A stretch of DNA of 64,000 bases from the NCBI GenBank assembly GCA_964058845.1, contig CAXKVR010000107.1, positions 124,001 through 188,000 of the forward strand. The letters run 5' to 3'. Every line of letters begins with the position of its first letter. The first letter of the stretch is position 1. A program made the translations under genes and the position numbers. The stretch comes from Carex sylvatica. Its lineage: Eukaryota > Streptophyta > Magnoliopsida > Poales > Cyperaceae. The notes beneath the pieces are model-generated. The model saw only the letters and a list, made by a program, of their open reading frames with translations, was not told the DNA's origin and did no database searches. This document shows, in pieces, positions 1 through 64,000 of this stretch.

Positions 1-130
1 ACTCAAATCTCTAGTTTCAAAGTTCAAATAGTTAATCCGAACTTCTCAATATGTTCTTCATATTGAAATGTGCTTGAAGACCAAATTTTATATTTTTTGA
101 AAAAATTTTACTATTTTTTTAAAAAATTTC
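1..130. repeat. Partial hairpin MITE arm (core family) in MADS intron 2
   Basis: The sequence matches the conserved arm of the hairpin MITEs at 15.1, 15.6, 44.5 and 54 kb: 'ccgaact..tcaatatgttcttcatatt', then 'gcttgaagaccaaattttatatttttt', then 'ttttactatttttt'. Only one arm is present before the window edge. It lies in the second intron of the MADS gene. Confidence 0.55.
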
Positions 131-265
131 AAAATCAGTATTTTTCATTAAATAATCAAAATAAAAAAAGCATGGTAGTCTATCTCTTGATTTACTTATT
201 ATATATTCATGCAATATATTTTTTGTTGAGTAAAAGCAAGGTGTCTATAGTTTAAGGAATAGTAC

Positions 266-3200
266 CTGTATATTTTGTTCTGTAGCTCTCTTATGATGGT
301 TGGCACTCTCCTTAGAGTGACTTTTGTACCTCTCAATTGTCTTTGGCATGCTAAGGAAGAAATAAATAAATAAATCGAAGTCAGATAAAAAGCAACTTAA
401 AACACAAGCTGCAATAAATAATGTGTACAGTACACAAAAATATGCAATCAATATTCTCAAGATGAAGTGGAAACAAAAATTTTACTTACTAGGTTTTTTC
501 AGGTATAATCAATTACGGTTTCCTCAATAAGGATGTTTGGCTTAATTTTGTGCTTAAACATTTTTTTTTTATGTTTTGCCAAATGTGCTTGGGATTGTCC
601 GGATATTGTTCTCAAGTTTTTGATACTACTGTTCCAAATATAAACAGTCTTTCAGTATGCAATGAAAGTATCTGATGATATATTTGTTTGAAGCTATGGT
701 GGTCAACAACAGTGGTTTTCAACAAATGAGAGAGAACGCCTAAGGGCTTTTCCCTCAAAAAAAAATAAAAAATAAAAAATGAGAGAGAAATGTTGAAGTT
801 CACAGTACCAAAGGCCTAAGGCCCAAATTATCCTTCTGGATTGTTTAAGATGTACTAGATATTTGTAGCGCATTGTATATCTAGATTAATCTTAAACCGA
901 CTTTGCTTATGTCGGTAGAAATAAAAGTTTTGTGGAAGTTTCTATCACCGACATATGAATATAAATAGAGCTCATGTATGCCGTGAGGTTAGAATTAGAG
1001 AGTGAGAAGTGTGAGAAGAAATATATCAAATCTTTGTAAACTCTTGTATTTCATTAAATAAAAGATATATAAACTCCTCTCTTCTATGTTTACAATTAGA
1101 GGTGTTCATTGGATTCGGTTTCATTGATTTTGAACTGAATTGAATTAGTTTGGACCAAACGGTTCGGTTTTTTTCGATTTAATGGTTCAGTTCGGTTTGC
1201 TTTTTAAAATCGAATTATAACTTCAGTTCAGTTTGGAAATTTTCAAAACCGAAATAATCGAACCGATCGAACTTTTATATATTATGAATTTGGTCCGAAC
1301 CACCCTGATTTATTTCTTAATCAATTGATTTAAATACTTCGGTTTATTTCTTAATATCTCAGTTTATTTCTTAATATCCCGATTTATTTCTTAATAACTT
1401 TAGTTTATTATAAATCAATTGTTTTAAATAAAAAATAATAATATATTTCGGATAAACCGAACAAATCAAAATAGAACTTTGATTCGGCTCGATTCGATTG
1501 TAATGCTAAATTGGTTCGATTCGGTTCTATTTTTAAACCGAATTATAACTTTGGTTTGCCTAATTTGATTTGATTTCAACCGAGTCGAGCCGATGAACAC
1601 CCCTATCGACAATTTGATTACATTTCCAACATTTTATATCAGAGTTTCAGGTTCGAGTATCAACTTAGCGAAGTAGACAAGGGCGTTCATGTAATATAAG
1701 AACCATCCTAAGATGATGTCTTCATGTACTGACGTAACTATAGCGCAGTCTATGGTTCCCGTATTTCTTAGAGAAAATTATGCCATGTGAAAGATCAAGA
1801 TGCGGACGCTGCTACTCTCGCAGGAATTGTGGAATGTCGTCGAACAAGGTTTTACGACGTCAACAGAAGCATTGATGCGAGAGCAAAACAACAACAAATA
1901 AAGGATGCCAAGGCCCTATTTCTAATTCAACAGTGTTACTGAAAGTCTATTTCCACGAATAAGTGTAGCAACTACATCGAAGAAAGTATGAGGCTTTGAG
2001 AGAGGAGTTTGAAGGTGTTGGGGCTGATTTAAAAATGTGGAATACCAGTACACCAAGTACCAACTACAAGAAGTTCACAATAGACCCAATAAACTATATA
2101 CCAACAAGAACCGTGAAGTTAGACAAATTCAACCTTGCATACAACCAAATATATCAAAGTAGAGAAAATATGTTATCGCGAGATAGGTCGAGTCCAAAAA
2201 GCATGCAAAAGAAAGCAAACACAGAGATTAGGTGGTTCGGTCGAGCTTACTCCACCGGAAGGCAAACGACCAATGATAAACATAAATTATATAACCATTC
2301 TATCTTGTACTTTGAATATAAAGTGAATAGAATACACCTAGAATCAAGTAACTGCGGTTGTTTGACTTTAAAATGCAGGAAAAGATGAAAACTGAAGAAA
2401 ATACCTTTCAGTGCGTCCGCACTCACCATCAGTGCGGGTCAGCCACCCGCACTCAGCACCTCAGCGCAACCCAGAAAAAGTCCGAGCGTAATGCATCCGC
2501 ACTCATCTCCAGTGCGGGTCATCCATCCTCACTCGATACTTGAGCCAATTTCAGAAACTCTGGAACAGCACAGGAAATTCTCCAGTGCGGGTCAGTCACC
2601 CGCACTCTCACTCAGTGCGGACGCACTGAACCCGCAGGCAGCCAGAATTACACGGTTTCTATTTTTAGCGAGCCAGAGACGCTTCTTGATAGCTAAATTT
2701 GGACACATCAGTCCAGAGAAATAAAGCAAATATAGCACCCACTAACCCCACCTTCTAATCTCTAAAATTGGGCATAGTCTTTTGCTATATAAGAGAGGTT
2801 CATTTTCCATTGAGAGGGGGAACACATCTCACACATATCTCATATCTCTCATCTTATAACTCTCTTTCTTTCACCCCTTGGTGCATGCCAATTTCCATAT
2901 GACGATAAATCTGCAGCCATTCTGGAAGTTCCGGAAGCTTTTCAAGGAAGGAGAAGAAGATCCAAACAAGATTGAGGTTCTTGATTCAATAAAGGGTGTA
3001 ACTATTTCTTTATCTCATTTCATCTTATTTTTGTCAGCTTTTGTAATGGATCTCTCCAAGAGAGAGTGGATCTCTCTCTAAGGGTTTAGGTCAATGTATG
3101 AACTTGTTTAATTATATTTATTCGGTTATATTGTTTTTATTATGATTGTTTGATTTAATGGTAATTTCTGTGAATTATTCTTTATGATTTCATATACTTG

Positions 3201-6200
3201 CAATTACAAGTACCATGTTAGGATTAATGAATTAAAGTAGCTAGAAATCGTGCAATGTCCTGTTTTTTCGCTTTAATCATTAAATTCCAACATAGGTCGA
3301 GTAATCCACCCTGCATCAATCAAATCATAAAGGTAGAGGATATCTTATTAACAATAGGATATAAATCGGATCTCCAGAAATTAGAGTTAGGGTTTGGTGA
3401 GGTAGGTATTTCTGAAGTCAAACCCCTAATTTGGACACTTTAGAACAAATATTGTGAAATACTTTAAATTATGTGTTTAAAAATCCCAACAGAAGGCTCT
3501 GAGAAGTTGAAAGCGGTGAAGTTGCAAACACTAAGAAGACAATTTCAAAACCTCCAAATGAAGGAGTCGGAGAAGATCAAGGAGTATTTCTCGCAAGTCG
3601 TCGAAAATGTGAACTAGATGCTGATGTTTAGAGAAGACATCTCTGATAGTTGAAAAAAAATTTAATTAGCCTCACCAATAAGTATGATTACATCATTACT
3701 TCGATAAAAGAATCGAAAGATCTATCGGCGCTTTTGATTCAACAACTGATGAGTTTCTTGGAGTCACACGAAGAGAGAAAGCTCCAGCGCGAAGGAAATT
3801 TAGTGGAAGACGCATTCCACTCCAAGCGAAGCTTCAGACCTCGATATAACCCCATGAGTCAACAAAATATCCAAGAAAAAGGCGGTCCACGACAAGATGC
3901 AGAAAAACAATCCGCAGAAGGAGAAAGCACCATGTTCGAGTTATTCAAATTTATGGTGTGATATACATAAAAGGTCGAATCACAGTACATCAGAATGTTG
4001 GTCAACAAAGAGGTGCAATAAATGCAAGAAGGTCGGCCACATAGCTAGAATGTGCAAATCAATAATTAGTGACCGAGCGAACTTCATAAAAGAAAAGGAG
4101 AGCCATGAAAGTATTTTCTATGCGTGCCACACAACCAAAGAAGAAAAAGGTGACAATCTTTGACAGTGATTGCACAAATCAGATGACCGGAAACCGCAAA
4201 TTATTTTACCACATCGATACTTAGTATGAGACAAAGGTGCGTATGGAAAATGGCTCAATTATTCAAGCAAAAGGCAAGGGCAGTATTGCCATACAAACCA
4301 AGATGGGTCCAAAATTTATCCGAGATATATTGCTGGTTTCGAACCTAAAACAAAATTTATGAGTGTGGGGCAATTAGTGCAAAATAGATATGCAGTTCAT
4401 TTTGAAGATGGAGACTGCAAAATTTTTGACCGAAAAAACAAAAATAAAGCGATAGCAAGAATACAAATGGAGAAGTCTAGAAGCTTCACACTCCACACAA
4501 GCTACGCTCCGCATTTGGCACTAAGAAATGAGGTGATCGAGCCACGAGAGAGGTGATACACAATGCCAAGATGGGTCAAGTTCAAGCATTACTTTAAGTC
4601 CAGGTTCAAACCCGAGTGCTAGTCGAAGAGCTAAAGAAGGGTCTACGATATCAGAGTCATCCCCCAAGCAAGCAAGATCTTTACCCTAAATTTACGAGTC
4701 ATCTAATTTTTCATTTGTTGAACCCCAAAGTCTTGAGAGGCGAAGCAAGAAAATTAGATAAAGGCCATGAAGAACAAAATACAAATGATTGAGAAGAACA
4801 ACACTCAAAAGCTTGTAAATCGACCAAAAGATCGTGAAGTCATTGGTGATAAATGCATCTACAAGACAGATAAATCCTTGCAGCTAAGCTAAAAACTACA
4901 AAACAAAATTGATGACAAAAGACTTCATACAAAACTCCAACATCAACTATTGAAAAACATATGTTCCGATGAGAAAGTTAGAAGTTCAAAAGAAGTTGCC
5001 ATCATATCAACATGGCGTTAAATCGACATTTCTCGACACAAAATTTCATATCAAGGAGAAGAGAATAGAGGATATAGAAAATTAATCGTCAAATTAAAAT
5101 TTAAAGAAAATTAAGTCGGTACTGAAGAGTAATGTTGAAATTCACTGTATCGTAGGCCATATATAATCTAGATTAATCTTAAAATTTAAAATTGTCCTTC
5201 TAGATTGTTCAAGATGTACTAGAAATTTGTAGCCCATATATAATCTAGATTAATCTTAAAATTTAAAATTGTCCTTCTAGATTGTTCAAGATGTACTAGA
5301 ACTTTGTAGCCCATATATAATCTAGATTAATCTTAAGCTGGCTTTGCTAATGGTCGGTAGAAACAAAAATTATGTGGAAGATTCTATCACTGATATGTAT
5401 GAATATAAATAGAGCTCATGTATGCCGTGAGGTTAGAATTAGAGAGTGAGAAAGTGTGAGAGTAGAAATATATCAAATTTTTGTAAACTCTTATATTCCA
5501 TTAAATAAAAGAAGTCTCAAGTTATATAAATTTCTCTCTTCTATACTCACAATCCGATTACATTTCCAACAAGAAAGAGAGAATGAAGATAATTACAAAC
5601 TTAACTTTTTTATAATTTTCTTAATATTCCCTATAACATGATTGCCTATTACATCTGTGTTATTGCCTTAAAACATCAGATAAAAACTCTAGAAATTTGT
5701 ACATAATTAAAGAAAGAAAATGAATAACAACAGTGGATTAACTGTGCATGTTTTAATTAAATACTCATATCTTTAATTCCTTAATTTATAACTCTCAACA
5801 TTATTTTTGATGTTCTAATCTACATGTATCCTCATATTAGATTTTTATGGAAAGAGTATTGTTGTGACAAGGGGTATTTGGGGGCTTGGATGGCAACAAC
5901 TCTTAACTGAATTGAATCAAATCAAGGAGTTATAACATAAGCATGACATACAAGAGTGCTTCAAGTATCACCAAAATGTAATTTTATGAGTAATTATAAT
6001 TTTGCACTTATCTTCATCCATAGAAAATATTATTGTGGCAAATACTACATACAATGAGGAATAGCTGCCAATTCTCTCTCTCCCTTTGAAATCTTCGTAG
6101 AGACTGCAAATCGTGAGAGGGGCCTGAACTCTCAACCTTTGAGTACCCACAATCCTAAAACTTTTTTCTAGCTAATTATGATACTACCACATCTCCTCTC

Positions 6201-9200
6201 TCTCTCTCTCTCTCTAGTGGTGGTGAGACTTTCATGAGAAAAAAAATGTATATTTTCCAGAATTATTCTTTCCATTGAAGATATGAAGTTTCAACAGTTT
6301 CAACATTAACAAATATAGGTATATATCAATGATTCATGCAAGTGCACCCAAGATACCTTACCAAGTTCTAAACTTGTGTGCATAGATAGAACTCTGGATA
6401 AAAAGGATAGAAATGTAAATATTAACTCATGATAGCATTGTCCGGAAAATCCATTGCGTCCCTTAGACCAATAACAATAAATCGTTAATTATATGCACAA
6501 ACACAGAATTAAAATAAAAACATTTTAAACTATAGCCTAAATATATATTCATTATACGTACACTCCATGATTTCAAGTCCACGTAAGAGCTAGATTTGCC
6601 AAGAAAGTAAGAAAGTAACATTTTTTTGGTATCAAGTTAGTACTAACATTCAACAGATATGTTATTATACTTTGTCTCATGTTGCCTTTTGCTACTCTAC
6701 ACTCTTTTTGCAAAAAATGTACATTTTTTCTAATTTGTAGGTCAATGTTAAAGAAATACATTATTGAATCCCTCTAGAAATATCTCTAAATTTTCTTAAA
6801 GCAATAAAGCATATATATAATTCAAAGTACTGATTGCTTTGTTTGAATTTTACTAAATAAGCAACCTTAAAAAAAAAAAAATTGTGATGTGACAACTGTA
6901 TCTAGAATAAAGAAAGCAAAAGTGTGCTATTAATTGGAAATGGCCCTATTTTGAAAATGGAAGTCAACATAGTAAACATAAATAGTTGCTAGTTTTCTAA
7001 AATATTGGAATAATTTAATATATGTCTGTGCCTAGGAATAGCTGCTGCAAATAATGCAGAATATAAGTTGCCACAAAAAACGTTAGCAAAGCAAAATTAT
7101 ACATACCCCAACAAAATCATACTCTTAAGAATTTTGTAAGTTGATTTGTCCAATTTAATCATATTTTCTAAGAAACTTGCTTTCATTTCTTTATTTTATG
7201 ATTTCAGTTTCTTTTCTTTTGTGATATGTTATTTTTTAAGCAATTGGGTTGATAAGCTTTTAGATAAAAAAAATTATTCTAGGTCTCAAATTCAAATTTT
7301 ATTTGTAGCATGAGCAGACAGCACATATACTTGGCATATGATCTCATGTGATTCAACATTTTGTACTTGCCATTTATTTGTGTATTAAATTAACAAAGAT
7401 GTGTAAGCACACCTCGATATATTGATTTCCACAGATTTCAAAATGCCATCTTATATTTGTAATGATATAATAATATTTATATTTACTTTGCTATTTTTTG
7501 TAAACTTATTACTATGACCAAAGGGTCAAGGTTACTACATTGTACATATTTCTTTAGTATCAATATATATCTTAGTGGAAGCTCTCCACTAACCTTCAAA
7601 AAAATTATCTATATTTACTTCTTCTTCATTTTTAAGCGGCAGGATGGAGAATCAGTCTAGTATAATGACTAAGAAATTACCTTCATGTGATAGGTAACGG
7701 ATTTAAAACAATGTCTCCTCTGAAAGTGAGATACAGGCCTTAAATTCTCATCTCATGCTCAAAAGAAAATTAGAGAAGGAACCTTAAAGTGGGCAGAATC
7801 ACTATCACTATGATGCCAATGTATATGGTTGTTGACTTATGTTGTATTCATTATTTATTTATTTATTTTCTTAGATTTATCTTTTAGAACAATCCACCCT
7901 TCGTCTACCTTCGGTTTCTAGATAAGATTCAGATGTATTTACAATATTTTGATCATTTTGTGGTATGGTTTAATGTGATGCAATGTTGCTATTTTTACAA
8001 ATTGAGTATTGTGATGTATTTGATGTACTCGTGTGTAGTTTTATTACTAATTCTCTTAGAAACATCTCCATATGTTTCCATTTATAATTGTCATTAAATC
8101 TTCTAAAGTTATATATCTCCATTTGTTATCATTTATATTATTTATTGTAACTACATGCCAATAAAGTATGGAGATGAATGGATCTTTCCTTTTTTTCCTT
8201 TTTGTGTTCTTTGAAAATGCAAAGTTAAACATATCTTCTATGGAGTTCACATTTGTTAGCATAATTGGTTTATCTCAAATCGAAGGAGCAGTGTAACAAT
8301 AGGTAAATCCCGTACAACTGGTTACTAGCTAGCAAGTGATCAATTTATTTTATTGTCTAATCAAACAGTTTTTGTACTATATATATCTCTATATTTCATG
8401 CAGGACGAACAGATAATCATTTCTCCATTTCAAGTTTGTCTTAAAAAGTCATACCGAGCTAACAATAGAGCAATAAATTCATTTCCTATTTAGGATATAA
8501 AGGAAGAAAAAGCCAACTATAGATTGTACTATAAAAGGCATGGTCTATATATATGACCAAAACAAAGCAACCTAGCTAAAAAATCTAGGCCTTAGATCCT
8601 TTCTCGCCAAATATGCTGTTTCGGATTTTTACCATGAGAGGAAGGAGACAGAAAACTTAAATTTTCAAAATCAAGAGCGTTGTGTTGGTACGGATTTATG
8701 TACTATTATTTTGCGATTCTTATTTACACAATGGAAAGTACAGCAACGTTAAATTTTCCAAATTTAAAAAAAAGTTGTGCGGGGTACGGCCGGATTTATC
8801 TACTGTTATTTTACAAAACAAAATTCGGAAACAAGTGAAATAAATATATGCATACTATTAAGGAAAAACAAAAGAAATCTTGCTCAACTGTTACAAGTTC
8901 TCCAGGAATGTTAAGAGGAACTTTAAAACGAAGAAATCAAAGGTTTAGCACTCAAACTGAACTGGAATGTTGCAAAAATTGAACGGATCTCAGTTGAACC
9001 AAAATAACACAGTAAAAAAGAAAACAACTCAATAAAAAATATCTAGCCTTCTTGAGGAATCAAAGATGCATAGAACAAAAGAGAAATTAATTAAGACGAA
9101 GAGTGATCAGTACCTGGTACTTGAGAACTCGTAGAGCTTTCCCCGGGGAGAAAAAACAATTAGTCCGACTTCGGCCTCGCATAGCACAGACAACTCAAAC

Positions 9201-9295
9201 GCCTTCTTGAGAAGCCCACTTCGCCGCTTGGAGAAGGTGACTTGGCGGCTTGTCGGGTTCTCGATCCGCTTCATCTCAGTCTTTCCTCTCACCAT
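266..9295 (-). CDS. SOC1-like: SOC1/TM3-clade MADS-box transcription factor, 5' part (exons 1-2)
   Basis: Type II (MIKC) MADS-domain transcription factor; family members bind CArG boxes as dimers in the nucleus, and the SOC1 clade integrates flowering signals. Exon 1 is 9295-9114 (182 bp). It encodes the whole MADS domain, beginning [13 protein letters not shown] and containing [20 protein letters not shown]; the MVRGKT start is a SOC1-clade hallmark. The donor is AG|gtactg at 9113. Exon 2 is 350-266 (85 bp), with acceptor cttag at 355-351 and donor CAG|gtacta at 265. It encodes the I-region [16 protein letters not shown] and ends NIQ. Exon 1 phase (2 nt) plus the first base of exon 2 gives a serine codon, so the frame is continuous. 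Intron 1 is 8,763 bp and contains the copia element at 791-5571 in antisense. K-box and C-terminal exons lie beyond the left edge. The split between SOC1 and its AGL14/19/42-like relatives cannot be decided from this part. Confidence 0.93.
791..1631 (+). repeat. 5' LTR of copia element, interrupted by a hAT-like insertion
   Basis: Starts TGTTGAAG and ends TTTCCAACA. It is homologous to 5133-5571 apart from the 509 bp insertion at 1097-1605. It lacks the tandem duplication present in the 3' LTR. Confidence 0.92.
1097..1605. mobile_element. hAT-like non-autonomous element nested in the 5' LTR
   Basis: Terminal inverted repeats TAGAGGTGTTCATTGG and (reverse) TAGGGGTGTTCATCGG. Flanking 8 bp are tttacaat (1089-1096) and tcgacaat (1606-1613), 6 of 8 matching, as expected for a decayed hAT target duplication. 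The interior is rich in GGTTCGG/CCGAACC words. The 3' LTR of the same copia element has an uninterrupted site at the equivalent place, confirming the insertion. Confidence 0.82.
1713..4893 (+). pseudogene. Degenerate copia gag-pol
   Basis: gag starts near 1713 ([13 protein letters not shown]), and a conserved Trp codon has become a stop in [14 protein letters not shown]. The gag resumes after the nested insertion with [18 protein letters not shown], again with stops. A zinc knuckle [14 protein letters not shown] (CX2CX4HX4C) lies at about 4018-4060, after a frame change from the preceding gag ORF. A protease-like motif [11 protein letters not shown] follows at about 4160. The GAG-pre-integrase segment is at 4359-4556 ([19 protein letters not shown]). 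Near 4764-4880 only the beginning of RT remains ([12 protein letters not shown]). Integrase, the RT catalytic core and RNase H are missing, so the element cannot move on its own. Confidence 0.85.
1990..3491 (+). mobile_element. Nested insertion in copia gag, mostly a truncated LTR related to 20078-22074
   Basis: Sequence from 2274 (TGATAAACATAAATTATA) onward is homologous, in the same order, to the solo LTR at 20078: the aatagaatacacctagaatcaag block, the AGTGCGG words, ggcatagtcttttgctat, the gggtttaggtcaatg block and a late ggacac block. It lacks about the last 600 bp of that LTR. The 1990-2273 part is not in the solo LTR and is unidentified. The flanks gaggctttgagag and gaaggctctgagaag both match the gag codons expected at this place, so the insertion is bounded by a short imperfect duplication. 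Confidence 0.75.
5133..5571 (+). repeat. 3' LTR of copia element, with internal ~70 bp tandem duplication
   Basis: Homologous to the 5' LTR. A segment containing 'gtagcccatatataatctag' and 'ttctagattgttcaagatg' occurs twice in tandem at about 5150-5330 but once in the 5' LTR, so the duplication arose after insertion or during the last replication cycle. Confidence 0.88.
5577..9106. other. Remainder of MADS intron 1, AT-rich
   Basis: No additional exon is visible on the minus strand. It contains a (TC)n run near 6195-6217, homopolymer runs and a possible SINE fragment at 7640-7745. Large intron 1 with regulatory content is common in MIKC MADS genes, but I see no specific motif cluster here. 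Confidence 0.5.
7640..7745 (+). repeat. Possible tRNA-derived SINE fragment
   Basis: An A-box-like stretch (agtctagtataatgactaag) is followed about 30 nt later by a B-box-like stretch (ggatttaaaacaatgtctcc), the layout of a tRNA-derived Pol III promoter. It is degenerate, with no clear poly(A) tail or target duplication. Confidence 0.35.
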
Positions 9296-10667
9296 TTCTA
9301 CTCTACCTCGATCCCTTGCTCAACCTCAACCAGTTACTTGATTACACTAAAAGGGCAATGGTAGAAACAGAACCAAAAAAAAAAAAAGGTAAGGGGAAAG
9401 ATAAGGGGGTTAGCTAGCTAGATCTTGTTTTATTAGGAAGCAAACGAACTAACCAAAAATGGGAAAAATGGGGAGAACAAAGTGGGGTCTTTGTTTTTTC
9501 CTAAACAAGGACCCCTTTATTTGGAAGAGTAGAGGAAATGAGAGAGAAGACTTGGATGGCCACAATCGGTTTCTTTCCTTATTCGTTCCTCCCTGGCGGA
9601 GAAATTTTAGAAATAAAACCATGGGACCGGAGCTGAAAAGGACCGCCATTTCCACATTTTTATTACATACATTCCATTCCAATTCAAGTAAACAAATTTA
9701 ACGAAAAATTAACAAACAAATCTGATTATTATTTGTATGGCATAATGCACATTGCGCACACAGAGAAAAAGATAGAGCATCAAGGAATGGATTTTTTTGG
9801 AAAAGTTAAAAAGAGCATCCATTCCTTTTTTTCCACCCATGTTACTTTTGATTCTTTTATGGCTGCAATCTTGTGATTTCCTGTGCCGAGTCAAGTACAG
9901 TGCCCTCCATAACTCGCCCCACGAAAGTAAAACAAATAGACATCGGACGTATTATATCATAGGTGGATCTGAAAATAGGCGCTATTAATGAATGTATAGT
10001 TGGTACTGTTATGAAGCTACGGATGTTGCATACCCTTTCAAGGAAGTGCTACCCCATAGGGGTTTTTCTCACTTTAAACTTTAAAGTGATTTCGTACGAG
10101 AAATTAAAATATTTTATTTTCCACTTTGGATATTATTAATTGGAAGAAGATATGTGGTCACGTTACAGCTAGGCAAATAATATATATGTTCCTCTCCGAA
10201 AAAGACAAATAAAATTATTTTTCATGTTGGGTGTATGGAGATGTTATTATATATTCAATTGGATAATTAGTTAGTTCAGACGTTTGTAAGCATTAATTTT
10301 AATTAGTTCACATACTACATTTTTGTTTATGCAGACTAAAACTTTAATTTTTATCTAATTTCTATAATTTATATTCACAGCTCATCAATGTTTATATATT
10401 GTAAAGATAATATCATTCATGTACCTTGATCGACCTCGATTCAACTTTTACTCAAAAAAAATACTGATGTTAACAAATATATACTTCTTTTGTGTTAACA
10501 TATCAAAAAAATTGTAAATTCGTTCTCTTTTTCGCCATACTTGTTAAGAAGTGATGAATGCATCTCTTAAATAAAAGGTGGACCTGAAGAAAAACATGAG
10601 TTATGTAGTCTTTTAAATGTTTGTGATGTATGTGTTAATAACAACATAAGTATTTATAAAATAGATA
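9296..10667. other. Promoter/5'UTR side of the MADS gene; no other gene seen
   Basis: Contains the leader of the MADS gene (start context gtagaaATGGTG read on the minus strand), a CArG box and purine-rich stretches. The small ORFs on both strands here resemble no protein I recognise. Confidence 0.5.
9453..9462 (-). promoter_or_regulatory. CArG box upstream of the MADS gene
   Basis: CCAAAAATGG is a perfect CC(A/T)6GG match, about 158 bp upstream of the MADS-gene start codon. MADS-domain proteins, including those that regulate SOC1, bind such sites; use in this gene is inferred. Confidence 0.5.
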
Positions 10668-10677
10668 TATATTAAAT

Positions 10678-11071
10678 AAGTGAGGCTATGGTAATATGCA
10701 TATTACATATCGACCATTGCTATGGATTTACATTTTCATTTTAAAGTTCAACAAGTTGATATGAACAATTAAATATGTTCTTAATATGAAAAATTACTTT
10801 ATAACTAAATTTTATATTTTAAAGTCTTTAACTATTTTTATATAGATAGAAAATCACTTAATTTAAAATTTTGAAAACACCCAAAAGCAATTATTTTTTA
10901 TCTATTTAAAAATTAGTAAAATAAATCTAAAAACATATAAATTTTGATCTCGAAAGAAATCTTCGCATGAAGATCGTGTTTAAGGCCCTGCAACTCTTTG
11001 AATATTAAAATAGAAATATGAATTCATAGCAAGAGTCGGTCCTTTTTATGTATATTACCATAGCCTGACTC
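10678..11071. mobile_element. MULE-type hairpin MITE
   Basis: TIRs tgaggctatggtaatat and the reverse complement of atattaccatagcctga. A perfect 10 bp target duplication TATATTAAAT lies at 10668-10677 and 11072-11081. The interior is a degenerate form of the shared hairpin core. The 9-10 bp duplication points to the Mutator superfamily. Confidence 0.8.
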
Positions 11072-11227
11072 TATATTAAATTATATATATTGAATCAATC
11101 CTCGCCGCTAAGCTTTCTAAATGTACATTCAAGCGGCTGATGGTTGAGAAATTTGAAACAAAACATCTGAAAGACAATGTTCAAGCTTCGCCACCTTTAC
11201 TTGCAATAAGAGGAGTCTATATCCACT

Positions 11228-11369
11228 GAGGTTACAAAATATTTTCGTTTAGATCCGAGCTGCTGAGCTATTCAATTAGAATTCAAACTAATTAAATTTG
11301 AAATGAAATGCACAAGACCCTTTAATATGCAACTCTGATCCGGATCTAAAGAGAAATATTATGTTACCT
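11228..11369. mobile_element. Small hairpin MITE, degenerate
   Basis: Related to the element at 11915-12062: left end 'ggttacaaaatattttcg', right end 'gaaatattatgttacctta', with 'gatccgag' and 'gatccggatct' inside the arms. Confidence 0.5.
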
Positions 11370-11914
11370 TATCCAAACAATCCCATCGACAAATGAGAAG
11401 CTTTTTAGCAGGTAGATGACCTTTAAGCTTTAACATATAAGAAGCTGATATAGATTATGTTCCGAGGAAATGTGAAGACAATTTTTATTTTTTGGGGAGA
11501 CAATTGGGACAAGTTTTGGGATACGGTAGCAAATATCACAACTTTTCCGAAGTCCGAACTCCGAACTGAGAGATAATGTGGGCACGGATACCATACCATA
11601 TATATTATCAGCCAATCCCGATCGCCTGGGACCCACCTAGTACGAGGGTTGGGAAGCGGTCGGCATCCTCCCTGTCTAACTGTACAGACCCCCACCTAGA
11701 TCTCGACACGTGGAAATCACTGTTCAACTTGTGCCTAAATTCAATCAGATACCTAACTGCGACATTTAATTTTCACATGGTCCTAACTCCTTACTCTCCT
11801 CGGTTTTCACCTCTCTATAATTGTGCCTCCAATTCCATTGGTTCTCTCCTTAATTTTCTATCTTAACTTCCTCATCTTGTGCTCGTTTTTCAATACGAGT
11901 CCATATCCTCTCAG

Positions 11915-12062
11915 GTAACACAATATTTGTGTTTAGATTTTGACCGTTCGATCAGAATTCATATCAATCTGATTCGAAATGAAATGTAAGAAATTTAATT
12001 AATATTTGTGCAGATTCTGATCGAACGGTCCTAATCTAAATAGAAATATTATATTACCTTAT
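11915..12062. mobile_element. Small hairpin MITE
   Basis: Left arm aggtaacacaatatttgtg ... gaccgttcgatcagaat; right arm attctgatcgaacggtc ... aatattatattacctta. The arms pair over most of their length. I found no convincing target duplication. Confidence 0.65.
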
Positions 12063-12132
12063 GTGATATGAATTCATGCATAACATGCACTTTCTTTTTC
12101 TTTTGTTCTCCTTTTTTTTCATACCACAACAA

Positions 12133-12291
12133 TTAGGAGTGTAAACGGTCGGATATTGTCTGATTTCGTCTGAATTCGAATCTAAAAATTACTTAAATTA
12201 TCTCATTCGTATTTCGTATCTGAAAAATTATAGCGGATAAGAATACAATTAGATTTTTAATTATCTGTACCTGACCGTTTACGCTCCTAAA
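12133..12291. mobile_element. 159 bp TIR element with 9 bp target duplication
   Basis: TIRs TTAGGAGTGTAAACGGTC and (reverse) TTTAGGAGCGTAAACGGTC. A perfect duplication CCACAACAA lies at 12124-12132 and 12292-12300. No coding capacity. A related end (ctgaccatttacacaccta) at about 12727-12745 marks a second, truncated copy. Confidence 0.82.
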
Positions 12292-12300
12292 CCACAACAA

Positions 12301-13445
12301 ATATACTATATGTTCTTAAATTAATTTATTAAATTGCATATTCATACCAATAATTTATTAAACTGCATATACATATATATATTTTGATGAACACTATAAT
12401 ACTATATGATATAATTAGTGAGTAATATTTTTATAATATGATATATATTTTGTAATCAACCAACTTATTATGAACAATATTAGATCTAATTTATGAATGA
12501 AAAAATTATATTTAAATGTTATTCTTTACTAGAATGTACATTAGCAATTTATTTTTAATTATCTAAATTATATTTATATTAGATCCGTATCCGTCCGATA
12601 TCTGATCTATGTCTGTAGCGTTTAATACCCAATATGTATCCATATCTGAGACTATCTGTATCTGTATCTGTATCCGTATTCGAAAAATTATAACGAGCAA
12701 GGATATGGTTTCCCACTATTCGTATCTGACCATTTACACACCTAAAAACAATACATAGTTTGAATTTGTATCACCTGAGTTAACTCAAAATTTTAAATTT
12801 AGTCCGGACCATACGATATCTTTAACGGGATCACCTCGAATCAGACTGGTTTGGATTCAAATCGAACGATTATGATCTAAATTCAAAATTTTAGTTACTT
12901 CAGAGGATTCTGACTCACATAGTTTAGTGCCGCTTCTTTTTCCACAAATGATACATAAGCTATATATATGAATGTAATTATTCTGGGGTTTTCATAAGAA
13001 ATAGATTGAGTGCGATATATAAGTCGGAACAGCTGGTATCTAAATGAAATGACAAACTTGTCGATCGACTATTCGACTGTCAGTATCCCCTTCTTCAACA
13101 AATCCAAATTCCAGTGTGCTTTTCAGGCTTTTGATATGACACCGCGGGTGGTCCTGGTACCAATAAATACTCCTTATTTGTTTGCTTTTAGTCCCACTCG
13201 CCTATCAATAATTTGATGTGAGTATGATTAAATATATCAAATTTGAAGTAGCCATGTGTTTTTTTCTTTTTTTGGAAAATAGTGGAAATAAATTCACATA
13301 TTTCTATTAGAAACCATATCATCAAGTATATAAGGTCCTAAAGCAGAAACTTATAACTTGATCAGTATATCAGTTATAGTTATAAAACAAACAATATATC
13401 AATAAGGTAAAATAACCAGCTTAACGGTTAGCTGCACAAAATACT
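12301..13445. other. AT-rich spacer with a truncated TIR-element relic
   Basis: Holds the second end related to 12133-12291 (about 12560-12745), where atccgtatc-type words recur. No exon-like sequence seen. Confidence 0.4.
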
Positions 13446-13453
13446 AACAAACT

Positions 13454-14008
13454 TAGGGTTGTACAAAATTACTCAAATTCGTAACTCACTCATAACTCGC
13501 TCGCTAACTGCTCGCTCATTTATAACTTGAATCGGTTCCAACTCGAGTTGGCTAGCTCGTTTAATAAATAAGCTAAATTTGAGCATACTCCAACTCACTC
13601 ATTAACAACTCGAGTTACACAAAATTCATTACAATAAATCATATGTCCTTATAAATGACTCCTAAGTTGTTGTTTGGATTTTTTATTTTGTTAGTTATCT
13701 TATTATTTATGTTTGAATTGTTTGTATTTAGATAAACTCTTATTAAATTATTTAATTTTTTTGTGTTAAGATAAACTCTTACTAGTATATACTATAATTA
13801 AAAAATTAACTGGTCAAACGAGTTATAAATGAGTTGTGAACCAACTCGAGTTGGTAATGAGCTGAACTCGAGTTGGCAATGAGCTGAACTCGAGTTGACT
13901 TTACATCTCGTTATTGATATTCCAACTCAAGTTGACTCGGTCATTTACTAAATGAGTTGAGCACGAGTTGGAGATAACTCGCTTGAACTCGGCTCATTTA
14001 CAGCCCTA
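13454..14008. mobile_element. Non-autonomous hAT element
   Basis: Ends TAGGGTTGTA and TACAGCCCTA pair imperfectly, and a perfect 8 bp target duplication AACAAACT flanks the element (13446-13453 and 14009-14016). The interior is built of AACTCGAGTTGG/GAGCGAG words in both orientations. No ORF. Confidence 0.88.
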
Positions 14009-14225
14009 AACAAACTACACAAACTGACAATCAAAACCAAAAGTCATAAAATCACTAGAAGACATCAGTAATCAAGAAAATATGTCTAAAACATCATCCA
14101 AAACAACACCAGACATTGGACTTAGGTAGTAGCCTTGTGTTAAGTAACATGTTCCACTATTAAAATGATCGATCCAGCTCCATTTGAAGCAGTGTCCATT
14201 ATGTGGTACTAGTGAGAGTCTGTGT

Positions 14226-14517
14226 CCTCCCAGGCAGGAGCGGATCTAAGGCTTAGCCAATGGTGGCTAAGCCACTCCTATGATTTCAAAATTTTAATTA
14301 TACGTATAAGAATTTAATTGGATATATTTTTTAAACTTTCTATATATTCTAGCCACCTCTAATAAATGATATGTATTTAGTTGTAGCCTAATGGTTAAAG
14401 CTCTATTTTGTAATTCATAGGTCTTGAGTTCAAATCTCATTCACAATAATTGTGCATTTTAATTTTCAACCACCTTATCAAAATTTTCTAGTTCTGTCCC
14501 TGCCCCTGCCCCCAGAT
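14226..14517 (+). repeat. SINE-like repeat with Pol III boxes
   Basis: Contains tagcctaatggttaaagc (A-box-like), then gtcttgagttcaaatctca (B-box-like) at about 14384-14440. It is bounded by ggagcggatcta and gcccctgcccc. A related stretch occurs near 63173-63260. Confidence 0.45.
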
Positions 14518-15095
14518 ACCTAAGGTACAAATTTAACAAAATGAATGGCCCAGATTAATCCCAACTGGATCAAATTCAATCCGGTGCCCATTGAGACTTA
14601 GGGGGTATGCTTTAAGATTCGTGCCATGTTAAGTCCGGATTTGTAACTTGTACATCAGGTACCTGCATGGGGTGATACGGATTCACACTAGTGATGCATG
14701 TGTGTTGACAACTTGACATATTCATTAATCTTATTATAGTATTAAAAGTATATAACTTGTAATTAAGGATTTTATAATGGTGTTATTATTTTTGGTCAAT
14801 ATAGAAACTAATGACCACTAAAAATGTTATTAACTATTGTGCATCTTTTTTTATATTACAAAATCAATATTTCAGATTTTAGATGTGAAAAAATAACAAT
14901 TATGCCGGCGAGAAATACCATAAGAAAATTTAAAAGAAGAACATCATAGCAAGATTCTAATTACTACAGAGTGCTGCAGATGATCCAATAAATTCATAGA
15001 ACAAAAGTTTAAAATAACATGCATCAACTTAAAAAATCATTCCATTAACTGTATATTGCTAAAGACATGGAAGATGCATTTCTTAATTAACTATA

Positions 15096-15446
15096 TAGAG
15101 GGATACGGTGCTACAGCTCAATATTCGAGTTTTTAAAATTCTAACAGTCGATCTGAACGGTTCATCTTGTTCTCCATATTAATATGTATTTGGAGACCAA
15201 ATTTTATATTTTTTGAAAATTTTTTACTATTTTTTTAGATAGATAGAAAATCAAATATCTTAATGGTGCAGATTTTTTTTAGATAAAGTGATTTTCTACC
15301 TATCTAAAAAAATAGTAAAAAATTTCTAAAAAATATAAAATTTGGTCTCCAAACACATATTAATATGGAGAACAAGATGAACGGTTCAGATCGACCGTTA
15401 GGATTTTGAAAACTCGAATATTGAGCCGTAGCACCGTAGCCCTCTA
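15096..15446. mobile_element. Hairpin MITE, core family, ends 'gagggatacggtgctac'
   Basis: Long imperfect hairpin. The left arm includes ctgaacggttcatcttgttc and gagaccaaattttatat; the right arm is the reverse complement. Outer ends are atagagggatacggtgctac and its complement (gtagcaccgtagccctctat). No target duplication found. Confidence 0.75.
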
Positions 15447-15470
15447 TGCAACCCATAGCACCGTAGCCAA

Positions 15471-15472
15471 AT

Positions 15473-15508
<36 letters not shown>

Positions 15509-15540
15509 TCTATATATATATATAGAGAGAGAGAGAGAGA
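15471..15540. repeat. (TA)n(GA)n microsatellite
   Basis: A long TA run followed by GA repeats. An inverse (TC)n(TA)n tract occurs at 15954-15981, on the other side of the next MITE. Confidence 0.85.
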
Positions 15541-15954
15541 CTAATATGCTTTCGGTAGCATATGGGCCAAAGTGCTACCGGTCCAAATTTGAAATTTTAA
15601 AATCCGAAAATTCAATCTAAACCGTTCATCTTGTTCTCCATATTAATATGTGCTTGGAGACCAAATTTTACATTTTTCTGATTTTTTTTTTTACTATTTA
15701 TTAAGCCACTTTGAAATTCGCTGATACAACGGTGGCTTCTGATTTTACTGTTTTGTTAAGCCACCGTTGGATCAGCAATTTTTAAAGTGACTTAATAAAT
15801 AATAAAAAAATTCATAAAAATGTAAAATTTGGTCTCCAACCACATATTAATATGGAGAACAAGATGAACGGTTCAGATCAACTTTTTGAATTTTGAAATT
15901 TTAAATTTGGACCAGTAGCACTTCGACCCATATGCTACCAAAAGCATATTAGTC
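15540..15954. mobile_element. Hairpin MITE, core family, ends 'gactaatatgctttcgg'
   Basis: Same inner core as 15096-15446 (gttcatcttgttctccat, ggagaccaaatttta) but different outer ends: gactaatatgcttt plus tagcatatgggccaaagtgc, mirrored at the right end. The (GA)n and (TC)n tracts extend the inverted symmetry outward. Confidence 0.75.
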
Positions 15955-16028
15955 ACTCTCTCTCTCTCTATATATATATATATTATCATGCTTATCAATG
16001 TTCTTTTATCATGACTGAAATCATATGT

Positions 16029-16330
16029 AAGAGCATTTACATCCCTCGTATTATTACAATTTTTATTTTGATGTGATAATATTTAATTCAGTTTCAAAGA
16101 TGTTGGAGAGTTTCTTATTTAGAAACTATGCAGTAAAGTTTTTTATTAAGAAACTACATATAAACTCTATGCTGGTTAAATAATTAGCTCAAATTATTTC
16201 TCATTTTTTAATTTATTGCTGACAATGCTTAATAGAAACTCTAAAATTAATTTTAGAGATGTGAAAGTCAAAAACTTTATAGACCTTAATTTTTAAAAAT
16301 TGATTAACAGTTATTTTAGAAACTCATTTA
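16029..16330. mobile_element. PIF/Tourist-like MITE, relative of 30849-31187
   Basis: Begins gagcatttacatcc and shares blocks such as agtttcttatttagaaact and aaactctaaaattaatttt with the better-preserved copy at 30849-31187, in opposite orientation. The right end is eroded. Confidence 0.55.
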
Positions 16331-16879
16331 ATAAAGAAATTTGATTTGTTTCGAGTGTAAAGAAACAACTAAAAGTAATATAACTTTATTTATTTTTAAT
16401 AGTTTGTGTCCCTTGTGTTTTAAGAAAGGTATATTATACCTAAATTTTACGGATTTTTTTTATAGTAATTGTCTTATTTCAAATTTTGTTGCTTTTTTCT
16501 TCAATCAATATTTTTTTTCTTTTCAGAATGAAATTCGAAAAGCAATCTAATTACTTGAACCTGTCAAAAAGGTTAATGAGATTGAATATATGAATTGAAT
16601 TAGTATTGTTCTTTTTTTTTGAAAATGTGGGTATAATCCCACCGATTTCATTAGAAATTAAGTGTGTTGCTCCCAACTCCAAATAACTAGAGGAAAGAAC
16701 TTTTACAAAGTTACTGGTATAATTCATAAACACAAAAATTGGACCATGCCAATACAATGCCTAAACCAAAATAACAAAGCCACACAGACTAAACCATCTA
16801 AACAAAACAACAGATGCATAAAACCAAACAACTACACAGATAGCACATCAAACATAATAGGAACCATCAGAAAAATAAA

Positions 16880-18590
16880 GTAACTCAAGCAATTAAATCA
16901 TTCAAGAATTTTGTCCCATGCGTAGAATCTCCTTGATCCAAAAAAGTTGGCATGACCCTATCCTCTCCCTCTAATCCACCTACCATATTGACCCCTTGGG
17001 TTCCTAATAAAATCAAATCATTAGTGTACAATGATAAAATTAAAGACAAATTGAGTAATGATCCATTGTTTAAAGTCTTACATCAAAATTTGGCAAATGA
17101 GATAATTTTAGTACCCACAGCCTTCAAAGTAGGCATATGAGTTTGTTGAAAGCACATTTTGTTTCGTTCAAATCAAATACACCACAAGACAGCTCCTCGA
17201 ACAAATTCAACCAATGACCTATTTTAAGAGGTATATGGGCATTTAGAAACCATATATCCTCCGTGGTAGTACCATCAAAAATAAAATTGTTATGATTAGC
17301 AATCCAAAGCCATAATCAATAAGTAAATGGACAAGACACGAATAGATGATCAGTTGATTCAAAAGCATCACAAAAAGGACATGATATATTCCTTTTCCAT
17401 CCTTTATTAATAAGATTTTTTTTTGGTTATGATCTTATTTCTCTTAAGGAGATAAAGAAAAAAATTACTTTTAAATGAATTTTTGAAGACCAAATAAATG
17501 TAAACTCATTATTTGGTATACCACCAAATTCAAGCCAAACATAGTATGAATGTATAGAAAATTTACCAACTTTAGACCATCTCCACAATAATGTATCATT
17601 CAAACTTGGATTTGGGTGACAATCAATGAGCTGAGTGTGCAGGTTATGCCACTCAGTCAATAGAATACCAGTTAATTATCGTGTAAATGATATATGTAAA
17701 CCAATAAATTAGGATCTGAAGTAATACTAGAAAGATGTGGATATAGAGATGCTAGAGTAAATTCAGAACACCATCTATCTGTCCAAAAAAAGGATAGCAG
17801 AACCATTACCAAGTTGTTTTGTGAATCCAACATCTACCACTTGTGCCTCCTTAAGAATTCCTTTCCAGAAAGAGGAACATGTGGAAGAATAACCCGATGG
17901 TCCATATTTAGACAACACTATAGTCTTCCATCTACTAGAAACAAGTGGATCTTGAATTAGTGTTGTAATTAAGTTAATGAGCGAGTTAACTTGAATTGGG
18001 ATGACAATAACAAATTGTAAACGTAACTTGAGTTCAGCTAATTAACAACTCAAGTTGGCTCACGACTTGTTTATAACTTGTTTAACCTTGTCCATCCCTA
18101 TGTTTGGGTCGAGATTTGGGTGAGTAGAGTTGGGTTTGGGTCTGTGAGTTTGAGTAGTCATTTAGAATAGATATTCTAAGATCTATTGTGGTGAATTTTG
18201 TATAACTTGAGTTGTTAGTTAGCGAGTTAGAGTATGCTCAAACTCAATTCAGTAATTAAACGAGTCAACCAATTCAAATTAAAACTGACTCGAATTATAA
18301 TTAAATAAACAGAATTAAAATGAACAGTTAGAGCGAGTTACTAATTCATAACTTTTTTGCAGCCCTAGTACGAATATAAGAAAAACAACCAAATTTTTGG
18401 ATAACATCTCCAAACTACAATTATTTATTTAACAAATAAAATGTGATTTATCTATGTCACAAGAAATCCAACTAGAGGTACACTCCATGGTATTATTTAA
18501 TTCATCCAATAGTAACCTGGTCTTCAGGGTTCAGATACACTCCAAGTATATTCTATTTATTCAACTTGATTTTAGTTATGAAAAAAAAAA
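16880..18590 (-). pseudogene. LINE (non-LTR retrotransposon) relic, zf-RVT region
   Basis: Minus-strand translation of 17427-17660 gives MTEWHNLHTQLIDCHPNPS, then DTLLWRWSKVGKFSIHSYY and WLEFGGIPNNEFTFIWSSK, the region between RT and the terminal zinc-finger (zf-RVT) of plant LINE ORF2. Upstream on the minus strand, 17700-17960 continues with ORF2-like sequence (DPLVSSRWKTIVLSKYGPSG). Frameshifts break it. A T-run at about 16610-16622 could be the reverse complement of its poly(A) tail. A hAT-like relic (about 17960-18370) appears inserted, and similarity seems to resume at about 18400-18550. Confidence 0.7.
17962..18370. mobile_element. Degenerate hAT non-autonomous element
   Basis: Ends tagtgttgtaattaagtta and (reverse) tagggctgcaaaaaagtta. 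The interior has the same GAGCGAGTTA/AACTTGAGTT words as 13454-14008 and 30113-30833. No clean target duplication. Confidence 0.5.
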
Positions 18591-18599
18591 AAAAAAAAC

Positions 18600-18864
18600 T
18601 AGTTGATTGTAGAAGTGTCAATGGCACTCGTTTACTCATTTATCCTGACTCGTATTGTATCTAAAAACACTAGTAAGGATAAGATTTTTTTCGTTAGCTT
18701 ATCAGATACAGGTAAGAATAATAAATTTTTTTGTTATCTTATTCGTTTTTGTATAAGATAATTTTTAAAAATAAAATTATAGATATAGATATATATTTGT
18801 ATGAAGATGATACAATTAAATTTTACACTTTATTAAATTTTTAAAATACAAATTAGTTGTATTC

Positions 18865-18896
<32 letters not shown>

Positions 18897-19626
18897 TCTT
18901 GTTTAAAAAATATATTTTATCGAAAGCACAAATAGAAATGTCAATGACATTTTTTATCCATTTACTCAATCTGTACTGTATTCAAAAAGAAAAATAAAGA
19001 AAATTTTTTATTTTCATTATCATAACAGATACAAGTTTGAAAATGCCTCCATCCAACTCATATCGTAACTGTTGACAACCCTCCTTGATTGGTAAGTTGT
19101 TAACTTTATTCGAATTTTGTTTCTTTTACAACTTAATGTGAGTATGACTACTTGTAGCTTTCAACCTTATTCCCTTTATTGATGAAGGCCCAGGTTTCAC
19201 GGCCTCATTGGATGGCAAAGGAGGACCACAATTGAAAAATAATATCTTTAAGCAATATTTTCTATTTTCTAAGTGAATATATTAAAAAAACTCAATTTTA
19301 TATTAACACAATATTATTGAAATATTTTATTATATAGACAATTGTATTCTCATTAAGTATTTCTTTAAAAACTAATTCTCTCTCATATATTAGTACATAA
19401 TTTTTTTTTTTAAAGTTATGTTTTATAAAGTATGTTATTTCTTTTAAATATGTTTTTATTTCATATATTATTTTAAAATATATTGTTTAAAAGTTACTAT
19501 AAAATCTATTTATAAACTTTATGCTATCGTATAATAAGTATTCATTATTTATTTTAATAAAATTTTTAAGATTTTTTAAGCGAATTAAAACAGTGAATTG
19601 ATTTTATTATATTATTAAAATCTATC

Positions 19627-19670
<44 letters not shown>

Positions 19671-19796
19671 TTATTTTATAAAACTTTGCAAAAAAAATTA
19701 ACAATCTACTATAAAAAAAATTGTCTATTAACATTTTATCTTTTTTTTTACGCAATAACACTAAGAAAACGACATGATTATTTATATAAAAAATAG
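18600..19796. other. AT-rich spacer
   Basis: Contains a (TTTA)n run near 18868-18897 and a TA microsatellite at about 19632-19667. No coding signal seen. Confidence 0.5.
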
Positions 19797-19798
19797 TA

Positions 19799-22183
19799 GA
19801 ACTAGGGTGTTCTTAAATTCACCGAGTCTCTGGTGAACTCAAGGCTAAAACTCATCGAATCAGCTTTATGACAAACCGTTGAAACCCGTCTACTTTACAA
19901 GTGATGCGTCTACATGTAAAAAAAAATTAATTTTGCATAGATTCAAGTGATCAAAATACGTTCAAAAAATAAATGCATTAAAATTAATTTATTAACCTTC
20001 TAATTTTAACCACTTAACTTTAAACTAAATTAATTCAAATGTTTAAAATTTTCACATGTAGACGCATCACTCGTAAGCGATAAGCATAAATTATATACAT
20101 ATTCGATCTAGTTTTCATCATTAAATAATACCAAATATCTTGTATTTTGAATATAAAGAGAATAGAATACACCTAGAATCAAGTTACTGTATTTGTTTGG
20201 TTTTAATTTGCAGGAGATGAAGAAAAATGCCCAGTGCGGACGCACGGTTTTCGATACGGACGTACTAAGTACTTAGATGGATTTCTGGACGCGCGCCAAT
20301 TTTAAAAAGGTATAATAAGCTATTAATCAAAATCCATGCAGACGCATGGATATCGATGCAGCCGCACTCTGGTCACACAGAAAAAAACCGAGCCCAGTGC
20401 GGACGCACTGTAGCAAAGCCAAAAATAGAGTCTGAACTTAAAACGGCCACAACTTTTGACTCGTAACTCTGTTTTGGGCATATGACCACTTTTCGGAAAG
20501 CCAACGAGAAGATCTACAACCTGAGAATCTAAAAAAGGAAACTTGGAGTCAGTGTGGATGCAGTGGACCCGCAGACAGCCAGAAATATACGTTTTCAACA
20601 TGGTTTCTATTTTTAGCGAGCCAGGGATGCTTTTTGACAGCTAAACTTGGACAAGGCAGCCTGAGAAACAATCCAAAAATAGCACCCACTAACCCCACTC
20701 ACCCCACAACTATGTCTCTTAATTGGGCATAGTCTTTTGCTATAAAGGAGGGGGTTCTTTCCCATTCAAGCATCTCTCTTCGGAGGGGCATCTCTCTTCG
20801 GAGGGAGATCTCTTCGCAAAGATCAATCTCATCTCTCAAAATCTCATCTCCACCAATACTTAGCGTAAAATTCTGCAATCAAGGAAGTAATTCAAGGAGG
20901 AGGAAGAAGAAGATTTCAAGAAGAATGCAAGAATAAGGGTTCTTCATCTAGAAAAGGGTGTAATCTATTTCTCTATTTAATTTCTCTTTATTTTAGCCAA
21001 TATTTTGTAATGAATTCTTTGTTGAATACTTGCATCTCCATGAGAGGCTAATTTTCTCTCTAGGGGTTTAGGTCAATGCATGAACTTGTTTAATTTTATC
21101 TTATTCGGTTATTTGTTTTTATTATGATTGTTTATTGGAATTTGATTGTTAATTTCTGAGATTTATCATTTGTGTTGATTACATAATTAGTACTTAAAAT
21201 CGATGTAGTTCCGCTTTGGATTCGAAATAATCAAAGAAGTTAGGACGAGAGGAGAGTACCAATTATGAACACAAATACCTTAGGTTTTGATTAAGGTCTA
21301 ACAAACTGTGAAATCAAACCGGAACTACATAAATTAGGATTAGGGACTTGGTGAAGAACATAACTATAAAGTCAATCCCTAATTAGGACACCTATATTGA
21401 TTAAGTATTGATATGTATTTTGTGTTAACGTAATTGTTAAATATCCCTTTAGGATGGTGACAGCCCTAAAACTCGAGGAAAATTAACCCAACCAACTAAA
21501 ATACTTGTATCAATAATTAGTTGAAATAGGCTAACAAGAGCTTATGGTCTAGGTAGCTAGGATGAAGGACGTAACTGTGAAGTCTGAATTACTTAGGCAC
21601 GTTATTAATTCACGAAAGTGACCCTTAATGACATATTAGGTTAGAAACCTCATCAAATCATACATGAATTTAAACAATACCGAATAGATAGAATTAACAA
21701 GGGATTGTAGACCAAATGCCCCTAGATCTTCCCAATTCTTGAAAGCAACCAAGATTCTATTTTACTTTCCTTTTTTACCTTTATTGTTTTAAACCTCATC
21801 TTCTCGGGTATTGAACCCAAACCTTAGGAAGTTATAACAAACAAACCCTCCAATTCTACTTTTATTGCACTTACTTCTTTTTATTTTTATTATTTTTTGA
21901 AATTAATTAATAAAGTCTAAACCTAGTAATTGTACATATTCCCTGTGGATCGATACCCGATAATATACTACACGGTAGGATTGTATACTTGCAATCTGAA
22001 CTGAAAGTGTATTTAAGGTTAAAAGGTACAGTTTGCTGTACTGAAACTTTGTACTATACATTTCTGGTGCAACAGTAAGTTAGGCGGGTTTCAATGATTC
22101 GAATTCGTCATTTAAAGCCAATTTGATCGGTTTTAGATTTGAGTTCACCAAGGGACTTGGTGAACTTAAGAACACCCTAGTTC
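19799..22183. mobile_element. TIR element split by a solo LTR
   Basis: Left end GAACTAGGGTGTTCTTAA pairs with the right end TTAAGAACACCCTAGTTC. The arms stay complementary for about 100 bp (ttcaccgagtctctggtgaac versus gttcaccaagggacttggtg). A second internal inverted pair surrounds gatgcgtctacatg / catgtagacgcatc. TA dinucleotides flank both ends, compatible with a Stowaway-like duplication. Without the 2 kb insertion the element is about 380 bp. Confidence 0.8.
20078..22074 (+). mobile_element. Solo LTR (about 2 kb) of an LTR retrotransposon
   Basis: A perfect 5 bp target duplication GTAAG lies at 20073-20077 and 22075-22079. It starts CGATAAGCATAAATT; the related copy at 2274 starts TGATAAAC, so TG has mutated to CG. 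It ends GGTGCAACA. Near the 3' end is ccctgtggatcgataccc, a motif common in plant LTRs. The U3-like part has AGTGCGGACGCACTG repeats. No internal coding region, PBS or second LTR is present, so this is a solo LTR. The superfamily cannot be read from the LTR alone. Confidence 0.85.
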
Positions 22184-22232
22184 TAACTCTATAAAAAAAA
22201 CATATTGAATGCAAATTATCATGAATAATTTA

Positions 22233-22731
22233 CAGTGTTCTAAATAGTACTATAGCGGTACTATAGCATTTTCGGACCCTAAACGCTAAGATATGGGATA
22301 AAAAATTAAAATTTTTTAAGGATAATTTGTTTCAAGGTCCAGATTGTTTTTTCTTTTTAAATAAAAAAATAGATAATTTATGGCGTGATGCTTAGTTTTA
22401 TGTTAATAGAAAAAAAGATATATAGTTTATGTCATGATACTTAAGTTATTTTCAATGGAAAAAGATAGATCGTTTATGATATTATTAAGGATATTTCGAA
22501 TAATAATTTGGACTTCGTACTGGTTTAATATGAATACGCTAATTCCTTATCAATGTTGTGTTACTTATCACTCTACGTGACTTTTTATAATGTTGATAAT
22601 AAGTAAAAATATAAAACATAATTTTTTAAACAAAAAACGCTATGTAAGATAGTTTTGGCTACAGCTACACTATTCACGATGGTTTTTTTTTAGCATTTCC
22701 GTGATGACGCAATAATCGCTATTTAGAACCT
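22233..22731. mobile_element. TIR element, possibly MULE-like
   Basis: Left gttctaaatagtactatagcgg; the right end reverse complement is gttctaaatagcgattattgcg. Flanks ataatttaca and ataatttgac are similar. No ORF. Confidence 0.5.
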
Positions 22732-22759
22732 TGATAATTTGACATTCAACTTATAATTA

Positions 22760-23728
22760 AAATAAGAAATTAAAAGTACAGCAAAACACTGCAAAATTAT
22801 CCTTTAGCACCATATAAATCACGAACAACAAGAAGCATATCATCACAATTTTCAAACTTCAAATTAAGAAGTTGATTGCTTTCATTTGCATAATTCAAAA
22901 CTTGATTTTCAAGATTTTTCTGACAGGTTAGAGGATTGATCCATCTATATAATTAACAAAAATAAATTAATTACAAAACATCAATAAAAAAAATTCTAAC
23001 AATTTTAATTAAAATAGACTAATATAATATAAGTATCAAAATTAAGAAAATACATATAAAAATTAAAAAATATTTGAGTTGGAATATATCACATATTAAA
23101 ACGAGTGTATCTTAATATAAAAAAATTAAATTAAAGAAAAAGAAGTTAAATACGTATTTTGACTTGATTGCTTAAGACCCTAATTGAATTGAATGTTCTC
23201 TTGTGTAAATTATACAACTATATTTTCCTGAGAAAAATAGAAGATCAACAAAATTATGTAGATTTTGATTTAACATGAATGCAAAATATAAAAAAGAAAA
23301 GAAAAACATATTTAGTAATTATGGAAACCAAATAATTTAATGATCACTATATTAATTACATTATGGAAAAATATGGTAGTTAGGAAGACATTTAATGAGA
23401 GTTAAAATTATCCATACGTTAAATTTTTGTAAAGATGTTATGTTAATATCAATGCGTGTGGTGTGGATATGCTTATCCATCAATTTAATTAGCTACCGAC
23501 ATCAATTTTCCAGTTTTTTGGCAACGCAAAAAAATTGATTGTGGATCACTAATGTTATAATTTGATTTAATTGATTGATCGTTTTTCTCATTACATTACT
23601 TGGAACGGTTTATATAGGCTACTTACTCGTCATGATATTGATCCTAATTGATTAGATATTAATGTAAATTAATTATAATCTTTGAAGTTAATAATGATAA
23701 GAATGCATATAAATGTTATATGCTAAGT
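22760..23728. other. AT-rich spacer
   Basis: No exon, repeat boundary or regulatory motif that I can support. Confidence 0.4.
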
Positions 23729-23736
23729 GTCTCGAG

Positions 23737-24610
23737 TAGGAGTGGCAACGAATCGAACTGAATCGAACTTATCCTAGGTTTGAGTTTGGTTTGAATAAGA
23801 TTCGAACCGAACCTAGTTTGATTCGTTTCGAATCGAACTCATTTTGAATCGAATTAATTGCGAACTACACATTTTTTGAATCGAACCCGAATCGAATCAC
23901 GAACTAAATTATATTTTAGCAACCCTAGTTATACCGGTAGTTTATACATTAATTTTTTCTCACGGGACAAAATTCACATGGCTTCCTTTTACCAGTATGA
24001 AATGAGTGTTTTTAAGTTGAAAAATTGTTCATGAAAAAATACATCACAACAAATAATCGTAAAAAGATGATTAAGTACAAGAACTGAAATATACAATAAA
24101 ACAAGTAATCGTACCTCTTGAATGCTCACTCGATCAAACCCTCGATCGGACCATCTAATGAAGTGAGAATCCGAAAGGTAGAGAAGGCAGGAGAGACAGC
24201 CGTCTAGGACGGAGAGATGAGTGACTGTCGGAGAGAGCCAGTCGCCGAGAGCGTCGGCTAGATTTTAGAGCGAGAAGGAGAGTGAGTTAGGGAGCGACGG
24301 AGAGAGAACTATGTTATTGAGATTTGAGAGCGATGAAGCGTCAGCTAAGTTAAATTATGACTCTCTATCTTGGGTTTTAATTTCATCAGGTAAATGAACA
24401 GCCGATGTTATTATGAAATTCGAACCATAAAAGTTCGCGAACCCATTTCGATCGAACTAGGCTAGGTTTGAGTTTGGTTTGAATTAATTTCGAACCAAAT
24501 TTAGTTTGGTTCGTTTTAATTTAAACCCATTTCGAATCGAATTAAACTCGAATCAAATTCAAATCAAACCCGAATCGAATCACGAACTACGAATTTTTTT
24601 GCCAGTCCTA
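23737..24610. mobile_element. Non-autonomous hAT element, 874 bp
   Basis: Ends TAGGAGTGGCAACG and (reverse) TAGGACTGGCAAAA. A perfect 8 bp target duplication GTCTCGAG lies at 23729-23736 and 24611-24618. Subterminal regions are dense in TTCGAATCGAA/CGAACC words. A GA-rich block at 24170-24320 has a 5'UTR-like look but no recognisable protein. Confidence 0.88.
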
Positions 24611-24629
24611 GTCTCGAGGCACTGTATAT

Positions 24630-25665
24630 TAAAAAATATCCAAATCGCAGAGAATCTCGGTAGTCCACTTTATTTTAGAACAATCGAGAATGGACCGTTG
24701 AGATTCTAAGCGATTTTAAGCATCATATCATTTTTTTTGTGATTTTACATTCGGCCGAATGTTTACATTCGATTTGTATTTTTTTTATTTAATTAGAAAA
24801 TTTTATGATTTAATTATTTTTTATTAATATATTAGAAATATTTTTATGTTTCTTTGCTATAGAATTTAATTTACTAAAAAAACTGCGACAAATAATTCAT
24901 ATCAATATTTTTTAGTCGAAATTTTTTGCAGCTGTAAGAAAAAATAAAATATTTCTTTGTGTGTCACTGAAAAAAAAATAAAAATATTTTGGATCTAAGT
25001 TATTAATCCCAGTTCAAAAGTCACGTCTTTGTAAATAAAGAAATTATCATAGTTCTTCTAGTACATGCAAATTCTAAGGTGCTTCATCTATATTCCTAGA
25101 AGCTATTTTATATTTTTAATATTATAATATTTTCCTAAAATCACTTCTAAGAAAATAGATGGAATACCTTAGAATTTAAATGTATTAGAAGGAATATAAT
25201 AATTTATTTATTTACACATACTTGACTTTTGAACCGGAATCAATAACTTAGATTCAAAATATTTTTATTTTTTTCATTAACACACAAAGAAATATTTTAA
25301 AATTTTTTTACAGATGCAAAATATCCTTACTGAAAAATGTTAATCCGGGTTATTTATCTCAGTTTTTCTAGTAAATTCAATTATATAGTATTTCATCTAT
25401 TTTAAAAAAATATATAAAAATATTTATAATATTTTAATAGATAATATAAGAAAATTATAAAATCTTCTAATTAAATAAAAAGAACAAATCAAAACATTCA
25501 GCTGAATGTCAAATTACAAAAACACCTATGTCAAATTAAAAAAAAATATTATGTTCAAACCGCTGAGAATTTATGCGGTCCATTTTTTTTTTTGAACCGC
25601 TGAAAATCCTGACGGTTCAAAAATAAAGTGGACCGTCGAAATTTTTAGCAGTTTAGCATTTTTAA
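24630..25665. repeat. About 1 kb foldback (long inverted repeat)
   Basis: Arms of about 480-530 bp meet near 25120. Paired landmarks include tagtccactttattttagaac with a copy near 25630, ttaattagaaaattttatga with 25440-25470, acttagatccaaaat words at 24990 and 25245, and ttctaaggtgcttcatctat with 25160. The arms have diverged. Confidence 0.7.
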
Positions 25666-25669
25666 ATTT

Positions 25670-27834
25670 TTCCGAAAATTGTGATCGTCTCTGTATTCTT
25701 CTATTTAATCATAGATATTAATAAAAAAAAAAATCGGCAATGCGAGGTTTAGGAAATGTAAGCCTGAAATCCCCTTTGAATAGCGTAATTTTCGCGCGGG
25801 GGGAAGTGAGTTGGGTAAATCTCAACTAGTACGAATCTCAAAGCAATTGTTGCCGTTCAGTTTGCAATAAAATCTACAGAGTGAAAAACAATATCTGTTA
25901 AATTTTGAAATGAATAATGTTAATTCAGATTTTGAAACAAATACTTGATGATTTTAACATCGAACTTACATACTAAAAAACCGATTGAAAAAAAAACAAA
26001 AATTCTCTTTTTATATATGAAAAAAAAAACGAACGAACAATTTCATAAAAACGTTTGATTCCAAAATAAGAGTCACTTTTGTTTTTATTTATTGATTTAT
26101 TTATTTTTATTTTATTTTTTAATCGAGTTCCGCAGGGACAAGAAAATTTTTTATCAACTTACTGGTAAGAATAGGGCTGAAAAATCATTAGCTTATCGGG
26201 TAAATTGTTATTTTCTTAAGGTAATTATAAAAATAAATTATACATTGTAAGTTTTTATTTTTATTTGTAACTATATAATTTTATAATTATGATTAGGTTG
26301 ATGTATACAACATTTTATATCCTTTTAATTAATTAATATTTTTATATAAAAAATGGTATTAATAATGATAATTTATATATTTTTAAGATATTACGTACAT
26401 GATGTTGTGAATTTCTTTCTTTGTTATATTTTTTAATTAAATCATGTACGTTCTTCTTCGTTTATTTAATATTTATTTGTTTAAATCTTCAAAGAAAAAG
26501 ATAGAATAAACATAAAACTAAAGCTTTAAGACTTTTTCACAGGGTAAATGTAAAGTTAATTTAACAAGGTATGAATTACATCCTTAGATATAGCTTGCCG
26601 CCAATATTATTTGAATCAGACTGGACATCGATATGATAAATCTCTAGATCAAGAATTTATCGGTCAGATCAACGGGTCAACCAGCCCGACGGCTGGTTTT
26701 TTAAATATTTATATATTTATGAGATATAAGTATTTATTATAAAATAATCATATTTTATATAGTGAAAATTTTCACACACACAAATTAAATAATGTACTAT
26801 AAAAATAAATTTATAGATTATTAAAATGCAAGAAAACATTTTTTGAAGCTCCAAATATGTAGAACTTATTCTTTTTCATCAAAGAGATTTTATAATTATG
26901 TACCTTATTTAAGAATTGAATACTAATTACATAGAAATTGTTCATTATTTTTGTGATCAAACGAACCTTCGACGACTAATATTAAAATTTGACCATCTTG
27001 AAATTTCTTTTTAAAAATAGTTTTTTTTTTTTTTTTACGATTGCCTGATCATGCTCAAACATATAACTGTTAAGAAAAAATACAATACAGATGTACAAAA
27101 GGCATAACAGAATAACACTCACCCGTTGTCGTCTTTTTCTTCTCAAAAGCTACTACCGGTTCAAAGAATAAATGGGCCGCGAAAATAAAAAAAATAAATT
27201 GGATTGGTTCACCGAAAACACCGGTTTTCTGAAAAAGCTGACCAACCTTTTTAATTTTATTTCTCGATAACATGCTTTTGTGGTCTTTTATCCCGACCGA
27301 ACCGAATTTGGTTCTCAGTCTGCCTTTTTTTTTTTTTTTCAATCTATCCAGCCAGTTCGGTTCAGTTTTAACTTTTAACACGTTTCATTTTGCTCTGTCA
27401 CGTCAACTCATGTCCGTGGTGTGGTTACAGTGGATCAATCACATATACGACAGCTGACGTCGAAAGTACGTGCCAGCAAAATTCACAGCGAAAATTTGTG
27501 CCAGCAGAAATCAAACTTGAGTAGATGCATTAGCATTTATACGCATTTCCACGGGAGCATTTAGCACCTGTGATGAGATTATGATTTCCTTTCTTATACT
27601 AATTTTTTTTTGTCAGGAATTTATAAAAAAATAAAAACATTTCACATATCAATAGATTTTGTTTTTCACGCGGTAAAACCAACAAGAAAATCAAGTTAAA
27701 ACTAGTGAAGCACAACCACAACAATCTTCACTAAGGCACAATAATATGGCAATCCATAACACCCCGTTTAACAATTGACCACCATGTCAGATCATCTAAA
27801 CCATAACCACCTAAAATCATGATAAAAGCCAATA
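25670..27834. other. Spacer downstream of SCE1 copy 1
   Basis: AT-rich with repeat debris. The ORFs near 27070-27457 are short, low-complexity and not recognisable. It presumably includes the 3'UTR and polyadenylation region of the minus-strand SCE1 gene next to 27835. Confidence 0.4.
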
Positions 27835-29938
27835 CTATGCGAGCAATGGTGGATACTGCTTGGCCTGCTGTCGTATCCTTTTGCTATACTCCACTCGGTC
27901 CTGTCAATTTTAACATCCAGTGAAAAATAAATCATCAACAATATTTACCTACTAACAATGATATGAAGGGGAATAATATAATGTTATATTAAAGTAATAA
28001 CCTCTATGAAGATATGATACCCATCTGTCTGGGCTGGATCACTAGGATTGGGCTGATCAAGCAAGTCTTGAATTCCCACCAGGATTTGGTTCACTGTAAT
28101 TGCTGGTCTCCATCCCTGATATATTCATTTCAAAGGTTTTTCAAATAACTTTGGTGTGGAAAGGTCAAGTACAAACGGCTGATAGTGTTGACCTAGCCTG
28201 ACATTCTTGAGCAAGGCCGGTTTGAGTGAAATGGGTTGGGTATGGCTCAGGATCATTTTAAGATGCTGCTAGGCTGTTTGGACTTGATTTTTTTATGATT
28301 CATTAAAATATTTTTGCTGATATAGAAAAGGTCTTGAATCCCAGTGAAAAAATGTATTATTATGATTAAAAGGACAACAAACTACAGGTGAAATATGTAT
28401 TCCAAGACAAAATTTTTTGATAATTTTGCTATGCTGCCTAAACAAGATTTCTTCATATGTCAATGAGCCAAGTCAAACCCCTAACCTATTTTATGCTTAA
28501 TAAAAAACACTGAACTAATCAAATCTGACCCAACCCACTGCCATTCCATATGCACACAGTACCCAAATTTATAATTTATCTCAAAAACTATGTAAAATTT
28601 TACAATTACATCAACAGAGGCAGACACTAGAATTTCAATAAAACTCAGGCTCAGAGAATTAGCATAGCCCTTTGCTGTTTTAACCACCAGAAAGAATGGG
28701 TTAGAACTTACGTAATCTTCATTCAGGATCGAAAGGCAAACAGTGCCAGAAGGGTAGACATTAGGATGGAAGAATCCTTGTGGGAACTTGCACTTCGGAG
28801 GCTTGCTCGGGTAGTCCTCAGAGAACTGTAGAGTTAGTGGGTAATACCCCCCTTCCCAATCAGTCTGGAAAATATAAACCCAATTTTTTACAATTGAAGG
28901 GAAAACAAATTGTGCACTTCATAGCATTGATGAGCTGCGTCAACGTGTACTATATATAAATTTTGGGGTTTGACCAATTAATTAAACTTATATATGTCAC
29001 AAAAGCAAATTCAAGCAAAATAAATTTTCTTGAAAGAGCAATTTAAAGCAAAGGGCATGATGACCTATATTTACTATGCATAAGTAGAGAAATTAGGACT
29101 CCATACATGCTTGTCACAATTGGTTGTGTAAAGTAACATCTAGTACAGAACATCTAGACTGAGAATATACTGGCGCAATCTTCGTTGAAAAGTTGGATGC
29201 AAAAATTAAAACTGGTAAATGCAATTTATGTGCTGTAAAAAGAAAAGAGTGATTTGACCTAATTTCCATGAGCATCAAGGGGTACAAGCAATGCCTAAAC
29301 GATATTGTCCCCTGATCTAGTATTACTTTTTGATTTGTTATGTGTAGCCATACATTAGAGACAAATTATAAGGCAATTTTGGTAATGCATCATATATAAA
29401 TTTGATAAATTGTGGGATTAAATAGCTTTCAAAGCTTCTGAAATCCAACTCCTTAATGCAGCAAATCGATTCCACTAAAAAAGAACCTCTCTTAACTTTA
29501 TAGAATCTTTGTAACTACAAAGATTTCTTCTTTCCTAAAAAAAAAAACTAAAAAACTTCTAAAATCCGTAAATTTTCCTAAAGTATAGTTGCTATTGTGA
29601 TGAACTACATCAGTTCTACAAATCGATACTGAGAAGAAACAAACCGATAGACACATAAATCTCAGAGGATAGAAAATAATTTACTCCTTGTTTTCCTGGT
29701 ATGAGGCAGTTCCAGACCATGAGATTGACTGATCCATCTGGCAACGTCTCAGGCCTTGCCACAAAACCCTACAACAGATTAAATTTAAAACAAAAAATGT
29801 AAATACAACATTCTTTTCTTTTTTTTTATTTAAGAAATGAGAAGGTAAATCAAAGGGAGGGAAGAAAACATGGGGGTGATTCTTGCGCCAAGACTTGCGC
29901 TCTTCGGTGAGTCGACCACGAGCGATACCGCCTGACAT
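27835..29938 (-). CDS. SCE1: SUMO-conjugating enzyme E2 (UBC9/SCE1), copy 1
   Basis: E2 enzyme that takes SUMO from the E1 as a thioester and passes it to substrate lysines, in nucleus and cytosol. Five exons on the minus strand: 29938-29870, 29768-29685, 28864-28712, 28115-28002 and 27900-27835. Together they encode 161 aa (486 bp with stop) with no break, and all junctions are GT-AG. It begins [17 protein letters not shown]. Exon 3 holds FHPN (residues 83-86) and the catalytic cysteine in [13 protein letters not shown] (Cys94). Exon 4 has [19 protein letters not shown]; the C-terminus is KQYPPLLA. Length and exon phases match plant SCE1 proteins. The start is MSGG rather than an upstream TTG. 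It faces the second copy at 42203 head to head. A hAT element sits about 175 bp upstream of the ATG. Confidence 0.96.
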
Positions 29939-30078
29939 CAGCAAACACCCTTTCCTTTTCCTTCTCCTTTTCCTTATGTGATGGTCGTTTTGGAGTACGA
30001 ATATGGGTGGGCCGAATATATATAATATAAAAAAAATGGAAGGATTAACTTACGCGAGTGAAGATGTATGTGGGTTGT

Positions 30079-30091
30079 TGGGCCTGGGCTA
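30079..30091 (-). promoter_or_regulatory. Paired site II (TGGGCY) elements, SCE1 copy 1 promoter
   Basis: TGGGCCTGGGCT, about 140 bp upstream of the ATG. A similar pair lies upstream of copy 2 (41978-41988). Site II elements are recognised by TCP factors in promoters of growth-related plant genes; function here is inferred from conservation between the two copies. Confidence 0.5.
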
Positions 30092-30112
30092 CTGTGGGGA
30101 AAGAGGCGCTTC

Positions 30113-30833
30113 TAGGAGTGATTAATAAGCGAGCATGAGAAAGGTAGAGTATGCTCATGCTCGCTTTTTAGTAAATGAGCAAGTTAGTAAATGAGTGAGT
30201 TTAAGTGAGTTAATAAATGAACGAGTTATGAGTGATTCACGAGTTATAAGTACTAAAATTTAATAAATTGTCATAATTCATTTAAATAAAATATAATAAA
30301 AATCTAACAAAAATAAAATTATATTTTAAAAATCAACACTATCATCAATACTTCAACAGTGATACTTTCACAGCTATCGTCTAATGGTGGACGGTGGAGT
30401 CGCGATGGTGGAGAGGCTACCGAGTGCCGACTTTGGGTGTTGGCGGAGGCTTTAGGTTTAGTTATTGGGGCGTCTATTTTAATAAGGCAAGGTTGTTTAG
30501 GTTTTGGGGCATCTCTTTTTTGGGAGGTATGTTTTCAACTTGTTCTGCCGAATTAAAAAAAAAATGAATGTATGATAAAACTATAAATATTACACATGAT
30601 TTAATGAGGCAAGGCTGATGTGGCAGAAATTTATTTGGGATTGAATGTGGCAGAGATTAGATGTGACAAATCCTAAATGAGCGAGTTGGGCCATGCTCAT
30701 GCTCGCTCATTTAATAATGAGCGAGTTGTTAATGAGCGAGTTTAAGCGAGTTGATAAATGAGTGAGTTTAAGTGAGCATTTAATGAGCGAGTTATGAGCG
30801 GCTCCCGAGTTATGAGCAATTTACTCACCCCTA
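30113..30833. mobile_element. Non-autonomous hAT element in the SCE1 copy 1 promoter
   Basis: Ends TAGGAGTGA and TCACCCCTA. An 8 bp duplication with one mismatch, ggcgcttc (30105-30112) and ggcacttc (30834-30841), flanks it. Subterminal AATGAGCGAGTT words recur. It lies about 20 bp beyond the conserved site II pair, so it separates the core promoter from older upstream sequence. Confidence 0.82.
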
Positions 30834-30848
30834 GGCACTTCGTGCTTA

Positions 30849-31187
30849 GAGCATCTACATTCCAACAACTCTTTTTAAATAACTGTTAACTACTTTTTAA
30901 AACTTATAGTCATTAAAAAATTTAACTCTCAAATTTTTAAAATTAATTTTAGAGTTTCTATTAAACCATGTCAACAATAAAAATAAAAGGAGTCAGCAAT
31001 AAAAACAAAAGGAGAAATAATTTCAGCCAATCATTTAATTAGTAAGTATAAAGTTTATAAACTGTTTCTTAATAAGAAACTCTCATGCATAGTTTCTAAA
31101 TAAGAAACTCTCCCATATCTCTGAAATTGAATTAGAAACTGCCACATTATATTAGAAACTCCCATAGTACTAAAGATGTAGATGCTC
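30849..31187. mobile_element. PIF/Harbinger (Tourist)-like MITE
   Basis: TIRs GAGCATCTACATTCC and (reverse) GAGCATCTACATCTTT. A 3 bp TTA duplication lies at 30846-30848 and 31188-31190. The interior contains inverted aagaaactctc / agtttctaaataag blocks. Confidence 0.78.
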
Positions 31188-31190
31188 TTA

Positions 31191-32345
31191 ATAGCTTAGC
31201 AGATTAATGACTTTCAGAAATAAACTCAAAATTCGAGTTACCTTAGGTGATGATATGGGTAAGATTTGTTTTTCTTCAACTTAGGGCGTGCTCACACCTT
31301 AGACGAAGGGAGGCGGAGGGAAAGAACGGCAAATTTCTTGTGCAGAGGTGAAAACTCTCGAAATCTAGTCAGTCCAAACCAACTTACATGTTCCAAAAGA
31401 GGAGAATCGAAGAGGAAGCAAAGGGGAACGAAAGGAAGCGCGCACCGTTCGGAGGGGAGCGACAAGAAGATTTTGGTGAAATCTGTCACCTCCGATTTGG
31501 GATGTAGGTTTTATTAATCTGAGAGTAGTCTTCCCCGTCGTTCCGTCCCCTTCCTTCCCTTTAATGAGGGTTTCCCCTCTGATATTGGAGCACAGCCTTA
31601 TTGGATACATATAAAGATTTTTTGTTGTTATTTAAATAGATAAGGGTACGAATAAAGCTTATTATGTACCTGTTATCTGATCAGGTAATTATAAAAAAAA
31701 ATCGTATATATTATATATATTAATGAGCAATGAATATTAACTTTTCAACTATTATTGATAGTTGTGTTACACTTAATTATTCATTAAAATATGTAAATTT
31801 CAGCAAATCTCAATAAAATTTAGAACTTTAAAATATGTATATATATTTGTGAAATAAATATATTTTAATGTATTATTTAGTAAATAATATTTGTATTATA
31901 ATAGTATTACTCATTATTTACTTGCTACCATTTTGTTATTCGGCAACAATAATGAATAAGAGTAGAGTACGGATAAGCTAATTCGTAGCTGATAAAGGTA
32001 AGATATAGTTAAGGATAATTTGTAGTGAATATGGGTATAAAAATACTTCCATACAACTCTTATGGTATCTGTGACACCCCTATCACCACACAACTATATT
32101 TTTTTTTTATTAAATTGTAGATCAAGCCATCAAACTATTTATAAGATTCATAAAAAAACTTCCATCCGAATTCAAAATATGCAACCTCGCATACATATAC
32201 TTAGGTTGAGAAAAAAGTAAATGAGTTAAAGATGGAGAAGCTATAGCTCGCCATGCTTCATTTTGTCTCTACTCCACTGCTGTTTAAATAACTCAGATTG
32301 TGCATCTACTAAGAAAAAAGAAAATATTATTCAAATCGGAGGCAA
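31191..32345. other. Spacer with a 5'UTR-like GC-rich patch
   Basis: Read on the minus strand, 31600-31375 is CT-rich (e.g. ttcctcttcgattctcctc) and ends at a consensus donor, aacat|gtaagt. It could be a noncoding first exon, but I cannot link it to a downstream coding exon. SCE1 copy 1 already has its own contiguous leader shared with copy 2. Confidence 0.3.
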
Positions 32346-32354
32346 TTCAATAAG

Positions 32355-32541
32355 CCGACATTTTTAAAAATACCCAAAAAAAAAAAACAAATTATTAAAA
32401 ATAACAGGGTTCCAGCCAAATTTTTAAAAATGCCCTGACCGCCTAAAAATGGGGCGGTCCGGAATTAAAATTCCTAACCGCCTAAAAATGGGGCGGTCCG
32501 GAATTTTAATTCCTGACCGCCTAAAAATGGGGCGGTCCGGG
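32355..32541 (+). repeat. Left TIR of the PMD-MULE, with three internal palindromic repeats
   Basis: Begins CCGACATTTTTAAAAATACC. The inner part repeats a ~36 bp unit three times: CCGCCTAAAAATGGGGCGG (palindromic GCC/GGC ends) followed by GGAATTNNAATTCC-type spacers. Confidence 0.95.
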
Positions 32542-32542
32542 C

Positions 32543-32551
32543 CTATAAATA
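32543..32551 (+). promoter_or_regulatory. TATA box just inside the left TIR
   Basis: CTATAAATA abuts the TIR. About 30 bp downstream begins a CT-rich leader (ctttctctctcctcac), consistent with a TIR-driven promoter for the PMD gene. Confidence 0.6.
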
Positions 32552-32673
32552 ACCCTCCACAGAACTTTCTCTCTCCTCACAATTCATTTTCTAAAAATCT
32601 CACTCTCTCTCCTCCCCACCCGAATTTCTCCTCTTTTTTCTCCTCTCTTCTTCTCTCTTCTTCCAATTTGCAA

Positions 32674-35600
32674 GTAAGTCCCTATATATATTTGAAATTT
32701 CATTTGTAGTGTAAAAAAATTATAGATTAGTCAAATTAAGTTAGTTAGTGCTAATTAGTTATAATTGTGATTATTTAATTACGGTACCAATTTAGTGGTA
32801 ATTAGCATTAATGTAGGTACCAAAAATATTTAAAATTAGTGATAATTATGGTACCAAAGATAGTTTTAATTTTATTTATAATTATGATTATTTTATTACG
32901 GTACAAATTTAGTGGTAATTAGCGTCAATTAGGTACCAAAAATATTTGAAATTAGTGATAATTATGGTACCATAGTTAGTTTTAATTTTATTTTGAATTA
33001 TTTATTCCGAAATTTTGCCGTAATTAGCGTATTTTAGCATAATTTGACCGTAATTAGCATATTTTGAGAAATGTAGTATATTTTTTGTCGTAATTAACGT
33101 AATTTAGCCTATTTTTACCGCAAATATATTGTTTTAGTGTATTTCCGCTTGTTTTAGCATATTTTAGGCGAATAACATTTTTTTTTTATTCTAACGCATT
33201 ATTTTAACATATTTTTACCGAAATTAGCATATTTAGTAAATTTTTGCCATAATTAGCGTATTTTAGCATATTTGACCGTAATTATTGTATTTTATCATAT
33301 TTTAGTATATTTTATCCGAATAACCTTTTTTTTTTCATAGTAACGTAATTTAGCCTCTTTTTACCGCAAATATATTGTTTTAGTGTATTTTCGCTTGTTT
33401 TAGCATATTTTAGGCGAATAACAATTTTTTTTTATTGTAACGCATTATTTTAACATATTTTTACCGAAATTAGCATATTTAGTAAATTTTTGCCATAATT
33501 AGCGTATTTTAGCATATTTGACCGTAATTATTGTATTTTATCATATTTTAGTATATTTTATCCGAATAACCTTTTTTTTTTTCATAGTAACGTAATTTAG
33601 CCTATTTTTACCGCAAATATATTGTTTTAGTGTATTTCCGCTTGTTTTAGCATATTTTAGGCGAATAACAATTTTTTTTTATTGTAACGCATTATTTTAA
33701 CATATTTTTACCGAAATTAGCATATTTAGTAAATTTTTGCCATAATTAGCGTATTTTAGCATATTTGACCGTAATTATTGTATTTTATCATATTTTAGTA
33801 TATTTTATCCGAATAACTTTTTTTTTTTCATAGTAACATAATTTAGCCTATTTTTACCGCAAATATATTGTTTTAGTGTATTTCCGCTTGTTTTAGCATA
33901 TTTTAGGCGAATAACATTTTTTTTTTATTCTAACGCATTATTTTAACATATTTTTACCGAAATTAGCATATTTAGTAAATTTTTGCCATAATTAGCGTAT
34001 TTTAGCATATTTGACCGTAATTATTGTATTTTATCATATTTTAGTATATTTTATCCGAATAACTTTTTTTTTTTCATATTAACGTAATTTAGCCTCTTTT
34101 TACCTCAAATATATTGTTTTAGTGTATTTTCGCTTGTTTTAGCATATTTTAGGCGAATAACATTTTTTTTTTATTCTAACGCATTATTTTAACATATTTT
34201 TACCGAAATTAGCATATTTAGTAAATTTTTGCCATAATTAGCGTATTTTAGCATATTTGACCGTAATTATTGTATTTTATCATATTTTAGTATATTTTAT
34301 CCGAATAACCTTTTTTTTTTCATAGTAACGTAATTTAGCCTCTTTTTACCGCAAATATATTGTTTTAGTGTATTTTCGCTTGTTTTAGCATATTTTAGGC
34401 GAATAACATTTTTTTTTTATTGTAACGCATTATTTTAACATATTTTTACCGAAATTAGCATATTTAGTAAATTTTTGCCATAATTAGCGTATTTTAGCAT
34501 ATTTGACCGTAATTATTGTATTTTATCATATTTTAGTATATTTTATCCGAATAACCTTTTTTTTTTTCATAGTAACGTAATTTAGCCTATTTTTACCGCA
34601 AATATATTGTTTTAGTGTATTTCCGCTTGTTTTAGCATATTTTAGGCGAATAACAATTTTTTTTTATTGTAACGCATTATTTTAACATATTTTTACCGAA
34701 ATTAGCATATTTAGTAAATTTTTGCCATAATTAGCGTATTTTAGCATATTTGACCGTAATTATTGTATTTTATCATATTTTAGTATATTTTATCCGAATA
34801 ACCTTTTTTTTTTTCATAGTAACATAATTTAGCCTATTTTTACCGCAAATATATTGTTTTAGTGTATTTCCGCTTGTTTTAGCATATTTTAGGCGAATAA
34901 CATTTTTTTTTTATTCTAACGCATTATTTTAACATATTTTTACCGAAATTAGCATATTTAGTAAATTTTTGCCATAATTAGCGTATTTTAGCATATTTGA
35001 CCGTAATTATTGTATTTTATCATATTTTAGTATATTTTGTCCGAATAACTTTTTTTTTTTCATATTAACGTAATTTAGCCTATTTTTACCGCAAATATAT
35101 TGTTTTAGTGTATTTCCGCTTGTTTTACCATATTTTAGGCGAATAACATTTTTTTTTATTCTAACGCAAAATTTTAACTGTTTTTTACCGAAATTAGCAT
35201 ATTTAGTAAATTTTTGCCATAATTAACGTATTTTAGCATATTTGACCGTAATTATTGTATTTTATCATATTTTAGTATATTTTGTCCGAATAACCTTTTT
35301 TTTTCATATTAACGTAATTTAGCCTATTTTTACCGCAAATATATTGTTTTAGTGTATTTCCGCTTGTTTTACCATATTTTAGGCGAATAACAATTTTTTT
35401 TTATTGTAACGCATTATTTTAACTGTTTTTTACCGAAATTAGCATATTTAGTAAATTTTTGCCATAATTAGCGTATTTTAGCATATTTGACCGTAATTAT
35501 TGTATTTTATCATATTTTAGTATATTTTGTCCGAATAACCTTTTTTTTTCATATTAACGTAATTTAGCCTATTTTTACCACAAATATATTGTTTTAGTGT

Positions 35601-35741
35601 ATTTCCGCTTGTTTTACCATATTTTAGGCGAATAACAATTTTTTTTTTTATTCTAACGCATTATTTTAACTTTTTTTTTTCTTACTAGGGTAGTTTTGTA
35701 TTTTTTGATATGAATTAGCTTATTTTATTATATTTTAACAG
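32674..35741 (+). other. Predicted leader intron of the PMD gene, containing the tandem array
   Basis: A perfect donor follows the CT-rich leader: caa|gtaagt at 32674. Acceptors lie before the PMD start codon at 35688 (cttactag) and 35741 (ttttaacag). Splicing to either would remove the 246 bp array. The strong T bias of the + strand here fits the U-richness of plant introns. No transcript evidence is available. Confidence 0.5.
33000..35670 (+). repeat. 246 bp tandem array (about 11 units), TTAGYRTATTT-rich
   Basis: The word aggcgaataac recurs at about 33166, 33412, 33659, 33905, 34151, 34397, 34644, 34891, 35137, 35381 and 35626, giving a period of 244-247 bp. Each unit has about six direct copies of TTAGYRTATTT (TTAGCATATTT, TTAGCGTATTT, TTAGTGTATTT, TTAGTATATTT), two T-runs of about 10, and gcgaataac. 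Units are highly similar; the three on the right share small variants (ttaccatatt, ttttgtccg), suggesting recent local amplification. Confidence 0.95.
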
Positions 35742-35769
35742 GAATGAGCTTATTTTAGTCAAATGTAGC

Positions 35770-38758
35770 ATGTCTAATTTTTTTTCCAAACGTAGGATGG
35801 CTAGGGGACGTCCTAGGAGACCACCACCACCCGACCCTATTGATGAGCCCATTCCCGTGGATAGCACGGAGCATTTCAGTCCATTATTATGGATACCTCA
35901 CAGTGAGCATCGAGTCTCACTAGCATCCCGAGAGGTACGTGATTACTTTATTTTTTTCTTTTTTTACGTTAAATTTTTTTAGAGTTCTCATATTTTCAGA
36001 TTTTTATGTTGTTTGTTTTTTTTTCAACGCAGAGTCAGGAGTCTCTAGAAAGCAAGTGTCGGGTTTATGGCATGCAGTACTACCCTCTGATGGACCCGTA
36101 TCTACACAATCTGGGGTTGTACCATTTGGTCGATATATTGGAGACGGAGAGCAAGGCCATTAATGCGTCCCTCATTCAGGGGCTAGTGGAGCGATGGCGC
36201 CCCGAGACACACACATTCCATTTGCCGTTCGGAGAGATGACAGTGACTCTCCAGGACGTGAGTGTCCTTTGGGGTTTGCCTATCCAGGGCGTGCCCATCG
36301 GTGGCATATCTGACCCCACTGACGAGAACATGATTAATGCCAGCCTCGCAGAGCTGTTGGGAGCAGAGCCAGATGTACGTGATAATGGTGGGAGATCGAG
36401 ATTTCATCTGAAGAAGACGGCGCTGCGAGCTCTGTTTGCCGATCGAGGTTTGCATTGGCGATCCACGCAGCATGACATTGAGAGGTACTTTTATAAACCA
36501 TTATATATATATATATATATATATATTTATTTATTTTGTATTTTATTTCATTGCAAAAAATGGGTTGGTCCCTAATTTTGACATTTCAGATACACACGGG
36601 CTTTCGTGATGGACCTATTTGGTTCTGTCATGTTTCCTGATTCGAGCAGTGATGCCATTCCGATTATGTATCTGGAGCTGTTGAGAGACCTTGGGTCATC
36701 AAGAAAGTACAACTGGGGTGGAGCCGTCCTGGCACATCTTTACTCGAACCTGTGCCATGCTTGCAAGGTCAGTATGTTATTGTTGTCTTATTTTTAAAAA
36801 TTAACTTGTTCCGACGTCTAATATTCTTCAAATTGCAGCCTAAAAGTAAGAAGATGTACGGGCCGACACTTCTACTGCAGCATTGGTCGTGGTCGCGCAT
36901 ACCAGTGGCGGTACCCGTGCAGAATGAGTCACTACATTCGGGAGAGCCCGATGATGCATATCACCCGGCATTTGGCAAGAAATGGTACGGGAATCACAGC
37001 TACGTGGACACGCCTCACGGAAAGCCAGCAGGCATCAGGTTGGTCCGTGGTCAGTTGCAGAGTCTGGGTGACACGCAGGTGAGCTGGACTCCGTATGCTG
37101 AGTCATACTGTGAGGGGAGCCTGCCACAGATTATATCAGATGATGAGGAGATGTGGCTCTACAGGGGTCCGCTGATTTGCTTCTGGATAGTGGAGCATCA
37201 CTATCCAGACCGGGTGCTCCGTCAGTTTGGACTTCCTCCACTCATCCCCGCAGATCCAGACATCCCGAGATCTATTATCACGAGGCTACACGGGTACGTA
37301 CAAGTTATGTTTTTCTTGAATTTTGTATTTAATATTAGTTGTTGTAAACACTAATTTGCATGTAACATATTAATTACAGGACGTACCACGGTAATCACGC
37401 CGATAGAGATTGGAGTACGGCTTTCCTGGAGCACTACGACAGAGCAGGGACCATGAGGGAGAACTTGTGGCATATGTCGGAGGATTATGAGACGCAGCTG
37501 CAGGGGTCTCCCCTACTGAGATACCAGGCTTGGTACCTGCGGGTCGGCATGGCATCAGTGTATCTTGAGGGAGATTACGGCAATTATCTCCGCTCCAAGA
37601 TCTTCGAAGATGATGGTTATACTCCCACTGGCAGAAAAGGGGCTCGTGATGTAAGTAATGCACCTAAAACAACTCATTTTGACCATCTTTTTAACCTTTT
37701 TTTTCTAATGTTTCTTATTTTAATTTTTTTAGTTGCTACTAGCGGTTAAAGGTGGAGCACATTCAATCGTTTGTCTTGGAAAGCGTGGCTTCAGGGCTTT
37801 TGGACACACAATGTTGAACTACTTTGCGCCTTGTATTGAGGGCCACGGCCACGAGGCCAAGCTAGTCACGATGCTCAGAGACGCCGGAGAGGACATCGAT
37901 TGGCGCAGAGTACATAGGGATGAGCCCGACGCGCCACCTGTTATGACTGCTGATATGCCACCAGAGCCCGCAGACCAGCCAGAGTGGGACTACCACCGTT
38001 GGGTTCTGGGCATGTCTAGTTGGCACGCCTATTTTGACCAGTATGGACGTCCGTGTCTTCCCCAGGTTCGGTATTATTTATTTTATGTCAAGTTAGTTAA
38101 CATTTTCTCATTCAGTAAAGTAAGTTAGTTAAAATTTATTGAATTATTTGTTTCCTTGCAGGGTCCTGCCTACATGCCGACACAGCCTGAGCACCAGACT
38201 AGATCCCCGGAGCTTTCTCAGGTTCGGTCTTCTTTATTTTATGTCAAGTTAGTTAAAATTTTCTCCTTCAGTAAAGTACGTTAGTTAAAATTTAGTTAGT
38301 TAAAATTTATTGAATTATTTGTATCCTTGCAGGGTCTTGCCTACATTCCGACACAGCCTGAGCACCAGGCTCGATCTCCGGAGATTCAGTCTATGCATGA
38401 GTCTCAGGGCATGGAGTTCAGCCTTGCAGAGCTAGCTCCAGGTGATCAGTGGGATACAGCCGCTTCTCCTGCACCGCATCAGCCGTATCCAGCGAGGGCT
38501 CACGATTGGGAGGCCTCTGGTAGCGGGACTCATCCTGACTTATCCTTGTTTCATACCCCTCTGCCAGCTACACACGCCGCCGAGGATCCATGGGGTACAG
38601 CACTCACGATGAGCAGAGAGCCTGAGCCCGAGGTCGAGATCACACCAGCTCGTGTGGCGCAGGAAGGAGAAGTACAGTGGAATAACTGGCATCGAGTTTT
38701 CACCAGAGAGAACAGAGGCAGACCAGCTGACCGATATTCCGATTCGCGGTATCGTTGA
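35770..38758 (+). CDS. Plant mobile domain (PMD, MAIN/MAIL-type) protein encoded in the MULE
   Basis: Eight exons with consistent phases: 35770-35934, 36033-36484, 36590-36767, 36839-37293, 37380-37650, 37733-38065, 38162-38221, 38333-38758. They total 2,340 bp and 779 aa with no internal stop. The PMD fold is recognised from LYHLVDILETESKAINASL, ERWRPETHTFHLPFGEMTVT and VSVLWGLPIQGVPIG in exon 2, and LLQHWSWSRIPV in exon 4. PMD proteins such as Arabidopsis MAIN and MAIL1 act in the nucleus in gene expression and transposon silencing, and the domain is also carried by plant transposons. The C-terminal third is Pro/acidic and probably disordered. Exons 7 and 8 start with duplicated sequence (AYMPTQPEHQ and AYIPTQPEHQ). 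An alternative start is Met10 (MARGRPRR). The transposon role is unknown. Confidence 0.9.
38062..38400 (+). repeat. Tandem duplication of exon 7 and its flanking introns in the PMD gene
   Basis: The cag|gttcggt donor, the ttattttatgtcaagttag intron and the ccttgcag|ggtc acceptor with the following 45 bp of exon each occur twice (unit about 160 bp). Both copies keep frame and splice sites, so the protein gained a 20-residue repeat. Confidence 0.85.
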
Positions 38759-38984
38759 TAGAGAGTTTTTTTATTGTTTTCTTTGTAGTGTTTTATGTTT
38801 TATTATGTATTATGTACGCTGATAGCTTATTATGATTTTTGTTCTGAGTTTAGCTATGTTTTATGGTAGTATTTATACAACAGAAAAAATAATAAGAGAA
38901 ACACTACATAATTAAGAACAAAAAACATACTAATAGAACCACTAAATCAAAAACAAAAGAACAACAAAAGAACACTAAACAAAA

Positions 38985-39585
38985 AAAACGAGGGTGCAAA
39001 GTTGGGGTCGGAATGAAAACGTCATCAGTTCGGGCTATTTTTGAGCTCTTATATCTCACGATCCGTTCGGAGATTTCGTATGAAACTTTACAGTCCTGTT
39101 TGGAAATGTCAACAATGTATGTCGCTCAATTTTCATAATTTTTGGAGATAGTTTACAAAAAAAACGAGGGTGCAAAGTTGGGGTCGGAATGAAAACGTCA
39201 TCAGTTCGGGCTATTTTTGAGCTCTTATATCTCACGATCCGTTCGGAGATTTCGTATGAAACTTTACAGTCCTGTTTGGAAATGTCAACAATGTATGTCG
39301 CTCAATTTTCATAATTTTTGGAGATAGTTTGCTCCGAGAACGAGTGTGCAAAGTTGGGGTCGGAATGAAAACGTCATCAGTTCGGGCTATTTTTGAGCTC
39401 TTATATCTCACGATCCGTTCGGAGATTTCGTATGAAACTTTACAGTCCTGTTTGGAAATGTCAACAATGTATGTCGCTCAATTTTCATAATTTTTGGAGA
39501 TAGTTTACAAAAAAAACGAGAGTGCAAAGTTGGGGTCGGAATGAAAACGTCATCAGTTCGGGCTATTTTTGAGCTCTTATACCTC
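38985..39585. repeat. 176 bp tandem repeat, about 3.4 copies
   Basis: The word gttggggtcggaatgaaaa recurs at 39001, 39177, 39353 and 39529, a 176 bp period with near identity. It lies between the convergent 3' ends of the two MULE genes. The last partial copy supplies the final codons and stop of the minus-strand transposase fragment. Confidence 0.93.
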
Positions 39586-40093
39586 CCGACACATATATAG
39601 GTGGGATAAAAGGTGGAGATTGTAGTCCGGGTGGGATCAAATGTGGAGGTTGAGGTGAATTACTATATATTTCTGGTTCTGGCGTTGGTTCGGGTACGAA
39701 TATAGGAGTGTGTGGTTCTGCATTTTGTTGATAATTTTCTGCAATATAATTTTGGCCTGAACTTCCAGACCCTGATCCTCTGTGAATCCTGCACGCAAAA
39801 ACTTCGAATCCACTATCACCGGACCTCACAGTCCTGTTGATCAGGCCTCTCAATGCCACGTCATCTCCCAGTGCAATTCTGAGATACCTTCCTCCTTGGA
39901 GCACTCGGGCCATTATTTGTAATTCATAGCGGTTCCTATTGTAGCCGCTCAAATCGTAAATAAGCGTTTGCAACTCCTCAAATGAGAAATTTTCATCAAC
40001 CCAACGCGTATTTACTGGAGGTTTGGAGTAACGTACACCATACTGGTCAGTTGTGAACTTTCCTCCAAAATGTACGAAAATTCCAACAGACAT
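39563..40093 (-). CDS. MuDR-type transposase N-terminal module, truncated (176 aa)
   Basis: Begins MSVGIFVHFGGKFTTDQYG, followed by WVDENFSFEELQTLIYDLSG and LQGGRYLRIALGDDVALRGL. This layout resembles the N-terminal module of plant MULE transposases (MuDR N-terminal/PB1-like). A Pro-rich tail (PEPTPEPEIYSNSPQPPHL) follows, then seven codons from the 176 bp repeat. The DDE catalytic domain and zinc finger are absent, so it cannot be an active transposase; a role as a DNA-binding or regulatory fragment is possible. Upstream on the minus strand are a CT-rich leader, a donor at 40437 (CAG|gtacgt) and an acceptor at 40104, implying a leader intron. Confidence 0.7.
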   Translation of the reverse strand: MSVGIFVHFGGKFTTDQYGVRYSKPPVNTRWVDENFSFEELQTLIYDLSGYNRNRYELQIMARVLQGGRYLRIALGDDVALRGLINRTVRSGDSGFEVFACRIHRGSGSGSSGQNYIAENYQQNAEPHTPIFVPEPTPEPEIYSNSPQPPHLIPPGLQSPPFIPPIYVSGGIRAQK

Positions 40094-40103
40094 GGCCAAT
40101 AAA

Positions 40104-40437
40104 CTACATTAATGAATGGTAAATATTTTGTCAGTTTACCAGTTCCAATTGTATACAGCTGCCATCAGTATTAAACAGTCCTAAATTAATGGTATGTGAA
40201 CAGTTAATATGTACTTATCAATTTGGGTCAACAGTACATACATAAATGAATAGTATGCGAACAACAAATACGTAAGTGAATAGTTTGTCAACATTAAATA
40301 CGTAAGTGAACAGTAAATACGTACATGAACAGTACGTGAACAGTACATACGTAAGTGAACAGTACGTGAACAGTAAATACGTACATTAACAGTACGTGAA
40401 CAGTAAATAAAATATTTAAAAAATAAACAGTACGTAC
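40104..40437 (-). repeat. Minisatellite in the predicted leader intron of the minus-strand MULE gene
   Basis: On the + strand, words such as gaacagtacgtgaacagta and aacagtaaatacgta recur irregularly at about 40270-40430. The region is framed by a donor and acceptor on the minus strand, mirroring the tandem array in the PMD leader intron. Confidence 0.6.
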
Positions 40438-40570
40438 CTGTAGCAGCTCCTTCTCCTTCTCTCTTTCTCTCTCTTTCTCTTTCTCTCTCCCTCTCTTTCT
40501 CTCTCTTTCTCTTTCCCCTTCTCTCTTTCCTCTGGCTGAAGGCACATTCTCCTTATAAGGAAAAACCAGG

Positions 40571-40610
<40 letters not shown>

Positions 40611-40794
40611 CGGACCGCCCCATTTTTAGGCGGTCAGGAATTAAAATTCCGGACCGCCCCATTTTTAGGCGGTTAGGAATTTTAATTCCGGACCGCCCCA
40701 TTTTTAGGCGGTCAGGGCATTTTTAAAAATTTGGCTGGAACCCTGTTATTTTTAATAATTTGTTTTTTTTTTTGGGTATTTTTAAAAATGTCGG
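40571..40794 (-). repeat. Right TIR (40609-40794) with adjacent 38 bp poly(A) tract
   Basis: Complement of the left TIR. The inner edge abuts a 38-nt A run (40571-40608), and a CCTTATAAGG TATA/CArG-like site lies at 40551-40560, suitably placed for a minus-strand promoter. Confidence 0.93.
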
Positions 40795-41395
40795 TTCAAT
40801 AAGCATCGGATCAAATTTGATACTATGTAAGATTATCACAATTCACATGAACAACTATAAAGATTTGTACAAAATCAAATACAGATAAACTTGATGCAAA
40901 TAGAACAGTATTGATCAGGCATCATTCAGTCCAATACTAATCGAAACGCCCCCCACTCTTTTATTATTATAATTTGGACCACATAAGGTTGGTTAGTCGG
41001 CTCCAATTAACTCTAACTGTAGGCTGTCGTCAGATATATGACATTAGACGTGGATCTAACATCATAGCTTTTTTGCGCCTATAATTAAGTGTTAAATTTA
41101 CGGCTCCTAATAAAACTGATAAATAGTACACAACATCAAAATTGAAAAGTGAAGAGAAAGCAAATGTCAAACAACGGGTATTGTATTGAATCGGATTCGG
41201 TCTAATATCCATTCAGAATCATTCAATCTGTATCGAAATTAGCATATTTATCATGTACGTACGAATTTTAAAACGGATCGAGCGACTCTAGCATCAGATC
41301 GTCCCTAACCTATTACACAGAGAATGAGTTCAAGCTAATAATATTTTGCTAAGTCATTAATCACAAGCCGCTAATCCACTAGGTCATGTTTGGTG

Positions 41396-41660
41396 GTAAA
41401 GTAAAGTTATTTCGAATTAAATTTTTTCAAGTTCAGATAGATTGAATTAATTATATATTTGATTGAAGGTTAGTGGAATAAGCTGATAAACAAATTTTTT
41501 TTTATAAAATGGATGTTATTCTAACCGTGAGATCGGTAAATAGAATAACTTACTTCAAATTAACTCAAGTGTTACTTCATAAGATTTATTTTCTTATTTG
41601 ACTGTTTATAAATAAAGTAAAGAATTTATTCCACCATTTATTTTATAGCCGAACATAATA
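41396..41660. mobile_element. Possible PIF-like MITE
   Basis: Left end taggtcatgtttggtgg and a right end complementary to it (tagccgaacataat), with internal paired blocks (gtaaagttattt and aaataaagtaaag). No clear duplication. Confidence 0.4.
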
Positions 41661-41699
41661 TTAAGGACCAGTGATTTAAAAAATATCTATTTAGACCGA

Positions 41700-41880
41700 T
41701 TAATCGGTCGATTAATCATTGGCAGTGATCAAACCGTCATAAATTTTTTCAACTAATCAGCCGATTAGTCGTTGGTGGTGATCAAACCGTCATAAATTTT
41801 TTCGACTAATCAGCCAATTAGTCGTTGGCGGTGATCAAACTGTCATATATTTTTTTGATTAATTGACCGATTATTTCTGA
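41700..41880. repeat. 53 bp tandem repeat, three units
   Basis: ggcagtgatc, ggtggtgatc and ggcggtgatc start at 41721, 41774 and 41827, exactly 53 bp apart, each followed by aaac(c/t)gtcata and attaatcgg/attagtcg words. Confidence 0.9.
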
Positions 41881-41977
41881 TTAATTATTTGATGATACTC
41901 TATCCGTCCAACGGCTGCATATCGATATTTACAACACTGCTAAGGACTAAAAAAAAAGAGGAAGGAAACTTCGTAGT

Positions 41978-41988
41978 AGCCCAGCCCA
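41978..41988 (+). promoter_or_regulatory. Paired site II elements, SCE1 copy 2 promoter
   Basis: AGCCCAGCCCA (TGGGCT twice on the reverse strand), about 215 bp upstream of the ATG, matching the pair at copy 1. Confidence 0.5.
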
Positions 41989-42202
41989 ACAAGGACCCTG
42001 CCTAGTTACATCTTGCCGCGCTTAAATTAATTCTGGCATTTAATATGGCAACCGAAGGTTTGGATTCGGCCCACACGGCCGCACATATTCCTACTTTCCT
42101 TCCTTCGTCTCTACTCCACCAATCGCTCTTTCGTCCCTTCCCCTTTCTCGCTCAGAGGAGAACTCAAAAACGACCATCACACAACGAAAAAAAGGTTTGC
42201 TG

Positions 42203-45151
42203 ATGTCAGGCGGTATTGCTCGTGGTCGACTCACAGAAGAGCGCAAGTCTTGGCGCAAGAATCACCCCCATGTATTCTCCCCTCCCTTTAATTAGTATGC
42301 TGTTATGTATTTTTCTTGTTTTTAATTTAATCTGTTGTAGGGTTTTGTGGCGAGGCCTGAGACGTTGCCAGATGGATCGGTCAATCTCATGGTCTGGAAC
42401 TGCCTCATACCTGGCAAACAAGCGGTAAGTTCTATCCTCTGAGATTTATGTGTCGATTGGTTTGTTTTTTGTCAGAACTGATTGGGTTTATTACAGACAA
42501 TTATATTTTAGTACAATAATTTCATACACGGAATTTAGAATTTTTTTAGTTATAATGATTCTATAAAGTAAAGTGAAGTTCTTTTTCAGTTGGATCGATT
42601 TGCTGCATAAAGTAGTTGTATTTTAGAAGCCTTTCAATGTTTTTTAGTCATACAATTTATCAAATTTATATCTGTTGATATCTTTGTGGAGTCTGAATAA
42701 CATAATTATTTATTCTTATGAAGATAGATACATATGTTGTACTTGTTTTATATAGACCAAATTTTGCATCTTATAAAATGATTTTTTTACCAAAACTGCC
42801 TTATAATTGTCTCTAAATCTATGGCTACACATAACAAATAAAGAGGTAATACTAGATTTTGGGGATTATATCGTTTAGGCATTGCTGGTACACCTAAGTG
42901 CTCATGGAAATTAGGTCAGATTGCTCTTTTCTTTTTGAAGTTACATAAATTGCATTTACCAGTTTTATTTTTGCATACAACTTCTGAACAAAGATTGCAC
43001 CTGCATATTTTTAGTCTGAGATATTCTCTATTAGATGCAGTTCACATAAGATGTTACTAAACACAATCATATTTTTAGTTTTGGATATTCTCTACAGGTG
43101 CATGGTAAATATAGACGTTGCCCTTTGCTTCGAATTGCTCTTTCAATAAAAAATTATTTTGCTTGAATTTGCTTTTATGGCTCAAACAAGTTTAATTGAT
43201 TAGCCAAACCCCAAAATTACATAAAGCACACATTGACACACAACAATGCTATTTAAGTGTGCAATTTGTTTTCCCTTCAATTGTAAAAATTTGGGTTTAT
43301 ATTTTGCAGACTGATTGGGAAGGGGGTTTTTACCCATTAACTCTACATTTCTCGGAGGACTACCCGAGCAAGCCTCCAAAGTGCAAGTTCCCACAAGGTT
43401 TCTTCCATCCAAATGTCTACCCTTCTGGGACTGTTTGCCTTTCCATCCTGAATGAAGATTATGTAAGTTCTGAACCATTCTTTCCGGTGGTTAAAAGAGC
43501 AAAGTGCAATGCTAATTCTGTGCGCCTGACTCATATCGAAGTTCTATTGTCTGAATTTTGTTGATGCAATTGTTAGCTTTACCTAGTTTTTGAGATGAAT
43601 TATAAATTTGGGTACTGTGTACATATAGGAAGGCAGTGGGTTGGGTCAGATTTGATTAGTTTGGTGTTTTTAATTAAGAATAAAATGGGTTAGGGGTTTG
43701 ACGTGGCTCATTGACATATGAAGAAATCAGGTTTAGGCAGCATAACAAAATTATTAAATTTTGTCTTGTAATACATATTGCACTAGTAATATGTTATCTT
43801 TTTTATCATAATAATATATATTTCAATGGGCTAACTGGGATTGAAGACATTTTCTATCTCAGCAAAAATATTTTTAATGAAGCATAAAAGAATTAGGTCC
43901 AAACAACCTACCAGCACTTTAAAATGATCCTGAGTCAAACCCAACCCATTTAACTCATACCGGCCTTACTCAAGAAGGTCAGGCTGTTCCAACAGGTAAC
44001 CGCTATTTGTACTTGATCTATCCACATCAAAGTTATTTGAAAAACCTTTGAACTGAATATATCAGGGATGGAGACCCGCCATTACAGTGAAGCAAATCCT
44101 GGTGGGAATTCAAGACTTGCTTGATCAGCCCAATCCTAGTGATCCAGCCCAGACAGATGGGTATCAAAGCTACATGCAGGTTATTACTTTATTATAACAG
44201 TATTTTATTTCCCATCATATCATTGTTAGTAGGTAAAGGTGTCAATGGGTACAAACAGTTCGGGTGGAAGCATTTTCATACCCCTTATACGTTAAATTAA
44301 TGAAAAAAAACTTCCACCTTTAACCGTACCCTATCAGCTAATGAAAAAAAACTTAGCCATATGGGCCATACCTGTCTTATCGAATACGGTTCGGGTTGGG
44401 TAAAAGGATAAAAGTGTGCCATTTAATAGATATAAATGGGTCACAGATAAAATTATATCATGTCTTGCATCATCCCCATATAAATATATATATATATATA
44501 ATTTTATAATGAGGAGGGATCGGATGACACACCGTCTATTTTTAAAGTTCAAACGATCGATCCAAACCGTTCAACTTGATGGATATGTTAAACTGTACTT
44601 GCGGATCAAATTTTATATTTTTCGGAATTTTTTTACTATTTATTCAGATGGGTACAAAATTCAACGGTCTGAATATAGCGATTTTGTTAAATACTTAATA
44701 AATAGTAAAAAAATTCCGAAAAATGTAAAATTTGATCTGCAAGCACATTTTAACATATCCATCAAGTTGAATGGTTTGGATCGACCGTTTGGACTTTGGA
44801 AACTTTGAAAATGGACGGTGTCATTCGATGTCACCAAAAAAGGGTGTCATCCGATCCCTCTTTTATAATTTTTATTTTTAATAATTATTGTATAGGGCAA
44901 CTGATATGAAATAAGCCATACCCTTACCCTTTATGTTAACGAAAAAAAAATTTACCCTTAACCGTACTCATCTTTTTAAGTACGATACGGGTTGGGTAAA
45001 TGGATAAAAGGGTACCATTGACTCCCCTATTAGTAGGTATGTATTGTTGATGCTTTTCTTTTTCACTGGATGTTAAATTTGACAGGACCGAGTGGAGTAT
45101 TGCAAGCGGGTGCGGCAGCAGGCCAAGCAGTATCCACCATCACTCGCCTAG
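42203..45151 (+). CDS. SCE1: SUMO-conjugating enzyme E2 (UBC9/SCE1), copy 2
   Basis: Exons 42203-42271, 42341-42424, 43310-43462, 44066-44179 and 45086-45151 give 161 aa in one frame. Exon sizes (69, 84, 153, 114, 66 bp) are identical to copy 1. It has the FHPN motif and the catalytic cysteine in [13 protein letters not shown] (Cys94). Differences from copy 1 include KQA for KQG at the exon 2 end, TVKQ for TVNQ, GYQSYMQ for GYHIFIE, and the tail [15 protein letters not shown] in TVKQ is the usual plant residue, so copy 2 does not look defective. Introns 1-3 and the leader (ccaaaacgaccatcaca-like, gtttgctgATG) remain alignable with copy 1, indicating a relatively recent inverted segmental duplication. 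Intron 4 contains nested transposons. Confidence 0.96.
44234..45029. mobile_element. hAT non-autonomous element in SCE1 copy 2 intron 4
   Basis: Ends TAAAGGTGTCAATGG (from 44233) and CCATTGACTCCCCTA. A perfect 8 bp duplication TTAGTAGG lies at 44226-44233 and 45030-45037. It is interrupted by the MITE at 44511-44860. A related end (aaggtgtcaatgggtacg) occurs near 53035. Confidence 0.85.
44511..44860. mobile_element. MULE-type hairpin MITE nested in the hAT element
   Basis: TIRs gagggatcggatgacac and its complement. A perfect 9 bp duplication TTTTATAAT lies at 44502-44510 and 44861-44869. The core contains cgatccaaaccgttcaactt and the mirrored hairpin arm. Confidence 0.9.
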
Positions 45152-47418
45152 TGTTGCCTTTTATGATGATTTTAGGGGGTAATGATTTAGTTGATCTGAC
45201 ATGGTGGTCAATTGTTAAACTGGGGTGTTATGTATTTGCCAGTATTGTGTCTTAGTGACAGATTGCTGTGATTGCTGTGGTTGCTGTGGTTGTGCTCAAC
45301 TGGTTTTAACTTGATTTTCTTGTTGTGTTTTGTTGTTCTGAAGAAATTTGAATTGCTTGATTTCACGATTTGTGAATCTCAATTGATATCTTGGCAAGTA
45401 CATCTTGGTGTTATTTAGACTCTTCCAGTTTGAGACTTTTAAATTTACATTTCATTGTTGTATTCTTCTCTTGTGGCCTTTTAGTTTGTTTAGGTATTAG
45501 TTAATATAAATTTTCTGATAGCAGTGTTATACTGCTGGGTTTTTTTTATGTATTTTTATGTATTTTTCTGACTTTTTAAATTTTCTGTTATGTCCGGGTT
45601 CTGGGTTTAATATCAAAAATGGTTAAAAGAAGATGTACAACTATTTTTTGTTCCTTCGGCAACTTTTTTATATTTTTTGCAATTTCAAATATGGTTAGTA
45701 TCATATTGGTTTTCTATTCAATCATCTCAATTAACAGTAACTCGGCGTACAAGACCCGTGAAATGAAGGGATCTGCTCGTTAACCTCTCAAGATCAATTT
45801 AGATGACATAAGAATAGCTGTTATTTTTAGCGAGTTATTTTTACTATTTCACGTTTGGGTGAAAAAAATATTATTCTCTACACAAGAAATAGCTCGGATT
45901 AGTTGCTATTGTGCTGTTCCATTGAAATGTTGGATTAGCAGTTATTCCGAAATGTTGAGTTAGTAGCTATTTCGAGTTACTTTTTGTTTTATCCAAACGT
46001 ACCTGAGTGTGGTGTGGGGCCCAGTAGGCTTTGTTCAAATGCACACCCAATTTAAAACTATGCAGAAAGTACCCCCGGGCCTAGGCCTGGTGCTTCCAAC
46101 ACAAATTGAAACGTGTATTGGTTTCTTTACGACAGGAGTTCAGGGGACAAACAGATAATGTATCAGAATGTTTTATTTTTAGAAATTCAATAAAATATTA
46201 TTAATAAATGGATGGAATTAAATTAATAATTTGGTCCCTTAAATGCCTTAAGATTTTGTGGTCAAGACTCAAGATACACCCCTGCATAATATTTGATTCA
46301 GTTTCTTTTGTGGAATCGAAAAAAACAATAATAGTAATTCATTTTGCTATATTAGTTTTAATAAATTTTGAAAAATAAAAAATTGTGGATCCGTGGTCTT
46401 GATGGTTCTAGGAAGGTGGGTTTTGAATAGTATTGGAAGAATGGTACTAATATTCCACTTCATCCTTTTTTCTTGGATGGTTGCGTTTGTTCAGTCCTCC
46501 TGTGACAGGAACTGAGGAATGATCCTTCTCAGTTCCCACTTGTGAATTTTCGTTTCTTCTCAGGTACAAAACATTGTTGCAAACTACGTGATTCAAAATA
46601 AAGTTGCTAAAGCAGCTCTATTTTTGTATGGTTGGACTTGAGAGGCAGTTAAACTGTTGGCTCCTCTTTTAGGTCATGTTGGCTGCCACTGTGTTTGTGG
46701 GGAGAAAAAAAAATACTCAAAGTGAATTTTTTTTTTGTCTCACATGCACAGTGTTTCAGCCATTCAAATTAGACTTAAACTCAAGTCCATTCTCGTTTCC
46801 TTCTAGCAGCCAAACAGACCCTTATGTTTGCAAAATGAAGATAGCTCACTTAATAGAACACATATCCTCTCAGGTATGTGTAAAATAAGATCCACTACGG
46901 TTTCAGATTAATTTAAAAAAATGGGCCTGTTCGGGACAGCGCAGGGCTAGTATTATTTGTGCTTTGAGATTCGTGCAAAGTTAAAAAAACGGTTCGGATC
47001 CACTCATTCTAAAAAATTTCCTTTTACGCGCCAGTGATTAAATTGGATTACGGTTTAAACAATAATTTCAGTTAACTTGATAAAATAATGTGTCATGTTT
47101 AGACTATTTTTGGTGCCTTTATTCCATTTTATTATTCCGACAAAAAGAAAGGGATTGACTTTCACTTTAAATAAAACAAAAAAAAAGAAAGATCATTTTG
47201 CACGTCTTTTGGAATTTTGATTGTTTCATTATTTAGATTCCGTTAATTCATCACAATCAGTGCTGCTAAATTTCAATCATTTTCCAAATGTATAGCTAAT
47301 GCTGCATCATACAATTAAATGGTTGTACATAACAATGTACCGAAATAAGAAATAAAGAGTAATAAAACCTTTCCCTGAGGGGAAAATGACATGTTAGGTA
47401 TGAAAATAACATTAAAAT
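45152..47418. other. Spacer downstream of SCE1 copy 2
   Basis: Includes the probable 3'UTR of SCE1 copy 2 (ttgctgtggttgctgtgg at about 45270). No further exon or bounded repeat that I can support. Confidence 0.45.
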
Positions 47419-47423
47419 ATAAG

Positions 47424-47859
47424 TGTTGAATAGGGACACTATTAAAACTAATTTTATTACTCTCTCAAGATATTCTTACAACTCTACTACTTAATTATCT
47501 AACATCCAAGATTACACTCTCTACTACTTATATTATCCTACACCTCTAAACTACTACAACACTCTACTTGATTTCACTCTTACTCTCTTATTTTGCTTGG
47601 ATTGCTTTCTTGCTTGGATGGTTCAAAGTGGAGACCAAGATCTCTTATTTATACTTGCTCCATGAGAGATAAAGAAACATCTAGACCTAAGATATTTTTG
47701 GTCTCTTCTAGATTTTTATACATCTTATACTACAAGATATTTTTTATTTGGTAGTTTCTAGACAATTCTTGATATCTTCATGAAAGCTAATTTTGGACTT
47801 TGGCTTGTTTGTAATTTGTTATATGTAGAAGTAGAGACATTGATCATGGGCCTTCAACA
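47424..47859 (-). repeat. 3' LTR (element orientation) of the second copia element
   Basis: Pairs with 52280-52714; visible differences are scattered substitutions and small indels. Confidence 0.93.
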
Positions 47860-47894
47860 CTCTCCCTCAATGTCGACACCTTCTGATTCTTCGA

Positions 47895-50800
47895 TCAACT
47901 AACCATTCCAAGTTGTGCTCGTATTTCTTCAAACTTTCCAACATTTAGTCCTTTTGTGAATATGTCTGCAACTTGCTCTTCTGTCGGTATCAACTTCATG
48001 TGAATCTCACCTTGCAGGACTTTCTGTCGTATGAAGTGGTAATGTACTTCTATATGTTTAGTCCTTGCATGGAACACCGGATTCTCTGCAAGACATACGG
48101 CTGACATGTTGTCACATGAAGTGTACTTGATCGATTGGTTGATGGAGATCCTTCAATAAACGTATCAACCACGTGCTCTCTTTGCTGCCATAGCCGCTGC
48201 TCGGTACTCTGCTTTGGTTGTTGAGAGTGACACAGTAGGTTGTCTCTTGCTGCACCAGGACACGGCTCCTGATCCTAAACTAAAGACATAACCTGTTGTT
48301 GATCGCCTCGTATCATAGTCTCCAACATAGTCAGCGTCGCAGTAACCCGTCACTTGGAATTTTCCTCTTTTGTGGTACATTATGCCATAGTCCAAAGTAC
48401 CATTTATGTATCGGAGTATCCTCTTGATAGCTTCAAGATGTGGTTTCTTTGGGCTCTGCATATGACGGCTTGCTACTCCAACTGCATAGGCGATGTCAGG
48501 TCGAGTAAGCGTAAGATAGATAAGACTACCCACCAATTGTTGATATATCATTGTATCTTCTAAATCTTTTCCTTCTTCAGTGCGAAGCTTGATGTTAGGC
48601 TCCATTAGTGTCGATAATGGTTTGCACTCCAATATGCCATAAGTCTCTAAAAGAACTTTTGCATACTTGTGCTGGCATAGGAAGATACCTTCTTTTGTCT
48701 TCTCTACCTCGAGTCCTAGGAAAGGCTTCAGCACTCCAAGCTCCTTTATCTGAAACCGGACTGATAGGTTCTCCTTTATTTGTTGAATCTCCTGAGTAAG
48801 GTCTCCGGTCAAGATGAGGTCGTCCACATATACCAAGATTATAGTGAGCTTACCTCCCACGTCTTTAATGAATAGGCTGGAGTCTGATATTGCCACTGTG
48901 TAGCCACTTTATACGAGAAACTTTACAATTTTCCCATACCATGCTCTTGGAGCCTGCTTTAGCCCGTACAATGCCTTCTTGAGCTTGCACACGTACTCTG
49001 GGTGGGTCTTTCTTTCGAACCCTTGCGGTTGATCTATGTAGATGTCTCGATCAAGCTCACCGTATAGAAATACATTTTTCACATCCATCTGCCATAACTT
49101 CCAGCTTTTGTTTGCTGCTAGCGCTAGAAGGACTCGTATTGTTGTTATCTTTGCCACCATACTAAATGTCTCGTCATAGTCCAGTCCATACTGCTGTGAA
49201 AATCCTCGTGCGACAAGTCTAGCCTTGCACCTTTCGATTGAACCATCTGCTCGGGTCTTCACCTTATACACCCACTTACATGAGATTGGCTTTACTCCTT
49301 CTAGCTTGGGCATCAGATCTCATGCCTGGTTCTGGCTTAGTGCTGTCATCTCCTCCTCCATTTCTTTTCTCTATTTGCCACTCTTGGCTGCTTCTACATA
49401 GTTTGCTGGCTCCGAGTCTTCGATAAGGATAACATTTGTGTACTTTGGTTTTGGTCGCCTTTGTCTTAATGACCTTCGTTGTGGATGAGGCATTTCCTCA
49501 ACTTCTTCTGAAAGATCTAGAATTGCATCTTCACTAAGTTCGTGTACTCCAGTTTTTCACAGACTCTTGGCCTTTGGGGAGGTTAATTTTTCTTCTTCCT
49601 CATTTGCCTCTGGATATTTATGGTTTTGATCTCTTATCATCTCTTCACATCTTGCTTCTAGATCTCCCGAGTCAGATTTGATTGTGTCTTTGGATGGCCA
49701 CCATGTTGAAGCTTCATCAAACACCACATTTCTTGAAGTGTAAATGCGTCCACTTGTTGGTTCACAACACCTCTAGCCCTTTCGCTGCTCGTCATAACCG
49801 ACAAAGATGCATCGTATTGCCTTCTTATTGAATTTTGTTCGCAGATGGTCAAGCACAAACACATAGCGCACATATCCAAAAACTCGGAAATGTTTTATAA
49901 TGGGTTTGATCTTCCATAGTTTCTGGAATGGTGAGACAAAACCCATCTTCTCATGCGGTAGCCGATTGATAATGTAGGTCACGATTCTCATGCTCTCGGC
50001 CCAAAACCTCCCTGGCACATTTTTGGCTTGTAGCATGCTTCGGAAAACTTCTGCTAAGTGTCGGTTCTTCCTTTCAGCTACACCATTTTGTTGAGGGGTG
50101 TTAGGGCAAGTTAGTTGTCTATTGATCTTGTGCTTCTTTAGGTATGCTTCAAACTTGTGAGACACATACTCTCTTCCATTATCCGTAGAAGGCACTTCAC
50201 TTTCTTGTTGAGTTCACTCTCCACATTCTCTTTGAATTATTTGAATTTGGTGAATGTCTCAGATCTCTCATTCAAGAAGAATATCCACACGTACCTCGAG
50301 AAGTCATCAATAAAAGTCACCATATACTTGGACCTGCTTATTAATCATTGTCTTACGGGACCAAAAATATCTAAGTGCACCAGCTCCAAAGCCTTCATTG
50401 CTCGATACTTTGACGTTTGGTAGGAAAATTGGTGAGCTTTACCGAATTGACAGCCAGCACATATGGTGTTAGTCTGAATCTCAACTTCAGGTAAGTCTGC
50501 GACCATCGACTGCTCGATCGTTAACTTCAACTTGTGATAGCTTACATGCCTCATTCATGCGTGCTAGAGATCAGCTGTCTCGTTCCTCCGAGTCTTATCC
50601 ACGTACGCCGATTCTGCTGTCATTACGTAGATTGACTCTAATTTTTATCCCTCCATTATTGGTGTGCCTGAAGCTTTAAGATTGCGATAGACTTGTACTT
50701 CTTGCGGCCCAAATAACATGTAGTTTTCTTACGCAGTCAGTTGCGAAACTGATAGTAGATTCTTCTTCATGCCGGGGACATGATAGACTCCATGTAGTTG

Positions 50801-52049
50801 GATAGGTTGAGTATTGAAGCGAGGAGCTATCATTGTCTTACCAATGCAGTTGATTGGCAGCTTGGAATTATTTGCTGTCAAAATCACTTGTCTTCCCTTG
50901 TATTTCTCCAAACCTTATAGTTTCCCGATGTCCCCCATCATATGGTTGGAGCAACCAAAATCAATGATCCAGTCACTCTCATAATTGATTCACCTAGACT
51001 TTGATGCTGCCATTAGAGCAACCTCATCTTTCTCCTCATTCTCTTCTATGGTTGTGAATGCACATGCTACTTCTGCATCCTAGTCTTCTTCACTGTCACA
51101 ACTTTCTTGGCCTTTAGCTTGTTGTTGGTTGCTTGAGGTTGCCTCATTCCCTTGGCTTTTCTTCTTTTTGTGCCAGCAGTCTTGTACGTAGTGTCCCTTC
51201 TTGCCACAGTTGTAGCATCGATCATCTTGATCTTCATTGCTCCTGAGATGGTTACGTGCTCCCTCTGAAGCATGACTCCTCTGATTTGGCCTCCTTTGTT
51301 GGTTTGTCTTGCCTTCAAATTTTGGCTTCGACTTGTTGTTGGGTCGAGCCTTCTTTTGACCGCTGAATAAAGCCTCTTCTTCTTGCTTCATCGATACTCT
51401 TGCCATCTACTTGGATAGAGATTCCTAGTTGGCAAGCATGTTCTCCAACTCCAATAACGTTGGCTGAGTTGACCATCCTTGGATTGCAGCCATAAAACTG
51501 CTATACTTCGGCTTCATGCCATTGATGATTATTCTCCTCATTCGTTGCTCACTGATCTTCTCTTCAGGGGCGATTTGGGCAATTTCGTTGCACAGGGACT
51601 TCACCTTTGTGAAATATTGGTTGATTGTAATACCACCTTGCGAGATTGTCATGAGCTCCTTTTTGAGTAGTTGGAGGCGGGAGTCATTTTTCTTGGAGAA
51701 TAGAGTTGCTAAGACGTCCCATACGGCTTTTGGTGTTATGCTTATCTAATGTACTCAAGCAGGGTTTTTTCAACCGACGTCCTGAGTACATACATAACCT
51801 TTCCGGCCTTGATTCGCCATATCCATAGAGCCTCGTTCCCTGTGGACGGAGTCTTCTTTTCTTTGGTTTAGTTTTGGTCATCAGAAGTTTTTAGTTCTTC
51901 AATTGCGACATCTGGTGAAGTCATCTCTGACCCGCCTACCACTTCCCATAGGTCATGTTCTTGTAGATGGACTCTATGCAAGCCTTCCAATATATATAGT
52001 TGTTGTTATTTAATTTCTTAAAATTAGCAGTCGTACCTGCAAAATCCAT
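47895..52049 (-). pseudogene. Copia gag-pol, frameshifted and stop-riddled
   Basis: Minus strand, in order: gag from MDFAGTTANFKKLNNNNYI (52049), broken by a frameshift; UBN2-type gag (MTISQGGITINQYFTKV) near 51650; zinc knuckle CYNCGKKGHYVQDC near 51200; protease and GAG-pre-integrase (YHVPGMKKNLLSVSQL) at 50911-50729; integrase zinc region and core (DNGREYVSHKF, NTPQQNGVAERKNRH) at 50554-49773; RT (ISCKWVYKVKTRADGS) at 49313-48909, then a stop, then the catalytic YVDDLILTG at 48896-48165; RNase H to ADIFTKGLNVGKFEEIR at 47895. Not a functional polyprotein. Confidence 0.93.
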
Positions 52050-52279
52050 GGCTTTCCATGGTTGCTCGACGCACAGTAAGCCTCATACAGGTCTTAGCCT
52101 TCTTCACAGTCCCCGACTGTACTCGATTAGCAGCTTTTCCGACATGGTGCCGACACACGGCTATTCTGACTGGTAAAGTACTCGCAACACCGGCAAACTT
52201 CTGACTTTTATCTCGACCCTTATTGTCGACTCCAGCAGAACCGACCCAACACTGACACAACCTGGCTCTGATACTACTT

Positions 52280-52714
52280 TGTTGAGTATGGATACTATAT
52301 TAAAACTAATTTTATTACTCTCTCAAGATATTCTTACAACTCTACTACTTAATTATCTAACCTCCAAGATTACACCCTCTACTACTTATATTATCCTACA
52401 CCTCCAAACACTACAACACTCTACTTGATTTCACTCTTACTCTCTTATTTTGCTTGGATTGTTTTCTTGCTTGGATGGTTCAAAGTGGAGACCAAGACCC
52501 TCTATTTATACTTGCTCCATGAGAGCTAAAGAAACATCTAAACCTAAGATATTTTTGACCTCTTCTAAATTTTTCTACATCTTACATTACAAGATATTTT
52601 ATTTTGTAGTTTCTAGATAATTCTTAATATCTTCAAGAAAGCTAATTTGGGGCTTGGACTTGTTTGTAATTTGTTATATGTAGAAGTGGAGACATTAATG
52701 ATGGACCTTCAACA
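52280..52714 (-). repeat. 5' LTR (element orientation) of the second copia element
   Basis: Followed on the minus strand by the PBS and the gag start (52049). Contains tttatacttgctcca, a likely TATA region. Confidence 0.93.
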
Positions 52715-52719
52715 ATAAG

Positions 52720-53954
52720 TTCAAAAAAGTGCTTATTAAATATAAAAACGTTTATGTATGATTGAATCGAAAACTATAATAATTAATGATGGAGATTCAT
52801 TACCAACGAATTAGTTTGCTAAAAATAACTTATAATTATAAAATCCCCCAAAGTAAAATTTAATATACACCTTAAAACACATCATATACATAAATAATAA
52901 AATTTAATACAAATTTCACTATTATCAGATAACTTTAAAATTGCAACAATCTATATTTAACAACATTTGATAAAATACGAAATTATATATAGAGTGAGGC
53001 TATAATACTATGTATAGCGTACATCGGCTCTAAGGTGTCAATGGGTACGATACAGGTAGAATAGAAGTATTTTCATAATACAGTAGCAGATGAATAATGA
53101 ATAATATCAATATAATATTTAATTTTATTATATTTATTAAAAGGTCAAAATTTACATTTTATAATAGTTTTTACTTAATGTATTTTAAATAAGCAAAAAA
53201 AGAAAAAGACAAAAAAAAACTATTTTGGAATCCTTCGACCTAACATCTAAGGCCATGTTTGGTTGTGGAGTAAAAGGTGGAGTAAACCTCTTACTCCACA
53301 TTTAAGGAGTCAAATGAGGAGTAAGAGGTAAATTAAACTGAAGTAACTTACTTCACTTTAGCTTGGAGTAAGTAATTTACTCCGGATTAAAGTTACTCCA
53401 CAATCAAACATGACCTTAGTAATTTTCCACGTGATGGCGCCGGCTCTTAACTCCTCTCCCGTATGCCATTACTCAATTAATGTCGTAATTTATTTTGCAC
53501 AAGCAGTCCAGCTCCAGCATAATGCCATCCAACCAGGTTCGAGCTGCTACGAACCAGTCTTAACTCTTTAAGAATTTCCAGTAGAGTCGTCGTCTTAAAT
53601 GAAGAACAAACAAATTTCCAGACTTCCAGTGACCTGGTGGGGAAAGTACCGTTGTTCGCCGACGGGGTTGAATAAAGAATACACAAATCTAGTCATAATA
53701 AATTATTATAATAATAATAATAATAGCGCCACAACCACAAGCACTCAGCAGTCAAACCAAGAAGGTGAACCGTTAAATTCAAGCACCATTCAACTTATTT
53801 TATTTTTAGAAGATAAAAAAATCAATTTGGAAAGAAACATATCAATTATATTTTTTTCTCTAAAATAATAATAATCGAATTATTGAATCGGTTCAAATTA
53901 AGAGACCAAAACAATAGTTTTGTCATTTTATATTTTTGACCATTCAAACCGTGA
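52720..53954. other. AT-rich spacer with a PIF-like MITE
   Basis: Apart from the MITE at 53251-53415 and a hAT-type end near 53035 (aaggtgtcaatgggtacg), nothing recognisable. Confidence 0.45.
53251..53415. mobile_element. PIF/Harbinger (Tourist)-like MITE
   Basis: TIRs ggccatgtttggttgtggag and (reverse) ggtcatgtttgattgtggag, flanked by TAA and TTA. A 165 bp hairpin. Confidence 0.7.
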
Positions 53955-54818
53955 TTATAACATGAGAAGGAATCTACTTACAACAATGTTGTAAGTTACA
54001 ACATTTTATAATAATTCGATTTTGTAAATTTTAAAGTTCAAACAGTCGATCCGAACTATTCAATATGATATCTATATTAAAATGTGCTTAGAAATCATAG
54101 TTTACATTTTTTTTTATTTTTTTACTATTTATTAAGTATTTTACAAAACCGTTGTTTTTCAGTGGTCTAGAATTGTCTAAAAATAGTTTTGTAAAAAGAT
54201 CATTATAATTGTTCCCACACCTCTATCTTTCCATTTATTTCCGCACTTAACTTTCATAACTGTCTTGGGGACCACAAAAGTTCAGCACTGATTTTTTTTT
54301 CTAAAATATTAATCTCAATGCACAGAAGTATTTATACCTAAGAACGGAAATATTTATACCTATAAGGTGAATAATTTTTACATAAATAATTGTCTCCTCA
54401 ACCAAATCTCAAATTACAGGGGCATACACATTTTTAGAGGTGGGTTTTTTTCCTCATTCAATCTCATCCACATTTCTGACGATCTATAAGGAATTTTACG
54501 AATCTAAAACCACGAATATCTTCTACATAATTTTCTCTTTCAAATGAGATCTATGATGACATACTTCCGGGCTCGTCAGCACACAAGTATTTATACCTCG
54601 TCGTGCAAGTATTTATACATATACTTAAAAATATTTTTTATATATGACACTGACTGATATATGAAAGTATTAATGTCAAGTATTACAAGTATTTATACAT
54701 ATACACTAGAGTATTTATACCTATGTAAAAAATACTTGAATAATCACCTCGTATATGTTTATCGTAATAAATATTTTTTTGTATGGATAAATAATTACTG
54801 GAGACCATAGTACAACTA

Positions 54819-55115
54819 GAGGTGCTACTTTTACCGGATTACCTGGATCCGACCCGGAACCAACTCAGATCCGATTAATTTGGATAGGGTATGGTTTAAA
54901 AAATAACCGGTTAAATTATGGGTATGGTTATAAAATTAATAATTTAATATCCAACCCAGATTCGAACCGGAACCGATACTGTAATGGGTAGGATATAAGT
55001 TTCATTTAATTATCCGACCCATAACCGAACCTGGCCCGATACCCGTATAAATACCCAATAAAACATATATTAATAACTATTAACTACTATCGTACCCGTG
55101 CGTTGCAACGAGAAC
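54819..55115. repeat. Repeat fragment ending acccgtgcgttgcaacgag
   Basis: Contains ccggatccgacccggaacc words and the acccgtgcgttgcaacg motif that often marks a repeat end in plants. Similar ccggatccggaacc words recur near 58785-58915. Family not identified. Confidence 0.35.
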
Positions 55116-55551
55116 ATATTATAAGATTGAATATAATATAAAAAAGACATTTTTATTTCACATTCACACAGAATAAAAAAAAACTATATTTAAATGAAAA
55201 TAAAAAACACAAATATATTTTTTCCTTCTTCATTGATTTTCAAATCAATTCAGGTGCAATTGGGTTGAACAGAAAAACAAAATTTCATCAAGTAATCCAG
55301 TGCAGACAAAATTGTCACCATTCTAGGTGCATTTGTCAGAAAAGGCAACTGGAATTCTATTTCTGGTACACCATACTTGACATTCTTCTCTTTCCAATCT
55401 TTTTTTTAGAGTAAAACCTGTAGGCGCTAACATTTAAGTAAAACATAATAGTCTTACATTCTTGCTTATTACAAATATTACTTCTACCTTCTATTCAGAC
55501 ACCATAATTGAAAGCCCTGTGAAAACAAAGTAATGTCCTGAAACATGATTT

Positions 55552-55806
55552 CTACCCTATTCGGATTCTACAGAGTGCACAAACCAGCTGATATCCAACT
55601 CCTGTGCAATGTGCTTGCCCTTGTTCATGAAGAATCTGGTAAGTTGCTCTGGTTTCGTGCTTCTTCCTAGCCCAGTTTGCCAATACGTGCGGACCTTGTA
55701 CCGCTTCCCTTGTCATGTACTGGATAGTAACTCTGTCTTCCAAGTTTCTAAACATGTCGATACACATCGCAATTGATTCTGCTGCACACCAGGAGCTGAG
55801 ATTTCC
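55552..55806 (-). other. Exon-like open frame in the Pack element, unidentified
   Basis: After an acceptor (ttgttag at 55807) the frame stays open for 84 codons: GNLSSWCAAESIAMCIDMFR ... VLANWARKKHETRATYQIL to a stop. Phase 0 would join in frame to the ROCK1-like exon ending GGVRK at 56119. It does not resemble the hydrophobic segment that follows GGVRKG in ROCK1, so it probably comes from another source. I do not recognise it. Confidence 0.4.
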
Positions 55807-56118
55807 CTAACAAATAAACAAATACCAGTAAAAAATAACAGTATTCACCTAATAGCTTTTTACCCTGATACACTGGCACTTTTTTAGTTTTCAAGTACAA
55901 AACTCTTTTTTCAATCTAGATGAATACATGTAATCTTCTAATATATTCTACCTAGGTTTCTAATTAATTCTTTTAAGACCTATATGCCCCTTACATCATA
56001 TACTGAGTTGATCGAGTTAATTCAGGGCACTTTTGTAATGTGCTTCATGGAACCTAAGTATGATAATAAAAATGATATTACGAAAATAATAATGAAGCAC
56101 AAAATTAGGTTAACTTGC

Positions 56119-56485
56119 CTTCCTAACACCTCCAGCATAAGCAGTGACAAGTCCAACAAGAATGCCACCTACAACATTTGATATAACTGGCACCTGAAAA
56201 AGCGAACCTTCATTTTATGAACACAAGTTGTTATATATATTAATTTTGATTTGAGTAATCACTACCTTGGAAATTTTGCAGTTTCTTGCCATAGGAAATT
56301 CCAGCAAAATTTTCAGAAATAAATTAAAAATAAAAAGGAATTACCAGGGTCAAAAGTGTCCGTCCATGAAAAAAGCCATATTTTTTAATGGCCTCTCCAT
56401 CTGGCGAGTGGGCCGTGCTTGCCAACAAGCAAAAGCTGGCTATAAGTGACATCTCCACTGTCATAGTATGATGTGTGCTTCTTAA
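56119..56485 (-). pseudogene. Fragment of a ROCK1-like nucleotide-sugar transporter gene
   Basis: Two exons, 56485-56345 and 56193-56119. They encode MTVEMSLIASFCLLASTAHS, then SPDGEAIKKYGFFHGRTLLT, then LVPVISNVVGGILVGLVTAY and AGGVRK. This matches the C-terminal half of plant ROCK1, an ER UDP-GlcNAc/UDP-GalNAc transporter. The exon junction is phase 0, as in an intact gene. The second donor is a GC donor (AAG|gcaagt). At the start, cacacatcatactATG appears 2 nt short of the expected VKKH-S-Y-x-MTVEM frame, so the fragment is frameshifted. N-terminal and last transmembrane exons are absent: a captured fragment. Confidence 0.8.
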
Positions 56486-57537
56486 CTTGCAATTGTTTAG
56501 GTTGTAAGAAAACAAAATAAATATCGTCTACCTCTACATTTTGCTATTCTGCCTATCATAGCACTCCAAATATCATCTACCTCTACATTTTTTTTTTGGC
56601 AAAGTAGCCAGTAGGCATTCATTTATCAAAGAGTCAAGACATTACATGCATGCAATATCCCAGAATTTTCAAAATAGAAAGCCCTTTGCTAAGTACCCCT
56701 GACAACCCATTTGCATACCATAAAGCTCTGAAAAATACTGAAAACAAACGTAGCTTCTCAAAAATAGATGTCCCCATTTGTATAGACAGGTCCAAGAAAT
56801 GAATTAATCAGCATCTAGTTGCCAATATGCCGGTTGCTCTTGTACCAGAATTTTGTGTCTGTTTTTCCTTTTACCAGCATATGTATCATTCAAACCTGAA
56901 GCCGCACCAGTGACACATCCAGAGCATCGTTGGCCTTCTGTACCAGTGGAATACCTTATACTAAACACACCATCTGTACCAGTGACAAATCTAACAGTAA
57001 AATATCCTCCGTATTTTTAATGACATATCCAACAGTAAATAAATTATGGAGTAACTACTATCATTTAAGCTATAAATACGTGAAATTAGAAACTTAACAT
57101 AAGTACACAATGGAATAAATTATGTCTAATGAGGAGGTGCTAAATTAGAAGCCCTCTAAGGAAAAAAAAAATAGAAATCCTCTAATGAAATCCCAATTAG
57201 GGGCCCAATTTGTGTCTAATTCAACTTATGCATCATACAACATAGAATTAACTACAATATTTACATTATAGCACAGCTTAACAGATAAATTGAATGAAAG
57301 AAAAAATAGTACAATGGCTTGTGAACCTTTCCAGACCGAACCAAAAAACTGAAGTTATTTCTACTGAAATGAAAAATGAAGTTATTCAACAATTCAACCG
57401 AAATGAACCATTTAAACTCAAGAACCAAACCTTTTAATCCAAAATTTGTTGGTTTAGTTGAAAACCAAATAAACCGTATCCAATAAATACCCTTGTTAGT
57501 ATTCATAGTTAGATTTCTCAATGTAAAAAAAAATTAC

Positions 57538-57986
57538 CAGAGGAGTCTTGACATCAACCCAGCTCTCTTCTTCACTGGAATGAACACTGCTATTCTGGCT
57601 AGAACCATGTAAATTCTCATCTGACGAAGAGGGACCATATTTGACTATGCAATGGTACTCCTTTGTAGAATTTCTATCTGCATCATTTGTTTAATATATC
57701 TCAAAAATTCTGGCACACATTCGAGCATAAACTCTGTGAACTTCATACTTTCCCTTAGAGAACACTGCACAAACCAAAATTGATTGATTGAATCCAAAAT
57801 TGGTAATAAAAAAGAAGGATTTGTAAGTGATGAATTTCTGTTGCTTTACCAGTGACTTCGCGACGGAGGATCGTCGGAGGCGGATGGTCGGAGTAGAAGC
57901 GTCCCATCGGAAGTCAAATTGGGAGCGTCTTCGTTGGAGGAGTCAACAGAGATGGAAGCTTCTAGAGACGACGATCCCTTCGCCAT
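57538..57986 (-). pseudogene. Fragment of an unidentified gene (first two exons) in the Pack element
   Basis: Exon 57986-57850 begins MAKGSSSLEASISVDSSNED and ends TG|gtaaag. The CT-rich stretch beyond 57986 looks like its 5'UTR. A second exon-like block, 57764-57538, reads FSKGKYEVHRVYARMCARIF, then a stop, then STKEYHCIVKYG and SEEESWVDVKTPL, with donor CTG|gtaatt. The reading frame after splicing does not match the longest frame of exon 2, and that frame has a TAA, so it is broken. Protein family not recognised. Confidence 0.5.
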
Positions 57987-59345
57987 TGATCCTTCTTCTC
58001 CTTCTCTCTCCATCTCTCTCTAGTCTCACAGTGTGTCAGAGATCTCTAGTTTCTTCGATTAGGTTTTCTTTTTCTTTGGGAAGAAAGGGTCGGGGAGCCG
58101 GAGGGAATGGACTCGCAGGGAGAAATTTCTTTTTACGGATCAGCGAAAAAATTTGTGGATCTATACAAATATATGTGACAATATGTGTGGTGATACATGT
58201 AGCGGATTTAATTTGAACTAAATTTAGACTTCTACACAGAGAAAAGGTGTATTTAATCAAAATAAGACAGATTATTTGTTTAGATGGCTCAGATTTAATC
58301 CGAATTTAGATCAATAAATCCCAGCCACACGACTTTCTGTCATCCAATTCAATTTAAGGTGCATAATATAGAGGTGAGATATATAAAATATAACTTTGCA
58401 TATTAATTTTTGCATAAGCTGTGATATGCCCAGTACTTTTTTAATGTGAAAAAATAGAATGCAGTCACATATTCGCTATGTTTATACACATATATGGATG
58501 TCAAATTTATTCCTTCCATAACAGCTACATTAATTTTTTAAATAAAATTTATTACCATGAATACATCCTTCAATATTTACCTTGATATCCTCTGCATAAT
58601 AATGGAAATTTATTGCTCTCATTGATATGTCATTTCTACAAATTATTAGTATTTCATTCATAGATTTTTTGAACCATAGAAAAAAAAAATTGTCATCTCT
58701 CTAATATTTTATTTTTTTAAAATTATATCTCTTCTTCAAAAGTTATTTTCTCTCCATCCTCCTGATTTTTTTGTGACATATATCCGTTCCGGATCCGGAA
58801 CCACCCCGCATTCGAACCGGACCCGATAATCTACAAACAAGTTATGGGTATCTATCTACCCGAAACTGAAAGACTGGACCCAAAATATCTACGGGTAGAT
58901 AGGTATCCGGATCCGGACCCGAACACTTTTAGGGTACAGGTCCAAATATAATAGTATTCGGACCTTTAATTTTGGAAGTGTTTAAATAACTGGCGGGGAC
59001 CATAGTAAAACCTTTAAATAATTATCACATTTCTTATTTAACGTGGACCTTTTAATTTTAGAAGTGTTTAAATACTTAGTAAGGATCATAATACAACATT
59101 TCTAAATTGTAACTGTGGGGATATATAGGAGTGTGGGGATGAATATAATTATTCTTTGTAAATACTTAATAAATAGTAAAAAAATTCAAAAAAAATAAAA
59201 AAATTGATATCCAAACACATTTTAATATAAAGATTATGTTGAATGGTTTAGATCGACTGTTTGGACTTTGAAAATCACAAAATCAAATTATTGTAAGATG
59301 TTGTAAGTTACAAATATTATAAGTGGATCCCTCCTCTTATAACAT

Positions 59346-60980
59346 TATCATTGTATTTTTCCTTGATCCATCAACCTATATCGCCAATAGAAATGAAACA
59401 AAACTAACAAAACGTAATCAGGCACAAAGCTCAGTAACCAATTATTTAGTAACGTGCTTCTCTATAACTGACTTAATTTAACAAAAATTCAAATAGACCG
59501 GATTAATCCACACAAATACATATCAAATTATGTATGCATATTTAATCAACGATAGCACGTCGTTTTATGTTCACACAGTTATAATCACTCCTCTCAAGCG
59601 ATTACTAACTTTCACAATACACATGTGTAATCTCCGCTCACAATTGATTTTTACATTCTCATAACACAATTACAAATCAAATCCAACCTCAATCTCACCA
59701 TCTCATTAAATATTGTACAATATCAATATCCAAATTAATCATACAAAATAAAAACATATATTATAGAGAAATCTGATTACTTAATAACGGGATATTCAAA
59801 ACTTCAAATTAAATTGCAACAACTCAAATTTACTGCGATGTATAATGAAACATTGAATCGAAAGGGTGCATGAATCGGAGAAGTTTATTTATCTGGAGAT
59901 GTATATTAAGATTATTATTAAATAGAAAAATTGTTATCAGATAAATATTGAGAATGAAACGGACTTACAGAGGTTTCTGGCGCCTCTACTTTTCCATATA
60001 TTTTTAAAATTTATTATTTTAAATGAAAATAATTACGGGGCTAATTCCGTGATTTATGGAATCAAATGAAAATAGAATTAAATTGAGAGTTCAATTTACA
60101 ATTAAAGAAAAATATTTGTATATAGTGTATTCAAATATTAAAGAAAAATATTTGATTAATATTGCCCTTCGAATGGAAGTAAATTTATGTTTTATTTGTC
60201 TACAAAAAAAAAGTTGGTACACAGAAAAAACTAAAATCAGACATCAGTTACAAACATAAATTAAACGGGTATCTAAAAATTGAATTTAGTCAAACTATTT
60301 GACAAGGTAATAGAGGACATCCCTATGAGTACATAGAAAAAGTTTCACATTTTTTGAATTTTTCTATAATTTTTGGTGAAGTTTCAAAGTTCAGCCTTTA
60401 AAATACAAAAACTGGTATAGCTGGTTCAGAACTGGTACATCTGGCACAAATGCATAAAAATGCAAAAATCTGACAAGGAATTTTGCTGTGATGTAAGAAT
60501 TCTTAAAATATACTGGATATGCAGAGTTAATATAGACTAGTTGAAATTAACTAAATAGCATAGTTTGTTCTAAAAGACAATAAATGAATGAAAAAGTAAA
60601 CCAGAAATATTTTCCATAATCATTCAGTGATATCATTAAACAGTGCAATTGTTATACAAAGATAAATACAACAATACAACATATTGTGATCATACTATGC
60701 ATAACATCAATTACATATAACTTTGTCATACATCTTTAAAAAATTAAAATTAAGGTTTTCCATCTCTCTAATCTTCTTTTATGGAAATCCAATAAGCTGT
60801 TTCGAGCAGCTCTCCATTTTTGAGTTGAATCTCTTCTTCTTGATATCTATCAAAGAATCAAAAATTCTTGATGAACTTAGATGAAAGCTTCTTCTACATG
60901 AACAAACATATAAAATGAGCAAACTTATCATTGGTAAATTTTGAGCATAGTTGAGGCAAAAGTACACAATAGGACGTTGA
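59346..60980. other. AT-rich region with no supported gene
   Basis: A minus-strand frame at 60967-60779 (RRSFHLSSSRIFDSLIDI) lies downstream of the GC-rich island at 61040-61340 and could be an exon. I do not recognise it. Confidence 0.35.
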
Positions 60981-61039
60981 TTGAGGTAATGGCAAATTTA
61001 GCTCAAATGCAATATATAATAAGTAGTATTTGTTACAAA

Positions 61040-61340
61040 CATGAAATATGTAGAAATTTCCAACCGAACTGCGTTTGAGATCTCTGACGACAGAGAGATA
61101 ATAGGCGAGGCGCGGAGGCGAGAGAAAAGAACGGCGATTTAGGACATCGGGGCGAAGTCGGGGGCGAGCGAGAGCGGCTCAGGAGAGCGGAGGGTTTGGT
61201 GCGGCACCGAGAGAGGAGAGGCGAGGTAGTGGAGGACAGGATGGGGTCGGGGTCGGGGTCGGGGTCGGGGTGGTGACTGCCTGACTGCTGAGGACAGGGC
61301 GAGTTCTAGGTTTTCGCTGTTGGGACTCGTCTATTTCATT
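61040..61340 (-). promoter_or_regulatory. GC-rich 5'UTR/promoter-like island
   Basis: The island contrasts sharply with its AT-rich surroundings. Read on the minus strand it has aaaacctagaactcgccc, many CCTC/CGCC words and CT-rich tracts, as in plant leader sequences. No start codon leads into a recognisable protein. Confidence 0.4.
61240..61273 (+). repeat. (GGGGTC)n tract with G-quadruplex potential
   Basis: Five GGGG runs separated by TC dinucleotides, then GGTGG, on the + strand. This meets the G4 pattern. Confidence 0.8.
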
Positions 61341-61540
61341 TACTGGACGCCTCCATTAGATCGAAGTTTTGGGGGTTTATTTAACTGGACATGTCCAGTC
61401 CCAAGAGAGACAGAAAGTTATAATTTCAGCGACAAAATTTTCATCCATCTCCACTATTTTTAAAGCAGATCCAAAAGTCTAAAAATAGTGTCAAATGTTA
61501 TAACTTCAGAATTGTTGTAACTCAATCCCTCCTCATCATA

Positions 61541-62950
61541 TATATACCACAAAAGAGATCCCAGCTGTGGGATCCACATCTACACAGATTACAGAATACA
61601 GAGTGCCTTTTTGGGTGTATATGACAGTGACCTTACGTTATGTGGCTGAATACTTATTCACTTCGGAGTAGGTCCGATGCCAATTGGACCTACTTTGGTT
61701 CGATGGGTGATCTGGTCATCCAATTGCATCAAGATTCGTGCGAAGCGTATTAAAATCCGTATGAGTTTTTATCAATTTCCGTGCGCACAGAATTAATGCT
61801 AATCGTACGGTGAAAGAGCTAATTGAACCTAAGAGTAGGTCCAATACCCATCGGACCTACTCCTATCTCATTCTATTTCTACCTCTGGTTAGGGACTTAG
61901 GGGGTAGAATCTCCACTTTGTGGCCATCATTTTGAAACTTACAGTGCAAAAAGTATTTTTTCCAACTTTTTTATGTTGACCATTTTTTATTTTGACGATT
62001 CTCAAATTTTTATTCTGAGTTTTTAAAAACGAAATGAATCTAATACTCTTAGTCATTTATTGTATAATATTTAATATATATAATTTATTATTTATTATTT
62101 GTATAAACTTTATAATTTATTAGAAATATAAGCACCCTGAATAAATAGTCATAATTCGTTTACTATTTTCATTTTAAATGCTTCGTTTATTTTGTAGAAA
62201 ATAAGATAGTTTCATAAATAATTAAAATGAATAGAATTATTATTATTATTTTTGCAAAGTGCGCATAGGCAAAAGTATCTTAATTCATACATGAAAAATA
62301 GCAACAACATGTGTAAGAAATTATTATTAATTTAAAACTGATACTAAAATTGCAAAGCATTATAATTCATAAAATATTTAAACAATAAATAAATCTATCA
62401 ATATTGGTTGATCATTTCGTACTTAAATTAAGTACTGAATAATAAATTAACTACTTAGGAGGGTCACTAATTGCATAGTCTGGATGAGGTGATTGTCAAT
62501 ATTAAATTGCAAAACATTATAATTCATAAAAATATTTAAACAAGAATAAATCTGTCAAGATTGCTTGATCATTTCGTACCTAAAATTAAGCATTAAATAA
62601 TAATTGCATAGTCTGGGAAGGTGATTGTTAAAATTAATTTCATAATCAATTAGTGGTGTGTCGCAACAGTTTATTATAAATTAATTTATTAGACCATCTC
62701 AACAGACTCAACTAGATTTAAGTTGTTCATTTTAGATTGGTCATTAATTATAATTTTTATAAACCAATGGGTAGCATAATTAATGGGGACGGTCACATTT
62801 GCATTCTTTTGTATTTCTTAATCCATTATCATAAGTGCTTCAATTGCTGACTAGTGTAATTTATATGAATGGCTCAACTGAATATCAATGTATTATTGAT
62901 CAATTATATATAGAAATAATAACTTTTCAAAAGCTATATATATAATAATA
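61541..62950. other. AT-rich spacer with a local duplication
   Basis: Near 62340-62480 and 62505-62635 a block (attgcaaagcattataattcat ... tgatcatttcgtac ... ttgcatagtctgg) occurs twice, an imperfect ~160 bp direct duplication. No gene seen. Confidence 0.5.
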
Positions 62951-62999
62951 GTTAGCGAACACTATATGCAATTTTTTTTTTTTTTAAATTGCCTGTAGA

Positions 63000-63034
63000 C
63001 CCCCCCCCCCCCCCCCCCCCGACACACACACACA
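63000..63034 (+). repeat. Poly(C) tract followed by (AC)n
   Basis: About 20 C residues (63001-63020) followed by gacacacacacacac. The C-run length may be unreliable in sequencing. Confidence 0.85.
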
Positions 63035-63035
63035 A

Positions 63036-63110
63036 TTTTTCTCGAACCCACTTCTCCCATGAGAGAGTGAGGTGTCTTACCAAGCTGCTACAAGTAGCGG
63101 TGACTACATG
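63036..63110 (-). repeat. tRNA-derived SINE-like head
   Basis: On the minus strand, tagcagcttggtaagacacc (A-box-like) is followed by agtgggttcgagaaa (B-box GGTTCGA) with tRNA-like spacing. Family unknown. Confidence 0.45.
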
Positions 63111-63119
63111 CAAACTGAG

Positions 63120-64000
63120 AGAAAGCAAAGTTATGTAGGAATTGTAATAGCAGTGACAAATTTATAGCTAATTATAGAGGTGATTATGTCTCTATGATTT
63201 TAGAATTTTAATTATGTATATTGAAATTTATTTTATATAAGTTTTTATATAATTAAATCTTTTTATAAAAAAGTAATGATGCTGAAATGAGTATAAAATT
63301 ACTTAATTGTCACTCTAAATTCAATTTCAAGTGCATAAAAAAAAGTAATGATGTTGAAATGAGTAAGTTTAAAAGTAATGCGAAAAAAAGTAACCTCACA
63401 TTTTGTTATAATTTTTTTATAAGATTTGGAGGGAAGAACATCTTCCTCCCTGTCCCGTGTGATTTTTTTTTTCGTTTTTCAACAATTTTTCTTCGTTTTA
63501 TTTTCATTAGGTTCTTCCGGAGATTTCTTGCATTCTTAATAATTTCTCACAAACAAGCTTTATGTATGTGCGAATTTAGATAAATGAGTTTTGGACTGTT
63601 TATTTTATTCTGATACAAAATTTAAAAATCTCTGTGAATCTAATGCAAATTTGAAAAGAAAAAAAAATGACTCGAAAGCAACGACGGATCAATTTATCTT
63701 AAACAAAGTTAATTGATCTCTATTCTTAACATGAAAATTTTATATGATTGATCTTCTATCATGGGTTTGACTTACATAGTTTGAATATCTGACTTGCTCC
63801 TACCTATGCACCTAATTGATATATTAAATTACTTAGCGTTAGGTCAACTTATTCAACTGTCTCAAAACAGCCAGGTTTCTAATTAAAATTAGTGATTTTA
63901 TGAATTAGTTAGAATTCGATGTTAAGTCTCAATAAATTGAGGCAAATTCAACATCAAACTCTATCAAATGAGCTTTTATTGAATATAAATTCTAAAATAT
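63120..64000. other. AT-rich end of window
   Basis: Includes a stretch (about 63173-63260) related to the repeat at 14260-14340. No supported gene. Confidence 0.4.

Follow-up and report, generated by a model that had tools for sequence, protein, structure and literature searches.

The element at positions 32355..40794 of the 64-kb window analysed here, a stretch of Carex sylvatica DNA, raises the question of why a MULE should carry as its only full-length gene one encoding a plant mobile domain (PMD) protein, and what this protein may do for it. The left TIR (32355..32541, plus strand, 187 bp, holding 2.7 copies of a 39-bp repeat) aligns with the right TIR (40608..40794, minus strand) over about 186 bases with a single indel within an A-run, a second alignment of the two giving 99.5% identity over 187, and the target site duplication (TSD) TTCAATAAG flanks both ends (32346..32354 and 40795..40803) with 9/9 bases matching. 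The first-pass annotation had described a perfect 9-bp duplication and TIRs differing by about one base over 186 bp as signs of a young insertion, and both descriptions hold. The same architecture recurs in the family: all 13 complete elements combine TIRs with the 8-11-bp TSDs of MUDR-like MULEs, the two TSD copies being identical in every case (9 bp long in eight elements, 8 bp in five), and the PMD exons of family copies are mostly 98-100% identical. Since the TIRs of MULEs need not be identical at the time of insertion, the youth of the element, which these family data support, rests better on them than on TIR identity. In the window, neither an Rfam scan at the gathering threshold nor a tRNA scan gave a match.

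The PMD gene lies on the plus strand. A TATA box, CTATAAATA, at 32543 and a putative non-coding leader exon together span 32543..32673, with the exon end placed by the splice donor GTAAGT; a leader intron of about 3.1 kb, likewise placed by splice signals (32674..35795), probably follows, with a single base between its acceptor AG and the ATG. The coding part (35797..38758) consists of eight exons in our splice model (35797-35934, 36033-36484, 36590-36767, 36839-37293, 37380-37650, 37733-38065, 38162-38221 and 38333-38758), with GT-AG borders and one continuous frame of 770 aa, in which Pfam finds the PMD domain at residues 85-400 (E=1.5e-67). The eight-exon gene without frameshift and its domain thus stand as first described, with the length corrected from 779 to 770 aa. 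The TATA box, leader donor and leader acceptor are kept in 14/14 elements checked, and the leader intron measures 1.1-3.4 kb among 14 elements.

A 176-bp tandem repeat (38979..39589, 3.5 copies) lies between the PMD gene and what is left of a second gene, where the minus strand holds an ORF at 39563-40099. Over 519 of its 540 bases, counted from its start, this ORF agrees at 99.4-100% identity with the beginning of the MURA frame of eight full-length siblings, and the MURA of copy C221 matches it over 450 bases at 100%; the sibling alignment defines a MURA transposase gene remnant of about 171 codons (39581..40093, ATG at 40093). The ORF has no Pfam match, in agreement with the earlier statement that a DDE transposase domain is lacking. 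In sibling C473, MURA carries MULE (2.8e-17), DBD_Tnp_Mut (4e-7) and SWIM (9.8e-7) domains, so that a MURA with DDE domain is found in the family, whereas the window copy keeps only its N-terminal part. Other TIR-bounded copies with PMD, proposed as a check on the annotation, were found, and a convergent MURA lies beside PMD in 24 of at least 30 PMD loci (at least 95% identity); a pair, assigned by hand, required both genes on one contig and no more than about 15 kb apart, with 40 candidates scored for each gene, and the counts are lower bounds.

Judged by alignment with its siblings, the window element is an internal-deletion derivative of a two-gene MURA+PMD MULE family, not an element built around PMD as had been suggested; full-length MURA-bearing siblings reject the PMD-only reading. 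The deletion junction falls at about 39579-39585 and is common to the window copy, C336 and C56a (3/14 copies checked). Since these three copies share one junction and have different TSDs, MURA was probably supplied in trans, and the window copy would be a non-autonomous element mobilised by its full-length siblings. A reciprocal loss is seen in element C335, which kept MURA and lost PMD exons 3-8, and which we count against the mechanism proposed below. Split PMD matches had also suggested a second TIR subfamily with a different PMD; this was rejected, as C265, C645 and C201 belong to the same family.

Selection on PMD is purifying. Among 11 intact copies dN/dS is 0.52 (20 synonymous and 35 nonsynonymous changes, p=0.02), with C265, C116 and C201 left out for mis-mapped exons or stops and C282 and C238 for length. 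Against four diverged copies it is 0.34-0.49 (Fisher p 4e-19 to 7e-6), five loci having been taken and C38 left out since its alignment covered no more than parts of exons 3-4. Values below 1 across copies, which the annotation had named as a check, were thus obtained. One of the ten diverged-copy pairs, C93 with C116b, gave 0.71, which is also counted against the mechanism.

PMD and MURA are under selection of similar strength. In the mudr system, mudrB is convergent to mudrA. By analogy, PMD, which accompanies MURA as a further gene in the way mudrB accompanies mudrA, could be a transposition cofactor that aids MURA cutting or integration and is unrelated to silencing; mudrB is apparently needed for integration (a passage of PMC6446971), and both the matching selection strengths and the retention of MURA at most PMD loci agree with such a role. 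It would not, however, need the VANC-like DNA-binding fold predicted below, and it leaves the repeat array tied to the PMD gene unexplained; we regard it as unlikely, if worth keeping in mind. Far less probable still is that PMD is a passenger, a piece of a host gene captured Pack-MULE style and functionless for the element. Such capture is frequent in MULEs (PMC6446971, in part), but MURA adjoins PMD in most loci and the diverged copies show strong constraint. A Pack-MULE proper, with a captured gene piece, no coding selection and no family transposase, is rejected by the same 24 of at least 30 loci and by the dN/dS of 0.34-0.49.

VANC, of VANDAL transposons, binds short DNA repeats and counters host silencing (sections of Hosaka 2017, PMC5735166, and Sasaki 2023, PMC10398659). 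The noncoding DNA of the window element has a feature of this type, short motifs in tandem repeats: an array within the PMD leader intron (33081..35678, plus strand) forms a 246-bp higher-order repeat composed of ~29/30-bp and ~10-bp units (TTAGCATATT) and is a candidate target of the PMD protein. Its period is 9.7-9.8, not 10.5, and we therefore claim no exact helical phasing. The ~10-bp phase is retained in five arrays from two other lineages; VANC targets diverge fast between families, whereas this unit recurs in lineages whose dS to the window copy is 0.23-0.37, which is counted against the mechanism proposed below. So is the homology of the arrays across loci (66-86% identity), by which their likeness is partly plain descent. 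Repeat analysis with relaxed parameters finds units of 10 to 30 bp that agree at only about 51-61% within one array; it was preferred over a consensus-unit comparison, which is biased because its units were chosen by likeness to a pattern. Zero exact matches in six arrays reject identity of the array motif with the VANC21, VANC6 or Arabidopsis DOWN motif, and its 6/9 matches to the VANC21 motif, a score of at least 6 being reached by 32% of random 10-mers, are at chance level; this too is counted against the mechanism.

The array might instead serve the PMD gene as an enhancer within its intron or as an aid to splicing, its repeats arising from slippage, with PMD, if DNA-binding at all, acting elsewhere. 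The leader intron around it, whose donor and acceptor are conserved, has a branch-like CTAAT; the array itself is rich in U and almost confined to one strand, with strand counts of 39 to 0 for the 10-mer and 12 to 1 for a second submotif. That a U-rich intron could serve splicing or expression is counted against our mechanism. MURA, too, has a putative leader intron, placed by repeat and splice-signal analysis (40104..40437, minus strand), with its own 30-bp repeats, in which a 10-bp period was looked for and is absent. Such a role of the array nevertheless looks rather improbable to us, since the ~10-bp phase persists in the five other arrays although other introns of the PMD gene vary in length, and CpG in the window intron is 2.4 times expectation, which splicing does not need.

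A protein that could read such an array is suggested by structure prediction. The predicted structures of two PMD relatives, distinct from the window's spliced protein, match the VANC21-DNA structure 9lnj (identified by its record title) at 10% identity; the earlier remark that the PMD cargo is comparable in logic to VANC thereby gains a predicted structural basis. A match at this identity, and on relatives, is again counted against the mechanism. VANC21 was absent from the 13 Foldseek matches at E<=10, sequence profile and PDB sequence searches returned nothing relevant and no VANC21, and a viral structure library gave nothing with E<=0.001. DUF1985, which we take to be a marker of VANC, gave three matches in the Carex sylvatica genome, zero above the cut-off. 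Compared with VANC21 and VANC6 (parts of PMC5735166 and PMC10398659), the window PMD has no detected sequence similarity, and its element differs in array motif and in having long TIRs. These TIRs are 187 bp; VANDALs are described as having none or short degenerate ones, yet 46-174 bp is listed for some of that group (PMC6446971).

The host proteins MAIN, MAIL1 and PP7L silence transposons (passages of PMC5418596 and PMC7156037), and a transposon PMD could act as their decoy, joining or poisoning the PMD-PP7L complex; silencing would then weaken in trans, with no binding to the element itself. The anti-silencing by captured PMD speculated on in Ikeda 2017 (PMC5418596, in part) would fit. Host MAIN/MAIL1 (Nicolau 2020, PMC7156037, in part) have the PMD domain in common with the window protein, but they are host genes, apparently of a different clade, and their DOWN motif CATGCAGTTT is missing from the six arrays. 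In a 38-row tree, with no labelled PMD-A, PMD-B or grass MAIL2 reference, the window PMD groups with Poales sequences, separated (100/98) from the eudicot rows that resemble MAIN, MAIL2 and MAIL3, and is thus no recent copy of such proteins. A decoy would also have no use for a target array, and we hold it to be improbable. Whether the MAIN/MAIL1 complex contacts DNA at all is itself asked in this literature (PMC7156037, in part).

We favour, with a confidence of about even, a mechanism in which a deletion MULE is moved by MURA in trans and its own PMD protein prevents silencing of the family. The protein made by the element would most likely be a VANC-fold DNA-binding protein, as modelling of its relatives suggests; by analogy with VANC, it would bind the ~10-bp repeats of the element's own PMD leader intron, and binding would keep the family unsilenced, as VANC21 does in VANDAL21. 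A broader reading, in which our confidence falls somewhat short of even, is that PMD and VANC form a single superfamily of anti-silencing factors which transposons encode and which bind DNA sequence-specifically. Every PMD-MULE would then bring along a target array of its own, in the window element the ~10-bp repeats of the PMD leader intron, and host MAIN/MAIL1 would have the same fold, co-opted by the host.

Neither convergent PMD in MULEs nor the anti-silencing idea is new, and a 2019 MULE review by Dupeyron and co-authors covers the former. Its relevant passages (PMC6446971, 2019, groups 47-50) describe MUDR-type plant MULEs with convergent or antisense PMD, which resemble the window family in long TIRs, 8-10-bp TSDs, a MURA with MULE DDE and SWIM domains and PMD on the opposite strand, and differ from the window copy, which is without a full MURA; these passages and the table make no mention of a leader-intron array, PMD selection or PMD fold. 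Ikeda 2017 (PMC5418596, in part) already speculated on an anti-silencing role for MULE-borne PMD-C, which is described there as fused to the transposase (grasses, Amborella), whereas PMD in the window family is a separate convergent gene. VANC-like predicted folds of PMD relatives, and an array common to lineages that precedes a PMD gene under selection, make this speculation testable: they supply a candidate protein, a candidate target in the DNA and an assay that is simple to run. If the mechanism is true, MULE-encoded anti-silencing would extend well past VANDALs, and one DNA-binding fold would be common to transposon anti-silencers and the silencing factors of the host. Literature searches limited to titles and abstract openings, with preprints and many subscription papers outside their scope, found nothing linking PMD to the VANC fold or testing selection on MULE-borne PMD. 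PMD proteins reportedly act with DNA motifs against Polycomb silencing, so PMD DNA binding may already be known; our search for PMD and Polycomb did not find that recent report. Two meeting reports mention a then-unpublished VANC21 structure, in passages that do not name PMD.

The window copy itself belongs to the lineage without MURA, in which PMD appears relaxed, an observation also counted against the mechanism. In this lineage the 8 private PMD changes are all nonsynonymous (0 synonymous), against 20 synonymous and 27 nonsynonymous ones in the copies that have MURA (Fisher p=0.04, on a post hoc split), and the window PMD may therefore no longer be under selection.

The first-pass annotation had placed a MULE at 32355-40794 of the window, and this was borne out by end-to-end alignment of its terminal inverted repeats (TIRs), which differ by a single indel inside an A-run, and by target-site duplications (TSDs) at both flanks, TTCAATAAG being found alike on the left and right. 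Repeats of 39 bp are located inside the TIR. The earlier model of the plant mobile domain (PMD) gene stood as to its eight coding exons, GT-AG borders and single open frame; its length is 770 aa, not 779. The protein carries a Pfam PMD match at residues 85-400 (E=1.5e-67), and Pfam shows no second family at E<=0.001. Coding exons 7 and 8 open with a repeated stretch (38162-38221 and 38333-38386, about 89-91% identity); copy C116 lacks this exon duplication. The element is flanked by two UQ_con (ubiquitin-conjugating-enzyme-like) frames in inverted orientation, 28484-28918 (-) and 43196-43561 (+), both part of an inverted duplication whose copies are about 85% identical over 1.5 kb, and a copia-type retrotransposon remnant with broken frames (RVT_2, retroviral SH3-like and weak rve) lies at 48168-50213 (-).

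A TIR search over 64 Mb in 950 contigs of the window's own genome, in which the best 40 of 321 candidates were scored, returned at least 78 matches; 40 are strong (E<=4.4e-61) and the remainder are weaker pairings of inner TIR repeats. We compared the window with 12 further TIR pairs, named here by contig (C-numbers), and later added C265. PMD exons are present in all 13 elements first compared, window counted, so that other TIR-bounded PMD copies do exist. Identical TSDs were read in 13/13 elements, a set that excludes C265, C335 and C181: nine bases in eight and eight bases in five, the identity of the latter being read at an offset of one from the comparison of nine fixed positions. PMD matches, counted exon by exon, number at least 143 in this genome. 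A PMD exon 4 probe (best 40 of 97 candidates scored) found at least 30 loci at 95% or more, and a 1-kb probe from MURA, the transposase gene convergent to PMD in sibling elements, at least 27 at the same level, one locus being in two pieces. When the matches listed were paired by hand by contig, strand and distance, 24 of the 30 PMD loci had a convergent MURA; the six without are the window, C336, C56a, C116, C31 at 179 kb and C942, the last two judged from the listed matches only. Conversely, C335, C499 and C767 have MURA and no PMD exon 4 among the matches listed. C335, which was read, retains the first two PMD exons but not exons 3-8, with MURA complete save perhaps for its last codons, and in C181, 2.7 kb long, there is no PMD exon and MURA is reduced to 148 bases of its start; PMD is therefore usual in the family, yet not indispensable for every copy. 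It was read in 16 copies and is intact in 11 and broken in five (C282, C238, C116, C265 and C201). A 22-kb stretch with a TIR at both ends and MURA in two pieces (C158:69977-92109) is probably a nested insertion.

In the siblings, three long open frames (665, 280 and 157 aa) lie on the strand opposite PMD; in C473 they contain a MULE transposase domain (2.8e-17), DBD_Tnp_Mut (4e-7) and SWIM (9.8e-7). All three frames are whole in 6/13 elements and nearly so in C238; the first is damaged by a stop in C321 and by a deletion in C221. C116 has none of them, and all that the window, C336 and C56a retain is a frame of 181 aa in which MURA accounts for about 171 codons, counted from the ATG. These three share one deletion junction sequence, missing from the other 11 of 14 elements, and their TSDs differ. 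The deletion derivative has therefore moved since the deletion and, having moved without its own MURA, needed transposase in trans. The element class is ordinary, a MUDR-like MULE with convergent PMD, here as a deletion copy. Passages of a 2019 survey (PMC6446971) describe PMD in most members of groups 47-50, antisense in most of MUDR, and for VANDAL 'PMD and/or DUF in half the members'; passages of Ikeda 2017 (PMC5418596) report PMD-C captured by MULEs, in the form of transposase fusions in Amborella and in grasses, and find it "tempting to speculate" that MULE-borne PMD-C serves anti-silencing. Thus both the convergent arrangement and the anti-silencing idea were already known.

The dN/dS check proposed for PMD gave values below 1 between the window and four diverged copies (0.337-0.490). 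Over exons 1-6 the ratio is 0.337 against C3, 0.386 against C444, 0.444 against C93 and 0.490 against C116b (Fisher p between 4e-19 and 7e-6). For the PMD domain alone it is 0.274 against C3, and MURA gives 0.363 against C3 and 0.384 against C444. All ten pairs of the five sequences span 0.337-0.711 for PMD, with the top value for C93 with C116b; the values are raised because the diverged copies are partly decayed. Within the family, the distinct changes among the 11 intact copies are 20 synonymous and 35 nonsynonymous, for a ratio of 0.52 (p=0.02). Divided by MURA, in small numbers and a split made after seeing the data, these fall as 0 synonymous to 8 nonsynonymous in the derivative lineage and 20 to 27 in MURA-bearing copies (Fisher p=0.04; 0.01 without copy C56b). 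These counts give a hint that selection for PMD goes with the presence of MURA in a copy, and this speaks against taking the window copy itself for a selected silencing-cargo element. Measured between the window family and C3 or C444, dS reaches 0.45-0.48 for PMD as against 0.29-0.31 for MURA, a gap that may reflect exchange between families or different mutation pressure.

In 14 of 14 elements compared, a TATA box follows the left TIR, and conserved splice signals (a GTAAGT donor, and an acceptor lying one base ahead of the PMD ATG) bound a predicted leader intron of 1.1 to 3.4 kb. In the window this intron contains an array with a 246-bp repeat, itself composed of ~29/30-bp and ~10-bp units. 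We compared the arrays before PMD in the window and five loci. By PMD exons 1-2, C93, C156 and C34 form one lineage (88-92% mutually, ~88% to the window) and C116b and C220 another (95% mutually, 79-81% to the window); judged from these exons, two array lineages are independent of the window's. Tandem Repeats Finder, run on each array separately with relaxed settings, returned the same 29/30-bp unit, up to rotation, in the window, C93, C116b, C156 and C220; for C34 it gave the 10-bp unit TTAGCATATT, a rotation of which came up for the window. Long periods differ among the arrays: 246 for the window, 107-108 for C93, C116b and C34, 85 for C156 and 59 for C220. G and C positions recur with a period of 9.7-9.8 in the five non-window arrays (power 33-45, against maxima of 8.7-10.8 in 60 dinucleotide shuffles per array). 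The window array has its peak at 12.3; in the 10-bp band its power is 20.7, where shuffles reach at most 8.4, and one 246-bp unit taken alone peaks at 9.9. The sense strand of the window intron has 39 copies of the 10-mer TTAGC(A/G)TATT and the opposite strand has 0 (mean 0.4, maximum 3 in 300 shuffles).

A 28-mer of the array unit has 190 genome matches at <=3 mismatches (139 forward, 51 reverse), and the reversed 28-mer has 0. Several of the places listed had no PMD match alongside in earlier searches (C34, C156, C220, C289, C96, C916, C150, C526 and others). Four such places were fetched; all three that could be read onward run into a PMD gene, which at C34 has a large internal deletion, and the fourth stops at a contig end. 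C3 and C444 keep just a short array stretch, followed by other sequence. CpG observed/expected ratios are 2.4 for the window intron, 2.0 for C93, 1.3 for C116b, 0.6 for the C3 and C444 array remnants and 0.6-0.9 for the flanks. The window array intron (32674-35795) has a CpG observed/expected of 2.43 at 23% GC, and the array of the sibling C15 has 2.63; such richness is unusual for methylated, decaying DNA. The TTAGC(A/G)TATT motif and the ~10-bp period were not found in L001 and L006, loci of two other PMD families in the same genome, where the upstream DNA resembles the end of a MULE in that it has a leader intron and TIR units in repeat.

VANC21, one of the anti-silencing proteins of VANDAL elements, binds YAGTATTAY, and its targets are tandem repeats in noncoding DNA that vary among related elements (passages of Hosaka 2017, PMC5735166); VANC targets diverge fast and compete with RdDM (excerpts of Sasaki 2023, PMC10398659). 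The new and testable reading is that PMD would share the VANC fold and be preceded by a candidate target array of VANC type. We regard an anti-silencing mechanism for PMD as an even prospect. In the most sweeping form, PMD and VANC would make up one superfamily of DNA-binding anti-silencing factors, each PMD-MULE would have its own target array, and the host silencing proteins MAIN/MAIL1 would be of the same fold turned to host use; this we put forward tentatively, at slightly less than even chances. DNA binding by MAIN/MAIL1 is left as a question in passages of Nicolau 2020 (PMC7156037) and of PMC9899485 (2023).

A tree of 38 rows joins the window PMD to Carex proteins inside a Poales set, separate from the one that includes eudicot MAIN-, MAIL2- and MAIL3-like rows (support 100/98). 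This placement makes a sedge, or another member of Poales, the probable host. The protein search scored the best 7,987 candidates by shared words, and the closest proteins among those scored are from Carex, with 39-52% identity across 31-77% of the query. The window's own genome (G000) also holds at least two further PMD families, at L001, L005 and L006 (C332, C309 and C9), with different terminal repeats and leader introns of their own, and these are probably MULEs as well.
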